A stretch of DNA of 62,199 nucleotides from a virus: positions 1-62,199 of the IMG/VR virus record IMGVR_UViG_3300024182_000003; one strand, written 5' to 3'. The position numbers were made by a program, and so were the translations under genes. The notes beneath the pieces are model-generated. The model saw nothing but the letters and a program-made list of their open reading frames with translations, had not been told where the DNA came from and made no database searches. Positions 1-62,199 of the stretch are shown piece by piece (within the stretch, counting starts at the first letter, position 1; each line of letters begins with the position of its first letter).

Positions 1-125
1 TGTTACTGACGAACTCAGTGTTGATGGTGTCGCTAATCGAAGTAGTCTGTATGGTCGTACTGGCATACAGATGGCGTGGATCATTGATGAGTCGCTTGAG
101 ATTGACGGTATCAATGAAGACGATC
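1..125. repeat. Terminal direct repeat, left copy
   Basis: These 125 bases are identical to 62075-62199. A coding frame runs unbroken across the junction, so this is either the overlap of a circular assembly or a short true terminal redundancy. An exact repeat of this size with no other end feature favours an assembly overlap of a circularly permuted genome. Confidence 0.95.
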
Positions 126-391
126 AACAAGACCTTGTTGCGATCTACGAGACTTCAGGCGATGGAGGTACTTGCTTGCCGTGCATCGGTGCTGCGGAAG
201 CTTCACCATATCCGCCTCTTCAAGGCCCGTTTCCTGGAGCGGTATGTTTTGGTCGAAGTCGTTGCAGGTGTAAGAGAATTCTCGTGGTAAGTCGTCATCT
301 TCGAGTTCAAGTGGCTAGTGTTCGAGAGACAGCGTTAGCGGGTGGGCTTAATCCAAATCTCGCAAGCATTATCAGGAAGTTTCGTATATGA
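2..391 (+). CDS. MuF-like minor head protein, C-terminal part
   Basis: This is the second half of the gene that starts at 61806; joined through the terminal repeat it encodes 219 residues. The C-terminal part has the CLPC motif followed about 30 residues later by a Pro-rich stretch and RCRC. That is the pattern of the Mu gpF-like head morphogenesis domain, in which paired cysteines close the fold. It lies directly after the portal gene, the normal place for a minor head protein acting inside or at the portal vertex. The stop overlaps the next start (ATGA). The residue pattern is seen directly; the role is inferred from family and synteny. Confidence 0.7.
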   Translation, partial: VTDELSVDGVANRSSLYGRTGIQMAWIIDESLEIDGINEDDQQDLVAIYETSGDGGTCLPCIGAAEASPYPPLQGPFPGAVCFGRSRCRCKRILVVSRHLRVQVASVRETALAGGLNPNLASIIRKFRI

Positions 392-747
392 AAAGAAGCG
401 GTTTTATAAAGCGAGGCAAACCGTTACTTAGACGCGGAGGAAGAATTAAGCCTGGGAAGCGAATGAAGAAATGGAATCAGGTATCGCAAACTGTAAGATC
501 GGAACTTGACAGACGTGGAATTAACTATTGCGAGTTTGCTGGATATATTGAACACGATTGTAATGGATTTTTGGCACCTGTACACGCAAGGAAACGTAGT
601 GGTGGTAGGATTACATTAGATGATGACGAACAATGGAAGAAGTGCGCGTTAGGTTGTCAGAACATCGGTCAAAAACTTGATGATCGAAGATACTTTTCGT
701 CAGAGCAAATGGAACGTGTAGTTGAAGAGGCGATAGCAAGACGATGA
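388..747 (+). CDS. HNH/NinG-like small nuclease candidate
   Basis: 119 residues. The N-terminus is very basic (about ten Lys/Arg in the first 27). A CEF-AGYIEHDCNG segment is followed by a conserved-looking His-Ala-Arg-Lys-Arg and then a CALGC pair. Small proteins with this Cys/His arrangement and a basic head resemble NinG/HNH-type proteins, but a full HNH signature is not obvious. It overlaps MuF by 4 bases and the next gene by 4 bases, so it is translated with the head genes. HNH proteins near terminase and portal genes often assist packaging-related cleavage; that role is an inference here. Confidence 0.5.
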   Translation: MKRSGFIKRGKPLLRRGGRIKPGKRMKKWNQVSQTVRSELDRRGINYCEFAGYIEHDCNGFLAPVHARKRSGGRITLDDDEQWKKCALGCQNIGQKLDDRRYFSSEQMERVVEEAIARR

Positions 748-1115
748 TTTGTCAATGTCCGCTTTCTAAGTCTTTAAGGTTTCTGGGTTATCGAGGATGT
801 CAGGCAGAAGGTACGGAAATGCCGGTACTAATTGTGTTATCGCATCCTAACTTGGCGTTTCTAAACATTCAACCAATGCAAGTCGAAGTAGAGCTTGCGA
901 TATGTGTGAAGTGCTCTGAAGACTTGCGACCGCAAGATATATTGAACGATACTATTTGGAATGAGATCGAAACCAGATTGCGAAATAAAGGCTTGCAGTT
1001 GATGCCTGAACGAGAAGATGTCCTCTTGGCGTTTGTTGGAGTCGAAGAAGCTCAGGTTGTAAAGTTTTCGGGAATAAGCGCGATAGTTGAAAATACTACT
1101 CGTGCGATACTGTGA
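744..1115 (+). CDS. Hypothetical protein in head cluster
   Basis: 123 residues, starting in an ATGA overlap with the previous gene. I do not recognise it. It has four Cys in the first 60 residues (CQC near the start, a later CVKC) that could bind metal, and a mixed alpha/beta composition. Translation probably depends on coupling to the upstream gene because no separate strong ribosome site is visible. It ends three bases before a copy of the dispersed palindrome and a strong promoter, so it closes this transcription subunit. Confidence 0.65.
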   Translation: MICQCPLSKSLRFLGYRGCQAEGTEMPVLIVLSHPNLAFLNIQPMQVEVELAICVKCSEDLRPQDILNDTIWNEIETRLRNKGLQLMPEREDVLLAFVGVEEAQVVKFSGISAIVENTTRAIL

Positions 1116-1117
1116 AT

Positions 1118-1133
1118 GTCACTTCGAAGTGAC
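1118..1133. promoter_or_regulatory. Dispersed 16-bp palindrome, type copy of a family of at least 46
   Basis: Perfect palindrome GTCACTTCGAAGTGAC. The family consensus is GTCAC-YYY-RRR-GTGAC; the left arm is sometimes GTAAC or ATCAC and the right arm GTGAT. Copies start at 1118, 1908, 3843, 4839, 6948, 8272, 10687, 12187, 13575, 16014, 17819, 19765, 21625, 23119, 23501, 24856, 26206, 26500, 28356, 29760, 30749, 32857, 35241, 38239, 38830, 39799, 41983, 43076, 44813, 45815, 46320, 47705, 48870, 48981, 49894, 50616, 52137, 52755, 53607, 54775, 55796, 56692, 57608, 58166, 60078 and 61792. All are 16 bp. Weaker relatives lie at 26316 (one base shorter) and 27074 (one base longer). Such a palindrome suggests binding by a dimeric protein. 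Its identity is unknown. Confidence 0.95.
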
Positions 1134-1135
1134 AC

Positions 1136-1164
1136 TTGACACGTAGTGACCGTCATAGTAGAAT
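1136..1164 (+). promoter_or_regulatory. Sigma70-type promoter before scaffold and capsid genes
   Basis: A perfect TTGACA at 1136-1141 and TAGAAT at 1159-1164 are separated by 17 bp. The dispersed palindrome 1118-1133 ends two bases upstream of the -35 box. It should drive the scaffold, decoration and capsid genes that begin at 1231, giving them extra transcription beyond read-through from the portal operon. Confidence 0.75.
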
Positions 1165-1230
1165 AACCACACTTTGCCGCAGAGTGCATAAAGCTCACTT
1201 TTGCAGCCCCAATAAACGGGAGATCAATCA

Positions 1231-2073
1231 ATGAAAGTACGGGGAAAGAAAAAGAAACGTAGTGGTGCGTCATCTGAGGCTGATGAGCGCGAGCGTCAAT
1301 TAGCTGAGGACGAGGGAGAAGATTTCGAGTTTGAGATAGACGAGACACGACTTGCGGCAAACCTTCAGACTTATCTTCAGAAGCACGGAGGTAAGACTGA
1401 TACGAATGCTGATCCAGCGGTTTCGGCTCTCTTTCGCGATGGCTTGAAGTCTCAAAAACGTGCAAAGCATTGGCGTGAGTTTGTATTAGCGATTTCAGAC
1501 GCAACAGGGCTAAGTATTGACGAACTGGAAGAGCTTGCAGACGATTCACGTGTTCTTAAACCGGAGGAAGCGAAGGTTTGGGATGCGTTTATTGCTTTGA
1601 AGCTTAAACCGGAAGAAGTCGCTAATATCGTCAAGAATCACGATGACCTAAAGACAAGAGTAGCCAAGGCTGAACGTGCTAACGGTATAGCAACGGCTGC
1701 GAAGGTTTCCCACTACAATTCTGATGCGCTGTCTCGCTTACTAGATGCTGACAGCTTGCAAATCGAAACGCGACCTGTTCCTTCTGGCGAGGAAGGTAAA
1801 GGCGACGTAGACCGTGCATTTGTCTACAAGCTCGATAAAGACGGCAAGAAGACAGATGAGATACTTCTCACCGAGTATGCCAATAAGAATTGGTCGGCCT
1901 TTAAGGCGTCACTCCAGAGTGACAACGAGAGCGGTGATGAAGAAGAAGGTGTTACGTTTGTCAAGCAACCTCCGAGTGATTCAGGTGGAAAGAATAAGGG
2001 GAAGGAAACGGTTGTGGCTGCGAGAAACTATCTCAGTGGCGCTTACGGTACGTCTAAAGAAAAGACGACTTAG
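1231..2073 (+). CDS. Capsid scaffold-like protein
   Basis: 280 residues, highly charged, with acidic stretches (residues 25-40 and near 240-250) and a predicted helical middle with repeated Glu/Lys heptad-like spacing. It sits between the minor head gene and the decoration and capsid genes, where siphoviruses place the scaffold that guides procapsid assembly and is later lost. The start is supported by GGGAG eight bases upstream. A palindrome copy (1908-1923) lies inside the gene and encodes Ser-Leu-Gln-Ser-Asp. No protease motif is seen. The assignment is from composition and synteny, not a named domain. Confidence 0.65.
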   Translation: MKVRGKKKKRSGASSEADERERQLAEDEGEDFEFEIDETRLAANLQTYLQKHGGKTDTNADPAVSALFRDGLKSQKRAKHWREFVLAISDATGLSIDELEELADDSRVLKPEEAKVWDAFIALKLKPEEVANIVKNHDDLKTRVAKAERANGIATAAKVSHYNSDALSRLLDADSLQIETRPVPSGEEGKGDVDRAFVYKLDKDGKKTDEILLTEYANKNWSAFKASLQSDNESGDEEEGVTFVKQPPSDSGGKNKGKETVVAARNYLSGAYGTSKEKTT

Positions 2074-2093
2074 GCGCGAGGGAGTAAGGTAAG

Positions 2094-2726
2094 ATGGGGA
2101 AACTAGTCTTCACGCCGTTTGCTCAGAACGATCCAGGAGATTTATGGATTGGCGACTTTACAGGTCGTGAACATAATCTTCCTGGCGGTGCGAAGGTAGA
2201 CGCTTCCCAATTCCTTGCTGAAGATGCGGTCAAAGTGGAAGTAGACACGGCAGGGGCAGCGGGTAATGCAACGGCAGTGCCTGTGATTGCTCTTTCCAGG
2301 GCTATTCCCAACGGTACAACGCTACATTTTGGATCGAAGAAGTTTGCCAAGCTGACTGCGGGTGCAGCGGCAGGGGCAACGTCTTTGACTGTTGAGGCAC
2401 TTCCGACTGCATTAGTCGCAGGGGATCAGGCCGTGTACGCTGGTACATTGCCGAAGCGGATACCATCGGGCACACTTCTTGGTCGAACCATTGCCGAAAG
2501 AAACGCGGGTACTGGATTTGGCCCGTGGGTTAACACTGACGAAGAGACGTACTTGCTTCTTTTTGACATTGTTGATGCTGCGGATAATCCGGAATGCGAG
2601 TTGTATCGGCAAGGGAGCTTGGTCAAGGAAAACTTCCTTCCTTCGTGGACTGACGCTACAATCTGGACAGCGGAAGCCAAGGAGGAAATGCGATCACTGT
2701 ACGAAACCACACAGGGGGTGTCATAG
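2094..2726 (+). CDS. Head decoration-like protein
   Basis: 210 residues. The Ala/Gly/Thr-rich beta-type middle contains short repeats such as a run of Ala-Gly-Ala-Ala around residues 88-96. It stands directly upstream of the major capsid gene, separated by three bases. Lambda-like genomes place the head-stabilising decoration protein in this slot. The start is preceded by GGGAGTAAGGTAAG. The fold cannot be confirmed from sequence alone; a capsid-fibre base or stabilising protein is equally possible. Confidence 0.6.
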   Translation: MGKLVFTPFAQNDPGDLWIGDFTGREHNLPGGAKVDASQFLAEDAVKVEVDTAGAAGNATAVPVIALSRAIPNGTTLHFGSKKFAKLTAGAAAGATSLTVEALPTALVAGDQAVYAGTLPKRIPSGTLLGRTIAERNAGTGFGPWVNTDEETYLLLFDIVDAADNPECELYRQGSLVKENFLPSWTDATIWTAEAKEEMRSLYETTQGVS

Positions 2727-2729
2727 CTT

Positions 2730-3839
2730 ATGGACATTGCATCGTTACTTGCGAAGATGATTCGCGATGGTGTCTTTGCCCTTACGGCGAATGACCCTCG
2801 CATACAATTTGGGACGCCGCGTAGACAGTATCTTGGAGCTACGTTGCTTCCTGAGAGACAAACGGAAAACGCATTCACCGATTCCGAGATCAGGTATCGG
2901 AGCTTGCTTGCAAACGCTGGTTCTCGCTACTCGCCTGTTCAGCGTAAGAACAATGGACAACTCGTTGGTCAATTCCAGGTGACTCTTGGTAATCAAGACA
3001 TCGGTTCTGAATTTGCCGGCCCTGTATTCGATGCTTTAATCCTTCTGCTCGGCAGAACTGGAGCGGCACCGTCTATTCAGGCTGAGGCGGAGATTATCAG
3101 GTTCACTGATTTGACTATCGTGCGTCCATTGGTTGAGCTAACTGAGCTTACGAGATGGCAAGCGTTGATTGACGGTCAGGTTGAGATATACGGCGACAAT
3201 GGATTTCACGATGTTGTGACTTATCCGAATACGACTGGTCAGCGCGTTAATACCGTTGCTGATTGGACTGACCCGGATGCAAACATTTGGGATGACATTC
3301 TCGAACGACATCAATTCCTCGTTGATCAGGGCTATCAGGTTAATCGAATCATTACAAGTCGAAGAGTCGTGGGCTTCATCTCGAAGAATAAGGGTGTAGC
3401 CACACGAACTGGACGGTTGATCATCATTGGTGGAGCAAGTGAAACCCTTACGGGTAGCGTTGCGTTGGCAGATATCAATCAGGCATTATCAAATGACGGT
3501 CTGCCACCGATTGAAACCTACGACTTGCGCTATCAAACCACTTCGTCAGGTGGTCGATTTATGGCTGATGACGTGATGATCTTCGTTTGCGACACTGGAC
3601 GTGATGAAACGATTGATCTTGGGCCGGACGCAGGACAGCGGTTTATCACTGGTACTCTCGGTTATATGGCTATCGGTCGAGCAGCAGGCCAAACAACCAA
3701 GGGTCGTATTGTTCACGTCAATCCCTTCTTGACTACGAAACCTCCAAGGCTCGAAGCTGAAGGATGGCAGACTTCAATGCCCGTCCTTCAAGACCCACAA
3801 GCCTTCGATGTGTTGAAGGGAATTGGACGACACTTCTAA
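2730..3839 (+). CDS. Major capsid protein, gpE-like
   Basis: 369 residues, the usual length for lambda gpE-family (Phage_cap_E) major capsid proteins. Supporting features are an N-terminal helical arm, a segment reading Leu-Thr-Glu-Leu-Thr-Arg-Trp-Gln around residues 135-142, the motif IITSRRVVGFI near residues 208-218, and a C-terminal region with RIVHVNPFLTTKPPR and a cluster of prolines. These fit the order of conserved segments in this family. It forms the icosahedral shell. It lies directly after the decoration gene and is followed by connector-type genes. A palindrome copy (3843-3858) starts three bases after the stop. Confidence 0.85.
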   Translation: MDIASLLAKMIRDGVFALTANDPRIQFGTPRRQYLGATLLPERQTENAFTDSEIRYRSLLANAGSRYSPVQRKNNGQLVGQFQVTLGNQDIGSEFAGPVFDALILLLGRTGAAPSIQAEAEIIRFTDLTIVRPLVELTELTRWQALIDGQVEIYGDNGFHDVVTYPNTTGQRVNTVADWTDPDANIWDDILERHQFLVDQGYQVNRIITSRRVVGFISKNKGVATRTGRLIIIGGASETLTGSVALADINQALSNDGLPPIETYDLRYQTTSSGGRFMADDVMIFVCDTGRDETIDLGPDAGQRFITGTLGYMAIGRAAGQTTKGRIVHVNPFLTTKPPRLEAEGWQTSMPVLQDPQAFDVLKGIGRHF

Positions 3840-3888
3840 AGTGTCACTCCGAAGTTACACTAAGTAAATTTCGGAAAGGGGAAAGATC

Positions 3889-4281
3889 GTGGCAAAGACA
3901 CCAGCCAAGAAAACTATTCGGCGAATACTTCTGTCGGATGACTTTGTTTGGAACGGTACTGTTTATCCTCGTGGCTTTGTCAAACTTGGAGAAGTTCGCC
4001 TGTCAACTTACGGTAATAAAGTAATCGTAACTGATGAGATACTTAATCGACTTCAAAGGGCCGAAACAAGCCTTCATCCACCGAAGGAAGTTGTCGAGTC
4101 TGAAGAAGTAGATCAAGACACTCCGTTGCCAGAGGACTTTCCAGCGTATGACACTTTGATCGAGGCCGGTTTGTTGACTATCGAGAGTGTCAGAGCTAAG
4201 AGACCGCCTGAACTAATCGCATTAGGGATACCACCTGATGTGATAGTCGAGATTTCCGAAGCTCTTGATGCCGAAGACTAG
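3889..4281 (+). CDS. Head protein with possible HhH tail domain
   Basis: 130 residues from a GTG start, chosen because AAAGGGGAAAG stands just upstream. The first 65 residues are basic and beta-like. The middle is acidic. The last 40 residues read like a helix-hairpin-helix or SAM-like fold (Leu-Ile-Glu-Ala-Gly-Leu-Leu then Leu-Ile-Ala-Leu-Gly-Ile). Its position after the capsid gene fits a head-completion or capsid accessory protein. I cannot assign a precise role. Confidence 0.6.
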   Translation: MAKTPAKKTIRRILLSDDFVWNGTVYPRGFVKLGEVRLSTYGNKVIVTDEILNRLQRAETSLHPPKEVVESEEVDQDTPLPEDFPAYDTLIEAGLLTIESVRAKRPPELIALGIPPDVIVEISEALDAED

Positions 4282-4282
4282 G

Positions 4283-4315
4283 GACGGTAGGCTGATGTGC
4301 TCATTACCTACCGTC
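4283..4315 (+). terminator. Intergenic hairpin after capsid-proximal gene
   Basis: GACGGTAGG at 4283-4291 pairs perfectly with CCTACCGTC at 4307-4315 around a 15-base loop. There is no following T-run, so it is more likely a partial terminator or an mRNA-stabilising hairpin that keeps capsid message high. It lies just after a stop codon and 18 bases before the next ATG. Confidence 0.55.
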
Positions 4316-4332
4316 TCTGGAAGGAGTTTGAT

Positions 4333-4842
4333 ATGAAAGGTGAAGCGGCACAGCTTCGAGCCGTTGCAGCAGCTTTAGAAGATACGAGCAACGAAGACTT
4401 GATTGCTGATGGTTCGATTTCGACTGCTAAGCTTGCTGATGGTGCGATCACAAAGGCGAAGCTTGGAGTTGACGCTGGTTTTGCCGCGCTCATAGCAGCC
4501 GGTTTGGGAGTATCACAATCGTATGCAAAGGCGTTAGCTGGAGCAGCGAATTTACTCTTTACTCAGGATGCGACAGCGCGAGTAGTTCTAGTCGTTGTTC
4601 ACGTTGATGAAGTAATGGCAGCGGGATCAGGGACAGCGCCAACTTACAAGATCGGCGAAGTGGATACACCGGAGAAGTTCATTGCAGCAGCGACTATCGC
4701 TGGAAAGGCAGCGGGATCAATTCTTGTTGCAGCGGGTGCGCTCTCGGCCAATAAGAACTTGATCGTAACTAACACTCCTGCTGTAGGAAATGGAACGGGT
4801 GGAATCACAGTGACTGTTTTGATTCTACCGGCTGCGGCGTAA
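4333..4842 (+). CDS. Structural protein, head-fibre-like
   Basis: 169 residues. The ATG at 4333 is preferred over the upstream GTG because AAGGAG lies seven bases before it and the GTG lies in the hairpin loop. Residues 25-45 carry the Asp-Gly-Ser-Ile then Thr-Ala-Lys-Leu-Ala-Asp-Gly-Ala-Ile pattern that recurs in phage fibre and appendage proteins. The rest is Ala/Gly/Val rich and beta-like. A capsid fibre or appendage protein is plausible. The gene ends inside a palindrome copy (4839-4854) whose GGAG serves the next gene. Confidence 0.6.
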   Translation: MKGEAAQLRAVAAALEDTSNEDLIADGSISTAKLADGAITKAKLGVDAGFAALIAAGLGVSQSYAKALAGAANLLFTQDATARVVLVVVHVDEVMAAGSGTAPTYKIGEVDTPEKFIAAATIAGKAAGSILVAAGALSANKNLIVTNTPAVGNGTGGITVTVLILPAAA

Positions 4843-4857
4843 CTTCGGAGTGACACT

Positions 4858-5223
4858 ATGCCCACGCTTGCGCAGATCAAGAGTCAGTCAACGGATATCT
4901 TCGATGCGAATGAAGTGGACAAGGTTCGAGAGATCATTCGCTTCAAAGGTACTGGAACGCAGTTAGCACAGGTTCAATCGATGTGTGAGGCACTAAGTCT
5001 TGCACATCGACAGTCTGTGCGAGCTTTTATTGAAACCTGGGATCGTACAGGTGATTCGACTGAAAAGATGCGTGGTGGTGTCAAAGGCTTAGATCACGAT
5101 GTCGAGCGTAATCGTTTGTGGGTTACTAATCAGGTTCGTATTTTGTTAGGACTCGATGAATTGATTACCGAAGCAGAACGAGAAACTTTTTCAACTGTAT
5201 CGGAAGCTCGACCGAGGTGGTAA
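4858..5223 (+). CDS. Head-tail connector candidate
   Basis: 121 residues, largely helical and charged, in the first slot after the capsid accessory genes where the connector (adaptor) protein is normally encoded. Its ribosome site is the GGAG of the palindrome at 4839-4854, six to seven bases before the ATG. The stop overlaps the next start (TAATG). No named motif is visible. The role is inferred from gene order and size. Confidence 0.55.
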   Translation: MPTLAQIKSQSTDIFDANEVDKVREIIRFKGTGTQLAQVQSMCEALSLAHRQSVRAFIETWDRTGDSTEKMRGGVKGLDHDVERNRLWVTNQVRILLGLDELITEAERETFSTVSEARPRW

Positions 5224-5576
5224 TGGCGCTTGATATAACGCCAATTGAAGCAGTAGGACTCAACGTACAACGCAATTTGTTTTTAGGCGATCGTACTTTG
5301 AAGATTCTGTCGCTTGCTTCTGAAGAGGATCGTGGATACTCTGAGGTTACGACTATAGCGGATAACTGGTTTGTCGAAACTGGTTCGCCAGGAAAGCCGC
5401 TTGATTTACAAATTGCTCAGATCGATCCAGTAACAAAGGATCAACTTCGTAAGGCTGCATTTTTTGCACTCGATGATGCTGTTTATCGAGTAGTTGATAA
5501 AGGAGTCGATCAGCCGTTTGGTGAATCGCTGATTTGGGTGTTTCGTATTGAGCCAACGACTGAGACTTTCTCGTAA
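5223..5576 (+). CDS. Head closure / neck protein candidate
   Basis: 117 residues from the ATG overlapping the previous TAA. A GTG two codons earlier is less likely. It is beta-rich with few Lys, and lies between the connector candidate and the gp10-like tail gene, where head-closure or stopper proteins sit. The next gene starts in the TAATG overlap, so these neck genes are translationally coupled. Confidence 0.55.
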   Translation: MALDITPIEAVGLNVQRNLFLGDRTLKILSLASEEDRGYSEVTTIADNWFVETGSPGKPLDLQIAQIDPVTKDQLRKAAFFALDDAVYRVVDKGVDQPFGESLIWVFRIEPTTETFS

Positions 5577-6061
5577 TGCCAGTAAAGTTTTTCAAGAACG
5601 TAAAGAATTGGGAACAGTTCGAGATTGTATTAACTCGTGCTATTACTAAAGCCTTTACGTACTTAGGCCGTACTCTTAGCCGTTCAATTGAGCGAAGGGC
5701 TGAGACTTTTCATTTTACTCGTGATTATCAACTTAACGTCAGATGGTTAATAAGTGGTCGAGGATTAAATACTCGTTTTGAGATGTTTGATACTTCTGAA
5801 CACGCCGATGTAGTTGAAGGTGGTCGAGGTGCGAATAAGAAAGCTCCACCTGTCGAAGCGATTATGTCGTGGGTTGCAGTTAAGATACATCCACGTCAGA
5901 AGGAACTGCGTGGAACTGCTTTTGTAGTTGCGAGATCGATAGGTAGAAAAGGCTTTCCAGGGCACTTTCTTTTCCGTGATGTGGTGGGTCGTAATCCAGC
6001 GGCGATGAGAGATGCTTGCAAGATAATCGAGACAGAAGCAGCGATTGGATACAATGCCTAA
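5576..6061 (+). CDS. HK97 gp10-like tail component
   Basis: 161 residues. The N-terminal half is helical and basic, and a turn near residue 75 precedes a Gly-Arg-Gly stretch. The length, basic character and placement between the closure protein and the tail terminator candidate match the HK97 gp10 family, which joins the neck to the tail tube. The start overlaps the previous stop (TAATG). The family match is by pattern and position. Confidence 0.55.
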   Translation: MPVKFFKNVKNWEQFEIVLTRAITKAFTYLGRTLSRSIERRAETFHFTRDYQLNVRWLISGRGLNTRFEMFDTSEHADVVEGGRGANKKAPPVEAIMSWVAVKIHPRQKELRGTAFVVARSIGRKGFPGHFLFRDVVGRNPAAMRDACKIIETEAAIGYNA

Positions 6062-6560
6062 TCAGGAAGCGATAGGCATAAAACTCAAGACGGGTTTTGA
6101 GTCCGTTGAAGACACTGGTAAGATTTTAACAGAGTTTCGTACTGCTGAAAATCTTGATCAGATGTTTGCGATCATTGCTAATCAAAATAATGGAGTTTGT
6201 CACGGCTGGTTAATAGCGTGGACTCAGATACCGCAACAAGCTGAAGGGACAAACGATTGTGAGGTAGACGTAACTTACAGGTTTAAGCTCGGAGCCTTTT
6301 ATCCGTATAAGCACAAGCGAGAAGATGGTAGTACGTCAGATAAGAAGTTTCGCTTGATGGTTGAAGCGGTTAACGATTGGCTAAACGAGAATCGAGGACT
6401 AGGATTTCAAGTCGAAGGACATTCGGATAGATATGTGAATCATCAATTTTTGCAAAGTCAAAGCGATTTCATCGTAGCTGTTTGGTCACAAGGTGAAAAC
6501 GCTATTCGAACTCATTTTGCTGAGTTTATCCTAGACGTTGTAGTGACCAGGGTTTACTGA
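6054..6560 (+). CDS. Tail terminator candidate
   Basis: 168 residues from the ATG at 6054. A TTG nine bases upstream has no better site. It is a mixed alpha/beta protein with several Trp and aromatic residues. It lies immediately before the tail-tube region, where the tail terminator (completion) protein that caps the tube is encoded. It overlaps the previous gene by 8 bases. Assignment is by order and size only. Confidence 0.5.
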   Translation: MPNQEAIGIKLKTGFESVEDTGKILTEFRTAENLDQMFAIIANQNNGVCHGWLIAWTQIPQQAEGTNDCEVDVTYRFKLGAFYPYKHKREDGSTSDKKFRLMVEAVNDWLNENRGLGFQVEGHSDRYVNHQFLQSQSDFIVAVWSQGENAIRTHFAEFILDVVVTRVY

Positions 6561-6573
6561 AAGGAGAAACGCT

Positions 6574-6951
6574 ATGGCGAAAATTCTGTTGTCAGGTTCC
6601 ATCAAGACAGTCGGAGATGTAGTTCCGTTTGAAATGTCCGAAGAACAAGACGGTGCAATCTTTGGTGATATCGTTGTTGCAGCGGGTGCAACGGTAGACA
6701 TCGCTATTGCATTTGTTAAAGCAAAGATTGCCTTCTTCTTTATGGTTGCGGATCAGAACGTGACCGTGACCTTTGAGAATGGAGGTACAGCGGATTCATT
6801 CGTTAGGCCAGCGACAAAAGCATTCTTCTGGTCTTCGTCTTTAGGACTTGTGAATCCATTCACGAGTAACGTTGTCAGTATGACCGCGCACAATACCAGT
6901 GATACTGAGACCGTGCTCAAGATTCGCGGTGTCGAAGATATCTCTTCGTAA
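6574..6951 (+). CDS. Small structural protein before tail tube
   Basis: 125 residues with a strong ribosome site (GAAAGGAG, about six bases from the ATG). The sequence is Ala/Val/Phe rich, almost all beta-type, without Cys. It could be a tail-tube accessory or decoration protein. The stop lies three bases into a palindrome copy (6948-6963). I do not recognise a family. Confidence 0.55.
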   Translation: MAKILLSGSIKTVGDVVPFEMSEEQDGAIFGDIVVAAGATVDIAIAFVKAKIAFFFMVADQNVTVTFENGGTADSFVRPATKAFFWSSSLGLVNPFTSNVVSMTAHNTSDTETVLKIRGVEDISS

Positions 6952-6978
6952 CTTTGAAGTGACGTTGGAGGTAAAAAG

Positions 6979-8010
6979 ATGACAATGCTCGTATCACCTC
7001 GTAGTTCGCAGTTTCGGGTAGTGAGATCAGCCTGGAAAAAACAGACTGATATCGATACTCCGATTCCGCTGAATGAAATTCTAACGGCCTTCAATTTAGC
7101 CGACAAACAAGTCCTACAAATTGAAAAAACCAGAGAAGCGATTCTCGATTGCTCTGGTCAATTCAGACTCGGTTATCGCAGTTTGACTAAGCTTGGTCGA
7201 TTGCCAATGTCAATCGAGATTGACCCAACAACTTTGGCGGGACTACTTGCCTTTGCTTGCGGTAAAGCTGCTGCGCCTTCTGGAAACACTAGCGCGATAA
7301 CGATCCTGGATGACACAGAGTTCGATCTTCCGATGACGAGCTTTGTGACAGGGTTTAAGGGCGGCGCTTCTCCTGGTCAATGGTTTCAGAGTGCCGTGCT
7401 GAATGAGCTTCGATTTGGTGGACGGATACGTGAGAGAATGAAAGCAACGGCTGATTGGGTTGGTCGTGGTGATCGTCCACCGGCAACAGGGTTTTCTTAT
7501 CCCAATTGCTCGGCTTATACTCCGTTGCTGTTATCGGATGGAGCGTTGAGTATTAACTCAGTCGAGTATTTACTCAAAGCATCAAATCCACCTCGTCGTT
7601 CAACTCAATTCGAGATGTTGATTCAGAACAAGGCGCTAACTTCCGATGATCCGTTTACGTTAGGTGATGATCAGACTCACCGTATGCAAAGGGCCGATCT
7701 TCGCGAGTGGCAATTTAATTGGAAAGTCGAAGGCGAGGAAAGCGACTCACTTCATTCTCAGGCTGTTGCGGAAGATGAAGTTGAAGTTATTTGGAGAATC
7801 GGTGGAGGGCCGGACTCTACACCTCCATACGTGGTAGTGACAGCGCCTGTCTGCATAATGCGTGAAGACGCTACTCCAAGTAATTTCGAAGGTGAAGCAA
7901 ATCGCAATGTGCTCAACATAGTGCTTGAGCCGAAGAAGGTTTCTGGCGACGCTACGACGCCGTTTACTGTCTCTGCTGTAATGAGCAACTCAACGCCGTT
8001 CCTTGGCTAA
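6979..8010 (+). CDS. Major tail tube protein candidate
   Basis: 343 residues, mainly beta-type, directly upstream of the tail chaperone pair and the tape-measure gene, the standard place for the tube protein. GGAGG lies seven to eight bases before the ATG. The Asn/Arg-rich segment around residues 140-160 and the alternating hydrophobic strands fit a tube subunit with an added C-terminal Ig-like domain (last ~90 residues). It forms stacked hexameric rings around the tape measure. Confidence 0.65.
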   Translation: MTMLVSPRSSQFRVVRSAWKKQTDIDTPIPLNEILTAFNLADKQVLQIEKTREAILDCSGQFRLGYRSLTKLGRLPMSIEIDPTTLAGLLAFACGKAAAPSGNTSAITILDDTEFDLPMTSFVTGFKGGASPGQWFQSAVLNELRFGGRIRERMKATADWVGRGDRPPATGFSYPNCSAYTPLLLSDGALSINSVEYLLKASNPPRRSTQFEMLIQNKALTSDDPFTLGDDQTHRMQRADLREWQFNWKVEGEESDSLHSQAVAEDEVEVIWRIGGGPDSTPPYVVVTAPVCIMREDATPSNFEGEANRNVLNIVLEPKKVSGDATTPFTVSAVMSNSTPFLG

Positions 8011-8023
8011 GAAGGGGAAAAGG

Positions 8024-8410
8024 ATGACTAGCGGGTTTACGAAAGAAAAAATTCAACACACGGTCAGGCTTGAACTGACGTTGCCTGATATCTACAAAGA
8101 CGATGACGGTGTACCATTTGTCTTTGTAGCGTATATGCAAGTTCAGGCTCGCGCGGCAATGGATGAGATCGAAAAACAGCAAATCTTGCAAGAGTGGGAT
8201 CGTGATAGACGAAACCTTGAGATATTTGCTGTATTGACGGAAAAGCTTGAAGGATTCGAAGATTTGCTTGTGTCACCTCAGAGTGACGAAACTATGGCTG
8301 ATACGATTCGGAGGTACTTTGGGACACCGGATATGTTCGTGTTTGTGAACAGCTTTGTTCGCTTGTACGAATATGCGATGGTGCCCCCGCAGCTTTTTCG
8401 TCGTCTTTAG
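8024..8410 (+). CDS. Tail assembly chaperone, short form (gpG-like)
   Basis: 128 residues from the ATG preceded by AAGGGGAAAAGG. It lies between the tube and tape-measure genes, where siphoviruses encode tail assembly chaperones. The gene contains a palindrome copy (8272-8287) encoding Ser-Pro-Gln-Ser-Asp. Near its end it reads CCCCC (8384-8388), a plausible +1 slip site leading into the next open frame. The short form would coat the tape measure, and the extended form would recruit tube subunits. Confidence 0.65.
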   Translation: MTSGFTKEKIQHTVRLELTLPDIYKDDDGVPFVFVAYMQVQARAAMDEIEKQQILQEWDRDRRNLEIFAVLTEKLEGFEDLLVSPQSDETMADTIRRYFGTPDMFVFVNSFVRLYEYAMVPPQLFRRL

Positions 8411-8810
8411 AATCTTTGCGTGGCAGTTTACGTATGCTCAGGATATGGCGCGGGAGCTTGGCCCTGCGTTTTATTGTCCTTTATGTGAACGGCCAGAAAA
8501 GGACTTACCTCGTGGGTGTCCGCAATGTCAATTGACAGAAGTTCAAAACATCTTGTATGCGGTAACTGTTGAAGAGGTACTTCGTCGTAATAGGTTTCAG
8601 GAAAGGTTTCAGCGATGGGGATCAGTTTCGCTTCAACAGATCGAGCGATTGCATAGTCTAGTTTCGAAACTGATGACGAATGATGTGGTCTGGCGAGGAT
8701 CATCGCTATTACTTGCGAAGTTAGCCGACATAGTACAAGGCGAACGGACTCAAGCTGAACGGGTGAAGATATTTAACGCTGAAGCTGAGCTAAGGGCGCG
8801 AAATAAGTAA
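8385..8810 (+). CDS. Tail chaperone extension (gpGT-like), read by probable +1 frameshift
   Basis: An open frame in the +1 phase relative to the short chaperone, with no convincing start of its own; its best ATG has a poorly spaced AGGA. A slip on CCC-CCG at 8384-8389 would make a fusion of about 261 residues. Soon after the shift it carries a four-Cys zinc-ribbon-like motif (CPLC, then CPQC 15 residues later) followed by helices. A slip on the later T5 run (8394-8398) is the alternative. Frameshifting between two frames at this locus is established for siphovirus chaperones; the exact site here is inferred. Confidence 0.6.
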   Translation, partial: PRSFFVVFRIFAWQFTYAQDMARELGPAFYCPLCERPEKDLPRGCPQCQLTEVQNILYAVTVEEVLRRNRFQERFQRWGSVSLQQIERLHSLVSKLMTNDVVWRGSSLLLAKLADIVQGERTQAERVKIFNAEAELRARNK

Positions 8811-11599
8811 TGCCGAACAAAGCCAGAATCGAGATAGAAGTTGATGCTTCGGGTAAGGTACGAGCTACCGTTAAAGACATTGACGGATTAGTAGACAAGC
8901 TCGGTCGTACTGGCGAAGCTACAGGGCATAAACTCGATACTGCTTTTGGTGTTTTTAGTGGCGAGATCATTGCAGACTTCTTTCGTGAAGGCTTACGCGA
9001 AGCTGAGCACTTTGCTAGTGAGTCAATTAAGAAGTTTAACGAGTTAAAGCTTTCGCAACTTGCGCTTAGGTCTACTGCTGGTTTTTTCGGATTCTCTCCT
9101 GATGAAGCTGAACGTTCTGTTCAGAGCTTAAACGGATTTAGATTAGGGTTGTTAAACGCTAAAGAAGGTGCTCGTGCGTTACAGCTACTGATGAGTTCTT
9201 CGTTTAAGTTTTCACTACAAGATTCAGTTCAAATTGTTAACGGCCTAACCGATGCAGCGTCTCTTAATCGGAATATGATCTATTCCGTTGGGCAAGCTGT
9301 AGAGTACGCCGCTCAGGGTATCAAGAATAAGAATCTTCGTCAGGTTGAAGAAGCTGGTATAACGACAAGTGTCAATCGAATACTTGAGCAACAAGGGATT
9401 AAGGAAGCAGACCTTAACGATAAGACGAAAGCTAGCGCAGTATCGCAAGCTCTTAAAGTTGGACTGTTGAAAGAGACTGCGCAGTTCTATGGCGATGCTG
9501 AGAAGAAAGCCGCTACTTTTCAAGGTCGTATGCTTCAGATCGATACGATCTACTTGAAGCTTCAACAAACGTTTGGCAAAGCGATTGAAGAAAATCCCGA
9601 AGTCTTAAAAGGTATTACCGACATTGGTGATAAGTTAGCGAAAGCACTAGTTGAAGCTTCAACGCCAGGAACTAAGCTTAATCAAACGTTAACTGATTTT
9701 ATTTCTTTAGGCGGTGAGGCTGTACAAGTAGGTGCGAAGCTAATTGAGTTTACTACTAAGTGGGCCGGAGAAATTGCAGCACTTATTAAGGTCGCTGCTG
9801 GAATAGGCGTGGTCTTTGCACTAAGTAAGGGAACGGCTGCTGCTGGCTTTGTTGGAGGGTTGTTAGGTAAGTCTCCGTTTGGGCTCAATCGCGCAGTAAG
9901 AGAAGTCGAAGGTGAGTTTGGCGGAGGTGTTGCTGTAGGGACGAGAAGCGGTGAAACCGTAGTAGCTGGTCAACGGATAAGCAAAGAAAGAGAAGCGGGT
10001 GATGTACTTGAAAAGTTCAATATTGCTGCGAAAAAGTCAACTGGAAGCTTGCAGGAAATGGAGAAGAAAGCTTCGTCTATGTGGAAGGATTTCGCAAGTG
10101 GTGGTATTGGAAAGGTCGGTAACACTGCGCTTATTGTTGGGCCACTTGTAGCCGCTTTGACAGAATGGATTACTGGCGCAATAAGAGAAGCGAAAGAAAA
10201 AGCTCTAGGTGATATTTCTCGAACTGCGAACTTAGGTCTAGGCGAAAAAGACCTAACCGAACGAAGAAAAGAACTAGAGCAATTACGAACGCTTCAACCT
10301 TCTGAGGCGAATGGATCACAAGCCGATATTAACTTACGTATTGCACAAACTGAAAAACTTCTCGATCTTCAAAGGCAACTTGCAGACTTCAAGAAAATTG
10401 GCGATAGCTTAACAGCGCTTCGTCAAGGTGGTGCGACTTATGCCGAGGTAACGAAGAAGCTGCAAGAGACTACCAGATTTCAATCACTGGAAGCTCTTCA
10501 AGACGAGATCAGAAAGACCGAGCTTGCGCTTAAAGCGGGTGGAGGTGGATCGTCAGATGCAATCACGAAGATGTTCCAGGAAATTCGTATTCCTGGGGAA
10601 GAAACTTCGAAGCTTGTAAACGAGCAAATGCATCGCATACATACTGCGATCAGCGCTTCAAGTAAAGAGTTCGTTGATATGCTTGCGTCACTCCAAAGTG
10701 ACACCGGCAACCCTTACGTTGCGATCTTTCGTAAGGCAAGTAAGGCTCAAGAAGAGTTCGAAAAGAAATTTGGTAGACTACCCGAAAGTATTCAATCAGT
10801 ATTTGAGAAGGTTCGTACTCAAGAACTTGGCGTTGAGATATTCAAGCAAGACCTAACTCAGATCAAGGGTGCGGCAGAGCTTCAACTTGAGCAACAACGC
10901 TTGAGTGTTAATCGTGGGTTTGAACAGACTCGCGAGCAAAGAGACATCGACCTATTCGAGAAGCTGACAGCGTTCGATAAGCAAAAGAAGAATCTTTTTG
11001 CGCAATCAACTATTCCAACTGCAAGCGATCTTGCGAGACTTGCAGATCAGTTTACTGGCGATAGTCTGTCAAAAGCTATCTTGTCGGCAACTGCTGGTTT
11101 GTCACCTGAAGAGATTCGAGGTGAAGGACTTCAGTATAAGATTGCTTATGCGCTTGACAGGGAAAAAGATAGAACTCAACGTGAAGCTGATATAACAAAT
11201 CGCAAGGATCAGTTACAGAGGGATTCTCTGACTGATAGTTTACGTAAACTTGATGAACGTGCAGCTTCTGAAGGTGAATTATCGATATTCAAACAGACGG
11301 CATTGACACAGGCAAAGCTTGATGAGTTCAAACGTCTGACTGATGATCAACTTTCACCTGAACAACGTGAGCTTAAGATGCGGTTAATCAGTGACAAGCT
11401 TGCTCAAGACTCTGCATTAAGGCAGGCCGCTGAGAAACAGGAAGCAGACCGTCAAAGCGCTCAACAGGATTTCATTAACAAGTTGAACACGTTTACAAAT
11501 TCACTACCGTATGAGCTTCGTATACAGGTTCTTGATGATACTGTAAACGGTGTAGAGTCAACGAAGATTTTAGGACACTCTAAAGCAACAAGCGAATAG
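8810..11599 (+). CDS. Tail tape measure protein
   Basis: 929 residues, the longest gene in the window, starting in a TAATG overlap with the chaperone extension. It is overwhelmingly helical with long charged coiled-coil regions. Two hydrophobic stretches (about residues 320-355 and 440-465) could cross the host membrane during DNA entry. Tape measure length sets tail length; at roughly 1.5 angstroms per residue this predicts a tail near 140 nm. A palindrome copy at 10687-10702 encodes Ser-Leu-Gln-Ser-Asp. No lysozyme or peptidase motif is evident. Confidence 0.85.
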   Translation: MPNKARIEIEVDASGKVRATVKDIDGLVDKLGRTGEATGHKLDTAFGVFSGEIIADFFREGLREAEHFASESIKKFNELKLSQLALRSTAGFFGFSPDEAERSVQSLNGFRLGLLNAKEGARALQLLMSSSFKFSLQDSVQIVNGLTDAASLNRNMIYSVGQAVEYAAQGIKNKNLRQVEEAGITTSVNRILEQQGIKEADLNDKTKASAVSQALKVGLLKETAQFYGDAEKKAATFQGRMLQIDTIYLKLQQTFGKAIEENPEVLKGITDIGDKLAKALVEASTPGTKLNQTLTDFISLGGEAVQVGAKLIEFTTKWAGEIAALIKVAAGIGVVFALSKGTAAAGFVGGLLGKSPFGLNRAVREVEGEFGGGVAVGTRSGETVVAGQRISKEREAGDVLEKFNIAAKKSTGSLQEMEKKASSMWKDFASGGIGKVGNTALIVGPLVAALTEWITGAIREAKEKALGDISRTANLGLGEKDLTERRKELEQLRTLQPSEANGSQADINLRIAQTEKLLDLQRQLADFKKIGDSLTALRQGGATYAEVTKKLQETTRFQSLEALQDEIRKTELALKAGGGGSSDAITKMFQEIRIPGEETSKLVNEQMHRIHTAISASSKEFVDMLASLQSDTGNPYVAIFRKASKAQEEFEKKFGRLPESIQSVFEKVRTQELGVEIFKQDLTQIKGAAELQLEQQRLSVNRGFEQTREQRDIDLFEKLTAFDKQKKNLFAQSTIPTASDLARLADQFTGDSLSKAILSATAGLSPEEIRGEGLQYKIAYALDREKDRTQREADITNRKDQLQRDSLTDSLRKLDERAASEGELSIFKQTALTQAKLDEFKRLTDDQLSPEQRELKMRLISDKLAQDSALRQAAEKQEADRQSAQQDFINKLNTFTNSLPYELRIQVLDDTVNGVESTKILGHSKATSE

Positions 11600-11608
11600 G
11601 GAGGGCAC

Positions 11609-11758
11609 GTGGAAAAGAAGATGTTAGTATTGCTTACGATAGTCGATGGTCAAGTTGTTGTCAAAGGAGTATGCGAACTTGATAATCGCGACTTGGCTGA
11701 TGAATGGAAAGAAGGGGATAAGCATCGTCAAATTCACGAGGTTGATGTTTTAGAGTAA
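11609..11758 (+). CDS. 49-residue hypothetical protein
   Basis: Small gene from GTG at 11609, with GGGAGGG about four bases upstream. It is acidic in its C-terminal half and has a hydrophobic strand near its start. It is spaced tightly between the tape measure and the next tail gene, which supports it being real. I do not recognise the family. Confidence 0.6.
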   Translation: MEKKMLVLLTIVDGQVVVKGVCELDNRDLADEWKEGDKHRQIHEVDVLE

Positions 11759-11761
11759 GCG

Positions 11762-12196
11762 ATGGCAAAGCCTTATGCGCAAGGGTCAATCGCTGGAGTT
11801 GACCTGAAGAAAGACGGTGTAAACTGCCAATGCTTTATCGTAGACGGTGGAGCATTTAAGCTTGGACTTCGTGGATCGATGGCGTTGGCTGCTGACGGTT
11901 CACCGAAGGTTCAAATACTCGTGACAGGGCAAAAAGGAATTGTGTTTGGAGTTCATCTGACGTACTTCCCTGTCAGCGTATTTGATGCTGTACTTACTGC
12001 AATTGTGAATGCGATCGGTGGAGGGTCTACATTTGTTGTAGCATTACAAGATGAACTACATACGATCAATCATAATTGTACGTGGGACTTTAGTGCTGCA
12101 CCAAACGGCCCAACTTATCCAGAGCAAAGAACTTCGGCAGAGTCGATTAAAGATGTGACGTTGAGACTAGTTACAACGGGTGCTGTGTCACCTTAG
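11762..12196 (+). CDS. Tail protein after tape measure
   Basis: 144 residues, beta-rich with two Cys near residue 23. It occupies the distal-tail slot just after the tape measure, but is shorter than typical distal tail proteins. The TAG stop lies inside a palindrome copy (12187-12202). No motif is recognisable; a small distal-tail or adhesion accessory protein is possible. Confidence 0.55.
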   Translation: MAKPYAQGSIAGVDLKKDGVNCQCFIVDGGAFKLGLRGSMALAADGSPKVQILVTGQKGIVFGVHLTYFPVSVFDAVLTAIVNAIGGGSTFVVALQDELHTINHNCTWDFSAAPNGPTYPEQRTSAESIKDVTLRLVTTGAVSP

Positions 12197-12205
12197 AGTG
12201 ACGTT

Positions 12206-12400
12206 ATGGCGAGATATAACAAGTTCTTTGTTGCTGTTGCCGGTGCGTTGATAATGGTACTGTTAACACTTGAAGACGGTCATATCGACCTTACCGAGTG
12301 GGTTAAAATTGGCATATCGATTATCACAGCGATACTTGTTTTCTTAATCGGTAACAAGGAGAAAGAAGACGATGGCAGGTCTGGTAGATCGGATTTTTAA
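12206..12400 (+). CDS. Small two-helix membrane protein, holin-like
   Basis: 64 residues with two predicted membrane helices (about residues 8-22 and 33-50) separated by an acidic loop, and a charged Lys/Glu/Asp tail. The size and topology match class II phage holins. Similar small proteins are also found beside minor tail genes. It is remote from the lysozyme gene at 24370, so this is a candidate holin, not a firm call. The palindrome 12187-12202 supplies GAG about seven bases upstream. It overlaps the next gene by 29 bases. Confidence 0.6.
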   Translation: MARYNKFFVAVAGALIMVLLTLEDGHIDLTEWVKIGISIITAILVFLIGNKEKEDDGRSGRSDF

Positions 12401-13433
12401 CGGCACATCTTGGGTTGCGTCAAACTGCCGTCTAGTTCACGTTGTGCCTTCTTCGGGAGGTGTATTTGCTGTAGTAACTGCTGTGTCGAATTTTAGCGGT
12501 GAAGCTATAGCTGATGAATACGTATTGACTTTTTCCGACGTAGATACAGTAGGTAATACTGCTAAGGTCTACGTAATGCCTCAGAGTCCGAACAATCCTT
12601 ATCGAAACGTTGCTGGCATTGATATCATAATAGACGGTTCAACGATTCACTCAGAAGTGGTTCCTGGTATCGATCTAGTTTTTAGTGCTTCAGGAAGTTT
12701 TTCAGATACGTGGAGTGATAAGATTTTGATTGGTGTGTATCAAGGTACGTTCAATGCCTTTGGTGACACCGCTGGACTTCCTGGCATTGCTGTACGACAT
12801 CAGGTACTGAACGAAGATTCAGGTGCAGCCGCAGATTGTCTTGCCACTTTGAAAGTGATGTCGATTCAAGTGAGAACTAACGGGATTATATTTGCAGACA
12901 TCAAACCTTTCGCAGATAGTGCTACTGAGAAAGTCTTAGGTGGTGGTTCCGAGCGTGTGATGCCTTATCACGTTACAGTAGCTAACGTGACAGGTGTAGG
13001 CGCTTCGAAGGTAATGGACTTATCAGTTGACGGTTCACACGTTGATGTTCAAAACTTGAGTACCGGAGCTACTACGACTTCGACAGGTCTAAACGTAGTG
13101 GATAGATACAAGATTGCTTCGGGCGATCTTATCTCGTTTGAGTTCAAGTTGAGTCAGAGCGCGGAAGATAGTAGCACTGCAAATGTGATGATCTTTCAAA
13201 AGCGATATCAACAGATTGCACCTGATGTTGATGGAGTTGCGGGAGCTTGGGGAACGTCTGATGTACAACTTACACAAAGCGGTGAGAGTGCAGGAGTAAT
13301 TCAGCCAACTGCGGTAGCATACTATTGGACACGTCCCCTTGTACCAGACGGTGCCGATGGATCATCTAACCCGTATCCTGGTAATGTGTTCTTAGTTGGC
13401 AAGCAAACTGGTACGGCGGGATGGGTAGCCTAA
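12372..13433 (+). CDS. Tail protein, beta-rich
   Basis: 353 residues starting inside the previous gene, with AAGGAG about ten bases before the ATG. It is Gly/Ser/Thr/Val rich and almost entirely beta-type, with Ig-like repeats of hydrophobic strands, typical of minor tail or baseplate-associated proteins. No catalytic motif is visible. It is followed by repeat element A, so it may end a transcription subunit. Confidence 0.6.
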   Translation: MAGLVDRIFNGTSWVASNCRLVHVVPSSGGVFAVVTAVSNFSGEAIADEYVLTFSDVDTVGNTAKVYVMPQSPNNPYRNVAGIDIIIDGSTIHSEVVPGIDLVFSASGSFSDTWSDKILIGVYQGTFNAFGDTAGLPGIAVRHQVLNEDSGAAADCLATLKVMSIQVRTNGIIFADIKPFADSATEKVLGGGSERVMPYHVTVANVTGVGASKVMDLSVDGSHVDVQNLSTGATTTSTGLNVVDRYKIASGDLISFEFKLSQSAEDSSTANVMIFQKRYQQIAPDVDGVAGAWGTSDVQLTQSGESAGVIQPTAVAYYWTRPLVPDGADGSSNPYPGNVFLVGKQTGTAGWVA

Positions 13434-13438
13434 AATAC

Positions 13439-13590
13439 GGTCTAGGATAGCTCATAAGATAGCGATTCCCGGCGTCCAGGCTTGATTTCCGGGCCTTTTA
13501 GACCTGACCCGATAGGTAGGGTAGGGGTCGAGGGAAAGTGGCTTAAATCAGTGGTTACGGAAGAAATTGCTAATGTAACTTCAGAGTGAC
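13439..13590 (+). repeat. Repeat element A (three-copy ~145-bp leader element)
   Basis: A non-coding element shared with 52625-52770 (plus) and 26316-26465 (minus). Conserved blocks are CTCATAAGAT (shared with copy B), CCCGGCGTCCA, GATTTCC, AAAGTGGCTTAAATC and TTACGGA. The distance from the first C of CCCGG (13468) to the terminal palindrome (13575) is 107 bp, identical in all three copies. CCCGG can pair with CCGGG 20 bases on, but this pairing is not kept in the other copies. The element lies just before the ATG of the next gene, suggesting a promoter or leader control function. Confidence 0.85.
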
Positions 13591-13604
13591 AATCGAGGGA
13601 AAAG

Positions 13605-15602
13605 ATGGCATTTGCAAGACAGTTAATCATCGGACAAACCTCTACTGGTTCTCAGATCGGACAAGTAGAAACCAGCGGAGAGTCGTTAGCTAAAGGTGAT
13701 GCCGCTGATTTACGAGATGAGGATGGTAGCGCGAGTCGATTTACGGGCTCACTAGCTCACGTTGGATTTCAAGCGAACATCGGGCCTACACGTCACTTCC
13801 TAACTATCAAGATACCGCTCAAAGGAAACCTCCCTGCCTTTAGTCGAGTCTTTCAGGCTTTCTTAAATCTAAGTATTGAACGTGGATCATTCCCAAGCGG
13901 TGTGGTTCCTGGAGGTACGGTTAAAGTCAGTTTGTATGGTATTCGTCGCCCTGGCTTTGATTATGCGACCTTTGAATGGGATGTGTATAAAACGTCTACT
14001 GCCTGGGCCGAGTTTGGAGGTAAGATTGGAGTCGATTACACTGCACTTGAGATCGGGCTGTTCAACTTTTCTCAAACCGATTATGATACCTTGGGCAGTT
14101 CGGGTAAGATGTTCAAAGCTATAGAGTGCGCTGCCGAAATTCAATATCACACTGATCGAAATGAAGATGGTTACGTAACTGCTATGCCAGCAGCGGTAGG
14201 ATGGAGAGTTGCAGCGGTTGCACGTGAATATGTGTTTGTTGAAAATCCTGCTTCGTTTACTACTTCACCACATCACTATTTGACTATCAAATACGTTCCT
14301 TCTCTTGTGTTGCATAGTTCGCTTGCAACTTCAGGTAGAGCGATTGATCTAAACGGTGTATTAGACAAAGACTCGTTTGAGTCGAGCAAGCATATCTATC
14401 TTGGCTTTATTGATCAAGGCGAGATAGGTGATCCAGTCAAGTATTGGATTCGTAATACTAGGACAGATCGAGTTGCTAGAAGGATTATTTTAGAAGCGAC
14501 CCGTTCGATGGCAACTACACCTGTAGCTAACGTTGCTAATGTTGGAACCAAGACCTTGCGAAGTGTTGATGTCTATGATCTTCATCAGTCTGCCGGTGTT
14601 ACTGATGAGTTAACACCTCGTGGTGCGTGGTATTGCATTGCGACAAGTTCCACTCAGTATAGCGTTTATTTTCAAGCCGATTTTACTGGTTCTTACACTA
14701 TCGTTGCTTCAGGTAAGGCGTTCGGTAGTGATGAAATAATCTCAGTATCTTCGGTGAAGAAGATTCGTCTTCGTTCTGCTAAGTGGTCAGCGGCTACACC
14801 AACAACAAATGATCGTTGGGACTTTGAGACAGTTGGCGATACAACTGATCCAAACTTCTCGACAGATTCTAAGTCAATGATGGATTTGATTCCTCCGACG
14901 AGCTTGTTTGCTGGCGACTCACCTGATACTTCAAAGTCTCGACCTGTTACTGGTAAGACTCAAAGGTTGAGAGGATCAACGTATAACTTTGATGACTCTG
15001 GCACTAATCGTAGTGTGGTTATGTTGGCTGATTGCGAAACAGGCTATAGTGTGAATCAGTGGGGATACATCTTTGACGGCACAGGATACGAAGCTGTACA
15101 AATTCACGCAATCAAGCAAACAGCCGATGCTCTGCCAACGGGTGCTCCTGGAGGTGAAGTAGGTGATGCGGTAGTTACTACGACTCAGCTTTCAAGAACT
15201 TATGCAGCGGGAGCTTACTTTACAACGGGTCTTTATATTGACTCGATTGCCAAAGCTTCAGATACTTTCGTAGCTGTTGGAGGCGCGGCTGCTGGACAGA
15301 ACTTGATCAATTTAACTACAGCGGTTGATTGGTCTGCAAGCGATACGGTTAATGCAATTCATCTCGATACAGGATTGGTTGAAACCTACGTGATTGATGC
15401 GAACCTTGGAGGATTGCAAATTCGTGTAACATCGAATCTACTATCTTCACTTGCAGCGGGTGATTTAGTCCTAAAGACTGTAGCGACTAATTCAGCAAGC
15501 TTCTTTGCTCGTGGTGAAGTGCCGGAAGGTGCATCACTTGGAGATCGACTTGCATTCTTGCGAGTGTATGAAGCAAGATCGAGCTTGCAAAATATCGTCT
15601 GA
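13605..15602 (+). CDS. Large tail / tail-tip protein
   Basis: 665 residues, beta-rich, with GAGGGAAAAG just before the ATG. It is the first gene after repeat element A. The composition (many Ser, Thr, Gly, Tyr and alternating hydrophobics) fits a structural tail-tip or fibre-type protein. No peptidase, lysozyme or lectin motif can be seen. It probably contributes to host recognition or the baseplate; assignment is from position and composition. Confidence 0.6.
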   Translation: MAFARQLIIGQTSTGSQIGQVETSGESLAKGDAADLRDEDGSASRFTGSLAHVGFQANIGPTRHFLTIKIPLKGNLPAFSRVFQAFLNLSIERGSFPSGVVPGGTVKVSLYGIRRPGFDYATFEWDVYKTSTAWAEFGGKIGVDYTALEIGLFNFSQTDYDTLGSSGKMFKAIECAAEIQYHTDRNEDGYVTAMPAAVGWRVAAVAREYVFVENPASFTTSPHHYLTIKYVPSLVLHSSLATSGRAIDLNGVLDKDSFESSKHIYLGFIDQGEIGDPVKYWIRNTRTDRVARRIILEATRSMATTPVANVANVGTKTLRSVDVYDLHQSAGVTDELTPRGAWYCIATSSTQYSVYFQADFTGSYTIVASGKAFGSDEIISVSSVKKIRLRSAKWSAATPTTNDRWDFETVGDTTDPNFSTDSKSMMDLIPPTSLFAGDSPDTSKSRPVTGKTQRLRGSTYNFDDSGTNRSVVMLADCETGYSVNQWGYIFDGTGYEAVQIHAIKQTADALPTGAPGGEVGDAVVTTTQLSRTYAAGAYFTTGLYIDSIAKASDTFVAVGGAAAGQNLINLTTAVDWSASDTVNAIHLDTGLVETYVIDANLGGLQIRVTSNLLSSLAAGDLVLKTVATNSASFFARGEVPEGASLGDRLAFLRVYEARSSLQNIV

Positions 15603-15613
15603 TGGATTAAAAA

Positions 15614-16012
15614 GTGAAGTTAAAAGATATAATTTGGAGTGCAGGGTTTCTCGAAGGTGATGGAGGATTCTATTTTACTACCACAGCGGTAGTAAGTGCA
15701 GGACAGGATCAACTCTGGCCGTTAGAAGAACTTAAGAGAATTTACGGAGGGTCTATCGTTTATAGTGAGCATTCTCAATGGCATATCTACGGATATGAAG
15801 CTGCCGCAATTATGATGACTCTTTATGATCTTGTATCGCCTAATCGACAAGAACAAATTAGATATGCTTTGAATCAGTGGATGAAAATGAATATTGCGAA
15901 TAAGCTTAAAGAAAGATGTCCAAGGGGACATCTTTATACGGTTACTACGAATAGACGGGTTAACCGAAGGATATGTCGAACTTGTACTAGAGCACAATTC
16001 AAATTCGTGTAA
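15614..16012 (+). CDS. LAGLIDADG-type homing endonuclease with zinc ribbon
   Basis: 132 residues from a GTG start. Residues 8-19 (WSAGFLEGDGGF) match the single LAGLIDADG helix, with the acidic Gly-Asp-Gly catalytic end. The downstream order (a strand, then a helix reading Leu-Glu-Glu-Leu) fits this family. A C-terminal CPRGH then CRTC pair, as in HNH-associated zinc ribbons, follows. It sits between tail genes with its own start. Free-standing homing genes cut an allele lacking the insertion and spread by repair. No intron ends were found. Confidence 0.7.
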   Translation: MKLKDIIWSAGFLEGDGGFYFTTTAVVSAGQDQLWPLEELKRIYGGSIVYSEHSQWHIYGYEAAAIMMTLYDLVSPNRQEQIRYALNQWMKMNIANKLKERCPRGHLYTVTTNRRVNRRICRTCTRAQFKFV

Positions 16013-16029
16013 TGTCACTCTGAAGTGAT

Positions 16030-16764
16030 ATGCCTATTAACCAGTATGTTCCTGCAACGATCTATACATTACTTGGTGTCGCAACGACTTCGATTCTCAG
16101 GATTGCTTCACCGTGTGATGGCTGGATCACAGAGTTCTACGCAAAGTGTGGAACGGGGCCGGTAACTACTGATGCGCTCTTTGATATCAATATCGCGGGT
16201 ACATCCATCTTTACTTCCGATCCTACACAGCGTCCCAAGATTGTCGCTGGTGGAACTACCGTCACGAAGGTTATCAATCAGGCAGTTTCGAAAAACGATA
16301 TTTTGACTATCGATCTAGATGCTCTTGGCTCTGCTCCGATTGGCAATCCTATCGATTTACGTCTTACCATTAAAGAGGGTTCACCTCGAAAATCAATTTC
16401 ATATACGACAGGTTCTTTAGCTGACGGTGCAAGTGAAGACTTCACTCTAGCGTTAGGATTTGGATTTGTTATTGAACGAATTACAACAACTTTCAAGGCT
16501 TGGGTACGTGGTTACAATACTCCGGCCTACAGAACTAGCGATGCATCCAGGGCGATTACTCAACCTCCTACTGGCGAACACGGAGTTATCTTTGACGTAT
16601 ATTTGAATGATGCCGCTAATTTGACGATTGACATTATGAATGGAAGATTTGGAACCGACTTGCAAGGTACTCGTGATGGAAATATTGCATTCACGCTTCA
16701 GAATAAGAGTGGAGGAACGCAAACAATTCAGGTAACGCTTGACTACTTGGAGCTTGAGTTATGA
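16030..16764 (+). CDS. Tail fibre-associated structural protein
   Basis: 244 residues, beta-rich, no membrane segment. It starts at an ATG next to a palindrome copy (16014-16029) and overlaps the next gene by ATGA. Thr-, Asp- and Ile-rich repeating strands suggest a jelly-roll or fibre-shaft protein. Receptor binding is plausible given the block of beta-rich tail genes it belongs to, but no family is recognised. Confidence 0.55.
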   Translation: MPINQYVPATIYTLLGVATTSILRIASPCDGWITEFYAKCGTGPVTTDALFDINIAGTSIFTSDPTQRPKIVAGGTTVTKVINQAVSKNDILTIDLDALGSAPIGNPIDLRLTIKEGSPRKSISYTTGSLADGASEDFTLALGFGFVIERITTTFKAWVRGYNTPAYRTSDASRAITQPPTGEHGVIFDVYLNDAANLTIDIMNGRFGTDLQGTRDGNIAFTLQNKSGGTQTIQVTLDYLELEL

Positions 16765-17648
16765 GTTACGCTGCTACTGCTGCGCTTGCGCCTGACAATT
16801 CAACTGATGCTAACTTTCGTGCCTGGGGTAGTGCGATTTCGGCCAAGTTTGCATCTATGGGACTTGTAAATACTACGGACACAGGTCAAATCAATTGGAC
16901 TACCGTTACTCATCCAACAACTACTAATGCAAAAACGGGATATGAGATATGGCGTTTTAACGATACGCTTCAGTCAACAGTTCCACTTTACCTGAAGATC
17001 GAGTACGGAAGTGGTGGTGCTGCTAATGCACCTACGCTTTGGATTAGTATCGGTTCTGGAAGTAATGGAAGTGGAACTCTAACTGGTCAACTCGGATGGG
17101 TACAAGCGAAAATTGGAACCTCGAACGCAAACAGTACGAGTACAAAGAACTGTGTGTTTTCAGGTGATACAGGTCGAGTAGGAATGGCGCTTTGGACGGA
17201 CTTTAGTACAGGTGCTTGTGCGTGGTTTATCGAGCGCACAAAGAATACTGATGGTACTGATTCATCACTTGGATTTTTGTTTGCGTTCTATGCTTCTTCG
17301 GCTGATTCAAGCTTTGCTCGCGCTCAGCAATTCATTCCAGCTACGGGTGCAGTTCCAGGAGGCAATACCGATAACAACATCTTCGTTCCGTTTGGTGTGA
17401 CAGGTGGAGCTTACGGCTCAGATACAGCGGTGTATCCGTTCCTGGTTAATCAAGGTGGATCATTTCTCAATGCCGGTATGTCGCATCTAGGATACTTTCC
17501 AGCGGACATTACTCGTGATGTAACGTTCACGATGACTATTTATGGTGCGACTCATACTTACTATCCGCTTGGTGGTACATCGAACCTTGCTACCTGTTTT
17601 CGAGGTAACTCACCATCTGGCGGTACAATTGCAATGAGGTACGAATAA
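16761..17648 (+). CDS. Receptor-binding-type tail protein candidate
   Basis: 295 residues, Gly/Ser/Thr/Asn/aromatic rich with many short turns, typical of carbohydrate-binding tail proteins. The start overlaps the previous stop (ATGA). It lacks coiled-coil and catalytic motifs. Being last before two duplicated proteins, it may form a tail-tip adhesin with them. Function is inferred from composition and position. Confidence 0.5.
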   Translation: MSYAATAALAPDNSTDANFRAWGSAISAKFASMGLVNTTDTGQINWTTVTHPTTTNAKTGYEIWRFNDTLQSTVPLYLKIEYGSGGAANAPTLWISIGSGSNGSGTLTGQLGWVQAKIGTSNANSTSTKNCVFSGDTGRVGMALWTDFSTGACAWFIERTKNTDGTDSSLGFLFAFYASSADSSFARAQQFIPATGAVPGGNTDNNIFVPFGVTGGAYGSDTAVYPFLVNQGGSFLNAGMSHLGYFPADITRDVTFTMTIYGATHTYYPLGGTSNLATCFRGNSPSGGTIAMRYE

Positions 17649-17822
17649 ATGGCTAAAGTCTTACAACCGATCGCGGGAGTGAAGGGACAGATTTTTATCA
17701 ATCCGCCTCATAAGTATGTATTTGCTTATGAAACGGCGACTGGTACTCCGGGTGTTCCGCCAGGGGTATCCACGTGGCCTGATGGTGGTCAAAGAATACC
17801 GCATCCTTCAGCGGTAGTGTAA
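17649..17822 (+). CDS. 57-residue hypothetical protein
   Basis: Small gene beginning at the ATG right after the previous TAA. Ten prolines in 57 residues and a Tyr/Phe cluster suggest an extended structural peptide. The stop TAA lies inside the palindrome 17819-17834. Tight packing supports it being translated. Family unknown. Confidence 0.6.
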   Translation: MAKVLQPIAGVKGQIFINPPHKYVFAYETATGTPGVPPGVSTWPDGGQRIPHPSAVV

Positions 17823-17835
17823 CTCTGAGGTGACG

Positions 17836-18927
17836 TTGCCTGTTTTAGCAAATCAGGATATCGTGTGGCCACATCCACTCTTTGTTAGTAGTGTGCCTGT
17901 TGACGGAACTGCACTTGTCGATCTAGGTGATCCGGTATCTGCTTTGTGGAGTGCTAGGCGTGAGTCTTGGTATCCAATAGATACGGATCAGTTTAGATTC
18001 AATGGGGTACTTGATAATAGCTGGTCACTCACGTCATCTATCTATACTGCACTTTGTGATGTCGGGCTCTTTCCTGAGTTAACTTATGTCGTTTACTTAC
18101 AAGCTGAGACAACCGGAGGGTACAAGGCAATTACTAAGATTACTTTCGGTACTCGTTTAGGTCTTGAAGGTGATTTTAATGAGATAGATGTTCAGGCTCA
18201 ATCGGTTAAAGAAGGGCCGAGTGGACTGTTAGACCTTACGAGATATATAGGCAGAGAGTCATCGCAACTGTTAGACCTTACGAGGTATATAGGTAGAGCA
18301 ACACTACAAACGTTAGACCTTGGACGTTATGTAGGAGGTGAAGCTAGAGGCGTAATTGATTTCTACTTAAGTCAAGTCGGAAGTGCTGGTAGCGATGAGC
18401 TTCAGTTTACTATTACCGTTGTGCCTGATGGAACGTTTGTTGCACTCGATATGCACTTCAATTCGGGTGGAAGCGAAATAGTTAGAATGCAAGTCCTATC
18501 GCCTCCGATTTGGGCACTAGATAGTGAACAGATTCCGGTACTACTAATAGCTCGAATAACACCAGCGGTTGATGTTGGCAAGTTGAGACTATCTCACGCG
18601 AAGGATTTTTACGTTGAAGCCTTTAATACTACTGGCGTTGGTGATCCGGTCGAAGAAACAGTTTTTAGTGCAAAGACAGTTAAGGTCGAGATACTTGGTC
18701 GAGGATTCCTAGTAACTGCAAAACAAGTAGCTAGTCAAGGCGGATTTGTTAATGCGATTGTATCATTAGATACTCTCGTGTCGTTAGTTGAAGAAGTAAT
18801 AAACGCTTGTGGACTTGGGCCGGAAATTCGTGAGATAGCTACCGTATCGGTTGATATTGTACACGGTGATGACATTCAGATATTTGTTGATCTAGTTTCG
18901 AGTGATTGGGAGGAAGTTGGATTGTGA
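17836..18927 (+). CDS. Tail protein, paralogue 1 with tandem repeat
   Basis: 363 residues if started at TTG 17836. That codon stands where other genes after a palindrome have ATG, five bases after GAGG. A GTG at 17830 is the alternative. Its opening (Val-Pro-Val-Asp-Gly then Asp-Thr-Asp-Gln-Phe) and its end (Phe-Val-Asp-Leu then Glu-Val-Gly) match the next gene, so the two are tandem duplicates. Around residues 130-168 it carries three copies of a 14-residue unit built on Leu-Asp-Leu-Thr-Arg-Tyr-Ile-Gly. It is probably a fibre or baseplate subunit. Confidence 0.55.
   Translation: MPVLANQDIVWPHPLFVSSVPVDGTALVDLGDPVSALWSARRESWYPIDTDQFRFNGVLDNSWSLTSSIYTALCDVGLFPELTYVVYLQAETTGGYKAITKITFGTRLGLEGDFNEIDVQAQSVKEGPSGLLDLTRYIGRESSQLLDLTRYIGRATLQTLDLGRYVGGEARGVIDFYLSQVGSAGSDELQFTITVVPDGTFVALDMHFNSGGSEIVRMQVLSPPIWALDSEQIPVLLIARITPAVDVGKLRLSHAKDFYVEAFNTTGVGDPVEETVFSAKTVKVEILGRGFLVTAKQVASQGGFVNAIVSLDTLVSLVEEVINACGLGPEIREIATVSVDIVHGDDIQIFVDLVSSDWEEVGL
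18226..18339 (+). repeat. In-frame 42-bp tandem repeat
   Basis: Units begin at 18226, 18268 and 18310, each 42 bp, the third diverged and shorter. Each keeps the frame and encodes a 14-residue unit. It lies within the first of the two paralogous tail genes and is absent from the second. Confidence 0.85.
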
Positions 18928-19763
18928 CCGCTCCAATAGCTTCTCAGTTAATTCCGGTTGACGGAGAGACTATAGCAGACCTGGATCGTGTTAGTATCGT
19001 ATGGAGTGGTGCTGGCGGTGATCCGGTTGATACGACTCAGTTTGAATTCTTGCGAGGTATGACTTCACTTTCAACATCGTTTACTCCGCTTGGTGGTGAT
19101 AATTGGCAAGTGTTTGCCGAGGCGGGTCTTTTCCCTGATGAAGTAAACGTACAAGTAACTGCGAAGGCAAAATCAATTGGAGGTACGCAAGCAACATCTG
19201 TTCGTACCTTTTCAACTAGAACGTCTATGCAGTTTACAACGCCTTATGAGTTTCTGAATCGTGCGAGCTATGTCTTTTCGTTTATTCAACTCGAAGCGTT
19301 CATTGCAAGTATCGGCGTTATCGGGACGCAACTCAACTTTAATGTTCGTCCTAATGTAGCCGGTGACGAACTGATAGCATTTCAGATCGTAAAGATGTTC
19401 GGGTCTGCCGATTTGGGTAAGATGAAGATTTCAGCGACTCGTCAAATTATTCAGCTACTTGGAATAAACGCACAAGGTATTGGCATACCTACTGAAGGAT
19501 TTGGAGAGAACGCGAAAGACATTCATCCTATCGTAAAAAGCTCCGGCCTTAATACTTTGACTCTTGTAGCTGAAGACGAGAGACCGCTATTTCAGACACT
19601 TGAAGCATTACTGCCGTTTGAAGACTTATTAGTTCTACAAACGTTAGTGAGTGGAATAGAGAAAGATTCGATTGCAATAGTTGCTATCGATATAAGCTCA
19701 GGTGACGGAATTGTAATCTTCGTTGATTTGATTGATGCGGGACTGGTAGAAGTAGGCGAATAA
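18924..19763 (+). CDS. Tail protein, paralogue 2
   Basis: 279 residues from a GTG overlapping the previous stop (GTGA), with GAGGAAG upstream. It shares its opening, the Phe-Pro-Asp/Glu region near residue 68 and its closing motif with the previous gene but lacks the 14-residue repeats. The shared pattern points to a gene duplication followed by repeat expansion in the first copy. It is beta-rich, likely structural. A palindrome copy (19765-19780) follows the stop. Confidence 0.55.
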   Translation: MTAPIASQLIPVDGETIADLDRVSIVWSGAGGDPVDTTQFEFLRGMTSLSTSFTPLGGDNWQVFAEAGLFPDEVNVQVTAKAKSIGGTQATSVRTFSTRTSMQFTTPYEFLNRASYVFSFIQLEAFIASIGVIGTQLNFNVRPNVAGDELIAFQIVKMFGSADLGKMKISATRQIIQLLGINAQGIGIPTEGFGENAKDIHPIVKSSGLNTLTLVAEDERPLFQTLEALLPFEDLLVLQTLVSGIEKDSIAIVAIDISSGDGIVIFVDLIDAGLVEVGE

Positions 19764-19782
19764 CGTAACTCCGAAGTGACGT

Positions 19783-21639
19783 ATGACTGATTCGATAGTT
19801 ATCAACAGGATTCAGCTTCTTAAGAACGGTTCACCTCTACCGATACGCGACTTTACTTTACAGTCGCCTTCGAATGCCTTGGGGTTGAAGCTATCAGCTA
19901 CATTCGCTAAACCTGATGTCGTTGTGACAACTGACGATGCAATCAGTCTTCGAATTGGAGTAGTTAAGGACGGAAATACTAGTTGGATCGATTACATCAC
20001 TGATGGTAAGGTAGCCGGTCAAACTGCACTAGTTGAGTTTCGTAACGACACGCTTACTATCGAGGCTATCAACTTACTAGCTGACCGTTGGCGTCTATGT
20101 TCACGCCAGCCGATAGTTTGTTATGATCCTAACTTGATTTCATTTGAAGAGGTTGATCCGGTACGAACTCAAAATGATTTAGTTGATGAAGATTCGGTGC
20201 CGATTGAGTTTATACTTGAGGCTATCGAAGGCTTAACACTTCGTCAAGTCTTACATCGAGCTTATGTTGTGGGATGTGGGTTTCAGAAGGTCGTAACAAA
20301 CCTACCAGACTATCCTATTCGTAGAATCGACTTTGCTATTTCTGCTGGATATCACGCAGCCGTACTTCCCTTTGTCAGTTTCTTTGATCCTGTCTTTTAC
20401 GCAGATGATAACAACGTTCTTTTTATCATTGATATCGATGGTACTTTGCCGTCAGAGCTTGTATCGAAAAAACTAAGACTCAAATCGTACAAGTCAGTTT
20501 CCTTTGAACGTCCATTGAGTAATATTTCAAATGCAATACTACTAACGTTCAAGGAAGATGCAGCAGATGGAGGCGATGATTGGCCTGATAACGCTACTGA
20601 AAAGATTATCTCTACCTGGGATCAAACCGGAGAAGTGTTTCAGCCTGGATGGACTCGACAGGAAGTAGATACGTACTACAAGGAATTTCATAGTGATCCT
20701 GCAAAGCCTGATCGGGTTACTAGGCGAGTACAGTTTCGACTTATAACAAGGAACTACGCTTTTGATGAAGCTCGTGGAATTCCTGTTCTTATTTCTACTG
20801 AAACAGAAGATGATAAATGGATTCAGAACTTTCGTCTTAAGAGTGGTTATACTAAGACGATAGAGTCGAGATTGTCAGTTCCTTATGGTGGGCCTCGAAG
20901 ACTACTTGTAAATGCCTGGACTGAGATTAACTCTATTGTTTGGACTCCTTCGCTTACAAGTCCAGACGAGTTTCAAAAACAATCCGAAAGAACTGAGATC
21001 GAAGGACTGATTCTTTATGAAGGACAGTTTACAGATACGCTTCAAGAAGGTTCGACTGTTACATCGGCAGTAGCTTTGATTCAGGCTAATGATAATCGAC
21101 TGGTAACTCAAGACGGATTTCAACAAATCAAGCGAGGGCCGATAAAGACTGAGTTTGAATTTTGGCGTGATACTGGCACGGATCAAATCGATGTCTTGCA
21201 TACAGTGATTGATCATCTAATCCCTCAAGTCAAAACCTCAAAGACCGTTCAATCGATTTCTGATAGAACAGTGAATATCAATAAGCAACGTACAGTTACT
21301 ATGCTAATCCGTGATGAGGAAGCTGAAACGGCTTTTGGTTTGATGGAACCGCTAGCCTTAAATGCCGGTGAAGTTCCTTTTGATATTGCGTATAAGGTTG
21401 CACTACGTCAGCTTGAAAGGCTTGGAGCTAGACCGAGAAGTGCCAAGGTTGAACTTCCACGCTTTGATGCAGCGATTAGAAAAGGCAGTCTTCGTGATAT
21501 AGATGATCGAGAAGGTGACAGTCATAAGTATTTGATTACCGGATGGACTATCACGGGTCGTGAACTTGGTGGAGCGAATGGATCAATTTCAATGTCTACT
21601 GATGGGGTTGCAACGCGAGAAGATATCACTTCGGAGTGA
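19783..21639 (+). CDS. Large tail-tip hub-like protein
   Basis: 618 residues, mixed beta/alpha. Its start is an ATG three bases after a palindrome copy (19765-19780) that supplies GAAG. Length, position before the last tail genes and a Val/Ile/Arg-rich N-terminal domain resemble tail-tip hub or Tal-type proteins, but no diagnostic motif is seen. The reading frame ends Ile-Thr-Ser-Glu-stop inside palindrome 21625-21640. Confidence 0.5.
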   Translation: MTDSIVINRIQLLKNGSPLPIRDFTLQSPSNALGLKLSATFAKPDVVVTTDDAISLRIGVVKDGNTSWIDYITDGKVAGQTALVEFRNDTLTIEAINLLADRWRLCSRQPIVCYDPNLISFEEVDPVRTQNDLVDEDSVPIEFILEAIEGLTLRQVLHRAYVVGCGFQKVVTNLPDYPIRRIDFAISAGYHAAVLPFVSFFDPVFYADDNNVLFIIDIDGTLPSELVSKKLRLKSYKSVSFERPLSNISNAILLTFKEDAADGGDDWPDNATEKIISTWDQTGEVFQPGWTRQEVDTYYKEFHSDPAKPDRVTRRVQFRLITRNYAFDEARGIPVLISTETEDDKWIQNFRLKSGYTKTIESRLSVPYGGPRRLLVNAWTEINSIVWTPSLTSPDEFQKQSERTEIEGLILYEGQFTDTLQEGSTVTSAVALIQANDNRLVTQDGFQQIKRGPIKTEFEFWRDTGTDQIDVLHTVIDHLIPQVKTSKTVQSISDRTVNINKQRTVTMLIRDEEAETAFGLMEPLALNAGEVPFDIAYKVALRQLERLGARPRSAKVELPRFDAAIRKGSLRDIDDREGDSHKYLITGWTITGRELGGANGSISMSTDGVATREDITSE

Positions 21640-21641
21640 CA

Positions 21642-23006
21642 ATGGACTGGAATGAGAAATTCTTAAAGGGCGACTCGCTTAAGCTAAAGATTAGACCTAT
21701 TCGTGGGCCGCGTCCAAAGCCAGTTGAGCCTGTACGTTTTAGGGGTCAACGTCAACCTTTCCTGCCAGATGATGATTTGATTGAAGGAGTAAAGATACGA
21801 TTCTTTGATCTTGGAACAAGATTTAGTCAAGTCGATCCTAATCTTAAAGTTGGATGGGCGCTTGTTCTAAACAGCGGGGTGTCGAGTACGAGAAGCACTG
21901 AGCCAAATCTTGTCAATGGATATGCCGAAAAAGATATTGAGACGATCTTGATTACTCAGCTTTCCGATCAAATGAAGATCAGGAATACGTATCTAGAGGA
22001 TGATCCTTTCGGTAGTAGCCCTGCGTCACTGTCGGGTAGATCAATACATAATTGTTGGCCGCTTTATCATCCTTGTGGAGACTTGTTCTTGGATGCGTAC
22101 TTTTATAAGCGAGGTGATGTGGGTGAGGCGTTAAAGGAACGACATTACACGCTTCAGCAAGGATCACAAGATTGGCATCAAAGAATTGACGTAGACACAC
22201 GTCTTGCAAGTTTCGAGGGTATTAAAAGCTGGTTTACAAATCCAATTGCAAAAGAACAAGCAGATGACATCTTAGGTGAACTCGAACTTGAGAAACGAGA
22301 AAAGTGGTTATCGCTTGAGCTTGGACTGCTTCATAACGAAGGTGTATTACAGCCACGTGCATTACCAGACAGGTACGATTTGAGAATGAACTCACCTTAT
22401 TACTATGAGCCTATTGATACAAACGACACGATCAACTATAAATACACAAGTGAGCCGAATTTCTTCTCAAGTGATGTTGTAATTCCGCGACTGAGGTTTG
22501 GTGAGAACTTTCGGGCCGACATCGGAATCTATCTTGTGCCGCAGTTTTGGCAAGTGAAGGTCTTTTACTTTGCGTGGTATTTGTTTGTGACGTTTTGGGC
22601 ATTCACGTATGTTCGGTTTCCAGCGGTCTTTACATATCATAATCGTTTTCCACTTTTTCCAAGACCGTTTGCTTTAGGCTCAACTGATTACGCTCCAATC
22701 TGGAATTGGATTGAGCGTAGTCAACAGCATCAACTATCAGCCGCAAGAGATTTAGCCGTTCAGTTCTTTACGCCTTTTATGGCAATGGTTTTCTTGTTTA
22801 CCTCCGATGGTAGGTATGAGATCAGAAGGGTAAACACGTTTCCAGGTGCTTTGGTAGGCGTTGTAAAGTTTGGAGAAAAACGGTATTATATTTGGCGTAG
22901 AACTGTAACAAATCGAGACTTGACTACTTCGATAAGTGAGGGGCCGGTCAATACGTACTGGATCAACTCATTTAACATCGGAGTAACGGGGACGCTTAGA
23001 TTTTAA
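21642..23006 (+). CDS. Aromatic-rich tail-associated protein
   Basis: 454 residues from the ATG at 21642, seven bases after the GGAG of the palindrome 21625-21640. It is unusually rich in Phe, Tyr and Trp. A hydrophobic aromatic stretch near residues 305-325 could insert in a membrane. It may be a late minor tail protein or host-contact protein. Family not recognised. The stop overlaps the next start (TAATG). Confidence 0.5.
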   Translation: MDWNEKFLKGDSLKLKIRPIRGPRPKPVEPVRFRGQRQPFLPDDDLIEGVKIRFFDLGTRFSQVDPNLKVGWALVLNSGVSSTRSTEPNLVNGYAEKDIETILITQLSDQMKIRNTYLEDDPFGSSPASLSGRSIHNCWPLYHPCGDLFLDAYFYKRGDVGEALKERHYTLQQGSQDWHQRIDVDTRLASFEGIKSWFTNPIAKEQADDILGELELEKREKWLSLELGLLHNEGVLQPRALPDRYDLRMNSPYYYEPIDTNDTINYKYTSEPNFFSSDVVIPRLRFGENFRADIGIYLVPQFWQVKVFYFAWYLFVTFWAFTYVRFPAVFTYHNRFPLFPRPFALGSTDYAPIWNWIERSQQHQLSAARDLAVQFFTPFMAMVFLFTSDGRYEIRRVNTFPGALVGVVKFGEKRYYIWRRTVTNRDLTTSISEGPVNTYWINSFNIGVTGTLRF

Positions 23007-23335
23007 TGAATCGCTTCCTTGACAAAGTTGGGAGGGAGATCGGTTATGTTCCGATTGATTGTGTATCAGGTACTAACTTGAACTTTGCCACATTTCAAGT
23101 TGTACCTGATGCGAACTTGTCACTTCAAGGTGATACTGACTCGGATGTCGAGTTACAAGTAAAAATGCCAGGAGGTGTGTTCGAGTCTTTACCTATTGAT
23201 CTTTCTACGTTTCCTCACAATGTCCCGTTATTAGTTGAAGTTAGAGCAGTTCCGTCAAATCTATTTACAGGTCGTAAGCGCCTGATGATGTTTCTTGGAG
23301 TAACCAGGAAAACGGAGGCGGGATGGAGGACGTGA
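23006..23335 (+). CDS. Hypothetical protein, 109 residues
   Basis: Beta-rich small protein coupled to the previous gene by TAATG. It contains a palindrome copy at 23119-23134, encoding Ser-Leu-Gln-Gly-Asp. Its stop overlaps the start of the receiver-domain gene. It may be a small tail protein. No motif recognised. Confidence 0.55.
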   Translation: MNRFLDKVGREIGYVPIDCVSGTNLNFATFQVVPDANLSLQGDTDSDVELQVKMPGGVFESLPIDLSTFPHNVPLLVEVRAVPSNLFTGRKRLMMFLGVTRKTEAGWRT

Positions 23336-23943
23336 TGAAACCTTGTAGCGCCGATGATCCTTGTTTACTGTTGATCGTGGAAGATGATAGCGCGATCAGA
23401 CGAATGTTTCATATTTGGCAAGAGGTTGGACGGTTAAAAGAAACGATCAATCTTGTATTTGCAAAGACGTGTCAGGAAGCAGTTGAAATCCTGAAGCAAC
23501 GTCACTTTGAAGTGATACTACTCGATTTGGCATTGTCTGATTCGAATGGTCTAGGGACGCTAGATATTATTGTCGCGTCAGTTAAAGATCAGGTTCCAGT
23601 TATTGTTTTTACAGGCGTACTACCAGAAGGGATAACTGAAGATGATATCTTACGCCACGGTGCTCAAGACATTATCTTTAAGCCTGGGCCACACATCGAA
23701 GAGATAATGCGGTTGATTAGGTATGCGGGTAGTAGGCATCGCATTCGAATTCATTACCTTGATGTGATAGCTCGTTTGCAAACAGAATGTGAGGAAGCAA
23801 AAGAAGCGCTGTCGCAGATTCAAGATCAGTGCCAATCTTGTCCGACTGTGCATCCAGAAGTTGCCCAAAGAGTCGCTACTGGTATTGGCATACAGAGACT
23901 GGAAAGAGTCATAAACCGAATTCAAGCACTAGCTGGATCGTAA
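23335..23943 (+). CDS. CheY-like receiver-domain protein
   Basis: 202 residues from the ATG at 23335 (GGAGG five bases upstream, overlapping the previous stop). Residues 10-118 form a complete response-regulator receiver domain. The acidic pair Asp17/Asp18, phospho-acceptor Asp64 in ILLDL, Thr93 in VFTG and Lys116 in FKPG are all present. The last ~75 residues are helical with a CxxC pair and no DNA-binding domain. Active-site completeness suggests phosphorylation or mimicry of a host two-component signal. A palindrome copy (23501-23516) lies inside. A receiver domain between tail and lysis genes is very unusual. Confidence 0.8.
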   Translation: MKPCSADDPCLLLIVEDDSAIRRMFHIWQEVGRLKETINLVFAKTCQEAVEILKQRHFEVILLDLALSDSNGLGTLDIIVASVKDQVPVIVFTGVLPEGITEDDILRHGAQDIIFKPGPHIEEIMRLIRYAGSRHRIRIHYLDVIARLQTECEEAKEALSQIQDQCQSCPTVHPEVAQRVATGIGIQRLERVINRIQALAGS

Positions 23944-23947
23944 TGCG

Positions 23948-24373
23948 ATGCTTATCGAATTTTTCCAGGATGTTCAGCAAATGGTTGAACATCACTGGCC
24001 GTATCTTGCTTTAGGTGTAATCAGTACAATACTAGGTACAATTTTAGCCAGTCCACTTATCGTCAAAATATATGAATCACGTAAAGCTAAAAAAGAAACT
24101 CTACATATTATTGATCGAGATGTAGAACTAAACAAGGATCAAGAACTTTATAAGATACGTGAGGAACTAAGAGCCGAAGTTGAAACTTTACGAGGAATTA
24201 GAGAACAGATTCTTGCCGAAAAAATGGAGCTTACGCATCAAAACTTTTTACTCGATGCAACTATTAAACAAATGAGAATTTATGAGACTGAGCTTGAAGA
24301 GGAAGTTGCATCTCGTGATAGAAGTATCGAGAAGCTTGAAGAGGAACTGCGAAAAGCGAAAGGAGTCGTATGA
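23948..24373 (+). CDS. Membrane-anchored coiled-coil protein, Rz-like spanin candidate
   Basis: 141 residues: one membrane helix at about residues 20-42 followed by roughly 90 residues of charged heptad-type helix. This topology (N-in, helix, long periplasmic coiled coil) matches inner-membrane spanins such as lambda Rz. The gene lies immediately before the lysozyme gene and overlaps it by 4 bases. A holin role is less likely because of the long coiled coil. Confidence 0.6.
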   Translation: MLIEFFQDVQQMVEHHWPYLALGVISTILGTILASPLIVKIYESRKAKKETLHIIDRDVELNKDQELYKIREELRAEVETLRGIREQILAEKMELTHQNFLLDATIKQMRIYETELEEEVASRDRSIEKLEEELRKAKGVV

Positions 24374-24840
24374 AACTCAGTGAAAACGGATTAGTGCTAC
24401 TTAAGCAGTGGGAGGGTTATGCAACTCACGCCTATCGTGATTCTGCAAATCTTCTCACTATCGGAGTTGGACATTTGTTGACTCGAAGTGAACTCACATC
24501 AGGGAAAATACTTATAGGTGGATCACCTGTTCGGTACAGAGACGGTCTGACAGATGATCAGATCGTTGCCTTACTTGCTCAAGACGTTATACCAGTGGAG
24601 CAAACTGTCTCGACTAACGTCAAGGTTTCTTTGAATCAGAATCAGTTCGATGCTTTGGTCTCATTTACATTCAACGTTGGGAGAGGGGCATTTCTCGGTA
24701 GTACGTTACTGAAGGTTCTCAACCAGGGGTTTTACACAGACGTGCCGACACAACTTGCTCGTTGGAATCGTTCTGGTGGACAAGTCGTACTCGGTTTAAC
24801 TAATCGCCGTAACAAAGAAATCGCCTTATGGAAGGCGTAG
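24370..24840 (+). CDS. Endolysin, T4-type lysozyme (GH24)
   Basis: 156 residues, the normal length. Catalytic triad candidates Glu15, Asp24 and Thr30 have exactly the spacing of T4 lysozyme (Glu11, Asp20, Thr26), in the context WEG, YRD and LTIGVGH. The C-terminal part reads like the family, with FNVG near the middle and a Thr-Asn-Arg-Arg-Asn-Lys-Glu end. It cleaves the MurNAc-GlcNAc bond of peptidoglycan. There is no signal peptide, so it needs a holin. The GGAG site is seven bases before the ATG. Confidence 0.9.
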   Translation: MKLSENGLVLLKQWEGYATHAYRDSANLLTIGVGHLLTRSELTSGKILIGGSPVRYRDGLTDDQIVALLAQDVIPVEQTVSTNVKVSLNQNQFDALVSFTFNVGRGAFLGSTLLKVLNQGFYTDVPTQLARWNRSGGQVVLGLTNRRNKEIALWKA

Positions 24841-24851
24841 GAGGTTTGGAT

Positions 24852-25430
24852 ATGCATCACTTTGGAGTGACACTGAGCCGTTTACTTCTGTCGTGTGCTT
24901 TAATGGTTGCTGTGATGGTGGGTTCGGTTGCTATACTTTCAATGGAAGGCTGCAAAACGACCGCTGTCAAGACAACGCCAGGAAAACCGCGCGATGAAAA
25001 CCTAATCAAGATTGCCTTGGCCTGTAAAGACGTCACTGATGGTGTGACCTTTGGGATTAAGGTAAAACGAGCGCTGTACGCAGATGGAGGCCCAAACAGT
25101 AAGATCAGCAAAGCTGTGTCGAGTACGATCACAACTTACTTGACTAAGGTTCAGAACGCGACCAATGAGCTTGCAGCTAAATCGCTACTGTTTGACACCT
25201 TCACTGCTGGTCAAGCCGATTTGTTCAAGCTATTTCGGGTTCTACTTGACGCAAGGAAAGACCTTGAAGTCAATGGAACTATTCCAGGCTTTTCGGGTGT
25301 GATGGCTGAGATTTTTCAGGCTATCGACATCGGTCTAAACGCTATTACACCTCTGTTTCCTACTTCGCTATCAGCCCCTCAGCAACTGAGAGTCGATGTC
25401 TGGTTCAAACCTCAGTGGCAACTGGTCTAG
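24852..25430 (+). CDS. Exported protein, possible lipoprotein, lysis region
   Basis: 192 residues from ATG 24852, with AGGAGG seven bases upstream. The N-terminus is a signal-like hydrophobic segment (about residues 9-31) followed by Glu-Gly-Cys near residue 34, a poor lipobox but possible lipidation site. The mature part is helical and lacks Trp until its end. Next to the Rz-like gene and lysozyme, an outer-membrane spanin or exported accessory protein is conceivable. Palindrome copy 24856-24871 encodes part of the signal segment. Confidence 0.5.
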   Translation: MHHFGVTLSRLLLSCALMVAVMVGSVAILSMEGCKTTAVKTTPGKPRDENLIKIALACKDVTDGVTFGIKVKRALYADGGPNSKISKAVSSTITTYLTKVQNATNELAAKSLLFDTFTAGQADLFKLFRVLLDARKDLEVNGTIPGFSGVMAEIFQAIDIGLNAITPLFPTSLSAPQQLRVDVWFKPQWQLV

Positions 25431-25479
25431 AGCGCGAAGCTTTGTCAGAATTTCAACCGTAGTTAAGGGAGGTGGAAAA

Positions 25480-25716
25480 GTGCAATTCGACTTTCAAAAA
25501 ATTCTTGAGTTGGCGGGTGCTGCTGCAACAGCGGCAGGAAATGCTGGAGTTCCATTTGCGGGGCTAGCTGGTACGATCGCTACAGAAATTGACGCATTAA
25601 TTACCAGAACTGCGAATGCTTCAGGGAAGACACGTGAAGAGATCATTGCTCAGATGCAGATCGATGGTGCTCAGAACTTAATCGAGCTTGCCAAGGATGC
25701 TGCAAAGGGCGAGTAG
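25480..25716 (+). CDS. Small Ala-rich protein ending the rightward block
   Basis: 78 residues from GTG 25480, with GGGAGG about seven bases upstream. The first 40 residues are Ala/Gly rich and hydrophobic, with a possible membrane-interacting helix. The rest is helical and charged. A second holin-type role is conceivable given its location at the end of the lysis cassette, but topology is unclear. It is the last plus-strand gene before the terminator. Confidence 0.5.
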   Translation: MQFDFQKILELAGAAATAAGNAGVPFAGLAGTIATEIDALITRTANASGKTREEIIAQMQIDGAQNLIELAKDAAKGE

Positions 25717-25782
25717 TTTACCGTCGTCTAGGAATGGAGTCCTTTCGCGGGCACTGCACGAGCAGAGGACGGTATGGTATAG

Positions 25783-25815
25783 AAGGCCGAGAATTTTTGG
25801 AATATTCTCGGCCTT
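25783..25815. terminator. Bidirectional terminator between convergent blocks
   Basis: A perfect 12-bp stem AAGGCCGAGAAT / ATTCTCGGCCTT (25783-25794 and 25804-25815) with a 9-base loop, followed on the plus strand by CCTTTTG. It separates the rightward late genes from the leftward early genes, both of which end here. Confidence 0.9.
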
Positions 25816-25823
25816 CCTTTTGT

Positions 25824-26174
25824 CTATAGAATTTCGTGACAGGCATTGCAGATTGTCACAGAGTCGTGGTCATCTATTGGATGAAGGCATTCTGTTCCTG
25901 GAACTTCGTAACCTTCATCATTCACGGCCCTTCCAGTTGGGGAAAGAATGTCATTGTTTTCCATAACAGTCTTGAGAGAACTGAGAAGGAAAACCTGTGA
26001 GCACATTGGCCCGTCCTTTTTGATCCAGATTCCGAAGCATCTTGATCGTCGCCCTCTCTTAGGTAAATCGACATAGTGAATTTCAACAACGTCGCCCCTT
26101 TCAAACTGTAAGGGTTTGACTGCTTTTGCAATCTGCTTGGCAGTAGGTTTACGTAGCTTGGTTGTTTTTGACAT
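25824..26174 (-). CDS. Hypothetical protein, last gene of the leftward block
   Basis: 116 residues from the ATG at 26174 (AAGGA eight bases upstream); an ATG at 26183 is less well placed. The N-terminus is Lys-rich. The C-terminus has Cys and His (CLHP, then CNACHE) that could bind zinc. It has its own promoter with an operator-like palindrome at the transcription start, so it is controlled separately from the genes upstream. Family unknown. Confidence 0.65.
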   Translation of the reverse strand: MSKTTKLRKPTAKQIAKAVKPLQFERGDVVEIHYVDLPKRGRRSRCFGIWIKKDGPMCSQVFLLSSLKTVMENNDILSPTGRAVNDEGYEVPGTECLHPIDDHDSVTICNACHEIL

Positions 26175-26205
26175 ATTGTCCATCCTTTTTCAATGATCTA
26201 GGGTT

Positions 26206-26221
26206 GTCACCTTGAAGTGAC
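26206..26221. promoter_or_regulatory. Palindrome copy overlapping a leftward transcription start
   Basis: GTCACCTTGAAGTGAC. It begins about six bases downstream of the -10 box of the leftward promoter at 26228-26256, so a bound protein would sit at the predicted start of transcription and block it. This is one of the clearest operator-like placements. Confidence 0.75.
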
Positions 26222-26227
26222 ACTGAA

Positions 26228-26256
26228 TGTATACAGGATAGGACGGATTCTGGCAA
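26228..26256 (-). promoter_or_regulatory. Leftward promoter for the 26174 gene
   Basis: On the minus strand TTGCCA (26251-26256) and TATACA (26228-26233) are separated by 17 bp. Transcription would begin near 26221, inside the palindrome copy. Confidence 0.7.
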
Positions 26257-26315
26257 GAGTATTTTGCAGGGGTATCTAGGGCAAAGCTAGGCATACTCCC
26301 CAAAATAGGTAGTAT

Positions 26316-26465
26316 GTTACCTAATGTGACAGTTTGCACAAGCTCCGTAAGCTCTGATTTAAGCCACTTTGATCTAGGGGGATACTAGGGTATGCCTTCA
26401 CCCTTAAAAGCCCTGGAAATCGCTTCTGGACGCCGGGAAAAGGCATCTTATGAGGGTATCTAGAC
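26316..26465 (-). repeat. Repeat element B (three-copy ~145-bp leader element)
   Basis: Minus-strand copy of the element at 13439-13590 and 52625-52770, with the same blocks CCCGGCGTCCA, GATTTCC, AAAGTGGCTTAAATC and TTACGGA. The CCCGG block starts at 26437 and the end palindrome at 26330, again 107 bp. Here the palindrome has lost one base (26316-26330) and looks decayed. The element points toward the 26174 gene and lies upstream of its promoter. The 26175-26516 interval otherwise holds only this element, the promoter and palindromes at 26206 and 26500. Confidence 0.85.
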
Positions 26466-26516
26466 TGGTATTTGTGGGGTAGGGAATTCAGGGTCGGATG
26501 TCACTTTGAGGTGATG

Positions 26517-26816
26517 TTACTTGATCCTTGATAGAAGGTAGTATCGAAGTGTTACTTCCTCACATCGCTGAAATCTCATTCTTGTTTTCGTTCCTTCTTG
26601 CCACTGTTCTTTGAATTGCCAACCCTCTGCGGCAAGACCTGGCTTCATTCGGTTAAGCCAATTGACCCACTCGTCTGTCGTGTCAACATTGTAGATTCGA
26701 CTTCTGCATTCAGTGATATACACTGAGTCAAAGGCCCACACAGTTAGGACGCTGAGGGCCACACAGAATATACCGAACGCGATCTTGTTTTTCCATAGCC
26801 GCTTTAGAAAGTTCAT
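26517..26816 (-). CDS. Small single-span membrane protein
   Basis: 99 residues with a basic N-terminus and one membrane helix (about residues 12-29), then a soluble domain with two Cys near residues 37 and 85 and several Trp. It starts in an ATGA overlap with the upstream gene. Function unknown; small exported proteins of this kind can alter host membrane functions. Confidence 0.6.
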   Translation of the reverse strand: MNFLKRLWKNKIAFGIFCVALSVLTVWAFDSVYITECRSRIYNVDTTDEWVNWLNRMKPGLAAEGWQFKEQWQEGTKTRMRFQRCEEVTLRYYLLSRIK

Positions 26817-27157
26817 TGATATCCTCCTCTTATGAATGCGTACTTGTTCAGTATTTTTACAAAACGCTTCGCAGCATCTTCTTGAGAATTATCTTCAGTG
26901 AAGAATCCTGCGAGATCAAAGCAAACGTCCTCTATGAAGCCTAGTGCCTGTCTACGTGCTTCAGGTGTATCGCTTTCATTAGAACCGTTATAACAGGTAG
27001 CGTAATGCATCGCTAGCATTATATGTTCAAAAAGAAAACCACTCGCATTCCTGATCGATACTACTAGCGTTTCGTCACTTTGTAAGTGATAAAGTTTTGA
27101 GAGTGTGTGCAGAGCATCTGTACCTATTTCAGTCGTGATCTGATTTGTTAATGCCAC
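26813..27157 (-). CDS. Hypothetical helical protein
   Basis: 114 residues, mostly helical, with two Cys and a His/Phe-rich middle. It is preceded by a GGAGG ribosome site and overlaps the next gene by 4 bases. A 17-bp relative of the palindrome (27074-27090, spacer one base longer) lies inside it. No family recognised. Confidence 0.6.
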   Translation of the reverse strand: MALTNQITTEIGTDALHTLSKLYHLQSDETLVVSIRNASGFLFEHIMLAMHYATCYNGSNESDTPEARRQALGFIEDVCFDLAGFFTEDNSQEDAAKRFVKILNKYAFIRGGYQ

Positions 27158-27166
27158 GGTTCCTCC

Positions 27167-27382
27167 TTATACGTTCTTAACAAGTTTCCAACGTCTTCTC
27201 GTCTTACTATCAAGATCGAGTTGTTGCTTAGCGTAGGGAAAGTATTTCCACCAAGACTCTTCACCGCACTCAGGGCACAAATGTGATTCTACGTTACCAC
27301 TGAAGCGGTCTGGATGTTGCCACACGTGTCCACTAGAACAGCGATGTCTATGGTTGCCTTTCTTCAGCGGTAGTAGTCTCAT
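27167..27382 (-). CDS. Zinc-ribbon mini-protein
   Basis: 71 residues. A CSSGH pair and a CPECG pair about 20 residues apart form a zinc ribbon (CxxGH type), flanked by basic ends. It could bind nucleic acid or a host protein. It overlaps the upstream gene by 4 bases and is part of a run of small accessory genes. Confidence 0.65.
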   Translation of the reverse strand: MRLLPLKKGNHRHRCSSGHVWQHPDRFSGNVESHLCPECGEESWWKYFPYAKQQLDLDSKTRRRWKLVKNV

Positions 27383-27849
27383 AGCTTTTCTCCATCGATC
27401 AAACTTATAAAGCTATTGACGCGGTTAATCATCTCGGTGAATCGAGACTGGTCTGCTTCAGTCTTAGCGGCTTGTTCTAAATCAGCCGTGGTTTGCATTA
27501 GTTGTGAGACGTGTAGTCTGTGAGTTCTTGGTTCAACAAGCATCAGTGCATCTTTAATGGGCCAAGTCTCACAGAGGCTCGATGTCATCTCTTCTTTTTC
27601 GCCACAAGCTATCCAAAGTCCAGCGACTATCAAAGCGATGACGTATACACCTGTACACTTGATATAGATGTCGAAGTTCTTGACTAAAAACTTTGACTCG
27701 TGAATTTGGTGTAGTGGTTCTCGTAAGGATAGTTCACCGCATTCGTCAAGCATTGCCTTGAGTTCTTGAAATGACATCAATCGAAGCTCAGGGATGATCC
27801 CTACCATATACCACATCGTAGCCATCTTCAAAGCAATGAGACTTGTCAT
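27379..27849 (-). CDS. Single-span membrane protein
   Basis: 156 residues with a hydrophobic N-terminal half (Met/Ile/Leu rich) and a clear membrane helix at about residues 68-83, then a helical soluble region with acidic and polar residues. It is translated in an ATGA overlap with the gene upstream. Function unknown. Confidence 0.6.
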   Translation of the reverse strand: MTSLIALKMATMWYMVGIIPELRLMSFQELKAMLDECGELSLREPLHQIHESKFLVKNFDIYIKCTGVYVIALIVAGLWIACGEKEEMTSSLCETWPIKDALMLVEPRTHRLHVSQLMQTTADLEQAAKTEADQSRFTEMINRVNSFISLIDGEKL

Positions 27850-28052
27850 TGAAGTTCTCCACCGAACTCTGGAAACATCAAATCGCAGATGATGTCTACT
27901 GCTGTTGCGCCTTCAGGTGTTGAAAGCCAACAGCTAGTACAAAGACTTTGATCGATAGCTCTTAAACGAATGAACCGTAGATTGTCGTCACCACAATCTA
28001 GGTCTACTTCGTAGAACTGTCCGCAGTGTTTACAACGGATTACGATGAACAT
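27846..28052 (-). CDS. Zinc-ribbon mini-protein
   Basis: 68 residues. CKHCG near the N-terminus and CTSC about 30 residues later form a two-knuckle zinc ribbon. It overlaps the next gene by 4 bases. Short proteins of this type in phage early regions often bind DNA, RNA or host regulators; no specific function can be given. Confidence 0.65.
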   Translation of the reverse strand: MFIVIRCKHCGQFYEVDLDCGDDNLRFIRLRAIDQSLCTSCWLSTPEGATAVDIICDLMFPEFGGELQ

Positions 28053-28055
28053 AGT

Positions 28056-28352
28056 TTAAGCCTTATGGGGATGCTCAGGTGATCCAGCTATAGCGTCGAT
28101 AAGCCTGGGAATGCTTCGTATTTCTTCTGAGCGTATAGCCCTGATAGCTTCAGCAATTCCCTTACGTACATCGCGCCAGTAAGTTGTATTCGTGAAGAGT
28201 CCGTCTTTGCGCATCGCTTCGACAAGAGATTGTGGAATGTCGAAGTGGCTTTGTCCGGTTAGACCTCTCCAAAGAGATCGATGAGACTTAAGCCAGTTGA
28301 TTCGCTCTAGTAACCTTTGACTTGCTGGTTTTCTTCTTTTGATCAGTGGCAT
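28056..28352 (-). CDS. Hypothetical basic protein
   Basis: 98 residues from the ATG at 28352, which has GAGG from the palindrome 28356-28371 seven to eight bases upstream. Rich in Arg, Lys and Ile with predicted helices. Nucleic-acid binding is possible. It overlaps the upstream gene by 65 bases in a different frame. Confidence 0.55.
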   Translation of the reverse strand: MPLIKRRKPASQRLLERINWLKSHRSLWRGLTGQSHFDIPQSLVEAMRKDGLFTNTTYWRDVRKGIAEAIRAIRSEEIRSIPRLIDAIAGSPEHPHKA

Positions 28353-28596
28353 CGTGTAACCTCGGAGTGACATCTATAGCTCCAAAGATGTCGGCTATGA
28401 ATGGAGTGATTGCAATTGGAATTTCGACCTGAGATTCTTTGCAATACTCTGTCAGATTAGCGTATTGCTCGAAAAGGATTGCAGTCTCTTCACATTCAAG
28501 TTGATAAACATAAGGTGATCCGGTATGTGGGCCGACTACATTACCGAATGTTACCTTGCTTCCCTTACGTTCCACCCAACGTGTCATTTTTAGCAT
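28288..28596 (-). CDS. Hypothetical protein
   Basis: 102 residues from the ATG six bases after GGAGG. The middle contains an acidic LECEETA stretch; the C-terminus is Lys-rich and is encoded through the palindrome copy at 28356-28371 (Val-Thr-Pro-Arg). It overlaps both neighbours. No family recognised. Confidence 0.5.
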   Translation of the reverse strand: MLKMTRWVERKGSKVTFGNVVGPHTGSPYVYQLECEETAILFEQYANLTEYCKESQVEIPIAITPFIADIFGAIDVTPRLHDATDQKKKTSKSKVTRANQLA

Positions 28597-28810
28597 TCTC
28601 ATCCTCCGGTTCACCTGTTACTATGTCGTGAGAAACGAGAACCTGTTTTCCTTCGCACTCGACAAGATTAACGATCTTGGTATTCAAGCCAGCGGTAGGT
28701 ATCTGGCTTAAGATATCGTCTGTGAGTTCCTGTTGAGTGAAGTAATCACCAGGGCCGTCGTCTCCAATACCATCATCTGCAATGATGATTGTTGCTAACC
28801 AGAACTTCAT
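28565..28810 (-). CDS. Hypothetical acidic protein
   Basis: 81 residues from the ATG at 28810 with GGGAGG just upstream. Very acidic, with Asp/Glu at about one residue in four, and a short N-terminal hydrophobic strand. Acidic small phage proteins are often DNA mimics or inhibitors, but there is no direct support for that here. Confidence 0.55.
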   Translation of the reverse strand: MKFWLATIIIADDGIGDDGPGDYFTQQELTDDILSQIPTAGLNTKIVNLVECEGKQVLVSHDIVTGEPEDENAKNDTLGGT

Positions 28811-29220
28811 ACGTCCTCCCTTAACTTCAACGGTTTCCATCCAGGTTGACCCTTGTCCATCTTGAATGGTTGCTTGACGTGATGACCATTACCTTTGCCG
28901 TCAGGTTCCCACTTTCGATGCTTGTTGATTTGCATCTTCTGATTGACTCGATCTTTCAAGATGAATCCAGCAAAGGCTGCAAACCGATAAAGGTTGATCA
29001 TCACATCGGCTGCTTCTTTCATTATTCCAATATCGTCTTCAGCTTCAACTGCTTCTGCAAGCTCATCGAATTCCTCAGACATTCTATTGTAGGCACTTCG
29101 GATTCGAGTCCATCGATCCTTGTCTCCAGGGCCGAAGGTCTGATTCATCCAGTTGTTGACCGAAAATTGATCTTCTTCGATCAAAGGAATCGTAAGCAGT
29201 GTCTTATCCTTTTTAGGCAT
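28807..29220 (-). CDS. MazG-like nucleotide pyrophosphohydrolase
   Basis: 137 residues from the ATG at 29220 (GGAG ten bases upstream; a longer version to 29271 is less likely). The central helix pair reads EEFDELAEAVEAED and then KEAADVMINLYRF. That is the MazG-type ExxE...ExxD metal-binding pattern used to hydrolyse nucleoside triphosphates. It probably acts on dNTPs or an alarmone during infection. It sits among early genes. The family is moderately secure, the substrate unknown. Confidence 0.7.
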   Translation of the reverse strand: MPKKDKTLLTIPLIEEDQFSVNNWMNQTFGPGDKDRWTRIRSAYNRMSEEFDELAEAVEAEDDIGIMKEAADVMINLYRFAAFAGFILKDRVNQKMQINKHRKWEPDGKGNGHHVKQPFKMDKGQPGWKPLKLREDV

Positions 29221-29587
29221 TGATCTTTTTCTCCAACGCTTCAAATGCTTTGTTAAAGGTTTCACCTTCAACTGAAAATCCTGTACAATCCGTCCATCGA
29301 CAATAGATCAGGATTGTATTTGGATGATGCTCGTTTGGTGATTCGTGTAATATACCTGTACGTTTACATACCGGACATACAAAGTGATTAAGTCTTACTC
29401 TTTGTACGAGAGTTACGCAAGCATTTAAGGCTCTACGGATCGTTGATTCGGGCATCTTGTGTTCTTGAATGCAATCGCAGCAGACGCCAAGGAAGAAGCA
29501 ATCGAGTTTAGCTTCTGTTACAACTGTCCATTGGCGTCTACAGATTGCACAAGTGAAGACGTGATTACCGACCGGACTCTTCTTCAT
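29213..29587 (-). CDS. Multi-zinc-ribbon protein
   Basis: 124 residues with several CxxC pairs: CAIC near residue 13, CCDC near residue 36, CPVC near residue 71, and a later CxxxxxC. Probably two zinc ribbons. The ribosome site GAGG stands before the ATG. It overlaps the next gene by 8 bases. Likely a nucleic-acid or protein-binding accessory factor. Confidence 0.6.
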   Translation of the reverse strand: MKKSPVGNHVFTCAICRRQWTVVTEAKLDCFFLGVCCDCIQEHKMPESTIRRALNACVTLVQRVRLNHFVCPVCKRTGILHESPNEHHPNTILIYCRWTDCTGFSVEGETFNKAFEALEKKINA

Positions 29588-29744
29588 ACACCCTCACTTG
29601 AACACTCTTAAGTCTCATCGCAATAATACATTCAGACATTGGTCGTTGATGAGTTGAGCAATGCAATCCAGTTGAATCAGGAAAGCATCCACGTGGAAAG
29701 TTGGCCGTAGCTTCTGGTTGTGTTCGTGGAACCTGTTCGATCAT
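29565..29744 (-). CDS. 59-residue hypothetical protein
   Basis: Starts at an ATG preceded by GGGAGG and overlaps the next gene by 23 bases. It has three Cys and a His and no other recognisable feature. The strong ribosome site and packed arrangement support translation. Confidence 0.5.
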   Translation of the reverse strand: MIEQVPRTQPEATANFPRGCFPDSTGLHCSTHQRPMSECIIAMRLKSVQVRVYEEESGR

Positions 29745-29746
29745 CT

Positions 29747-30166
29747 TTAACCTCCCGGTGTCACTCTGAGGTGATGTTTAGAACATCGCCATTCAACCTC
29801 AAGTGGTTTGCGATAGTCACGGTGATGTGCTTCGACGTTTTTACTACCACAAACCATACAAGGCTGCTTAGTAAGTCTTTTGTCTCGAATTGCATTATTC
29901 ACCGCAGTTCGAGCTTTATATCTTTCGGGGTACTTGGCTCGATGCTTCTGACTAGCTGTTGTTGTATACCCGGCGGGTCTTTGCCGTGTAAGTTCATAGA
30001 CTCGATAGTATTCAGCATTGTCTTTCCGGTTTGTTTTGACTACTTCTTTTGTGCATTGTTTACATTTCGAGGATAGATACTTATCGGTATTGTCATTCGT
30101 ATATCCGTAGAAGGCAGATACCGGCAAGACCTGTCCGCATTGTCCACGACACCTTTTCTTTTTCAT
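29747..30166 (-). CDS. HNH endonuclease with two zinc ribbons
   Basis: 139 residues. N-terminal CRGQC and CKQC form one ribbon. The C-terminal CMVCG, then EAHHRDYRKPL and CSKHH, is the HNH nuclease fold, with His-His-Arg-Asp at its core. It is a probable homing-type or processing nuclease. An extended -10 promoter (30173-30181) stands so close that transcription would start at or beside the ATG, and there is no Shine-Dalgarno site, so the mRNA is probably leaderless. The palindrome 29760-29775 encodes the C-terminal residues. Behaves as an independently inserted gene. Confidence 0.85.
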   Translation of the reverse strand: MKKKRCRGQCGQVLPVSAFYGYTNDNTDKYLSSKCKQCTKEVVKTNRKDNAEYYRVYELTRQRPAGYTTTASQKHRAKYPERYKARTAVNNAIRDKRLTKQPCMVCGSKNVEAHHRDYRKPLEVEWRCSKHHLRVTPGG

Positions 30167-30172
30167 ACGAGA

Positions 30173-30181
30173 ATTATATCA
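30173..30181 (-). promoter_or_regulatory. Extended -10 promoter giving a leaderless HNH message
   Basis: On the minus strand TGATATAAT ends six bases before the ATG at 30166. There is no clear -35 at 17 bp; TTGATT lies at 15 bp. The extended TG motif compensates for a weak -35. Confidence 0.65.
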
Positions 30182-30225
30182 TAGGTGTCAATAAATCAAC
30201 GAAACTAGATGCAAACCTTTTCGGA

Positions 30226-30711
30226 TTAAAAAGGGATGTCACTTTCCGAAACAGGCTCCGATTTCCTTGCCTTGGCTTTTGCTTTACCCCTGGACGGTGG
30301 TTCTTGCTGAGCTTTCTTTTTCGATCCTCCACCTTTCGTGACCTTACTAGTCTTTGAAGGTCGTTCTCCACTTGAGTCTTGACCACTACCGAGGAAGAGA
30401 AGTTGACTGACTGTGACAGCGAGAGTCCATCTAGGATTGCCCTCGTTGTCCTCCCACTCTTCAACCCTTAAACGGCCCTCTATGTAAACCTGTCTTCCCT
30501 TCTCAAGGTATTGTTCTGCAAGCTCAGCGAGCTTGTTCCAACACGTAGCTTTGTACCAGTAGGTCTCTTCTACTTCGTCACCATCTCGGTTTGTATACTT
30601 TTCGGTATGAGCAACTGAGAAGTCACATACCGGAGTTCCTTTGTCAGTGTAGCGCATCTCAGGATCACGTCCTAGATATCCTATCACTGTTACCTTAGCC
30701 ATCGAAGCCAT
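30226..30711 (-). CDS. ssb: Single-stranded DNA-binding protein
   Basis: 161 residues. The OB-fold core (residues 5-105) is of bacterial SSB type: a VTVIGYLGRDPEMRY start, then DFSVAHTE and WNKLAE segments and a GRQVYIEGRL strand. A Lys/Ser/Gly-rich linker ends in SDIPF, close to the bacterial DDIPF tip that recruits replication partners. It protects ssDNA for the helicase, exonuclease and annealing-type proteins encoded nearby. AAGGAG stands eight bases before the ATG. Confidence 0.93.
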   Translation of the reverse strand: MASMAKVTVIGYLGRDPEMRYTDKGTPVCDFSVAHTEKYTNRDGDEVEETYWYKATCWNKLAELAEQYLEKGRQVYIEGRLRVEEWEDNEGNPRWTLAVTVSQLLFLGSGQDSSGERPSKTSKVTKGGGSKKKAQQEPPSRGKAKAKARKSEPVSESDIPF

Positions 30712-30749
30712 TTTGTATTCTCCTTCGGTTACGAGTTAATGGTTGAGCG

Positions 30750-30938
30750 TCACTCTGAGGTGACAACACGGTAAGATGAAGCGAGCTTGATCACATCCTC
30801 TTCCGTGAGTAACGCTTTGTAAAGCTGACCAGTTGGACTGATGATATTGTACCGCTGAATATTCGTAGCGGAGTGTTCTATTTTGAATTCCATCTTGGTC
30901 AGCTTGGCGACTGCTGTATTGAATCGTGAGTTCGACAT
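30750..30938 (-). CDS. Small hypothetical protein
   Basis: 62 residues, mixed charge, with an N-terminal basic helix. It ends Val-Val-Thr-Ser-Glu-stop, with the stop produced by palindrome 30749-30764. It is immediately upstream of SSB and probably co-transcribed. No family recognised. Confidence 0.55.
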   Translation of the reverse strand: MSNSRFNTAVAKLTKMEFKIEHSATNIQRYNIISPTGQLYKALLTEEDVIKLASSYRVVTSE

Positions 30939-30942
30939 TTGA

Positions 30943-31254
30943 TTATCCTTTCACTTCTTTGAAGTCTACATCTATAGCGTCATCTATTGCAGAGGGTTTT
31001 GGTAGCTCGTACCCTAGATGATCTACTAGTTTAAGAATCTCTTCGCGTGTAATCCACTTATCGACCCTATTTGCACCTATCCATAGTTTGCGATGTCGTT
31101 TTGTAGTAGCGCTGTAGACATCTGTGCAAAATCGGATGTCGAGGTCTTTGTACCAGACTCCGATAAGGGTTTCATAGCTGAAGAAAAGCTGAATGCTTTC
31201 GGTTTCAACTATGACAGCGGTATTGGTTCCTGCAAGTAGTTTGACTTTAATCAT
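30943..31254 (-). CDS. Hypothetical protein
   Basis: 103 residues. The N-terminal half is beta-type and contains FFSYETLIG, a segment also found in small uncharacterised phage proteins; the C-terminal third is helical and acidic. Overlaps the upstream gene by 4 bases. Function unknown. Confidence 0.6.
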   Translation of the reverse strand: MIKVKLLAGTNTAVIVETESIQLFFSYETLIGVWYKDLDIRFCTDVYSATTKRHRKLWIGANRVDKWITREEILKLVDHLGYELPKPSAIDDAIDVDFKEVKG

Positions 31255-31499
31255 TGCTCTACCTCGTCATCGAATGTGATCGAGTGTCTATGATCAAAGA
31301 TATGAGCGACTAAGTTATACTTGTCGTCTGCTATCCACCGAGCAATAGTTTCCAGGTCTTGTTCAACGTTACCCGACAAGACCTTTACGGATAGGCACTT
31401 CATATCCTCTGGTAAACAATCGCTCGAATTGAGTGCGAACTTGACTCGCTCTGCTACTGAGTCTTCGCCTTTTCCTGAAAGGTCTAGTAATATTTGCAT
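31251..31499 (-). CDS. Hypothetical acidic protein
   Basis: 82 residues from the ATG at 31499 with GGAGG eight bases upstream. Acidic C-terminus. Its first 131 bases overlap the tail of the HTH gene in another frame, so one of the two C- or N-termini may be annotated too long. Family unknown. Confidence 0.5.
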   Translation of the reverse strand: MQILLDLSGKGEDSVAERVKFALNSSDCLPEDMKCLSVKVLSGNVEQDLETIARWIADDKYNLVAHIFDHRHSITFDDEVEQ

Positions 31500-31683
31500 C
31501 TTTCTTACCTCCTGGTCGTCCTGTTGGTCGTGGTTGAAAATGAATGACTTCACCGAGTGCTATATCTACTCGATGATACTTTCCTTTGTCTGCGTTTAGA
31601 TCAGTGAGTCTGCCTTGTCGGATATACTTACGAACAGTTTCCACTGACACCTTTAGAAGCTTGGCTGTTTCTGGTAGGTTCAT
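31369..31683 (-). CDS. Helix-turn-helix (excisionase/MerR-like) protein
   Basis: 104 residues. Residues 1-50 form a small winged-helix domain of MerR/Xis type: LPETAKLLKVSVETVRKYIR followed by GRL and a KYHRVD strand. The rest is Arg/Lys rich. The start at 31683 overlaps the stop of the exonuclease gene (ATGA). It may regulate transcription or help recombination. The basic tail overlaps the next gene by 131 bases, unusual for this compact genome. Confidence 0.65.
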   Translation of the reverse strand: MNLPETAKLLKVSVETVRKYIRQGRLTDLNADKGKYHRVDIALGEVIHFQPRPTGRPGGKKDANITRPFRKRRRLSSRASQVRTQFERLFTRGYEVPIRKGLVG

Positions 31684-32705
31684 TGTTGATTCATTCTCCA
31701 CGGTGGAAGTGTAGCTGTAAAAACTCCTTGTCTGTATCTACTAGGCCAAATATCTCGCTTACGACAAATCTTCAATTGGTTTAGTCCCTTCATTATTTCT
31801 TCTTTCGCAAACATCAGACTGTGATCGTCTATTTTGTAAACTACTACTTCGTATGGAGGATTTTTTCCTACGCAGACATTGAATGAAGGGACTGTTCGGT
31901 TAATCTCACCTGAAGATGATGGTTCGTGATAATCAAACAAAGCATTGCGTACCATTTGATAGAGCATAGCTTGATGAGCATAGCCGAATCTATCTACTGC
32001 TCGACTGAATCCTTGTGGATAGGGATCGATTGCAATCTTCAAGTCCCAAAAGACTCCGGGTTTATACTTCTGTTTGTTGAATTCGAATGGAGTAGTGATG
32101 ATCTTGTCGTACTTGACTTTGATCTTGATCTCGTTCTGAGGTTCGATCCATCGTGCTCCTTGTTCGTATCGTCCAGTTGCTTCAAGTAATCGTTTGACTT
32201 CTTTATGAAGTGAAACGTTTGCAGCCATATCAGCGGCCTGTAGTAACTCGGAATGAAAGAGGCAAAGCTGTCCTTTACGTTCACGAGCTAACATATCATC
32301 TCGAAGAATTCTACCCTCCTTTGTAGTAGCGTTATGATCCTCCACTACGTATACATCTTTGACCTTTTCAGGTTCAAGAATGTATAGGTGAACCATAGAG
32401 CCTATACTATAGAACCTATCCTTGGCCGTAGGCTTGGCATAGGGAGGGGGTATAGTGTGGGTGATATGTAGACCTTCAAATAAGGGTATAGACTCAAGAA
32501 AAGGCTCAAAAGTAGACAGGGAAAGCCACTCCTGATCTTTATGGTATCGATCATTGCTTACATCCCACCATTCAGCCTGTCCAGGTTCAGTCGGCCCAGG
32601 TGTATTGTCGGAAGCTAGACTCATCACTCCCTGTTCATCGGGAGTTAGATCGATAGGTTCTGACAGCTTAAACTGTTCTTTCGGAGTCTTCTTTTTTCTT
32701 GGCAT
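31680..32705 (-). CDS. RecE-like exonuclease (PDDEXK family)
   Basis: 341 residues. The core resembles the exonuclease VIII C-terminal nuclease. A GSMVHLYILEP helix near residues 98-108 is followed by KIKVKYD, then WDLKIAIDP supplying the Asp and Lys of the nuclease motif, then RAVDRFGYAHQAMLYQ. The enzyme would resect 5' ends to expose ssDNA for annealing and RecA-type recombination. It precedes SSB and follows the UvrD-like gene in the leftward operon. Confidence 0.75.
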   Translation of the reverse strand: MPRKKKTPKEQFKLSEPIDLTPDEQGVMSLASDNTPGPTEPGQAEWWDVSNDRYHKDQEWLSLSTFEPFLESIPLFEGLHITHTIPPPYAKPTAKDRFYSIGSMVHLYILEPEKVKDVYVVEDHNATTKEGRILRDDMLARERKGQLCLFHSELLQAADMAANVSLHKEVKRLLEATGRYEQGARWIEPQNEIKIKVKYDKIITTPFEFNKQKYKPGVFWDLKIAIDPYPQGFSRAVDRFGYAHQAMLYQMVRNALFDYHEPSSSGEINRTVPSFNVCVGKNPPYEVVVYKIDDHSLMFAKEEIMKGLNQLKICRKRDIWPSRYRQGVFTATLPPWRMNQQ

Positions 32706-32714
32706 CTTTTGTCC

Positions 32715-32846
32715 CTAACACTTTGCTAGTAACGCGCCCACAATGATCATTAGAAAAGACCAAGCAATGAAACCCAGGTGTCTGAGTTTTCGGATTTGTC
32801 CTCGTTCTATTTCGCCTAGATTAACTCCACCGTCTCTATCGTACAT
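32715..32846 (-). CDS. 43-residue membrane protein
   Basis: The start is the ATG at 32846 with GGAGG just before it, not a longer frame upstream. A charged N-terminal half is followed by one membrane helix (residues 27-41). Small single-span phage proteins can act as inhibitors or lysis helpers. The palindrome 32857-32872 lies upstream of the ribosome site. Confidence 0.5.
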   Translation of the reverse strand: MYDRDGGVNLGEIERGQIRKLRHLGFIAWSFLMIIVGALLAKC

Positions 32847-32874
32847 TGTTGCCTCCGTAACTCTGGAGTGACAC

Positions 32875-33222
32875 TCACTTTCTAATCTTACGAATATAGG
32901 ATTCAATCTTCGACAGATCATCTTCAGTTTCGGTTGCTGTAAGAAGCAGGAATCTACCCGGCCACTTCGGAAAAGCATAGACAGGTGCAACTTGAGTCAC
33001 GTCAAATCTCAATGGATTAGGATTAACGCCTTTGTTGATCCTTCGAAGTAGACAAATCCAGTTCTCGCTAGAACCAAGTAGAAAACATTCCTTGGCCCTC
33101 GAAAAAAGCTTCATAGTAGCCGGTGGTTTTCCTTTGACAGTCAACGATACTTCTTTCTTGTAGTCAAGTTCTTCGAAGAGTAAGACTAAGCGTTGTTCAA
33201 TACCATTCTTGATCTTCGCCAT
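32875..33222 (-). CDS. Hypothetical protein
   Basis: 115 residues, basic, mixed alpha/beta, one base away from its upstream neighbour. It contains two Cys in the middle. No motif recognised. The tight spacing suggests the same operon as the exonuclease genes. Confidence 0.55.
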   Translation of the reverse strand: MAKIKNGIEQRLVLLFEELDYKKEVSLTVKGKPPATMKLFSRAKECFLLGSSENWICLLRRINKGVNPNPLRFDVTQVAPVYAFPKWPGRFLLLTATETEDDLSKIESYIRKIRK

Positions 33223-33223
33223 C

Positions 33224-33571
33224 TTATTCCTCTTCCATTATGACATCGTATTCCAGTTCTGTAAGCCAGGATTGAATCGACTTTGCTAGCTGAGCTAATC
33301 GTTCCTTCTTTTCTCCACCGAACGTGATCATTAGGCAAGCGCCTGATACGGACACTGTAGCGGTAGGAGTTAGTTCGCCTCGCTTGTAAGCACGATGAAT
33401 CTCAGACATCAGAAAGTTGGCTTCGTCAAGTTGATCCTTTGCTTTTTTACGAAGCTCAGTGTCTTCAGATGTAGTGAGATCGTTGAAGACAACTAGTGCA
33501 TAGGTACTTGTGTCGTGCTTTGCGATAGCTGCTAGCCGACCTTCTTTAGTTAATATGCATTCGGTACACAT
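33224..33571 (-). CDS. Hypothetical protein
   Basis: 115 residues from the ATG at 33571, which has AAAGGA before it; a longer start is less likely. Short CxxC at residues 2-5, then alpha/beta. Family unknown. Confidence 0.55.
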   Translation of the reverse strand: MCTECILTKEGRLAAIAKHDTSTYALVVFNDLTTSEDTELRKKAKDQLDEANFLMSEIHRAYKRGELTPTATVSVSGACLMITFGGEKKERLAQLAKSIQSWLTELEYDVIMEEE

Positions 33572-33581
33572 AGTTTGTCCT

Positions 33582-33752
33582 TTATCGAAAGTCTTCAAGA
33601 GGTACTTTACTACCGAGTTTTATATTCTTCGGGACTAGCTTGACTATTACTTTAGCGTCTTTGATATTGCCAAGTTTAACAATTGCTACGAGTATACCCT
33701 TGTTGTTAAAGACACCTATTGCGTGTTCTTTATCAACTGTAAACGTGACCAT
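33582..33752 (-). CDS. 56-residue hypothetical protein
   Basis: Open frame of 56 residues with the strand-rich pattern of a small beta-barrel (VTFTVDKEH then ILVAIVKLG then VIVKLV) and a basic end. It sits ten bases upstream of the next gene. The ribosome site is weak. Function unknown. Confidence 0.5.
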   Translation of the reverse strand: MVTFTVDKEHAIGVFNNKGILVAIVKLGNIKDAKVIVKLVPKNIKLGSKVPLEDFR

Positions 33753-33770
33753 ATCCAACACAAACTCTCG

Positions 33771-33857
33771 TTACTGTTGTAATGGTACGGAAGTACCTGT
33801 TGCACGAACACTAATCAAAATTACAAAAGCAGCAAAGTACAATCGAATCTTACTCAT
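33771..33857 (-). CDS. 28-residue secreted or membrane peptide
   Basis: Short gene with GGAGG before the ATG. Basic start and one hydrophobic segment (residues 6-17), then a polar tail. The size is near the lower limit of reality, but the ribosome site and spacing to the neighbours support it. Confidence 0.45.
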   Translation of the reverse strand: MSKIRLYFAAFVILISVRATGTSVPLQQ

Positions 33858-33884
33858 CTTGACGAACCTCCAATCGTAATGTTA

Positions 33885-33944
33885 TCATTTAATGACGGTG
33901 ATAGTGATGCGCGTATCCTTTCCTGCTGGTTGGGAGCGAGGCAT
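33885..33944 (-). CDS. 19-residue peptide gene
   Basis: Open frame of 19 residues with AGGAG nine bases before the ATG. The C-terminus (Arg-Ile-Thr-Ile-Thr-Val-Ile-Lys) is strand-like. Its ribosome site lies in the stem of the 33929-33961 hairpin, so translation may be controlled by that structure. It could also be chance. Confidence 0.35.
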   Translation of the reverse strand: MPRSQPAGKDTRITITVIK

Positions 33945-33961
33945 TAAGTTTCGCTCCTAAC
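33929..33961 (-). other. Hairpin covering a ribosome site
   Basis: An 11-bp stem (33929-33939 with 33951-33961, one G-T pair) overlaps the stop of the 33957 gene and the AGGAG site of the 19-residue frame. It lacks a T-run, so translational control or RNA protection is more likely than termination. Confidence 0.5.
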
Positions 33962-34616
33962 TGGTAAACGTTACCTTTGCTACGTCAGCTAAGTAAACCC
34001 AAATCCTACTGACTTCTTGATTGCCAGCCGTTGCCATTGTTGCGTAACTGGAAGCTAAATCGCTCACCTCTATTTCGACAAAGTATCGTTTTTGAAAGCC
34101 TATAAGCTTGAAGTCTTCAATTGCGATCTTTGCATCTGTAAAAACTTCGTGCTTAGACTTTCCGCCCTTCTTACTTCTAACGTCTTTTTGGACTCTTACT
34201 CTTGCACTCTTACTCCAAAGCAGAACACGTGGGTCGAATCCTGTAAGAAGATTGAATGCTTTAATCCTTGCCCGTATCCCTTCGATCGTGGGTTTACTGA
34301 TTTCACACTCGACCTGATAGTGATCAATTACATTCTCAAGTGGACGTGCTTTCTTCTCGCGTTTCTTATGTTCTCGTTTTTGACCTAATACCGTAAGACA
34401 GTTACCACAAGTATTTTGTTTGGTTGTTAAGTAGGCTGAAGCGGTAAGGAACTGATCTGTTCGTCGCTTTCCTTCAACGGGATCAAGATCAATGACGTTG
34501 GGCATAAACTCACCGTCAAGATTTATATAGCGACCTACTCTGATTTTCTCCCGCAGTTCCTTAGCACATTCATACTTACAGACTGTAAAGAAGTGTCCGA
34601 AGAGTCGTCGTTTCAT
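33957..34616 (-). CDS. Hypothetical protein with CxxC motif
   Basis: 219 residues, starting one base after the preceding stop (TGAAATG). A CGNC pair lies near residue 73, followed by many Lys/Arg. A later beta-rich half contains several aromatic residues. DNA or RNA binding is possible. No family recognised. Confidence 0.55.
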   Translation of the reverse strand: MKRRLFGHFFTVCKYECAKELREKIRVGRYINLDGEFMPNVIDLDPVEGKRRTDQFLTASAYLTTKQNTCGNCLTVLGQKREHKKREKKARPLENVIDHYQVECEISKPTIEGIRARIKAFNLLTGFDPRVLLWSKSARVRVQKDVRSKKGGKSKHEVFTDAKIAIEDFKLIGFQKRYFVEIEVSDLASSYATMATAGNQEVSRIWVYLADVAKVTFTS

Positions 34617-34617
34617 T

Positions 34618-35238
34618 TCATTTCTCAAAGTGAAGACCGAAAGTAAGAATGCTTCTTTCGAGTGCTTCAAGATAAGCTACGTTATCATTCTCTTTTCGTT
34701 CACGCTCAAACCCTGAACGGAATCGTTTTGGTATAGGTTGTTGAGCTTCAACGTAGATTCTCATCCAGTTACTAACATTCGGAGCATCTGTAGGAATGTC
34801 ATCATAGAAGGAAGCTGGATGACCTTCAAGGCAACAAGCTTCACAATTTGCAGCTTCGTCATTATCCGATTTACGTGTACCGTGATAATGTTTGAATGAT
34901 TGCAAAGCCATCGCGTGTAATTGTTTTACTTTGTCGTCAGACCAGGGCGTTATCATCTTCCTTTTCCTTGCTACTGCATACTTGACAGGGTACTGAAAAC
35001 GGCTAGGAACGTCTCCTAAGTGGCTTTTTAATGCTTCCTGAAGTGAGTATGTACAGTGCTCACCTACACAAAGAATAGACCTTTTGCCGAACTCGCTGGC
35101 ACCCATTAGTTGATTCTCGAACATTACAACGTGAGTAGCCCTGGTTCTATCAATCGAGTTCTTGATCACGTCTGCTTGGTCTATACCAAACTCGTTGATC
35201 AAAGCTTCAAGTGTTACTTCAACTGGATTCGTTATCAT
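34618..35238 (-). CDS. Hypothetical protein
   Basis: 206 residues. Its ribosome site is the GAGG of palindrome 35241-35256, six bases before the ATG. A Cys-rich segment (CEACC near residue 133) may bind metal. Helical and charged otherwise. Tightly coupled to the downstream gene. Family unknown. Confidence 0.6.
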   Translation of the reverse strand: MITNPVEVTLEALINEFGIDQADVIKNSIDRTRATHVVMFENQLMGASEFGKRSILCVGEHCTYSLQEALKSHLGDVPSRFQYPVKYAVARKRKMITPWSDDKVKQLHAMALQSFKHYHGTRKSDNDEAANCEACCLEGHPASFYDDIPTDAPNVSNWMRIYVEAQQPIPKRFRSGFERERKENDNVAYLEALERSILTFGLHFEK

Positions 35239-35241
35239 CTG

Positions 35242-35766
35242 TCACCTCGGAGTGACGCCTCGTTGCGCTGAGGCATCCATTGCTTTTCGAATACGGCCCT
35301 TGTAGAGTCCGTATTGGTTGTCAATAGTAGAGCAGGAAAACCGACAAGCTGGATAGCGTATACATCCATAGAACTCGTGTTTGTCTTTACTCTTTCGTAG
35401 AACTAAAGGCCAACCACATTGAGGGCAATCGGCTACAAGAAAGTCTCGCCAACGATCAAGTCTATCTTGAAGATTCTGTTTCCATCCTTTGACTCGATGA
35501 ACCCGTTTTGCTCCACCGAGCATCATTATTTGATCTTCTGCAACCTTACACCAAAGAGTAACTCGTATAGCATCCTTGCCAACTGATCGAGAATGACCCG
35601 AGCTTGTAATGCCAGTGTAGACTCGAAGTGACAAAGGATACCTGGAACCTTTGATTCGTCTTGAAAACACAATCTCTCTTGTTCTTGGAACTACGATAAC
35701 CTGGAAGCCTTGACTCTCCAGGAACTCTCGCATTTCAGAAAGAGAAATGTCGTAATACTCAGCCAT
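35242..35766 (-). CDS. Protein with topoisomerase-type zinc ribbon
   Basis: 174 residues from the ATG at 35766 (GAGG upstream). The C-terminal 45 residues read CPQCGWPLVLRKSK, then CIRYPACRF, the layout of the zinc ribbons at the end of bacterial topoisomerase I. The N-terminal 120 residues are beta/alpha and not recognised. The module probably binds single-stranded DNA. The stop lies inside palindrome 35241-35256. Confidence 0.65.
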   Translation of the reverse strand: MAEYYDISLSEMREFLESQGFQVIVVPRTREIVFSRRIKGSRYPLSLRVYTGITSSGHSRSVGKDAIRVTLWCKVAEDQIMMLGGAKRVHRVKGWKQNLQDRLDRWRDFLVADCPQCGWPLVLRKSKDKHEFYGCIRYPACRFSCSTIDNQYGLYKGRIRKAMDASAQRGVTPR

Positions 35767-35776
35767 TGAACTACCT

Positions 35777-36043
35777 CTACTTGAAGAATCGTCCTGGCTT
35801 ACCGCTAAGTTCCCGTAGATCATCATAACGTTTGAGTATTCCAATGATAACCATTCCGAATACTATTCCTATCCAGCTAACTGTGAGAACACCTTGATGA
35901 TCAACGTAAAACTGTGCGACTCTGTAGAACCATTCGCTGTGATTGTGCCAAGTCCAAAGAGTCGAAGTGGGCCTTATTTGGATCGGCCTTAGCCTGTTCG
36001 TGAGGCTGAAAGTAGATCGTTCCAACCCGATTACCATTAACAT
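35777..36043 (-). CDS. Small membrane protein, start uncertain
   Basis: Open frame whose last ~55 residues contain a convincing membrane helix (Leu-Thr-Val-Ser-Trp then Val-Ile-Ile-Gly-Ile) and a basic tail. The N-terminal half overlaps the next gene in a different frame and no good ribosome site is visible, so the true start could be an unusual codon near 35920. Confidence 0.4.
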   Translation of the reverse strand: MLMVIGLERSTFSLTNRLRPIQIRPTSTLWTWHNHSEWFYRVAQFYVDHQGVLTVSWIGIVFGMVIIGILKRYDDLRELSGKPGRFFK

Positions 36044-36176
36044 CGTGCAAGATTCTCATTCCAATGGTTTCGGGAGTGGCTCTATCAATTGCTTCGTGAA
36101 GAATGCGTCGGAATTCGAAAGGATTATTATCCTGAATCGCTGCATTCTCCGTTGACATTGTGATTGTCATTTTCAT
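35901..36176 (-). CDS. Hypothetical protein
   Basis: 91 residues, starting in an ATGA overlap with the gene upstream. A His/Asp/Asn-rich middle (ILHDVNGNRVG, YFQPHEQ) is strand-loop like. No family recognised. Confidence 0.55.
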   Translation of the reverse strand: MKMTITMSTENAAIQDNNPFEFRRILHEAIDRATPETIGMRILHDVNGNRVGTIYFQPHEQAKADPNKAHFDSLDLAQSQRMVLQSRTVLR

Positions 36177-36460
36177 TCGTCATCGTCTCCATTGCTATCT
36201 GAAGCTGTCTGTCCTGCAACAGTAATTTCGAGTCCGGGGTAAGGCTCGCCGGTTTTCTTGTTTGTTTTGGTTACGGTCTTGAAGTTAGCATAGGGAAATG
36301 CCAGCTTTGCCGCAGTGTTGAATGCAGTATTTTGACGGCATCTGCTTCTGACAAGCTTTGCAAACTTCGTGATTGTCCAAAGCTGTTGAGCGTTGAGTTC
36401 ACCAAATCGTTCTTTGAACTCTTTCTCTAAGCCACTCGCAATTTCAGTATAGTGCTTCAT
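36173..36460 (-). CDS. Hypothetical basic protein
   Basis: 95 residues with AAAGGAG before the ATG and a 17-base overlap with the helicase gene. The N-terminal half is helical; a C-terminal acidic tail ends in Asp-Asp-Asp-Glu. It may partner with the helicase. Family unknown. Confidence 0.55.
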   Translation of the reverse strand: MKHYTEIASGLEKEFKERFGELNAQQLWTITKFAKLVRSRCRQNTAFNTAAKLAFPYANFKTVTKTNKKTGEPYPGLEITVAGQTASDSNGDDDE

Positions 36461-38489
36461 TGGTTGAAACTCCTTTGATCAGGAAAAATAGATTCATCTT
36501 TGTACGTGTTAAGGCAACGTACCTAAGATTGTATTCCTGTTCTGTTTGCCACGGTTGTTGGTTTGCCCAAATGAACGGGAGCTTATCAGGTTCGAGTATC
36601 CAAATAGTCTCGGCCTCTAGTCCCTTTGCCTTATGAACAGTCGAGAGAACGATTCCACCATTCTCATCGCTGAACAAGTTATCGATTTCTCGAATCAGTT
36701 CTTCAGGTGAACGGGTTTGAAATGTCTTGTAGCAGACATCGATGGATTCGATCCTATCTTGCAAGGCTTCGATTGCGCCTTCACTCCACTTGCGTTGTGC
36801 AAGCTTTTCTCTTTGTTGCTTGAAGTAGATATCAAGGAACTGTAAGAATTCCTTTGTGAACACCTCATCCTTGTATCTAGGGTAATCAGGAGCGCCGTAG
36901 CGCTGCTTTGCAAGCTCCATTACTTGATTGACAATGGTCGTCAGAAGCTTCCCTATATTCCGTCCCTTGACACTTGCTGGTCGTCTATTCCTGATTAGCT
37001 CAAGGCATAAGGAAATAAGTGGAGCGGTTACACGACAGATAATCAAGTCACCGCTCTTGACCCTGGTTAGTATCGAAGACAGTGGAACGTTTTCAATGAC
37101 TCCTTTTGGGGCTCCCTTACGTGCTCTGATTTCAGGGACAATTGCCTGAGCCAATTCAATCGGCCCTGTAGGACACCTGAAGGATACCGACAAAGGAAGC
37201 TCACCGGCCTTCAATCGTCGCTTGATGTTGTAGTAACTGTTCGAGTCAGCACCGGAAAATCCGTATATTGCTTGATTTGGATCACCCACGACAGTCATCC
37301 TGCAACCCTTTGCTCTAATCTTTAAGAGCAGTTCGAGTTGAAGACGGTTTAAGTCTTGTACCTCATCAACCAGAATGTCTTTGTAGCGTGATACAGGTTC
37401 AAGCTTCCACTTCACGGGAAGATAGATCATATCAGTATAGGTGATCGTACCTTCGTTACGTGCTAACTGTTCACCTTCATCAAGAGCGCGAGTCACGATG
37501 CTTAACATCAAGTTGAGATCATCCTCGAATTTTCCTGTTAGTGAAGGAATGTCTAGACCGAAATGATCAATTAACATTGCAACACTTTCAAGGTCATCAG
37601 GATCGGTGAGCGTAACTTGAATATATTCGAGCAAATCATCAGCCGCATTTCTGACTTCGAATTCTGTTGGAATACCGATCTTGTTCAAGCTACTGGTTCG
37701 GATGTTTGAAACGATTCGCTTGATGTCTGGAAACATTATGTTGCTATATTTCCAGTTTTGCAGATCGAGTCGTCCGATTTCTTGTCTGAGAATTTCGTTT
37801 CCTATGGAATGAATGGTTCGACACTCCATTAGACCTTGTAGTCTAGTTCGAAGCTCAGCAGCGATGTCGCGACCGAATGCACAAAACAAAGCTGAAACCT
37901 GTCGGCCTTTAGGTGTGAAATACTTGATTACCTGAGCTAGTCGTTCTAGGACTGTTGTCTTACCGCATCCTGCAACGCCTTTGATAATCAAGTTTCCTTG
38001 ACCACCAATATACCACTTGAAAACGTCTACTTGTTCAGGCGAGGGAATGAAGGGTTTAAGCTGTCCTCGATATCCTACTTCACGCCACTTAGACATTAAC
38101 GGCTTCAATTTTGTATCAGCAGCGCGAGGATCAGAAACCAGTTCGATTAGTGAATTCACTCTTCGAAGAGGATCATCTTTATCGATAGGTTCAGTTGAGG
38201 TTCCGAGTTGCCAGATAGTGTCTTCAGTTTCTTCCGTTGTCACTTCGGAGTGACGCAGAGGACGTTCGCAAAACATCTCATCTGAAGCTTCGTCAATCAG
38301 TCCCTGGGGAGGTTCTGACTTCTTTCTTTTCTTGATCACGTCTTGAGTTGATTCGTATAGATTGCCTGCCGAGTCCACAAACTTCAAACAATCAGGGCAT
38401 CGTTGAGCGACCTTGATTTTTGAAAGATTTAGACTTGGATGCGGACAAGCGGTAGGTTTCTTTTTCGTTGTTGTCTTTTTGGCTTTCAT
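36444..38489 (-). CDS. UvrD/Rep-like superfamily 1 helicase
   Basis: 681 residues if started at the ATG preceded by AAAGGA. Motifs in order: Walker A GVAGCGKT (about residues 171-178), Walker B DEVQD, motif III VGDPNQAIYGFSGAD, motif IV LSVSFRCP, motif V STVHKAKGLEAE and motif VI YVALTRTK. The N-terminal region carries two Cys pairs and is Lys-rich. It unwinds DNA 3' to 5' with ATP, probably in replication restart or recombination alongside the nuclease and annealing proteins. A palindrome copy (38239-38254) is in the coding region. Confidence 0.9.
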   Translation of the reverse strand: MKAKKTTTKKKPTACPHPSLNLSKIKVAQRCPDCLKFVDSAGNLYESTQDVIKKRKKSEPPQGLIDEASDEMFCERPLRHSEVTTEETEDTIWQLGTSTEPIDKDDPLRRVNSLIELVSDPRAADTKLKPLMSKWREVGYRGQLKPFIPSPEQVDVFKWYIGGQGNLIIKGVAGCGKTTVLERLAQVIKYFTPKGRQVSALFCAFGRDIAAELRTRLQGLMECRTIHSIGNEILRQEIGRLDLQNWKYSNIMFPDIKRIVSNIRTSSLNKIGIPTEFEVRNAADDLLEYIQVTLTDPDDLESVAMLIDHFGLDIPSLTGKFEDDLNLMLSIVTRALDEGEQLARNEGTITYTDMIYLPVKWKLEPVSRYKDILVDEVQDLNRLQLELLLKIRAKGCRMTVVGDPNQAIYGFSGADSNSYYNIKRRLKAGELPLSVSFRCPTGPIELAQAIVPEIRARKGAPKGVIENVPLSSILTRVKSGDLIICRVTAPLISLCLELIRNRRPASVKGRNIGKLLTTIVNQVMELAKQRYGAPDYPRYKDEVFTKEFLQFLDIYFKQQREKLAQRKWSEGAIEALQDRIESIDVCYKTFQTRSPEELIREIDNLFSDENGGIVLSTVHKAKGLEAETIWILEPDKLPFIWANQQPWQTEQEYNLRYVALTRTKMNLFFLIKGVSTNEALY

Positions 38490-38523
38490 TGTTTTTCCTT
38501 TTGCGTTTTTGTAAAACGCTGGC

Positions 38524-38715
38524 TTAGGGTTTGTCATTCCACCTTCGATCAGGAAAGGGAATGTCGATTCTTTGTCTTCTACGTTCGGGAGTAATGTAGA
38601 CAATAACTGAAGATGTTCTATAAACCATTACCTTGTCAGTGAAGGTTCTTAGAACTACCTCAATCGTACTAGGACGTGGGGGCACGTACAGTTCGAGTTC
38701 TTTAGTTCGAGTCAT
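38524..38715 (-). CDS. 63-residue hypothetical protein
   Basis: Small basic protein with Arg-rich ends and an even distribution of hydrophobic residues; likely a small beta-type nucleic-acid-binding protein. GAGA precedes the ATG. It lies 34 bases before the helicase start. No family recognised. Confidence 0.5.
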   Translation of the reverse strand: MTRTKELELYVPPRPSTIEVVLRTFTDKVMVYRTSSVIVYITPERRRQRIDIPFPDRRWNDKP

Positions 38716-38722
38716 TTGGTTC

Positions 38723-38815
38723 TCAACGGGTGCCTAAACGCTCCCCGTATTTGCTGAAGAAAGCTGACGTTGCAATGATCGCGATGATCATCAAAGAACC
38801 TGTTATCCAAAGCAT
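38723..38815 (-). CDS. 30-residue membrane peptide
   Basis: Starts eight bases after GGAGG and reads through one hydrophobic helix (residues 2-19), then a short basic tail. It is the first gene of this subunit, just after the palindrome copy 38830-38845. The strong ribosome site makes translation likely despite the size. Confidence 0.5.
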   Translation of the reverse strand: MLWITGSLMIIAIIATSAFFSKYGERLGTR

Positions 38816-39444
38816 TACGAAACCTCCACGTCACTCTGAAGTGACGCACACAGGGACTTGAGAACCCTGTCGTCGCATTAACCGAAGCGCTGCTTGCTAT
38901 CACTTTGCCTCGGCCTCTCTGCGATTTTTACCAGTCGCATTAAGATCGCAAGCCCCACCAGTTCGCCCGAACTTCCCTTTAAGCCTCTTTGCGTAGCACC
39001 CGACATTGGTTCTCATTTCATTAACGATGTCTGCGGCGGGAAGGTAACTACTCTGACGATCAGTTCCTCGGAAAATCTAGATCAAAGACTTAACGAACTT
39101 TCGAACAATTAAGTTAATGTCAATTTGAGAAAGTGTAAGTGCGTTGACTAACTCTCGGAATCGCTGAACGCCAGCAACCCTGGCCTTTCTTGCTTATGAG
39201 ATTGATAATTAAGCTCTTGCAGAGTGGCTGTGACTGAAGCTTCAAGAAGGATTCAAGACTAACTAGCGCTCAGCGTCATCTGGCCTTTTGCTAGCCTTGT
39301 TGGGCTATCTTACGCTAGCCTTCTCTTGGCTTGTCCTTTGCCTATCCTATGTTCAAAGATCAGAAATCCTAACTACTAGGTAAATTTTACACCCTAAGCC
39401 TTGGAAAGTCAACCCTTATTTATAATCAAATTTGCTAGTGAATT
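38816..39444. other. 630-bp region without a gene
   Basis: No credible frame on either strand. It contains the palindrome 38830-38845; a hairpin CAGGG/CCCTG at about 38851-38869; two copies of GTCGCATTAA (38872-38881, 38934-38943); and a block rich in GCTAGCC, TTGGCTT and TGCCTAT words around 39285-39350 that resembles short direct repeats. A leftward promoter at its right side would transcribe the whole region before the first gene. It could hold an origin of replication or a structured RNA. I could not identify it further. Confidence 0.5.
39384..39412 (-). promoter_or_regulatory. Leftward sigma70 promoter
   Basis: On the minus strand TTGACT (39407-39412) and TAAAAT (39384-39389) are 17 bp apart. 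Transcription would start near 39376 and read through the non-coding region into the helicase-end genes. Confidence 0.75.
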
Positions 39445-39803
39445 TTAGGATAGAGATGGAATTTTAATTACTTTTCTTCTTTGTCTCTTATTATGTGCTT
39501 GTTCCAAAGCGGTTGCCCAACGTAAATTTCCCGGTTCATAATTTCCGTTATTATCAGGATAACGATCTAAACTATAGAGCGAAGATGGACGTGGCCCAAG
39601 ATTGTAATGATCCAATCATAAAAAGCAAGAAAGTTATCTTTCCACTCATCGTATACTTTAATACCGCGTCTACCGTAGTTTTTATAACCTTTATCATTTG
39701 GATTATAACATCGATACATCATACCCTTCCAGGCTCGGTACTCAGGTGTCTGTGATAAACGTGGAATCTTAAGTAAATAGTCGAGATTGTGCATTTGTAT
39801 CAC
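39445..39803 (-). pseudogene. Broken HNH endonuclease with AP2-like repeat region
   Basis: The upstream part (39567-39803) reads PEYRAWKGMMYRCYNP then YKNYGRRGIKV, typical of the N-terminal half of HNH proteins with an AP2-like DNA-binding domain. The matching second half (LGPRP, YSLDRYPDNNGNYEPGNLRWAT, ending at 39445) continues in a different frame. A single-base deletion before the Gly-Pro-Arg-Pro segment (about 39600-39605) would explain it. Either a decayed homing gene or a sequence error. Confidence 0.75.
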
Positions 39804-40150
39804 TCTGAAGTGACATTGAACCGTTTTCGGAAAAGATACTCAGGTCGCTGAGGGACTAACGTTGTTTGTGTAACAATTTGAATTTCAGGGAGCCGTTGCT
39901 TATCGTTCCAACGAATAACTAGCTTTACGTTACCAGTCGGAGGTGATGGAAATTCTCTAATAGCCTGATACTCTTTTGCCGAGCACCAACTATTCGATTT
40001 GACCTGGACATAATAGATAAAGTCGAGACCGCTACAAATAAGGTCAAATTCTCCAAAGGAACCACCGGCGCGAGTAACACGATATCCTTCGAATATAAAC
40101 CAATCTCGTGTTTTGTACTCACGCCGATTTCCTTTTTGCTTTCGATTCAA
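39800..40150 (-). CDS. Holliday-junction resolvase-like nuclease
   Basis: 116 residues from a TTG start overlapping the previous stop. The layout matches small resolvases of the Hjc/PDDEXK type. GNRREYKTRDWFIFEGY is followed by VTRAGGSFGEFDL, supplying the Ser and the first Asp of the active site, and then YYVQVKS, supplying the Gln and Lys. It would cut four-way junctions or branched replication products before packaging. It ends Asn-Val-Thr-Ser-Glu-stop in palindrome 39799-39814. Confidence 0.75.
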   Translation of the reverse strand: MNRKQKGNRREYKTRDWFIFEGYRVTRAGGSFGEFDLICSGLDFIYYVQVKSNSWCSAKEYQAIREFPSPPTGNVKLVIRWNDKQRLPEIQIVTQTTLVPQRPEYLFRKRFNVTSE

Positions 40151-40638
40151 AATGGTGCTCCTTCATCGAAGGGCACTAAATACCGGATCGGTTTACCCTG
40201 ATTCATTGCGTAATCGATTTCGTTTCCAGTGCTATCGCCGATATATCCTCCAACGTTGAGCACAAAGACTTCATCAGCTAAGTCGATCTTACGTAGATGA
40301 AGCTCATCAAGCATTCGTTTCTGATCGACCGTAACGCCTACATCCTCACCGTGTGGAGTTTTAGAGAAGTCCGCGTGAGGATAAAAACCGACAGTTAACA
40401 CGATGTTCCCCTTCATTGTTTCTTCGAAGTTGGCTTGTTGAAACTGTTCGTAGAAACGCGTTGATCCACACAAGACAACGATATGTGGCCTGTCTACCTG
40501 TCCCTCTTCGAATAGTTTAACGACTTCGTTGAAGTTGTTTTCGTGGCAAGCGACCCCAATGGTTCTTTTCTGAACGTTGTTGTTTCCTACCACGGTTACT
40601 TTGTATCCTTCGATTCGCTGTGTCAGTTCCTTTCTCAT
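40147..40638 (-). CDS. Nucleoside 2-deoxyribosyltransferase-like protein
   Basis: 163 residues. The second half matches the deoxyribosyltransferase-like fold: VVLCGSTRF, then LDELHLRKIDLADEVFVLNVGGYIG and EIDYAM. In relatives of this family these residues bind the base and deoxyribose. The first 50 residues are extra. It may salvage deoxynucleosides or modify nucleotide pools. It is coupled to its upstream neighbour by ATGA. Confidence 0.7.
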   Translation of the reverse strand: MRKELTQRIEGYKVTVVGNNNVQKRTIGVACHENNFNEVVKLFEEGQVDRPHIVVLCGSTRFYEQFQQANFEETMKGNIVLTVGFYPHADFSKTPHGEDVGVTVDQKRMLDELHLRKIDLADEVFVLNVGGYIGDSTGNEIDYAMNQGKPIRYLVPFDEGAPF

Positions 40639-41969
40639 TTCTTTCCTTTCTTGGTTGCGACTTTTTTAGTCGATAACTTCTTAGTTCCAGTCACTTTCTT
40701 TGTCGTTTTCTTAGTGGCTGGTCTTGATTGCTCAGCTTTCCAGTCCGCGTGCTGCTTTGCCAGAAATTCCAAGACTCGTCCAAGTTCATCGTCTGGTATT
40801 TCGGTAACTCTTGTGATACCTACTTCGTCAAGTGGGTTCTCTTCGCGAGATACTAAGTAGGTGGCAATGGTAGTGAAAGCGTCATCCCAGGATTCAAAGA
40901 ATCCACTCTGTTTCATTGCTACGAGTTGATCCTTTACGCTTTCCTGCATAGCAGCTATTTGTTTCGTACTGAGCTTGGTTTGTGTTTGCTCTGGCTTGGG
41001 TTCTTTCGCAGCTTTCTTTGTAACCTTCCTCGTTGAAGATCGTTCTTCGTCTTGTTCTTCCGTGTCTTCACCTGTTTCTTCGTTTTCTTCATTTGGTTCG
41101 AGTCCAGAACCGATCTCAAGTTCCTCAAGGTCTTCCAGGTCTGTCGTAAAGAACTCTGAAGCGTTACAAGCAATAACAGTCGCTCCAACAAAGGAACGTT
41201 TTTGAGCAACACCTTGAATGGTATTGATCACGTCAAAGATATTCGGATTGGTGATTCTATAAACAGTGCTATCAAGCTCGTAAGCTGCATACTTCTTTTT
41301 CTTTCGAGTTTCTTTCTTGATAGCTACTGCTCGACCATCAGCGATAGCTTCTTCCCACATCTTCCAGTAGGTTTCTGGTTTACCGTACTTGCCTTCAGTC
41401 TCAGCTTTCTCGACTGCAAACCTAAACTCGACAATCTTTGAAGCACGTTTTGGAAGATCACCAATTTTGTAACCCAGGAACTTTGCTTCCGTTTCGTCAA
41501 CCCAACGAAAGCGATATCGTGATTCCCAGGAATTGTTTGAACGATCCAGGGATACGATCAAAGTCATTTCTAGATTTCCGTTAGGTGCCAAAATTTGCTT
41601 GAACACATCAGTTCGATAGCTGAAGTAGAACAGTGGTTCTCCGCCGTGATCTTTACCTGTCCAATCCATTATCTCAGCAATAGGATAAATCTTAGGCTTA
41701 AAACCAAAGAACGTAAGAAGCTTTTCTGCTCCAGGCTTGAGAAGGGTTTTCTTTTCGACATCGCCAATAGTACCGAAGTCCTTGCCTTCGACCATCTGGC
41801 CTTTAATAAACTCAAGCATTTGATTGTATCGATCCATTGCTTGAGCAATTGTAAGGGCTGGTGCAAAGTCCGGCCCAATAGACATCGGTTGAGATGACAC
41901 GACCTGAAGAGCTTGCTTAGGCTCGACAAACTGTGCATCTACGGCAGGGGATTCTTTAGCTTTCTTCAT
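40635..41969 (-). CDS. Putative recombination-associated (annealing-type) protein
   Basis: 444 residues from the ATG six bases after GGAG. The N-terminal two thirds contain AMDRYNQMLEFIKG, then KTLLKPGAEKLLTFFGF, a recurrent segment of large phage proteins encoded beside exonuclease and replication genes. The C-terminal part is very rich in Lys, Thr and Glu with basic repeats. Its location in the replication cluster and the basic tail suggest a DNA-binding partner of the RecE-like exonuclease, but the annealing activity is unproven. Confidence 0.55.
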   Translation of the reverse strand: MKKAKESPAVDAQFVEPKQALQVVSSQPMSIGPDFAPALTIAQAMDRYNQMLEFIKGQMVEGKDFGTIGDVEKKTLLKPGAEKLLTFFGFKPKIYPIAEIMDWTGKDHGGEPLFYFSYRTDVFKQILAPNGNLEMTLIVSLDRSNNSWESRYRFRWVDETEAKFLGYKIGDLPKRASKIVEFRFAVEKAETEGKYGKPETYWKMWEEAIADGRAVAIKKETRKKKKYAAYELDSTVYRITNPNIFDVINTIQGVAQKRSFVGATVIACNASEFFTTDLEDLEELEIGSGLEPNEENEETGEDTEEQDEERSSTRKVTKKAAKEPKPEQTQTKLSTKQIAAMQESVKDQLVAMKQSGFFESWDDAFTTIATYLVSREENPLDEVGITRVTEIPDDELGRVLEFLAKQHADWKAEQSRPATKKTTKKVTGTKKLSTKKVATKKGKK

Positions 41970-41983
41970 TTTGTTCTCCGTTG

Positions 41984-42382
41984 TCACTCCGGGGTGACAC
42001 TGACTTGTGGATTCGCAAACTGTTCACAGGCCCAATGTCCGCAATGTGGACAAACGGGAATGTCTTCAACTTCACAATTAAAATAACCAAGCAGTAGGCC
42101 GTGTTGACTGGCTGCACGTTCTTCAAGAACTATTAAAATATCACGAAGAAGTAGAAGTGCTCTTCGGTTAGTGCCGTGTGGTTTTTGATTATCGACATAT
42201 TTAATTCTATCGATAAGTACGCGAATAACTTCTTGTGTAGTTGTACCGTGGTAATGACCAACATTGCCTGGAAAGTTATCACCTTCACGTTTAACAAACC
42301 GTAAAGTATGTAGAGGCCATTCGTGGTCTTCCTTATCAAGTTCGGCAAGAATATACTCGTGACCTGGATCGAGAATTTTCAT
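41984..42382 (-). CDS. Hypothetical protein with C-terminal zinc knuckle
   Basis: 132 residues. The C-terminus has CPHCGHWACEQF, a zinc-binding knuckle. The N-terminal half is alpha/beta with His-rich loops. The gene ends Ser-Val-Thr-Pro-Glu-stop inside palindrome 41983-41998. It overlaps its upstream neighbour by 4 bases. Function unknown. Confidence 0.6.
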   Translation of the reverse strand: MKILDPGHEYILAELDKEDHEWPLHTLRFVKREGDNFPGNVGHYHGTTTQEVIRVLIDRIKYVDNQKPHGTNRRALLLLRDILIVLEERAASQHGLLLGYFNCEVEDIPVCPHCGHWACEQFANPQVSVTPE

Positions 42383-42696
42383 TGTAATGTACCTTGTCCT
42401 TTTGCGTATTTGAGAAAGTATCGAACTTTAGTTTTTTTCCGTTCAATACGTTCTCTATTAGTTAATCCGGCCATAATTTCTGGAACGCCTGCTTCTTCGA
42501 GAAGTTCCATTATTGCTTTCATATCTGAAACCTCACGCGAAATTCGTTCTCGATTATTTCCTTTATCTTCATTTGTGTAGCGTCGAATATTTTCTTCTGG
42601 TTCATCTATTCCGAAACGTAATGCTTTACTTGTAGCCTGAGCTATCTCAGAACATTCTTCCGAGAAGGTTACAAGTAAGTGTTCAAGTTTATTCAT
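42379..42696 (-). CDS. MazG-like small protein
   Basis: 105 residues. Four consecutive ATG codons follow AAAGG; the fourth is best spaced. The segment TFSEECSEIAQATSKALRFG has the paired glutamates of MazG-type nucleotide hydrolases, but the rest of the family is weak. It may adjust nucleotide pools. It overlaps the DnaB gene by 8 bases. Confidence 0.55.
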   Translation of the reverse strand: MNKLEHLLVTFSEECSEIAQATSKALRFGIDEPEENIRRYTNEDKGNNRERISREVSDMKAIMELLEEAGVPEIMAGLTNRERIERKKTKVRYFLKYAKGQGTLQ

Positions 42697-44194
42697 CATC
42701 ATCATCCTTTCTCGGCGTCTTACTACTTATCGGTCGCCACAAATTGTCGAAGTGCATTATAGGTGCAGAGTAGACTACTCGATCTACTCCTGTAACTCCA
42801 TCTCGATTCTTGGCTGTAATCAGTTCGGCGATACCTTTGTTAAGATCGGTCTGATTATAAACTTCGTCTCTATAAACAAAGGTTACAACGTCACTATCCT
42901 GTTCGACAGCACCCGTATTTCTAAGGTCTGAAAGAATAGGCCGATGTCCTCCCTGTCCATCCTTACGTCTTTCACATTCTCGATTGAGTTGTACTAGCAC
43001 TATTATAGGTAGATCGAACTCGATTGAGATTTGAACTAGACCGTTTGACTTTTCCGTAGTCTCAGCAGTAAGTCCGTCACTTCGGAGTGACGCCATTAGA
43101 TCGAGATAATCTATGATCAGTAGATCAAGTTTACCGTGCTTGAGAATGAACTGTCGTACACTACTACGAATATCTAACCAAGTTTCTCCACCTGTATCAT
43201 CGATATGGATCGGCAAGTTCTCGAAAGTATCCAGGGCATCCGCTACCCGTTCCCACTCTTCTTTGTCTAAATCAGCGTGTCGTAATCTTGTGGCATTGAC
43301 TCTTGCTATAGCGGCAATATATCGTTCAACAGTTCGCTTAGCTTTCATCTCGTAAGACTTATGAAAGACAATGTAGTTCTTTTTCGCTGCATATAGACCA
43401 ACGCCAACAGCAAGAGAAGTTTTTCCCATCGAAGGTCTGCCAGCAATAGTATAGTAGCCCTGTCGTAACCCACCTAACCGTGCATCAAAATCGTTGAGTC
43501 CTGTGGGTAGGCCAATAAGAGCACCAGGATTTTCAGCACGTATTCTAAGCTCTTCTGCGAATTCATCGGCACCTTCTTTAGCTGAATAAATCCTTCCACC
43601 GCTATTGAAGGGTAATAGAGAAAGAAGTTCTGTTTGAGCGAAGGTGAGAACTTTGCCAAGGTCTTCTTCTTCGAAGCAGAGTTCAATGATTTTATTTGCG
43701 AAGGTAATGAACTGACGAAGCTGCGACTTGTCCTTGATAAGTCGTGCATAGTATTCAATAGTATCTGTTCGCGGGACTCCATCGATAAGAGAAGAGAGAT
43801 ACGATCCACCACCAATTTGCTCTAATTCTCCGAAGCGTCTTAGCTCGCCTCCAAGTGTAATCATATCGATTGGAAGTTGTTGTTCGTGTACGCTAATCAT
43901 TCTTTCAAAAATACGTCTATGTGATTCGAGAAAGAAGTCTTGCCGTCTTAAGAGTTCTATTGCTTGATCTATGATATGTCCTGATTTACCGAAGCTGTCT
44001 AGTAAGATTGCGCCCAAGACAGAACGTTCTGATTCGAGATCACTTGGTAATCCTTTTTCGAAGAATGGATCATTACCTGTAGCTCGGTTGCCTTTATAGG
44101 TAACGACCTTGCGGGTGATACTAGATGGTGGTTTGCCTTTTTTGACAACGACTCGTTTACTCTTAGTCGAAGGCTGATTTTTTTTGTTTTTCAT
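42689..44194 (-). CDS. DnaB-type replicative helicase
   Basis: 501 residues. A basic N-terminal extension (about 40 residues) precedes the DnaB N-terminal domain (LPSDLESERSVLGAILLD) and the RecA-like motor with Walker A AGRPSMGKTS (residues 251-260), Walker B LLIIDYLDLM, and the C-terminal QLNRECERRKDG and LRNTGAVEQDSD motifs. It unwinds DNA 5' to 3' at the phage fork. It is the core of the replication cluster with the initiator-like gene at 45205. The palindrome at 43076-43091 encodes Ala-Ser-Leu-Arg-Ser-Asp. Confidence 0.93.
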   Translation of the reverse strand: MKNKKNQPSTKSKRVVVKKGKPPSSITRKVVTYKGNRATGNDPFFEKGLPSDLESERSVLGAILLDSFGKSGHIIDQAIELLRRQDFFLESHRRIFERMISVHEQQLPIDMITLGGELRRFGELEQIGGGSYLSSLIDGVPRTDTIEYYARLIKDKSQLRQFITFANKIIELCFEEEDLGKVLTFAQTELLSLLPFNSGGRIYSAKEGADEFAEELRIRAENPGALIGLPTGLNDFDARLGGLRQGYYTIAGRPSMGKTSLAVGVGLYAAKKNYIVFHKSYEMKAKRTVERYIAAIARVNATRLRHADLDKEEWERVADALDTFENLPIHIDDTGGETWLDIRSSVRQFILKHGKLDLLIIDYLDLMASLRSDGLTAETTEKSNGLVQISIEFDLPIIVLVQLNRECERRKDGQGGHRPILSDLRNTGAVEQDSDVVTFVYRDEVYNQTDLNKGIAELITAKNRDGVTGVDRVVYSAPIMHFDNLWRPISSKTPRKDDDDE

Positions 44195-44435
44195 TCTTCT
44201 GTTTAGGGTCTACACTTGCATCGTTCCAGGTATTAAACTGCGTAGGATCAATAATAGTTCTCGTGACAACAACCGGAGGACGGCATCGAGGACAAGGCTT
44301 GTATATATCCTTGCCTACCTTAACGATGAATAGGTCTTTACAAAGTCGGCAATTAGGCTTTTCTTTTCTTGGCTTTGCTTTTCTTGCCAACTGTCGCAGT
44401 GCCTCTATCGCCTGACTTGTTTTTGTTTGCCTCAA
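44163..44435 (-). CDS. Zinc-ribbon mini-protein
   Basis: Open frame of 90 residues with a TTG start; the true start is uncertain. It contains CRLCKDL and CPRCRPP, a two-knuckle ribbon, in a basic protein. It lies between the DnaB gene and an Lys-rich gene, overlapping both in other frames. Probably a small nucleic-acid-binding accessory factor. Confidence 0.5.
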   Translation of the reverse strand: MRQTKTSQAIEALRQLARKAKPRKEKPNCRLCKDLFIVKVGKDIYKPCPRCRPPVVVTRTIIDPTQFNTWNDASVDPKQKNEKQKKSAFD

Positions 44436-44808
44436 GAGTCCTTCCTCGTTGAATAGCTGCTTCGATTATTTCTTTTATATCCGCATAGAATGGCCCGTCA
44501 TTTCTTCGTAATCCACTTTTGTCTTTACCACCTTCAAGTTTTACTACATTCTCACCACAATTACGGCATCTAATAAGTAGCTTTACAATACGGTATCTAT
44601 TAGTTAGCTCAGCAGCGATACTGTCAACATCTATAGGATAGTCATAAGGTCTATTAGGATAGAGTGTATCCTTTCCCTCTGCAAAGCCTTCAAGTATAAG
44701 ATAGCGTATTGGACGACGATCAAGTTCAGACTCCTTTTGTTTATTAGCGAGATTTTCTGCAAGCTGTGCTTGCTTTCGCTCTGTTTCAGTCTGCGAGTTT
44801 CTCGCCAT
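44353..44808 (-). CDS. Hypothetical Lys-rich protein with zinc knuckle
   Basis: 151 residues from the ATG eight bases after the GGAG of palindrome 44813-44828. It has a CRNCG knuckle in the middle and a Lys-rich C-terminus. Small nucleic-acid-binding protein likely. Overlaps its downstream neighbour by 83 bases. Confidence 0.5.
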   Translation of the reverse strand: MARNSQTETERKQAQLAENLANKQKESELDRRPIRYLILEGFAEGKDTLYPNRPYDYPIDVDSIAAELTNRYRIVKLLIRCRNCGENVVKLEGGKDKSGLRRNDGPFYADIKEIIEAAIQRGRTLEANKNKSGDRGTATVGKKSKAKKRKA

Positions 44809-45007
44809 CAACGTCACTCCGAGGTGACACAGGATTCAATCTACTAAACGTACTTTGAAAACAAGCTTCAGCGGAATCGAACTGAGCGTGACAGTCTTTG
44901 CACTGGTAAAGCGTATTCAGTTCTCCACCGCAATTGATACACCTAGCAGTACCGTAGTCCAATGGTACTGATATTTGATCCGAACTGTACTTGATATTAT
45001 CAGTCAT
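44786..45007 (-). CDS. Zinc-ribbon mini-protein
   Basis: 73 residues. CINCGG and CKDCHAQF form a zinc ribbon. The palindrome copy (44813-44828) lies in the coding region as Ser-Pro-Arg-Ser-Asp-Val. Translated in the compact early operon; function unknown. Confidence 0.6.
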   Translation of the reverse strand: MTDNIKYSSDQISVPLDYGTARCINCGGELNTLYQCKDCHAQFDSAEACFQSTFSRLNPVSPRSDVDGEKLAD

Positions 45008-45208
45008 CTATCTACCTCGTTGAGTAATACTAACGTTCACATAATCCTGTATTGCTTTACGTTCGTTAGCACCTAAATGAGTTTCTTTTGCGATTACGTT
45101 TCCAGTTAACGTCATTACTATGACTTCTCGAACTGTTACTTGATCAAGAAGTAATAATTCACAGGAAACGTTTGGGTCTTCAGGAATAACGATGACTTTA
45201 TATTTCAT
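45008..45208 (-). CDS. Hypothetical beta-rich protein
   Basis: 66 residues from the ATG at 45208, which has AAAGGAG before it; a longer frame upstream has no support. Strand-rich first half (YKVIVIPEDP, then LLLLDQVTV). It overlaps the initiator-like gene by 4 bases. Family unknown. Confidence 0.55.
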   Translation of the reverse strand: MKYKVIVIPEDPNVSCELLLLDQVTVREVIVMTLTGNVIAKETHLGANERKAIQDYVNVSITQRGR

Positions 45209-46182
45209 AGGTCTCCTTTTTTCGGAGGTTGTCCATTGAGATGTTGCTTGCAAAACGACACGTAGGAACCCCAATGTTTCAGAATTGTTTCCGGTGATGG
45301 TGGATCAAACGGCCTGCCCGAGCTTGTCTTAGATGTCCACCAAACTCCAAATCCGATAATCAACTTGTTGATATCTTCATCGGACTTGCTCGTATATAAG
45401 CTTCGTATTCGACTTTCTGTGCGTCCAATTCTTGATCCTGTGCCTGAAGGTGCGATTTCAAGATAGATCGCTGATGCCTCAACGATAGCATCAAAAACTA
45501 GATTTCGCTCCCTTTTCTTCTTCGGAGATTTCGCGGCCTCTTTATTAACTATGCTAGATTGTTGAGATGAAGTTTCATTATCTTTTACTACTTTATAGTC
45601 GAATAACTCATCATCCTGGTGTGGCACGATAGTTGCTCTTATATTATTATTACTAGTAGAAGATTTGTTATCTTCGGTATTTGTAATGTTAGAGTCTTGT
45701 ATAAATGCCCTATATCTCTCGGTGCAAAATATCGATTTAAGAAAAGTCTCTTTTTCATTTTCATCGAGGTCTTCGAAAACCTCAATTGCTGAATTTACGT
45801 CCATTTCTCGCTCTGTCACTTTGAAGTGACGGGCCTCTTCAATTAAAAGATCGGCTATAGTATCAAGGTGAAGCTTTAGATTTCGATGTTGACTTTTTTT
45901 TGCTGAATCTACTTGTAGTAATTGGCTTGTAATAAATCTGCGATTCATTGCTTTAATGGTTGGCTTCCGTAAACCGCTATCCTCTGCTAGTTTCGTTAAG
46001 GTGTAGCTAAACCACCCTCGAATATTCGTTGCTTTACTTTGTTTGAGTAGTAGGGTCATTATAACAGCGGCGTCAGCACTACCCCCCAAGATTCGAATCA
46101 ACGCCGGAGAAACGGAAATGTTTTCTTCAGCGTAAGTGTATAGGACTGCCTTATGTTTATCCGAAAGCTCGTTCCAGGACAT
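45205..46182 (-). CDS. Replication-initiator-like winged-helix protein
   Basis: 325 residues. The first ~110 residues resemble a winged-helix primosomal domain (sequence LSDKHKAVLYTYAEE, then TLTKLAEDSGLRKPTIKAM). A Ser/Asn-rich linker is followed by a second helical domain ending in a hydrophobic helix with WGSYVSFCKQ. DnaD- or initiator-type proteins of phages are built this way and load the helicase at the origin. A palindrome copy (45815-45830) encodes Arg-His-Phe-Lys-Val-Thr. Its promoter is at 46235-46263. Confidence 0.6.
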   Translation of the reverse strand: MSWNELSDKHKAVLYTYAEENISVSPALIRILGGSADAAVIMTLLLKQSKATNIRGWFSYTLTKLAEDSGLRKPTIKAMNRRFITSQLLQVDSAKKSQHRNLKLHLDTIADLLIEEARHFKVTEREMDVNSAIEVFEDLDENEKETFLKSIFCTERYRAFIQDSNITNTEDNKSSTSNNNIRATIVPHQDDELFDYKVVKDNETSSQQSSIVNKEAAKSPKKKRERNLVFDAIVEASAIYLEIAPSGTGSRIGRTESRIRSLYTSKSDEDINKLIIGFGVWWTSKTSSGRPFDPPSPETILKHWGSYVSFCKQHLNGQPPKKGDL

Positions 46183-46234
46183 TTATCTATAACACCGTAT
46201 ATGAATCTAAAAGACACTGCTTAAGCCCTTCAGT

Positions 46235-46263
46235 ATTGTAACCGAAAAACCTAACCAAGTCAA
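46235..46263 (-). promoter_or_regulatory. Leftward promoter for the replication genes
   Basis: On the minus strand TTGACT (46258-46263) and TACAAT (46235-46240) are 17 bp apart. It lies between the terminator of the upstream gene and the 46182 start, so it gives the replication genes separate transcription. Confidence 0.8.
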
Positions 46264-46281
46264 TATGTGGCCGAGTATAAG

Positions 46282-46315
46282 AAAAAGGCTGCGACCGTTG
46301 CATTACGTCGCAGCC
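46282..46315 (-). terminator. Rho-independent terminator for the 46347 gene
   Basis: Minus-strand stem GGCTGCGAC / GTCGCAGCC (46307-46315 with 46287-46295) with an 11-base loop, followed by five T residues (46286-46282). The promoter for the next transcription unit lies directly downstream. Confidence 0.9.
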
Positions 46316-46346
46316 CAATGTCACTTCGGAGTGATCTTTGTGTGGA

Positions 46347-47639
46347 TCACATTGGAGGTTCTTCGTCAGCTTTCTTGCCTTTCTTTGCGGGAGGCTTTGG
46401 GATTGATGCTTCCTTCTTTTTCCCGATTGGCTCTTTACCCTCTCGAACGCGCTTGGCTTTCTTGAGGATGTCTTGAGCTTTCTTTTGAGATTCCTTGGCG
46501 GTCTCTTCAAGTTTCGAAGCTGCCTCAGTTCTCTTTTGCTCTTCGCTGATCTTAGTGACTCGTTCCTTGATCTTAGCCTTGATTGTTGCCGGGTCTGAGA
46601 TATTCTTCTTGGGGCTATCAAGCATCTTGACATAGGCTGCCCGTTCTCCTTCTGGTAGTTTCTCCGCAGCCTTGATCACTGAATCTCTTACTTTCTTCAG
46701 TGCGTTAGCCTTCTTAGTCTCAGCAGCAATCTCTGTCAGACGAGCTTTGACGAGTTCCTTGATTTCGTCAAGGTCAGTTCCTTCCTTGTCGGCCATCTTT
46801 GCGTACTTGGCTTGTTCATCGGCAGGGAGTTTCTTGACGACTGTTGTAATGGCGTCTTGTCTTGCCTTCTCGTCAACTTCGTCTGCGTAATCAGGATCGA
46901 TGTGGTACTTCTTGGCGTGTGCCCACTCTTTGTCCAGGAATTGAGAATACGCCAAGGCACCTTCGTCTGCTTCTTTGCCCCTGATTGTAACGTGAAGTGG
47001 ATCATAGATTCTGTCACCACGTTCACGTTCGTATCCTGGGCCTTTCGAAAACTCTCTTACTTCCTTAGCTAGGCGTTCAACAGTCCACGTCTTGCCTTTA
47101 TCCTTACCTTCCTTGTCGCCGGCGATTGCATCCTTGATGAATTTCTTGATCTGCGGCTTTTCAAGGGAAGTGAGTTTTCGGAAGTGTGAGAATGTGAGAA
47201 GTGGCTTACGTGTTTCAGGATCAAGAGCGAGTTCTCGAAGCTCGTGAGGAATCTTATTTCCCACGCTATTCATATTTCTGAGAGTCGCAGGGTCTTTACC
47301 TGAGATCGCAGCCGCTTGGTGATACTTCTCTCTGTAGGTGAATTGACCGTAGTTGAGGTAATCAACCCACGCCCACTCCATTGCATCATCTGCTACCGTA
47401 AGATCGTTCCCTATCTGTTCATACTCTTCGAAGGGCATATCCTTCTTCATCAACAAGCCTACAGGTGTCAATACTACGTTCTTATCCTTGGCAAGTGATG
47501 CGAAAGAGTTTCTTGTTGCGATAGCATTTGGTGGTATTTCACCTTCCAGGAATTGAGGTTCGGCTATTACCTTGGCTTTCTTCTTGGTTTTTACCTTACC
47601 TTCTTCTTCGTCTTTTGTTACTACTTTTTTCTTCGCCAT
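46347..47639 (-). CDS. Large Lys-rich DNA-binding protein, ParB/KorB-like middle
   Basis: 430 residues. Basic ends, and a central region with AWVDYLNYGQFTYREKYHQAA, then LRNMNSVGNKIP and LTFSHFRKLTSLEKPQ. This arrangement of two helical segments before a conserved Ser-His resembles the helix-turn-helix domain of KorB/ParB-type proteins. A long charged helical C-terminus (residues 260-430) looks like a coiled coil. It is a good candidate for binding the 46 dispersed palindromes, but that is an inference. A terminator follows the gene. Confidence 0.5.
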   Translation of the reverse strand: MAKKKVVTKDEEEGKVKTKKKAKVIAEPQFLEGEIPPNAIATRNSFASLAKDKNVVLTPVGLLMKKDMPFEEYEQIGNDLTVADDAMEWAWVDYLNYGQFTYREKYHQAAAISGKDPATLRNMNSVGNKIPHELRELALDPETRKPLLTFSHFRKLTSLEKPQIKKFIKDAIAGDKEGKDKGKTWTVERLAKEVREFSKGPGYERERGDRIYDPLHVTIRGKEADEGALAYSQFLDKEWAHAKKYHIDPDYADEVDEKARQDAITTVVKKLPADEQAKYAKMADKEGTDLDEIKELVKARLTEIAAETKKANALKKVRDSVIKAAEKLPEGERAAYVKMLDSPKKNISDPATIKAKIKERVTKISEEQKRTEAASKLEETAKESQKKAQDILKKAKRVREGKEPIGKKKEASIPKPPAKKGKKADEEPPM

Positions 47640-48022
47640 ATCCTATCCTTTCCTGACATACCAGAATTGACGGTGATAGTCAGTGTTCCGAGGTTAACTG
47701 CTTTATCACTCTGAAGTGACATTGAACTATCCATAACATCCATTCTACCTAACTGGTCTGAGGTGTCAAGCTCAAAAGTGAGGATTTCAAGTTGTAGGCA
47801 AAAAATATAGAGTTTTAGATGATCTTCCCTTAATCCACCCCAGGTAGCAGCTTCAGGATTGAAGATAGTGGCGAAAGCTTTGATATGCTCAACAAGTAAG
47901 GTCTCTTCGTTGTAATCCAGGATTCCGTCAGTTCTAAAAGACGGGTGTTTTAGCATCCATAAATGGAGTTGCAACTTACGAGCCTTTTCTATTAGCTGTC
48001 TTTTTGTTTTTGTGATTTTCAT
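47621..48022 (-). CDS. Hypothetical helical protein
   Basis: 133 residues from the ATG at 48022. Helical, with a palindrome copy (47705-47720) in the coding region as Ser-Leu-Gln-Ser-Asp-Lys. Overlaps its neighbours on both sides. Family unknown. Confidence 0.5.
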   Translation of the reverse strand: MKITKTKRQLIEKARKLQLHLWMLKHPSFRTDGILDYNEETLLVEHIKAFATIFNPEAATWGGLREDHLKLYIFCLQLEILTFELDTSDQLGRMDVMDSSMSLQSDKAVNLGTLTITVNSGMSGKDRIWRRKK

Positions 48023-48245
48023 AAGGAACCTGAGCCGCGCTTCTTCCGATATGGGCTGCTTGTAGCCATTCGATTGCATCACTAGTGCAGTCGGTTACGA
48101 TAAAGTTACCATACGGCCCTGATCCTTTATCAATGCCTAAGCAGAATCCTTGTTCTTCGCAAAACTTCGATAGATCGTTTAGGAACTTATCAATGTCTGG
48201 TCTAATGATTCGTTTTTCGTGAAGATAAGAATATCTGGCTGGCAT
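47976..48245 (-). CDS. Hypothetical protein
   Basis: 89 residues from an ATG with AAGGA before it. Basic first half, Cys-containing middle, Lys/Arg tail. It overlaps its downstream neighbour by 47 bases. Function unknown. Confidence 0.55.
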   Translation of the reverse strand: MPARYSYLHEKRIIRPDIDKFLNDLSKFCEEQGFCLGIDKGSGPYGNFIVTDCTSDAIEWLQAAHIGRSAAQVPYENHKNKKTANRKGS

Positions 48246-48533
48246 TTATTCTTCCTTACGATTTAGCTTTGTTCTAAATCCAACTGCACTTGGATGTAAG
48301 CAACGACCTGTCATAGCCGGACAAGAACAACTTCCTGTTATGACATCTACGTTGTATCTTTGTCCACCTTCTTTGCTTAAGACAGACCATAAGTTTTTCG
48401 TACCCGGAATAGGCTTTGCTGTAATAGCGTAAACTAGAAATTCGAGTATCCTATCGTCTCTTTTGCAAAATGGTTTAGCGAGTTTTAGGAGTTTATAGAA
48501 AGCTTCTTCTTCTTTAGCTTTTAGCTCGATCAT
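48246..48533 (-). CDS. SWIM-type zinc-finger protein
   Basis: 95 residues. The C-terminal half reads CSCPAMTGRCLHPSAVG, the CxC...CxH pattern of SWIM zinc fingers, with a helical N-terminal half. SWIM domains bind DNA or protein and occur in recombination-linked proteins. It is the second gene of the leftward operon. Confidence 0.65.
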   Translation of the reverse strand: MIELKAKEEEAFYKLLKLAKPFCKRDDRILEFLVYAITAKPIPGTKNLWSVLSKEGGQRYNVDVITGSCSCPAMTGRCLHPSAVGFRTKLNRKEE

Positions 48534-48843
48534 TTTTACTCGGTCTACCTACTGGACGTTTGTTCTTATTGAATCTGTCCAGTGTAGATTGATAGAAATA
48601 GATTCTTCGCTTGGCTGTATCGCGTCTATCAATAGTGAGGTTCTTTGCTATATAGACGTGATACTTCAATGCAGCCATTGATGGGAGTTCGCAGTAATCA
48701 ACTGCTTCTGCTGACGTGAATTGTCTTTGTCTAGGTTCCATTTGTTCGGTTCGTCCTTTTCTTGAGATCGTTGACATAGCGAGGTTTTTTTGGTAGAATC
48801 TTCTTGGCTCGCCGGTAGGTTGAACCGTCATTGAACCTAACAC
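48514..48843 (-). CDS. HTH protein, first gene of the leftward operon
   Basis: 109 residues from a GTG nine bases after AGGAG; an internal ATG at 48741 would give a shorter protein. The segment from FTSAEAVDYCELPSMAALKYH onward reads like a MerR/Xis-type helix-turn-helix, followed by YQSTLDRFNKNKRPVGRPS. Arg/Lys-rich at the end. As the first product of the leftward promoter, it is a candidate regulator. The palindrome 48870-48885 lies between the promoter and this gene. Confidence 0.55.
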   Translation of the reverse strand: MLGSMTVQPTGEPRRFYQKNLAMSTISRKGRTEQMEPRQRQFTSAEAVDYCELPSMAALKYHVYIAKNLTIDRRDTAKRRIYFYQSTLDRFNKNKRPVGRPSKNDRAKS

Positions 48844-48900
48844 TTTGCTGTACTCCTAAAAGTTACTTCATCACTTTGAAGTGACATTGCATAGTTAGGA

Positions 48901-48929
48901 TTATAGCAAAGTATGTTTTTATAGTCAAC
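48901..48929 (-). promoter_or_regulatory. Strong leftward early promoter
   Basis: On the minus strand TTGACT (48924-48929) and a perfect TATAAT (48901-48906) are 17 bp apart, with an extended TG motif. The palindrome copy 48870-48885 lies about ten bases downstream of the predicted start, an operator-like position. It serves the leftward early block. Confidence 0.88.
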
Positions 48930-48946
48930 TGCTAGCGAGCTGCCTT

Positions 48947-48955
48947 GATATAAAG
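48947..48955 (+). promoter_or_regulatory. Rightward promoter with extended -10
   Basis: TGATATAAA on the plus strand with no good -35. A palindrome copy (48981-48996) lies about 20 bases downstream of the predicted start. Together with the leftward promoter it forms a back-to-back pair within 55 bp. Confidence 0.6.
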
Positions 48956-49064
48956 ATCGGGGAAACTTAGCCCAAACAGTGTCACTCTGAAGTGATGCTA
49001 AGCAACTTTTTGACTTAACATTCTCTCGGTGTTCTCAAGCCGAGATTCGAAGGAGATGACTTTT

Positions 49065-49148
49065 ATGGCTAAAGCAAAAAAGACCGCTAAGAAAAAGAAG
49101 AAAGGCGCAGTTGGCAAAAAGAAGGGTGGTGGCGGTCGCACTGGATAA
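49065..49148 (+). CDS. 27-residue Lys/Gly-rich protein
   Basis: Starts nine bases after AAGGAG. Half of its residues are Lys, Gly or Arg. It is the first rightward gene. Its composition suggests an RNA- or DNA-binding peptide, possibly non-specific. One of three very basic micro-proteins in this region (with 52325 and 55994). Confidence 0.6.
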   Translation: MAKAKKTAKKKKKGAVGKKKGGGGRTG

Positions 49149-49215
49149 TCCCTTCCGGTAAAACAGATGAGGGATTCTATCTGTCGCGGGTAGAGTCCCT
49201 CGTTTGGTGTCTATT

Positions 49216-49908
49216 ATGGACGTATTAGCAGATTGTATTCAAAGGCTTGAAGTAGTGGCTAAGCGCACTGAGGGTAAGTTACTTGTGTCTTATTCTGGCG
49301 GAAAAGATAGTCTTGCAATTCTTGATATAGCTAGTCGAATCTTTGATCATATTGAATGCTTCTTTATGTACTTCCTGCCTGATATGCAATGCGTTCAACC
49401 GATGCTGAAGTTCGCCGAAGAAAACTATAAAGTTACAATTCATCAGTATCCGCATTGGGCTCTAGCTGTGTCACTTCGAGAAGGTATTTTTTGTGACAGT
49501 TATTATACTCTTGCTTCTCTTGATTGGTCATTGAAGGATATTTATACGCTTGTTGTTGACGATACTGAGATTCCTGCAATAGCTGTTGGTGCTAGGCGTA
49601 AAGAATCTCAGTGGCGTAGACGTACTATTAAGCAGATGGCGAAAATTAAGGAGGTTGTTTATCCTATTGAGAATTGGACAAAGCTCGATGTTATTGGATA
49701 TTTGAAGAGACGTGGATTACCTGTACCAAGATTAGATAAAGATGATCGCAGTGGTGTTGGCTTGTCGCCGGATCATATTCTTTGGTTGTATAAGCATTGG
49801 CCTCAAGATTACGCGAAGATAGTAAAGCGGTTTCCTTATATCGAAGCTGTGATTTGGAGAGAGAGATTCTATGGCGAAAGCGAAAAAGTCAGCGTCACCT
49901 CAGAGTGA
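49216..49908 (+). CDS. PAPS-reductase-like (PP-loop) protein
   Basis: 230 residues from the ATG at 49216. LVSYSGGKDSLAIL (about residues 21-34) is the PP-loop ATP-pyrophosphatase motif of the PAPS reductase/DndC family. AIAVGARRKESQWRR and a PIENWTKLDVIGYL segment follow, as in relatives of this group. It activates a substrate by adenylation in sulfur transfer or related chemistry. The gene ends Val-Thr-Ser-Glu-stop in the palindrome 49894-49909, and the ParB-like gene overlaps it by 38 bases, so the two are a unit. Confidence 0.85.
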   Translation: MDVLADCIQRLEVVAKRTEGKLLVSYSGGKDSLAILDIASRIFDHIECFFMYFLPDMQCVQPMLKFAEENYKVTIHQYPHWALAVSLREGIFCDSYYTLASLDWSLKDIYTLVVDDTEIPAIAVGARRKESQWRRRTIKQMAKIKEVVYPIENWTKLDVIGYLKRRGLPVPRLDKDDRSGVGLSPDHILWLYKHWPQDYAKIVKRFPYIEAVIWRERFYGESEKVSVTSE

Positions 49909-50608
49909 CACTGCTACTATATTTGACAATTATGTGATTGTCGAGATATATCGATCTGAGGCAAAGAATGCTCCCTATAATCCTCGTATCCTTTCTGCTT
50001 CTGCGCGAGAGAAATTACAAAAAGGGATTGATAAGTTTAAGTTATTAGGCCCACCGATTTGGAACCGAAAGACTGGAAATATTGTAGGTGGTCATCAGCG
50101 TCTTTCTATTTTAGACAGTCTTGCCGGTACAAAAGATTATCGATTAAAGGTTGCTGCTGTTGAGTTAAACGACAAACAAGAACGAGAAGCGAATATCTTA
50201 TTGAACAATCCTAATGCTCAGGGCGATTGGGATATCGAGAAACTTGGTGATTTACTTAAAGACCCTGAGATCGATATCGCTGGTACTGGATTTGGACTAG
50301 CTGATATTTACCGAATGTTTGGTGATGCACCGTTTCTTGATTCTGCCGAAAGAGCGGAAACTTTAGCTGCTGAGTTAAGGGAAGCTCGTGAACGTTGGGA
50401 AAAGATTACAAGTGCTGCGCAGGAAGAAGCTAGCGAAGAGTTTTATATCGTTGTGATCTTTGAGGACGGTAAGAAATTGATGAAGTTCTTTAAGATATTA
50501 GGACTTGAAGCTAATCGTTATCAGGATGCGCGAGATATTATACGTCACTTTCCAAAAGCTCTTCAGCCGTCGTTCGAATTGACTCCAAAGAAAGCTTCAA
50601 AAAAGTGA
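49871..50608 (+). CDS. ParB-like nuclease-domain protein
   Basis: 245 residues. Residues 35-110 form the ParB/sulfiredoxin-like domain: NAPYNPRILSASAREKLQKGI, then the signature NIVGGHQRL. The remaining ~120 residues are helical. It overlaps the PAPS-reductase-like gene and carries a palindrome copy in its first codons. PP-loop and ParB pairs (IbrA/IbrB-type) occur in prophages and mobile elements. What the pair does here is unknown. Confidence 0.8.
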   Translation: MAKAKKSASPQSDTATIFDNYVIVEIYRSEAKNAPYNPRILSASAREKLQKGIDKFKLLGPPIWNRKTGNIVGGHQRLSILDSLAGTKDYRLKVAAVELNDKQEREANILLNNPNAQGDWDIEKLGDLLKDPEIDIAGTGFGLADIYRMFGDAPFLDSAERAETLAAELREARERWEKITSAAQEEASEEFYIVVIFEDGKKLMKFFKILGLEANRYQDARDIIRHFPKALQPSFELTPKKASKK

Positions 50609-51058
50609 GTCCTGCGTCACTTCAGAGTTACGTTCAGGTAATGGATAGGCGTTGTATTCTTGAGAGTTTCTTTCGATTGCTTTTTGAAGGTCTGATGCGA
50701 ATACATAGTGGTCTCGATAGATATGTGCGATATCTACTTCCGGTAGAAGTTGAACTGCAATCTCGTGATGTCTATGACATTCGCCAGGAGCTTCTTCGAG
50801 GCATAACAGCAGTAGGTTCATTTGTTGATGTTCTCGGAGAAAATCTAATCCGGTTTGTTGAACTTGTTGGCCTCCTAGCTGCGGCATTGATATGTACTGT
50901 TCTTGAATGACTCTTTGTAAGTTGTAGAGTGAGAATTCAGGATTGCGGGAATAAGGCGAGCGCCTAGTGTCGATAAGCAGGTCAATATCGAGATGAGAAA
51001 TTATTCGGTTAAGGGATTCGGCTCTAGACAATCGTTGATATCCTATGCTCCAAATCAT
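50597..51058 (-). CDS. DUF488-family protein
   Basis: 153 residues on the opposite strand to its neighbours. It starts MIWSIGYQRLSRAESL, as typical DUF488 members do, and ends with LLCLEEAPGECHRHHEIA, the Cys/Glu/Cys-His signature of the family. The ATG at 51058 lies seven bases after a TATAAT box, so it is probably translated from a leaderless message. The reversed orientation and own promoter mark it as an inserted gene. A role in sulfur or redox chemistry with the neighbouring PP-loop gene is a hypothesis. Confidence 0.85.
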   Translation of the reverse strand: MIWSIGYQRLSRAESLNRIISHLDIDLLIDTRRSPYSRNPEFSLYNLQRVIQEQYISMPQLGGQQVQQTGLDFLREHQQMNLLLLCLEEAPGECHRHHEIAVQLLPEVDIAHIYRDHYVFASDLQKAIERNSQEYNAYPLPERNSEVTQDSLF

Positions 51059-51065
51059 AGGACTC

Positions 51066-51094
51066 ATTATATCACGAATATTGAGGATTGACAA
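51066..51094 (-). promoter_or_regulatory. Promoter for a leaderless DUF488 message
   Basis: On the minus strand TTGTCA (51089-51094) and TATAAT (51066-51071) are 17 bp apart, with extended TGA before the -10. Seven bases separate the -10 from the ATG at 51058. Confidence 0.88.
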
Positions 51095-51098
51095 GATT

Positions 51099-51527
51099 AT
51101 GCGGCTTAATAGACAACGACTTTCCGACGAAGAAAAGAGCAAGCGGTGTGTGTCTTGTGGTAAGTGTTGTATGATAATGTCGATCGATGGTGGTGAACTT
51201 ACCGAGGATAAAGAAGACGAGATACGGTGGGCAAAACTTCACGGTGTTATCATTGAGACCTTTACGTATCGAGGTAAGACGCATTTTTACTATACGATTC
51301 CTAAGCCGTGTAATGCTTTAGATATTTCAGAAGACGCGGACGGACAAAAGCAATACAGGTGCAGTATTTATAATACACGTCCTCAAGTGTGCGTAGATTA
51401 TGATGGTGACGATGCACCTCCAGTCGGAATTACTGATTGTGCTTGGCGAACTGAGCCGTTATCTAAGTCTTTTGATGTTGGTTATCAATTCGTGCAAATT
51501 GAAAAAGCTTCAAGCGAAAGAGCTTGA
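51099..51527 (+). CDS. YkgJ-like cysteine-cluster protein 1
   Basis: 142 residues from the ATG at 51099; an earlier start would overlap the DUF488 promoter. CVSCGKCC (residues 16-23), the later CSIYNTRPQVC and a final DCAW form the cysteine pattern of the YkgJ/zinc-or-iron-chelating family. Function of the family is not settled; it is usually linked to metal binding. It lies beside a second member of the family (51746). Confidence 0.8.
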   Translation: MRLNRQRLSDEEKSKRCVSCGKCCMIMSIDGGELTEDKEDEIRWAKLHGVIIETFTYRGKTHFYYTIPKPCNALDISEDADGQKQYRCSIYNTRPQVCVDYDGDDAPPVGITDCAWRTEPLSKSFDVGYQFVQIEKASSERA

Positions 51528-51528
51528 A

Positions 51529-51717
51529 ATGGTTAGCGATGAGATTGTCTTCATTCACGTTGTTAGTCACGAGATCAGAAATGTACGTCTTGCTTTTAAT
51601 CCTGGTTTGTATAAGTATTCACACTGTGATGAATGTGGCGATCACGCAATGGTAATTTTCTATGATGGTTTACATTTCGCTGTCAAATGTCATCGACATA
51701 TTGTAGAGCTTGCATAG
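51529..51717 (+). CDS. 62-residue zinc-binding protein
   Basis: Starts two bases after the previous stop. HCDECGDH in its middle, followed by CHRH, is a zinc-binding arrangement. It sits between the two YkgJ-like genes and may work with them. Confidence 0.6.
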   Translation: MVSDEIVFIHVVSHEIRNVRLAFNPGLYKYSHCDECGDHAMVIFYDGLHFAVKCHRHIVELA

Positions 51718-51738
51718 ATAGGTTTTTCGTGGTATAAT
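51710..51738 (+). promoter_or_regulatory. Promoter for a leaderless YkgJ message
   Basis: TTGCAT (51710-51715) and a perfect TATAAT (51733-51738) are 17 bp apart, with extended TGG before the -10. Seven bases separate it from the ATG at 51746. Confidence 0.88.
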
Positions 51739-51745
51739 CGTAGCT

Positions 51746-52135
51746 ATGTCGATCCTTAAGAAGCTTCCAGTATTGTATGATTGCGATAAATGCCCTGCTT
51801 GGTGTTGTACGTATGAAGAGATCGAGATTTCAGATAAAGAGATTCAACGAATTGCCGATCATTTCAAAATTTCTTTTACTACTGCGAGGCGTCGATTTAC
51901 TCAGGCTACCGAAGAGGGTGATGGACGGAGCTTATCTATTATTCCTGATCCTGATCCTGATTACTTCGGCAAAGCTTGTGTGTTTCTTGATCTTGGAAAA
52001 CGGTTCTGTACTATTTACGAAGTGCGTCCTCAAGTATGTAGATCATTTCCGTATGCCAAGCACTGCGGTTATTGGGACTTTCTAAAGTTTCAACGTAAGC
52101 ACGCTTTAGATGATAAACTTATCGCAAAGACCTAA
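51746..52135 (+). CDS. YkgJ-like cysteine-cluster protein 2
   Basis: 129 residues. CDKCPAWCC near the start and CTIYEVRPQVCRSFP later match the YkgJ pattern closely, with another Cys at residue 77 and one after the second cluster. It has no Shine-Dalgarno site and starts seven bases after the -10, so it is probably leaderless. The next frame begins in the TAATG overlap. Confidence 0.85.
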   Translation: MSILKKLPVLYDCDKCPAWCCTYEEIEISDKEIQRIADHFKISFTTARRRFTQATEEGDGRSLSIIPDPDPDYFGKACVFLDLGKRFCTIYEVRPQVCRSFPYAKHCGYWDFLKFQRKHALDDKLIAKT

Positions 52136-52461
52136 TGTCACTTCGGAGAGACAGAGTAGAAATTCAATGGAGTGCAGATGAGTGGCAACAGTGTTTAATA
52201 TGTCGAGCTTGGCATTATGAAAGAAACCGATCTAGCATATTTAGCATCGATATGTGCGGTTGTTGGCATCAACCGTTATTACAAGATTCTATATGTTCAC
52301 ATATACCGAAAGGAGGTGATCGCAGTGAAAGGGACAAAAGGACTCAAGGTCAACACGATGACAAAGATGAGAAAGAGCAGCGGAAAGCTCGGCCCTCGTC
52401 AGGATCAGTCGGGTGCAGGTACGAACAACTTTCTTTCGCGGGGCACGAGAGGGATAGCTAA
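52135..52461 (+). CDS. Possible zinc-binding protein
   Basis: Open frame starting in the TAATG overlap. Its first 50 residues contain CLICRAWH and CGCWH, which could bind zinc; the second half is a low-complexity Arg/Glu/Ser region overlapping the next gene in another frame. Only the N-terminal part looks convincing. Confidence 0.35.
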   Translation: MSLRRDRVEIQWSADEWQQCLICRAWHYERNRSSIFSIDMCGCWHQPLLQDSICSHIPKGGDRSERDKRTQGQHDDKDEKEQRKARPSSGSVGCRYEQLSFAGHERDS

Positions 52462-52492
52462 GAACCGAAAACGTGCTCAGCCGAATCAGTAG
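52325..52492 (+). CDS. 55-residue Lys/Arg-rich protein
   Basis: GTG start preceded by AAAGGAGGTGATC (52309-52321), a full-length match to the complement of the 16S rRNA tail, at eight bases. Very basic with Gly/Asn/Gln patches and no hydrophobic core: probably a disordered nucleic-acid-binding protein. The strong ribosome site implies high expression. Confidence 0.65.
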   Translation: MKGTKGLKVNTMTKMRKSSGKLGPRQDQSGAGTNNFLSRGTRGIAKNRKRAQPNQ

Positions 52493-52505
52493 CTTGCAGG
52501 AGTGA

Positions 52506-52528
52506 GGGCGCACACTCTATATGCGCCC
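52506..52528 (+). other. Hairpin after the basic protein gene
   Basis: GGGCGCA (52506-52512) pairs with TGCGCCC (52522-52528) around a 9-base loop. No T-run follows, so it may protect the strong upstream message or cap it partially. Confidence 0.6.
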
Positions 52529-52536
52529 GAGGATTT

Positions 52537-52716
52537 ATGCTGGATTGTGAGGAATTTATCAAGTTTCTAGGCTTTGATTGCGAGAATGACATTACAGACG
52601 ATGGTGAGGTTCTTTTCGGGGTTAGGATGGCCCGTAGGATGGTCATTCCCGGCGTCCACAGGCGATTTCCGAGGCTTTTGGAGGTGAAGGCATACGGTAG
52701 TACCCTTTCGAACTAA
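52537..52716 (+). CDS. 59-residue protein carrying repeat element C
   Basis: Open from an ATG preceded by GAGGATTT. The first 28 residues read like an ordinary protein start (acidic, with two Cys). The second half (from Gly-Val-Arg-Met) is encoded by repeat element C. Because the other two copies of that element are interrupted by stops in this frame, the C-terminal half may be fortuitous. Confidence 0.45.
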   Translation: MLDCEEFIKFLGFDCENDITDDGEVLFGVRMARRMVIPGVHRRFPRLLEVKAYGSTLSN

Positions 52717-52770
52717 AGTGGCTTAAATCTTTACTTACGGAGATTTTCGTTTGTGTCACTTTAGAGTGAT
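52625..52770 (+). repeat. Repeat element C (three-copy ~145-bp leader element)
   Basis: Third copy of the element at 13439-13590 and 26316-26465, with CCCGGCGTCCA, GATTTCC, AAAGTGGCTTAAATC and TTACGGA. From CCCGG (52648) to the palindrome (52755) is 107 bp, as in the others. It ends three bases before the ATG of the next gene. Base changes between copies show no preference for third codon positions, which argues against protein coding. Confidence 0.85.
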
Positions 52771-52773
52771 GTA

Positions 52774-52986
52774 ATGGACGATAGACAGTATCTTAATAAG
52801 GCTAAAGATGCCTTAGCTTCCGTATGGATTGGAAGTAAGACTGATTTTCGAATTCATAATGCCTTATGGAGACTTGAACGACTTTTGGATTATCAGGATT
52901 ATCGAAAGCAAAAGGTTCCGTGTAAAGGTTGTAAACGTTTTTATCCGATGCACGAGATTGACTGTCCTCTCAATGGTAACTTCTAG
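52774..52986 (+). CDS. Zinc-ribbon mini-protein
   Basis: 70 residues, ATG three bases after palindrome 52755-52770. The C-terminus has CKGCKRFYP then CPLN, a single knuckle. Helical N-terminus. It is the gene immediately downstream of repeat element C and may be controlled by it. Function unknown. Confidence 0.6.
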   Translation: MDDRQYLNKAKDALASVWIGSKTDFRIHNALWRLERLLDYQDYRKQKVPCKGCKRFYPMHEIDCPLNGNF

Positions 52987-53239
52987 GCTGGTTACAAGTT
53001 GTTGAATGTCTAGGGCTGCGAGGACTACCGTGACGCGAAGGAGTTTTCGGTCTCTGAGCCTACGAGTAGCGGTAGTTCTCGCCTATTTGTGTATGAAGGT
53101 TAGGAGGTGGTTCGGAATGCCTCTACGATGTATGTTGCTCATTTCGTCTCTGATTCTGTTCTATAGAGAACGTCAGGGTTTGTTTTTCATCTTTAACAGC
53201 GTGTTCACGAAAGATACGCAATTCGAAGGAGATATCACT

Positions 53240-53605
53240 ATGGCTGAAGGCAAAGAAGGACAATTGTTTGCGATCACTGCTACTCCGAAGTCGAAGAGTG
53301 GCAAAACGGCGAAGATTCAGGATGGATCAGCCGAATGGTTTTCTGGCGATCTTGATGTTGCTGACGTGCATCTAAAGTCAACTTTGGATGCGAACAATAA
53401 CATCATCGCCAGCGAGAATGAGCTTCAGGTTGTTGTCGAACTCAAGGCAGAGGGAAGCACTTTGGTTTCTCTGAGTGCTGACGCTGATCCGAGTGAAGCG
53501 GTCAAGACGATCATCGGGACTCTTCCGGTAGTCTGCTTGGTCGGTGACGCGGTAGTGTTCGACATTCAGGCAGGTCCGCCGGTTGATCCTCCCGCGACGA
53601 CTTAG
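53240..53605 (+). CDS. Small beta-rich protein, structural type
   Basis: 121 residues from the ATG seven bases after GAAGGAG. An in-frame upstream extension with its own AGGAGG site (ATG at 53118) would add a membrane helix; both starts are possible. Strand-rich, Ala/Val/Asp heavy, ending in a Pro-rich tail. Ig-like or decoration-type. It is followed by palindrome 53607-53622. Confidence 0.5.
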   Translation: MAEGKEGQLFAITATPKSKSGKTAKIQDGSAEWFSGDLDVADVHLKSTLDANNNIIASENELQVVVELKAEGSTLVSLSADADPSEAVKTIIGTLPVVCLVGDAVVFDIQAGPPVDPPATT

Positions 53606-53639
53606 TGTCACTTTGCGGTGACATTGCGGGGGTTTTACG

Positions 53640-53798
53640 ATGAACCATAAGCACAGGTGTCCTCGTCACGGCGAATACATCTGTGCTTATGTCACTCAAT
53701 GCGGCGTTAAAGAAGGGAGAGTCGGATTAGATTATCATTGCCCCAAGTGTATAGAGAAGCGTTATGCCAAGAAGAAAAAGCAAAGAAAGCAGCGATGA
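53640..53798 (+). CDS. 52-residue zinc-ribbon basic protein
   Basis: Contains CPRHGEYIC and CPKC with a strongly basic C-terminal tail, overlapping the RecA gene by 35 bases. Probably a small nucleic-acid-binding factor. GCGGGGG is a poor ribosome site. Confidence 0.5.
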
Positions 53799-54789
53799 AT
53801 CAGGCGTATCTGATACCTTGCAAATAGCCCTTGCTGATATTAACAGGATGTTCGGCCCAGGGACTATTATGCGGTTAAACGACAAGCCGCTTGATATTCC
53901 CTCTATACCGACAGGTTCGTTAGGTCTCGACATTGCTATAGGTATAGGCGGCATTCCACGTGGAAGACTTATCGAACTCTATGGCCCTGAAAGTGGTGGA
54001 AAATCTACGCTTGCTTTGGGAATGGTTGCTCAAGTGCAGAAGATCGGAGGTGTAGCAGCTTATATCGATGCTGAACACGCCCTTGATAGGAATTGGGCTG
54101 AGACGGTTGGCGTAAACACAAACGATATGTTTATATCTCAGCCTGATAATGGAGAACAAGCACTTGAGATTGTAGAAGCTTTAGTACGTCACGCTAATAC
54201 AACTGATCTCGTGATAATTGATTCAGTAGCTGCACTTGTTCCTGCTGCTGAGCTTGCCGGTGATTATGGCGATGCAAATATGGGACTTCAGGCACGGCTT
54301 ATATCTCAAGCCTGTCGAATGTTAACCGCGATCGTACATAAGTCTGATTCAACAATCGTATTTATAAACCAGATTCGTGAGAAGATTGGAGGTTATGGTA
54401 ATCCTGAAACTACTACTGGCGGTCGAGCGCTGAAGTTTTATGCTACTGTTCGTCTTGATATTCGTCGTATTGCAGGTGGTGCTATTAAGAACGGTGAAGA
54501 GATTATCGGATATCGAACTAAGGTCAAGGTCGTGAAGAACAAGGTAGCTCCACCGTTTAAGGAATGTGAGTTCGATCTTATGTTTGGCGAAGGTATTTCA
54601 CACGAAGGTGAGTTAATTGACGTTGCAGTTCAAACAGGTGTCTTCACTCGTAGCGGTGCTTGGGTGCTGTTCAAGGGTAAGAAAATAGCCCAGGGTCGTG
54701 AGAATGCGAGAAAGTTACTTAAAGAAGATAAAGACCTTGCACGTGAAGTTGAGGTTGCAATTTACGATGATGAGGTAATTTCGGAGTGA
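53764..54789 (+). CDS. recA: RecA recombinase, full length
   Basis: 341 residues, the length of bacterial RecA. Walker [10 protein letters not shown] at residues 74-82 (bacterial consensus GPESSGKTT); Walker [10 protein letters not shown]; the [10 protein letters not shown] and [10 protein letters not shown] segments of L2 follow, then GGRALKFYA. Stop in palindrome copy 54775-54790. It would form filaments on ssDNA for strand exchange. Bacterial-type RecA with this core is uncommon in phages, which usually use smaller annealing proteins; gene capture from a host is likely. Neighbours ThyX and SSB support a self-sufficient replication set. Confidence 0.95.
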
Positions 54790-55007
54790 CAATCGAGCTT
54801 TGGTATCGTGATCCTAAGTTGAAGCTACTAGGAAGTCGTGAGATACCTGATTCCTGGGTCGATGTAAACGGTTTACCTGAGATCGTGATTTGTTGTGTTA
54901 GACCTTCGGAAGGGTTTATGAGCTACTTCAAGCTCGATACCGACAAGGACTTCGGGACTCCTGGTTATTGGCTTATCGGTGCAAATAAGGTTTACGGGAT
55001 AGATTAA
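54786..55007 (+). CDS. Hypothetical protein
   Basis: 73 residues from a GTG overlapping the RecA stop (GTGA) inside the palindrome. Beta-rich, two Cys, Trp near the start. It links the RecA and ThyX genes in a translational unit. Family unknown. Confidence 0.5.
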
Positions 55008-55799
55008 ATGAAAACCTTACACGTTAACGTCTTAGACCACGGTTACATAAGGCATATTGAATCGTGGGGTAGTGGCGAGGCTGGACAACAGAGTGTTGAA
55101 ATTGAACGATATGGTGAGTCATTCTCACCTTTTGATTTTGAATGTGGTATTATCGAAGCCGCTCGTCAGTCAACTCAAGGAAGCTTCCGAGGATGGGAAA
55201 AAGATGAAAGACTTCTAAAGTTTATGTTCGAACATAAACATAACTCGCCCTTTGAGTTTGCGGGGATGATTATTGAAGTTCAAGCTCCGATCTTTGTTTT
55301 TCGCGAGTGGCATCGACATCGAACTCAATCTTATAATGAGATGAGTGCCCGTTATACGCCACTTCCTGATCTTCACTATGTTCCTGATCGTGAGCGGTGC
55401 TTTATGGTTCAGGAAAAGAATAAACAAGCTCAAAGTCAATCGGGAAGTTCCTTGATTGATCGTGATGTTATTGGCTGGCTTAACGGTCTACAGCGGTTCT
55501 ATGAGCAAGCCGAGGTTTTCTATCAGTTCGGGTTAAATCTTGGCATACCGAAGGAGCTTGCGAGGGTATGTATGCCTGTAGGTCATTATTCACGTATGCG
55601 AGCTTCAGCTAATCTTCGCAATTGGCTTGCGTTCTTAACTCTTCGAATGCATCCTGATGCACAATGGGAAATTCGTCAGTTTGCTAATGCGGTAGGTAAG
55701 ATTATTTCTGAACAGTTTCCTCGAACCTGGAAGCTTTTTGCCGTAGAAGCTATGAAGCCTTTTACGGATAAGAACTTTGATGAAATGACCGCAACGTAA
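55008..55799 (+). CDS. thyX: Flavin-dependent thymidylate synthase ThyX
   Basis: 263 residues, slightly above usual length. The ThyX signature RHRTQSYNEMSARY is at residues 103-116; the HNSPFEF segment around 78-84 and LNLGIPKELARVCMP near 180 also match. It converts dUMP to dTMP with FAD and NADPH, feeding phage DNA synthesis. It starts at the base after the preceding stop. A palindrome (55796-55811) overlaps its stop. Confidence 0.95.
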   Translation: MKTLHVNVLDHGYIRHIESWGSGEAGQQSVEIERYGESFSPFDFECGIIEAARQSTQGSFRGWEKDERLLKFMFEHKHNSPFEFAGMIIEVQAPIFVFREWHRHRTQSYNEMSARYTPLPDLHYVPDRERCFMVQEKNKQAQSQSGSSLIDRDVIGWLNGLQRFYEQAEVFYQFGLNLGIPKELARVCMPVGHYSRMRASANLRNWLAFLTLRMHPDAQWEIRQFANAVGKIISEQFPRTWKLFAVEAMKPFTDKNFDEMTAT

Positions 55800-55814
55800 C
55801 TTTGGAGTGACACG

Positions 55815-56088
55815 ATGACTGATCACTATAATACTTCTCGACCACCTCCTGTCGGTTCGTTAGTTGATTGGGGCTATTAAACACGGTTATGATCCTGGGC
55901 GTGACGTGAAGTTCAAGACTGTTGTTATTGATTCCGTTTCCTCTCTTGACTTTATCGATATTGAAGGTCACGTAGTAGAAGACGAGGTACAAAATGAAAC
56001 GAAAACTCAGCAAGAAACAAAAAGCGGCCTTAGCAAAAGGTCGAAAGCATCCAAAGTCAAAAGCTCTCCGCTCTCGCTTAAGAAATAA
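55815..56088 (+). pseudogene. Small gene split by a probable frameshift
   Basis: A short frame (21 residues) starts at an ATG after the palindrome 55796-55811 (GGAG in place) and stops soon. Reading on in the +1 frame gives a natural continuation (IKHGYDPGRDVKFKT, then IDSVSSLDFIDI) up to 56088. One G too many in the run GGGG (55870-55873) would explain it. Either a real frameshift, a sequence error, or a programmed +1 slip. Confidence 0.6.
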
Positions 56089-56101
56089 GGGTAAGCGGTA
56101 G
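55994..56101 (+). CDS. 35-residue Lys/Arg-rich protein
   Basis: Starts after GAGG and is more than half Lys and Arg. One of three such micro-proteins in this region. Probably binds nucleic acid non-specifically. It overlaps the end of the split gene in another frame. Confidence 0.55.
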   Translation: MKRKLSKKQKAALAKGRKHPKSKALRSRLRNKGKR

Positions 56102-56121
56102 ATTACTTCGAGGGTAAACTT

Positions 56122-56277
56122 ATGATCAATGGTCTGCATCAGCATCGTTGCAGAGAGTGTGGACGTAACTTTGAATGCGCGAGGGTTACTCACTGCAATC
56201 TCGATAGTAATAATGAAAACTTCTCTAAACGTCCAGTCTGTGACGACTGTATAGGGAGCGTAAATGCCAAGCAATAA
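56122..56277 (+). CDS. 51-residue zinc-ribbon protein
   Basis: CRECG near the start and a CDDC pair in the second half form a ribbon, with an intervening Cys/His. Ribosome site GAGGG six bases from the ATG. It overlaps the next zinc protein by 14 bases. Function unknown. Confidence 0.6.
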   Translation: MINGLHQHRCRECGRNFECARVTHCNLDSNNENFSKRPVCDDCIGSVNAKQ

Positions 56278-56506
56278 GCAAGTAATGAAACGTAAAGTAG
56301 AGGTCTGTCCGAATTGTAATCAGGTAAGGCTTCATCGTAAGGGTGAGTGGCCTTGTACTACGTGCAAAGAACCTGTTAAATGGCAAGACGGAACTCAACT
56401 CAAATGGAATGGAACGATAGCCGAAGTGAAAGCTCATCAACAGATTCACGACAGTGGTAGATACTGTGCAATCTGCGAAGGTGACGCTTCAACACGGACA
56501 AAGTAA
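56264..56506 (+). CDS. 80-residue zinc-binding protein
   Basis: CPNCNQ, CTTCKE and a final CAICEGD give six Cys in three pairs, so it can hold two metals. Basic N-terminus and a WNG core. Packed between two other small genes. Family unknown. Confidence 0.6.
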   Translation: MPSNKQVMKRKVEVCPNCNQVRLHRKGEWPCTTCKEPVKWQDGTQLKWNGTIAEVKAHQQIHDSGRYCAICEGDASTRTK

Positions 56507-56509
56507 TAA

Positions 56510-56689
56510 ATGTCTAAGTACAATCTCAAGGATGTAAGACAGGCTATACGATATAGTCAGTTTAGAGTCTTAGCTTTGGAACGTCAAATCGAGCAACTAA
56601 ATAAAGAACTTGTATTACATCGTGACATCTTAGAGAAAACCGTGAAGTTTGCCGAGAAATTGGAAAAGCGAGAGAAAAGAAAACGATGA
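56510..56689 (+). CDS. 59-residue coiled-coil protein
   Basis: Starts three bases after the previous stop. Nearly continuous charged helix with heptad-like Leu and Ile spacing and a basic end; likely a small dimer. The palindrome 56692-56707 follows its stop and overlaps the next promoter. Confidence 0.55.
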   Translation: MSKYNLKDVRQAIRYSQFRVLALERQIEQLNKELVLHRDILEKTVKFAEKLEKREKRKR

Positions 56690-56702
56690 ACGTAACTTTG
56701 GA

Positions 56703-56731
56703 GTGACATCACGAACTTTTTATAGTATATT
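56703..56731 (+). promoter_or_regulatory. Promoter overlapping a palindrome, before the small terminase gene
   Basis: GTGACA (56703-56708), made from the right arm of the palindrome plus one base, and TATATT (56726-56731) are 17 bp apart. Six bases separate the -10 from the ATG at 56738. The ATG has no Shine-Dalgarno site. A protein bound to this palindrome would cover the -35 box. Confidence 0.65.
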
Positions 56732-56737
56732 GCCACT

Positions 56738-57622
56738 ATGAAACGTGTATTTACCCTGTTTGAGCCAACAGAAGCCGATATAAAGCTGAATGGGCTTCGT
56801 CGTGGTAATCGAACAATCTCGCAATCAGCGCTTGCGATAACAGAATGGTACGATCAAAACGGCATTCCTGTTTGGGCAATTCATAGGTCTCGTGGCTATC
56901 CTGTATGTGGTGGACGTGTTGCAAAACGTCCTGAATTGTGTTGTCAAAAGTCCGAACGTTTATCAACTGGTAGGTGCCCTCGTCACGGTGGAAGAGGTAC
57001 GGTAAAGGATTCGTTAGTTGGTCGTCCAGTACAAGGGAATCCGATGCGTTGGGACAAGTATCTTCCTTCTCGTTTGCGTAATCGTTTAGCAGAGCATCCG
57101 GTTGACAGTACGTTGCTTGATTTAACGTCTGAAATTCAACTGTTCGATCTACGGATAGCTGAACTTATCGATGGCTTGACCGAGAATAATCCAGTAGAGA
57201 CGTTAAAGCGAGCGCAAGAAGCTTTTCGTAACTTTCAAATTGCGTATAAAGCTGGCGATGTTGATTCGATACAAGAGAACTTGCGAAGTCTCAATGGAAT
57301 TTTAAGGCGTGGTGTTAGTGATACTTATACGTGGAATGAGCTTCGTAGTATGGCGCTTCTTCGAAAGGAACTCATTCAAGCGCAACAACAACTTTCGCTT
57401 AATGCAGGTCGAGCGTTAATGAAAGACGAGTTGAAATACTTAGTCTTTTTGGCTGGTGAACAGTTCAGAGCCGCAGTACAGCGTAACTTGACACTTGAGA
57501 ACGTTGCAAAGTATACTCCTGTCGCGCTGCAAAACGAGATTTTACGTACTGCTTCATTTGGGATAGCGAAAATCTTTGCGATGGGTCAAGGTGAATATCC
57601 CAAGTCTGTTACTTCAGGGTGA
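56738..57622 (+). CDS. Small terminase-like protein with zinc/HGGR motif
   Basis: 294 residues. The N-terminal part carries CGGRVAKRPELCCQK and then GRCPRHGGRG, the Cys/His HGGR module seen in phage proteins encoded just before the large terminase. The remainder is helical with a central charged region. By position it is the small terminase subunit that recognises DNA for packaging. Leaderless-type start (see promoter). The gene stops with Val-Thr-Ser-Gly-stop in palindrome 57608-57623. Confidence 0.65.
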   Translation: MKRVFTLFEPTEADIKLNGLRRGNRTISQSALAITEWYDQNGIPVWAIHRSRGYPVCGGRVAKRPELCCQKSERLSTGRCPRHGGRGTVKDSLVGRPVQGNPMRWDKYLPSRLRNRLAEHPVDSTLLDLTSEIQLFDLRIAELIDGLTENNPVETLKRAQEAFRNFQIAYKAGDVDSIQENLRSLNGILRRGVSDTYTWNELRSMALLRKELIQAQQQLSLNAGRALMKDELKYLVFLAGEQFRAAVQRNLTLENVAKYTPVALQNEILRTASFGIAKIFAMGQGEYPKSVTSG

Positions 57623-57637
57623 CGAAAGGAGAACGCT

Positions 57638-57901
57638 ATGAGTTGGTCTGTTAGTTTGTTCGGAAGTCCATCAGGTGTATCGAGTAAGCTCGATGAGATC
57701 AGTGAGATGTTGACTGATCAATCGAAGGAAGAGTTCGATGAAGCAAAGCCGAATCTTCAAGGACTACTTTCGCAAGTGGTTGGTAACAATACGAACGTGA
57801 GACTAGTTGCGAGTGGTCACGCGAGTTTTACTGACGGTGAGAAGACAAACGGAAACATCACTGTCGATTTGAGCACATTCTACGGTGAATGGTGCGACTA
57901 A
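57638..57901 (+). CDS. Small conserved-type structural protein
   Basis: 87 residues with GAAAGGAG before the ATG. It reads like a compact alpha/beta protein (Ser/Val/Asp, with NITVDLSTFYG at the end). Proteins of this size and ending lie beside terminase genes in some phages. Exact role unknown. Confidence 0.5.
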   Translation: MSWSVSLFGSPSGVSSKLDEISEMLTDQSKEEFDEAKPNLQGLLSQVVGNNTNVRLVASGHASFTDGEKTNGNITVDLSTFYGEWCD

Positions 57902-57905
57902 AGAT

Positions 57906-58088
57906 TTCGGCCCTGGAAATTCACTCGAAAGGAGTATGGCAAACTGCTAATCGGTGAAACGTGATGACAACCTTCCAAACTCCAGGGCCGAACTTACAAT
58001 TGATATAGCTAACGTCAAAAGGCTTGCCGACGCAAAGAGGTTCGACGATACAGGCCAGAAGTCTGCAACGACTCTCTTGACGTTAGCT
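57906..58088 (+). ncRNA. Structured RNA candidate with two stem-loops
   Basis: Two perfect 12-bp inverted repeats stand side by side: TTCGGCCCTGGA (57906-57917) with TCCAGGGCCGAA (57981-57992), and AGCTAACGTCAA (58007-58018) with TTGACGTTAGCT (58077-58088). Loops are about 60 bases each. No protein frame of useful length crosses it. It lies between the small protein gene and the large terminase, a location where some phages have packaging-related RNA or DNA structures. It may also control terminase translation. A 16-codon frame starts at 58107 but has no clear support. Confidence 0.6.
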
Positions 58089-58187
58089 TCTATTTAAGGT
58101 GTTACGATGATGAGGGCTAAACTGGTACGAAAATGGGGTCGTACTAGATTATCGTAACATCTTTTGTCACTTCGGAGTGACGTAAGG

Positions 58188-59885
58188 GTGCAACGGAGAG
58201 ACTTTTTACACGGTAGTGCCGCAAGCTTAGCCGCAGGACTCTTAACTCCTACCATCGATCTTATAGGTTCTCGCCCTGAATCAGCCGCTGAATCCTTTTG
58301 TCGTGATCTCGCATCAGCCTTAGCTCCGAATATAGGTGTACAGCAACCGTTTATTGATTGGTTGCCCGGTGCTTCACCTTCTACTTGGCGCTTCGATGGA
58401 GCAAACGTAAGATTTCAGGCAGCGAAACTTCAAGAACTGCTTCACGGTGGATGCGATAAGGGTCATATCAATTACTTACGTTTGACTGTAGGTGCCGAAT
58501 GTCCTATCGAGACTTGTAGCGGTAAGATTGAAGGCCCAGGCATTAAGGATTATGACGGTAAACGTAAGCGGAGGATGATGCTATTTGAACCTCCGCGTCA
58601 CTTTAAGACCGAGACTGTTACAGTTCGCTTTCCCGTCTACTTTATGCAGGACAATCCAGTAAGACGTGTTCTGCTTTCGTCGTATAATCAAGACTTCACG
58701 AATAAAGTCTCTCGTAAGATGAGGCGAGTTGCTGAAGGTCGCCTTGACATCATTGGCAAGCTCGTACAAGATTGGGAACTTCAACAAGGCGGTGGAGTAA
58801 CTGCGCGAGGTGTTGGTGCTGGCGCGGCAGGATTAGGCGCACATCTAATTATTATCGATGATCCTATTAAGAGTCACGCTGAGGCAAACTCGCCTACTTA
58901 TCGTGAGGGTATTTGGGAATGGTGGAGTGACGAAATATTTACTCGACAAGAGCCTGAGATTGAAGGTGGCGAAGCTTTAATGATCTTAATGTTTGCTCGT
59001 TGGCACGAGGATGATTTAGCTGGCCGTATAATGGACTCCGAAGATGCCGAAGAGTGGGCCGTTATTAACGTTCCTGCTGAAGCTGAGACGCAAGAAGAGC
59101 GAGACTATTGGGCGAAGAAATGGGGATTAGAGCATCACGTTGGTCAACCCGATCCTTTGGGACGCCAACCAGGAGAAGCGTTAGACGAAGATCGGTTTCC
59201 ATCGAAGAAACTTGAGAAGTTCAAGAAGGTCGTTATTGGATATTCAGGACTTTATCAAGGTCGTCCACGTAGAAAGCAAGGGCGAAGATTTCAAGAAGAA
59301 TGGTTCAATCATCGTGTCAAGTGGGATCAAGTACCTAAACGCAATATGGTTTGGGTACGCTATTGGGATAAAGCAGGAACTGAAGGTGGAGGTAAGCGAA
59401 CGGCAGGTGTGTTGATGGGAATTCATCAGCCTACGCTTATGGTTTACGTCGCTGATTCTCATTGCGGACAGTGGGAAGCACATAAACGTGAACGTGAGAT
59501 CAAGAACGTGGCTTTAGCCGATAGTATTCGTTTTGGAAGTAAGAGCGAAGTAACTATTTACGTTGAGCAAGAACCAGGATCAGGCGGATTAGAGTCCGCG
59601 ATGAATACTGTTAAGAATCTAATCGGGTATAAGTGTTATAGACGATCACCTCAAGGTAATAAGGCAGCGCGAGCAGAACCTTTCGAATTTTATGCTTCAA
59701 ACTCGATGGTTATTCTTGTACAGGGGCCGTGGATTAAGAGTTGGCTTGACGAACACCTTGACTTTTCAGAAGATGCGTTGTTTACTGATCAGGTTGATGC
59801 CACGTCAGGTGCTTTCGGTGAGCTTGCAATAGTTGCGGAGATTGATGAAGATGTCGGAAGTGTTGGAGGATCAGTCTTCGGTTGA
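58188..59885 (+). CDS. terL: Large terminase subunit
   Basis: 565 residues from the GTG at 58188; a TTG at 58164 would start inside the palindrome. ATPase: Walker A-like EPPRHFKTET (about 134-143), with Phe where Gly is usual, and Walker B LIIIDDP (220-226). Nuclease domain: WVRYWDKAGT begins the RNase H-like fold with a catalytic Asp, and later acidic residues near Gln-Val-Asp complete it. It packages DNA into the head and cuts it. The first ~25 residues resemble a Tat signal (RRDFL then a hydrophobic stretch), odd for a terminase. Confidence 0.92.
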   Translation: MQRRDFLHGSAASLAAGLLTPTIDLIGSRPESAAESFCRDLASALAPNIGVQQPFIDWLPGASPSTWRFDGANVRFQAAKLQELLHGGCDKGHINYLRLTVGAECPIETCSGKIEGPGIKDYDGKRKRRMMLFEPPRHFKTETVTVRFPVYFMQDNPVRRVLLSSYNQDFTNKVSRKMRRVAEGRLDIIGKLVQDWELQQGGGVTARGVGAGAAGLGAHLIIIDDPIKSHAEANSPTYREGIWEWWSDEIFTRQEPEIEGGEALMILMFARWHEDDLAGRIMDSEDAEEWAVINVPAEAETQEERDYWAKKWGLEHHVGQPDPLGRQPGEALDEDRFPSKKLEKFKKVVIGYSGLYQGRPRRKQGRRFQEEWFNHRVKWDQVPKRNMVWVRYWDKAGTEGGGKRTAGVLMGIHQPTLMVYVADSHCGQWEAHKREREIKNVALADSIRFGSKSEVTIYVEQEPGSGGLESAMNTVKNLIGYKCYRRSPQGNKAARAEPFEFYASNSMVILVQGPWIKSWLDEHLDFSEDALFTDQVDATSGAFGELAIVAEIDEDVGSVGGSVFG

Positions 59886-60075
59886 TCCATTAACAGGAAG
59901 TAAGCAACGTTGTAAGTGCGGTTGGTTAGTTCCGAATAATAAGACTTTAACTATAACACTCAATCGTGAAGAAGGATGTGAGCACGATTATGAAGTTGCG
60001 GAAGTTGAAATGGCCTGTCCTGAATGCGGTAATGTATTTGCGGTTGATGGTTTAGTTCCGCTAGTAATACATTAA
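59851..60075 (+). CDS. 74-residue zinc-ribbon protein
   Basis: Starts inside the end of the terminase gene. CKCGW and CPECGN form a zinc ribbon; a strand-rich middle lies between them. Position between terminase and portal genes suggests a packaging accessory factor, unproven. Confidence 0.6.
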   Translation: MSEVLEDQSSVDPLTGSKQRCKCGWLVPNNKTLTITLNREEGCEHDYEVAEVEMACPECGNVFAVDGLVPLVIH

Positions 60076-60104
60076 ACGTAACTTTGAAGTGACACGGAGA
60101 AAAG

Positions 60105-61790
60105 ATGGCGACGATAGAAATTGATCTAAGTCAACCATTCGAAGACCTATCTATCGAAAAGGTGAGAGCATTCGTTCAAGGCGTTGACGAAGGTATTCAA
60201 TCTAATCGTTTATATTTGGCTGGCGATCATTGGCAAGATGGTACTGCGTGGATAGGGCCGCGTCCAGATGAAGCAGGAAATACGAAGTTTCAAGATACGA
60301 TGAAAGAGATTTCGAAGGCTCTCGTATCTAAGAACGTTGTAAAGGAAGTAGTCTTTCGTCATAGTTCAGCCGTTATAGGTCACGATCCAAACTACGTCTT
60401 TACTCTTAAGCGTCCACTCAAGAAAAATACAAACACCGATCCAACAGGTGACGTTACTCCCGAAAAGCCTAATCCGACAGAACAAGAGGTAATCGATGAA
60501 GTTGAAGCTGCTATTGTCGAATGGTGGGATAAGCGACGAATGCTTCACTTACTTCGTAGTTCTGTTGAACGTTTGCTTAACGAAGGTAAGGTAGTGTTGC
60601 GAGTCTTTATTCCTCGTAACAACTTGACTATCGCTGAAGACGGTAAGGTCAAGATCAATTTCGCTAGTGGAGCGACCGAAGGCGATGCACTTCGTTCTGC
60701 GTTATCTAAGTTGTTTGTCGATTTAATTGATAATGATAGTTCTGGCGTACATAGTGATCCTAATACTCGCGCTGAGCTTGGATTTTATCTGACGAAGATT
60801 CCAACTAATCCCGAAGGAACAGAAGAGCAAGACGTAGCCGAGGTTTGTTACACTAATGACCAGGGAGAAACTATCTTACAAGTTATTACTGAAGGCGAGT
60901 CAACTAAAGAAGACGTAAACAAGACTGTCTTGAAGCTCGATGGTCATCTAACGATTTTTGAAGTTCGAGAAAGTGAGATTATTACTGAGCAAATTCGTCA
61001 AAATCAAAACCTGATAAACCTCGCGCTTACTATGATGACTCGTAATGTTGTTTATGCGGGTTTTCGTGAACGAGTTATTATCAATGCCAACCTTCCCGAT
61101 CAAAAGAAGACGATTGAAGATGACGAAGAGAAGTTCTTCCCGAACGTTTACTCTGTTGGTGTTGGTGCAGTTCATAATCTTATTGGTCATACATTTACTG
61201 ATGCTGCGGGAGTGAAGACCTATACTCAACCATCGATGCAAATCTTCGATCCTGTCTCGCCTGATACCTTTATTGCAACTGCCGACAAAGCTTATGCGAA
61301 CATACTAGAGGAAGTATCGCAACTTCACGCGCTTATTGCTGGCGATGCAGTAACAAGCGGAGTAAGTCGTATTCAGGCCAAGGATGATTTTCGTGCTCGT
61401 GTGTCACCAACGAAAGGTGCAGTTGATGAACTTGTGCGGTGGATACTTGAAACGATACTAGCTTTTGCTGCATCGATTGCAAACAAGTCGGCACGGTACA
61501 GTATTTTGCGCGTTAATACCGATACGAAGATTGACATTGGTAGACCTGATGCGAACGAGGTAACAGTTGCGACAACTTTGGTCGATAAGAAGATATGGTC
61601 ACGTCAACGTGTTCAGATATATACTGGCGTTGATGATCCTGCGGCTGAAGATGCGTTGATTTCACAAGAGAATCCGCAGCATAAGATCGAGCTTGCAACA
61701 AAACAACAAGTTCTCGCTAATGAGCAAGCGTTTGGTGCTTCGATTGGTGCGGACTCTCAGACAGGTGGAGCAGCGGGGCAAGGTGCGTAG
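60105..61790 (+). CDS. Portal protein
   Basis: 561 residues, a normal portal length, directly after terminase and before the MuF-like gene. Contains the helical wing and stem pattern of the family: an early LYLAGDHWQDGTAW segment, a charged helix with WWDKRRMLHLLRSSVERLL, and an RVSPTKGAVDEL region followed by the long C-terminal helices. GGAG from the palindrome 60078-60093 plus GGAGAAAAG precede the ATG. It forms the dodecameric portal ring of the head. Confidence 0.75.
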   Translation: MATIEIDLSQPFEDLSIEKVRAFVQGVDEGIQSNRLYLAGDHWQDGTAWIGPRPDEAGNTKFQDTMKEISKALVSKNVVKEVVFRHSSAVIGHDPNYVFTLKRPLKKNTNTDPTGDVTPEKPNPTEQEVIDEVEAAIVEWWDKRRMLHLLRSSVERLLNEGKVVLRVFIPRNNLTIAEDGKVKINFASGATEGDALRSALSKLFVDLIDNDSSGVHSDPNTRAELGFYLTKIPTNPEGTEEQDVAEVCYTNDQGETILQVITEGESTKEDVNKTVLKLDGHLTIFEVRESEIITEQIRQNQNLINLALTMMTRNVVYAGFRERVIINANLPDQKKTIEDDEEKFFPNVYSVGVGAVHNLIGHTFTDAAGVKTYTQPSMQIFDPVSPDTFIATADKAYANILEEVSQLHALIAGDAVTSGVSRIQAKDDFRARVSPTKGAVDELVRWILETILAFAASIANKSARYSILRVNTDTKIDIGRPDANEVTVATTLVDKKIWSRQRVQIYTGVDDPAAEDALISQENPQHKIELATKQQVLANEQAFGASIGADSQTGGAAGQGA

Positions 61791-61805
61791 TGTCACTTTG
61801 GAGTG

Positions 61806-62199
61806 ATGAATTCGTTTATCCGACAAGCTGTTGTTCAACAACAAGACGCATTTGCTGAGCAAGTACGTAAGCTCGCAGAGATACTTGAACGAAGTGGAAA
61901 TACCGATGCTTGGCAAACCAGGATGCAAGCTGCGATTCGGCAAAACATCTTAGAGCAAGCTCGTAATGTAATCCAGGCACGACTGCCAAACGGTGTTGGT
62001 GATATAGCGGCGAAGTTACTTCTTCAAGACGTTAAGTATCTGAATCGGTTTCGAAATGAGATTGATCGAAAGCTTGTTACTGACGAACTCAGTGTTGATG
62101 GTGTCGCTAATCGAAGTAGTCTGTATGGTCGTACTGGCATACAGATGGCGTGGATCATTGATGAGTCGCTTGAGATTGACGGTATCAATGAAGACGATC
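61806..62199 (+). CDS. MuF-like minor head protein, N-terminal part
   Basis: Starts at an ATG whose TG lies in the palindrome 61792-61807. 131 codons are visible; the gene continues at base 2 of the window through the terminal repeat. Gln/Arg-rich N-terminal helices and the position after the portal gene fit the MuF family; the diagnostic cysteine motif is in the C-terminal part (2-391). Confidence 0.7.
   Translation, partial: MNSFIRQAVVQQQDAFAEQVRKLAEILERSGNTDAWQTRMQAAIRQNILEQARNVIQARLPNGVGDIAAKLLLQDVKYLNRFRNEIDRKLVTDELSVDGVANRSSLYGRTGIQMAWIIDESLEIDGINEDD
62075..62199. repeat. Terminal direct repeat, right copy
   Basis: Identical to bases 1-125. It keeps the MuF frame intact when the ends are joined, so the unique genome length is 62,074 bases. 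Confidence 0.95.

Follow-up and report, generated by a model that had tools for sequence, protein, structure and literature searches.

A recurrent phage module of PP-loop and ParB-like genes with an ASCH or DUF488 gene in a convergent position

Background

Among pairs of a PAPS-reductase-like and a ParB-like protein, the one whose role is best known from experiment is IbrA/IbrB of E. coli ECOR-9, which activates the eib prophage genes (Sandt 2002, as related in PMC10434257); its members have been termed 'co activators of prophage gene expression' (PMC4490671). ParB-like ATPases and PP-loop enzymes also take part in DNA modification, in the Dpd, Dnd and BREX type 4 systems (PMC12839542, PMC10853773). 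A survey of ParB-fold proteins further reported a ParB-DUF488-HTH fusion that binds CTP, as well as ParB-ASCH fusions that are enriched in archaea (PMC12704722), an independent line of evidence that ties both partner domains to ParB-like proteins. ASCH domains are described in some accounts as binding modified DNA and elsewhere are predicted to do so. In phage genomes the labels 'PAPS reductase' and 'ParB' are common; they are probably misleading, and in the genomes considered here they mark one module.

The locus and its genome

The DNA analysed (the window) is the whole stretch of 62,199 bases of the IMG/VR virus record IMGVR_UViG_3300024182_000003. An exact 125-bp direct repeat is common to both ends of the window, which is therefore likely to represent a whole circular-mapping genome, about 62,074 bp in size, and the head and tail genes, terminase and endolysin carried by the record identify the phage as a tailed phage. 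Close relatives of the phage were sought in IMG/VR by TerL, the DUF488 protein or the second YkgJ protein, with no useful result.

A first-pass annotation had described six genes in this region, namely overlapping PP-loop and ParB-like genes, an inverted DUF488 gene, and a mini-protein gene lying between two YkgJ genes, and this layout is borne out by gene calls and by Pfam and phrog matches (Table 1). The same annotation had regarded the cassette as unfamiliar in phage. That holds for the full six-gene combination, which was found only in the window, but not for the PP-loop/ParB-like pair, which is widespread in phages.

Table 1. Positions of the genes and of the promoter-like element in the window
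Feature	Coordinates	Strand	Basis
PP-loop ATPase, PAPS-reductase/CysD superfamily (core gene 1)	49216..49908	+	PF01507 7.6e-13; phrog_424
ParB/Srx-like NTP-binding protein (core gene 2)	49871..50608	+	phrog_9353 4e-46; phrog_620 (ParB-like) 2e-21
DUF488 protein (convergent accessory gene)	50597..51067	-	PF04343 2.5e-8
Promoter-like TTGTCA-17-TGnTATAAT for DUF488	51066..51094	-	11/12, consensus match only
YkgJ-type CxxCxxCC protein 1	51099..51527	+	PF03692 3.5e-7
Cys/His mini-protein, 62 aa	51529..51717	+	ORF
YkgJ-type protein 2	51746..52135	+	PF03692 7e-14
Terminase large subunit	58164..59885	+	phrog_38 2.5e-65

The genes are tightly arranged. The PP-loop gene, for which an alternative TTG start at 49204 is possible, overlaps the ParB-like gene by 38 bp, and the ParB-like gene in turn shares its last 12 bp, tail to tail, with the DUF488 gene. 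The DUF488 gene starts at 51067 or 51058, and the first YkgJ gene begins, divergently, 32 bp from the DUF488 start. Judged from the promoter-like element, the predicted DUF488 transcription start would lie near the ATG at 51058, possibly giving a leaderless transcript.

Recurrence of the PP-loop/ParB-like pair

The PP-loop and ParB-like genes form a conserved, recurrent two-gene phage module, which spans phages of Bacteroidota, Firmicutes, Proteobacteria and others. Relatives of the PP-loop protein occur in 26 cultured-phage records out of 50,697 phage records, each match covering at least 80% of the protein; the ParB-like matches are dominated by the same phages and adjoin the PP-loop gene in nearly all of them. 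Plasmid records gave zero matches to the PP-loop protein. Among 80 IMG/VR loci (given below as L numbers) that were retrieved with the ParB-like profile alone, a PP-loop gene was detected in all except L023, L058 and L070, usually overlapping the ParB-like gene; the first two of these exceptions have the ParB gene at the edge of the contig. A search of GTDB, with one genome per species, yielded 80 further ParB-like loci from many phyla. In the IMG/VR and GTDB loci taken together, the PP-loop partner stands beside 105 of 125 ParB-like frames shorter than 340 aa, compared with 7 of 38 longer ones.

The pair commonly lies just upstream of the terminase genes. In the relatives TerL is mostly 0.3-3.5 kb from the pair, and it was found within 4 kb in at least 34 of 66 loci, a lower bound obtained with eight query proteins. 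In Bacteroides phage BS-TP2, Lactobacillus phage LR1 and Riemerella phage RAP44 the pair is directly upstream of the small and large terminase genes; in Pasteurella phage Pm86 the PP-loop gene keeps the terminase synteny, and a ParB-like relative was not detected there. In the window the PP-loop gene likewise sits directly upstream of a ParB-like gene of about 240 aa on the same strand, and TerL follows downstream on that strand, but at 7.5 kb and with other genes in between, as against the shorter spacing of the relatives.

A separate observation concerns a 16-bp palindrome, GTCACTYYRRAGTGAC, of which the window holds 51 copies at two or fewer mismatches where 2.9 are expected. The copies recur about every 1.2 kb throughout the genome and are concentrated at gene junctions, with 10 of 39 close matches lying inside genes against 31 expected; copies stand at 49894 (the PP-loop/ParB-like junction), 50616 (past the ParB-like stop) and 52137 (past the second YkgJ gene). 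In cluster O mycobacteriophages a 17-bp palindrome of a similar kind, whose function is unknown, has been described (PMC4351075). A search for relatives by this palindrome yielded 15 contigs, each with a single copy, and clustered copies turned up in L046 when loci of 9-16 kb were scanned for palindromes without bias. A general link between such a palindrome and the ParB-like protein was considered and rejected, as the exact motif was present in 0 of 174 loci searched and the unbiased scan gave a clear repeated palindrome in L066 only.

The PP-loop and ParB-like proteins

The AlphaFold2 model of the PP-loop protein is confident (pLDDT 91), and its Foldseek matches include TtuA, LarE, CysD, TilS and APS reductase, with TM-scores of about 0.5. 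The model thus resembles the PP-loop ATPase fold generally, so that thiolation, adenylation and ligation are not distinguished by fold. Across 34 homologues S31 and G33 are invariant, while K34 is kept in 97% and D35 in 88%; G129, P154, W158 and D202 are invariant as well. No cysteine is invariant among these 34 homologues. This rules out, as properties of the family as a whole, both a catalytic cysteine of the CysH type and a cluster of the DndC type, and the catalytic C-terminal cysteine motif of CysH is accordingly absent. Comparison with NCBIfam models gave 13 bits for DndC (cut-off 290) and 17 bits for CysH (cut-off 165), and PADLOC returned weak matches to BrxP (9e-7) and DndC (0.002).

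These findings bear on the usual annotation, by which the protein is a true PAPS reductase serving auxiliary sulfate assimilation. The Pfam name of PF01507 and phage papers that label the gene an AMG (PMC10434257) speak for it, whereas the missing CysH motif, the CysH score and a near-obligate ParB partner speak against it and leave it scarcely credible; true sulfate assimilation was rejected because the catalytic cysteine is missing. The same evidence weighs on cysteine-dependent thiolation, phosphorothioate-like or yielding a thio-base, as a trait of the sub-clade to which the window belongs. Cys63 and Cys97 of the window protein are kept in the relatives nearest to it (of the 34 homologues, 11 have C63 and 18 have C97), the fold is common to the thiolases TtuA and LarE, and the weak BrxP and DndC matches point the same way. 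Neither cysteine is family-wide, however, the Fe-S cysteine set is absent, the DndC score falls far below its cut-off, and a cysteine desulfurase (PF00266; DndA/IscS), which the host could supply, is absent from the whole record. Thiolation of this kind is accordingly judged improbable.

The ParB-like protein carries a GGHQR box at residues 73-77, in which R77, the box II arginine, is invariant in 12 relatives; the P-motif arginine is required for NTP binding in those ParB-fold relatives that have been tested (PMC12704722). The family profile matches the ParB structure 4umk of the PDB at 4e-4. A Pfam search of this short protein, whose C-terminus differs from that of canonical ParB, returned neither a ParB nor an HTH match. 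The main rival to a modification role is a regulator of the IbrAB kind, in which the PP-loop and ParB-like proteins would jointly co-activate phage or host genes and no modification enzyme would be involved. Beyond the precedent of IbrA and IbrB themselves, it draws on the ability of ParB-fold proteins to act as NTP-dependent switches (PMC12704722). Against it, the conserved catalytic residues of the PP-loop protein suggest enzymology, and a DNA-binding domain was not identified in the ParB-like protein; such a regulator is considered unlikely, while still deserving serious weight.

An exchangeable gene in the convergent position

The inverted DUF488 gene belongs to the PP-loop/ParB-like module. 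Its product scores 35 bits against PF04343 (cut-off 22.2) and contains the CxE..CHR motif; its AlphaFold2 model is confident (pLDDT 90) and shows an alpha/beta fold, for which a search of PDB and viral structures gave no confident match. In relatives, Pfam and profile searches showed that an ASCH gene (PUA-like, PF04266) often fills the same tail-to-tail position past the ParB-like stop, and a DUF488-superfamily gene occupies this slot, as in the window, in L014, L016-L018, L019 and L027.

When the pair loci were made non-redundant at 80% ParB identity, 83 loci remained. The convergent slot just past the ParB-like gene holds an ASCH gene in 19 and a DUF488-type gene in 5 (the window included) of the 82 loci with 1 kb of downstream sequence. 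Within 3 kb, ASCH is found in 31 of the 83 loci, a DUF488-type gene in 8, and both together in none (Fisher p=0.023); an accessory gene is absent from 44 of the 83, some of which are truncated. With the window excluded, the slot holds 20 of 37 ASCH matches and 4 of 10 DUF488-type matches where 5.1% would be expected, this being the slot's share of the strand-length searched (p=1e-16 for ASCH and 0.001 for DUF488-type), p-values that serve as guides rather than exact figures because uniform placement is assumed and the DUF488-type matches are partly hand-picked. Beyond the Pfam matches, members of that set were chosen from the C-x-[ED]...CHR motif together with visual inspection, most of them then being run against Pfam, and this selection is a weakness: L016-L018 and L019 score above the PF04343 cut-off, L027 above that of DUF488-N3a only, and L014 just below both. 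The ASCH assignments in L002 and L004 lack Pfam confirmation at E 0.5, that in L004 resting solely on a locally built profile.

In an incomplete sample of the literature no published account of a PP-loop/ParB/ASCH-or-DUF488 arrangement was found. The pair is already known by annotation, and the exchangeable ASCH/DUF488 third gene appears to be undescribed.

The YkgJ genes and the mini-protein

The two YkgJ proteins match PF03692 at 31 and 53 bits (cut-off 23) and align with each other only over a C-x-IY-x-x-RPQVC motif, and Pfam and phrog searches matched no family to the mini-protein. The first-pass annotation had joined them with the PP-loop, ParB-like and DUF488 proteins in a possible sulfur/metal system. 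That the genes adjoin in the window, with a YkgJ gene starting so close to the DUF488 gene and divergent from it, is consistent with a joint role of all five proteins (PP-loop, ParB-like, DUF488 and the two YkgJ) in the chemistry of sulfur or metals. Among 50 pair-bearing records, on the other hand, PF03692 occurs in two, about 20 kb and about 48 kb from the pair and never adjacent to it; both YkgJ proteins gave zero matches among 50,697 phage records, and a YkgJ motif search over all pair loci was positive in the window alone. Such a larger system is therefore very unlikely, and YkgJ was rejected as a system member. Neither the YkgJ genes nor the mini-protein gene recur with the pair; the YkgJ genes are probably neighbours outside the module and, with the mini-protein gene, most likely independent cargo inserted between the module and the terminase.

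The sulfur/metal proposal as a whole is not supported, because no PP-loop cysteine is invariant and the record encodes no cysteine desulfurase; the scores far below the DndC and CysH cut-offs agree with this. The gene-neighbourhood analysis that the annotation had suggested gave a divided answer: PP-loop, ParB-like and DUF488 genes recur together, whereas YkgJ genes occur independently in relatives.

Proposed function

A role in nucleic-acid modification is a reasonable hypothesis for the module. On the preferred reading, held tentatively, the PP-loop protein would carry out an ATP-dependent modification of nucleic acid, with the ParB-like protein loading or gating it and the ASCH or DUF488 protein acting as its reader or controller, so that DNA is guarded around packaging. 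The PP-loop protein would adenylate a nucleic-acid target, of phage or host, and complete the modification, while the ParB-like protein might load on DNA or use NTP to gate the reaction. Reading, limiting or reversing the mark would then fall to the ASCH or DUF488 protein. The mark itself would either protect late-stage phage DNA against restriction by the host or change nucleic acid of the host. A place beside the packaging genes would, however, fit takeover of the host, or any other late role, as well.

It is more doubtful that these genes constitute a new, widespread phage modification system composed of a PP-loop adenylating enzyme, a ParB-like NTPase and a convergent ASCH-or-DUF488 reader or partner. 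If they do, DUF488 would be the functional counterpart of a modified-base-binding PUA-like domain; since a search of the PDB gave its model no confident match, the reader role of DUF488 is guessed from where its gene lies. A modification system of this kind would amount to a new anti-restriction strategy, possibly with a new base or backbone modification. The exchange of ASCH and DUF488 at the convergent position offers a concrete and testable clue that the module handles modified nucleic acid, and provides a context for DUF488.

Comparison with known systems

Several described systems share parts of this arrangement. Lambda NinC is likewise a phage PP-loop protein annotated as a PAPS reductase, but no ParB partner is annotated in the stretch examined, and kinship was rejected, the alignment being confined to the PP-loop motif (score -0.3 bits). 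The Dnd/Ssp phosphorothioation systems, through DndC and DndB, also combine a PP-loop enzyme with a ParB-superfamily protein; the phage module differs in that it lacks conserved Fe-S or dyad cysteines and that the window encodes no cysteine desulfurase, and membership in Dnd was rejected on the cysteines and the scores. Dpd, with its ParB-like ATPase DpdB, and BREX type 4, with BrxP, each employ a ParB-like ATPase or a PP-loop enzyme in DNA modification, but they have single components alone in common with the phage module, which is much smaller.

Closer in their domain partners are the ParB-DUF488 and ParB-ASCH fusions (PMC12704722), which join to ParB the same domains that fill the accessory slot, whereas in the module these are encoded by separate convergent genes and a PP-loop partner is present. 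In gene order, IbrA/IbrB and the phage pairs of RAP44, BS-TP2 and LR1 resemble the window, with the PP-loop gene followed by an adjacent or overlapping ParB-like gene. The three phage pairs lie just upstream of the terminase, which in the window is displaced by about 7.5 kb, and the window differs from all of these pairs in the convergent DUF488 gene attached to its own.

Genome ends and features around the module

Positions 1-125 are identical to 62075-62199, an exact 125-bp direct repeat at the window ends, so that the genome in this record is probably complete and circular-mapping, with a length of about 62,074 bp. The 27-codon frame upstream of the PP-loop gene is accompanied by a perfect AAGGAG site, and the promoter match at the DUF488 gene suggests that its mRNA could possibly be leaderless. 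Elsewhere, an endolysin gene (24370-24840) lies near that of the receiver domain.

Features of the window and of L066, another PP-loop/ParB phage
Feature	Position	Remarks
Phage-encoded response-regulator receiver domain	23323-23943	PF00072, 9e-14
Lysine-rich frame MAKAKKTAKKKKKGAVGKKKGGGGRTG	49065-49148	27 codons
20-pair hairpin	49164-49206	after MAKAKKTAKKKKKGAVGKKKGGGGRTG frame, immediately ahead of PP-loop gene
Extended -10 promoter match, strong	51058-51094	predicted start at ATG of DUF488 (MIWSIGYQ)
GTCACTYYRRAGTGAC palindrome, example copies	48870, 48981, 49894, 50616, 52137, 58166	
TTTCGT(C/G)ACGAAA in L066	536, 3949, 7306, 10180, 12696	~3 kb spacing

A recurrent palindrome

The GTCACTYYRRAGTGAC palindrome occurs in 51 copies across the whole window, against 2.9 expected (at most 2 mismatches), spaced at about 1.2 kb; most copies lie at stop/start junctions, often overlaying the Shine-Dalgarno GGAG. 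It is a candidate operator, stoperator or start-associated site. L066 carries five exact copies of its own palindrome (0.05 expected). Among the long ParB-like frames of related loci (at least 340 aa, L123-L173), which are probably ParB-methyltransferase fusions, 7 of 38 have a PP-loop gene and most are without one. Palindromes similar to the window's, 17 bp in length, are present in cluster O mycobacteriophages (PMC4351075).
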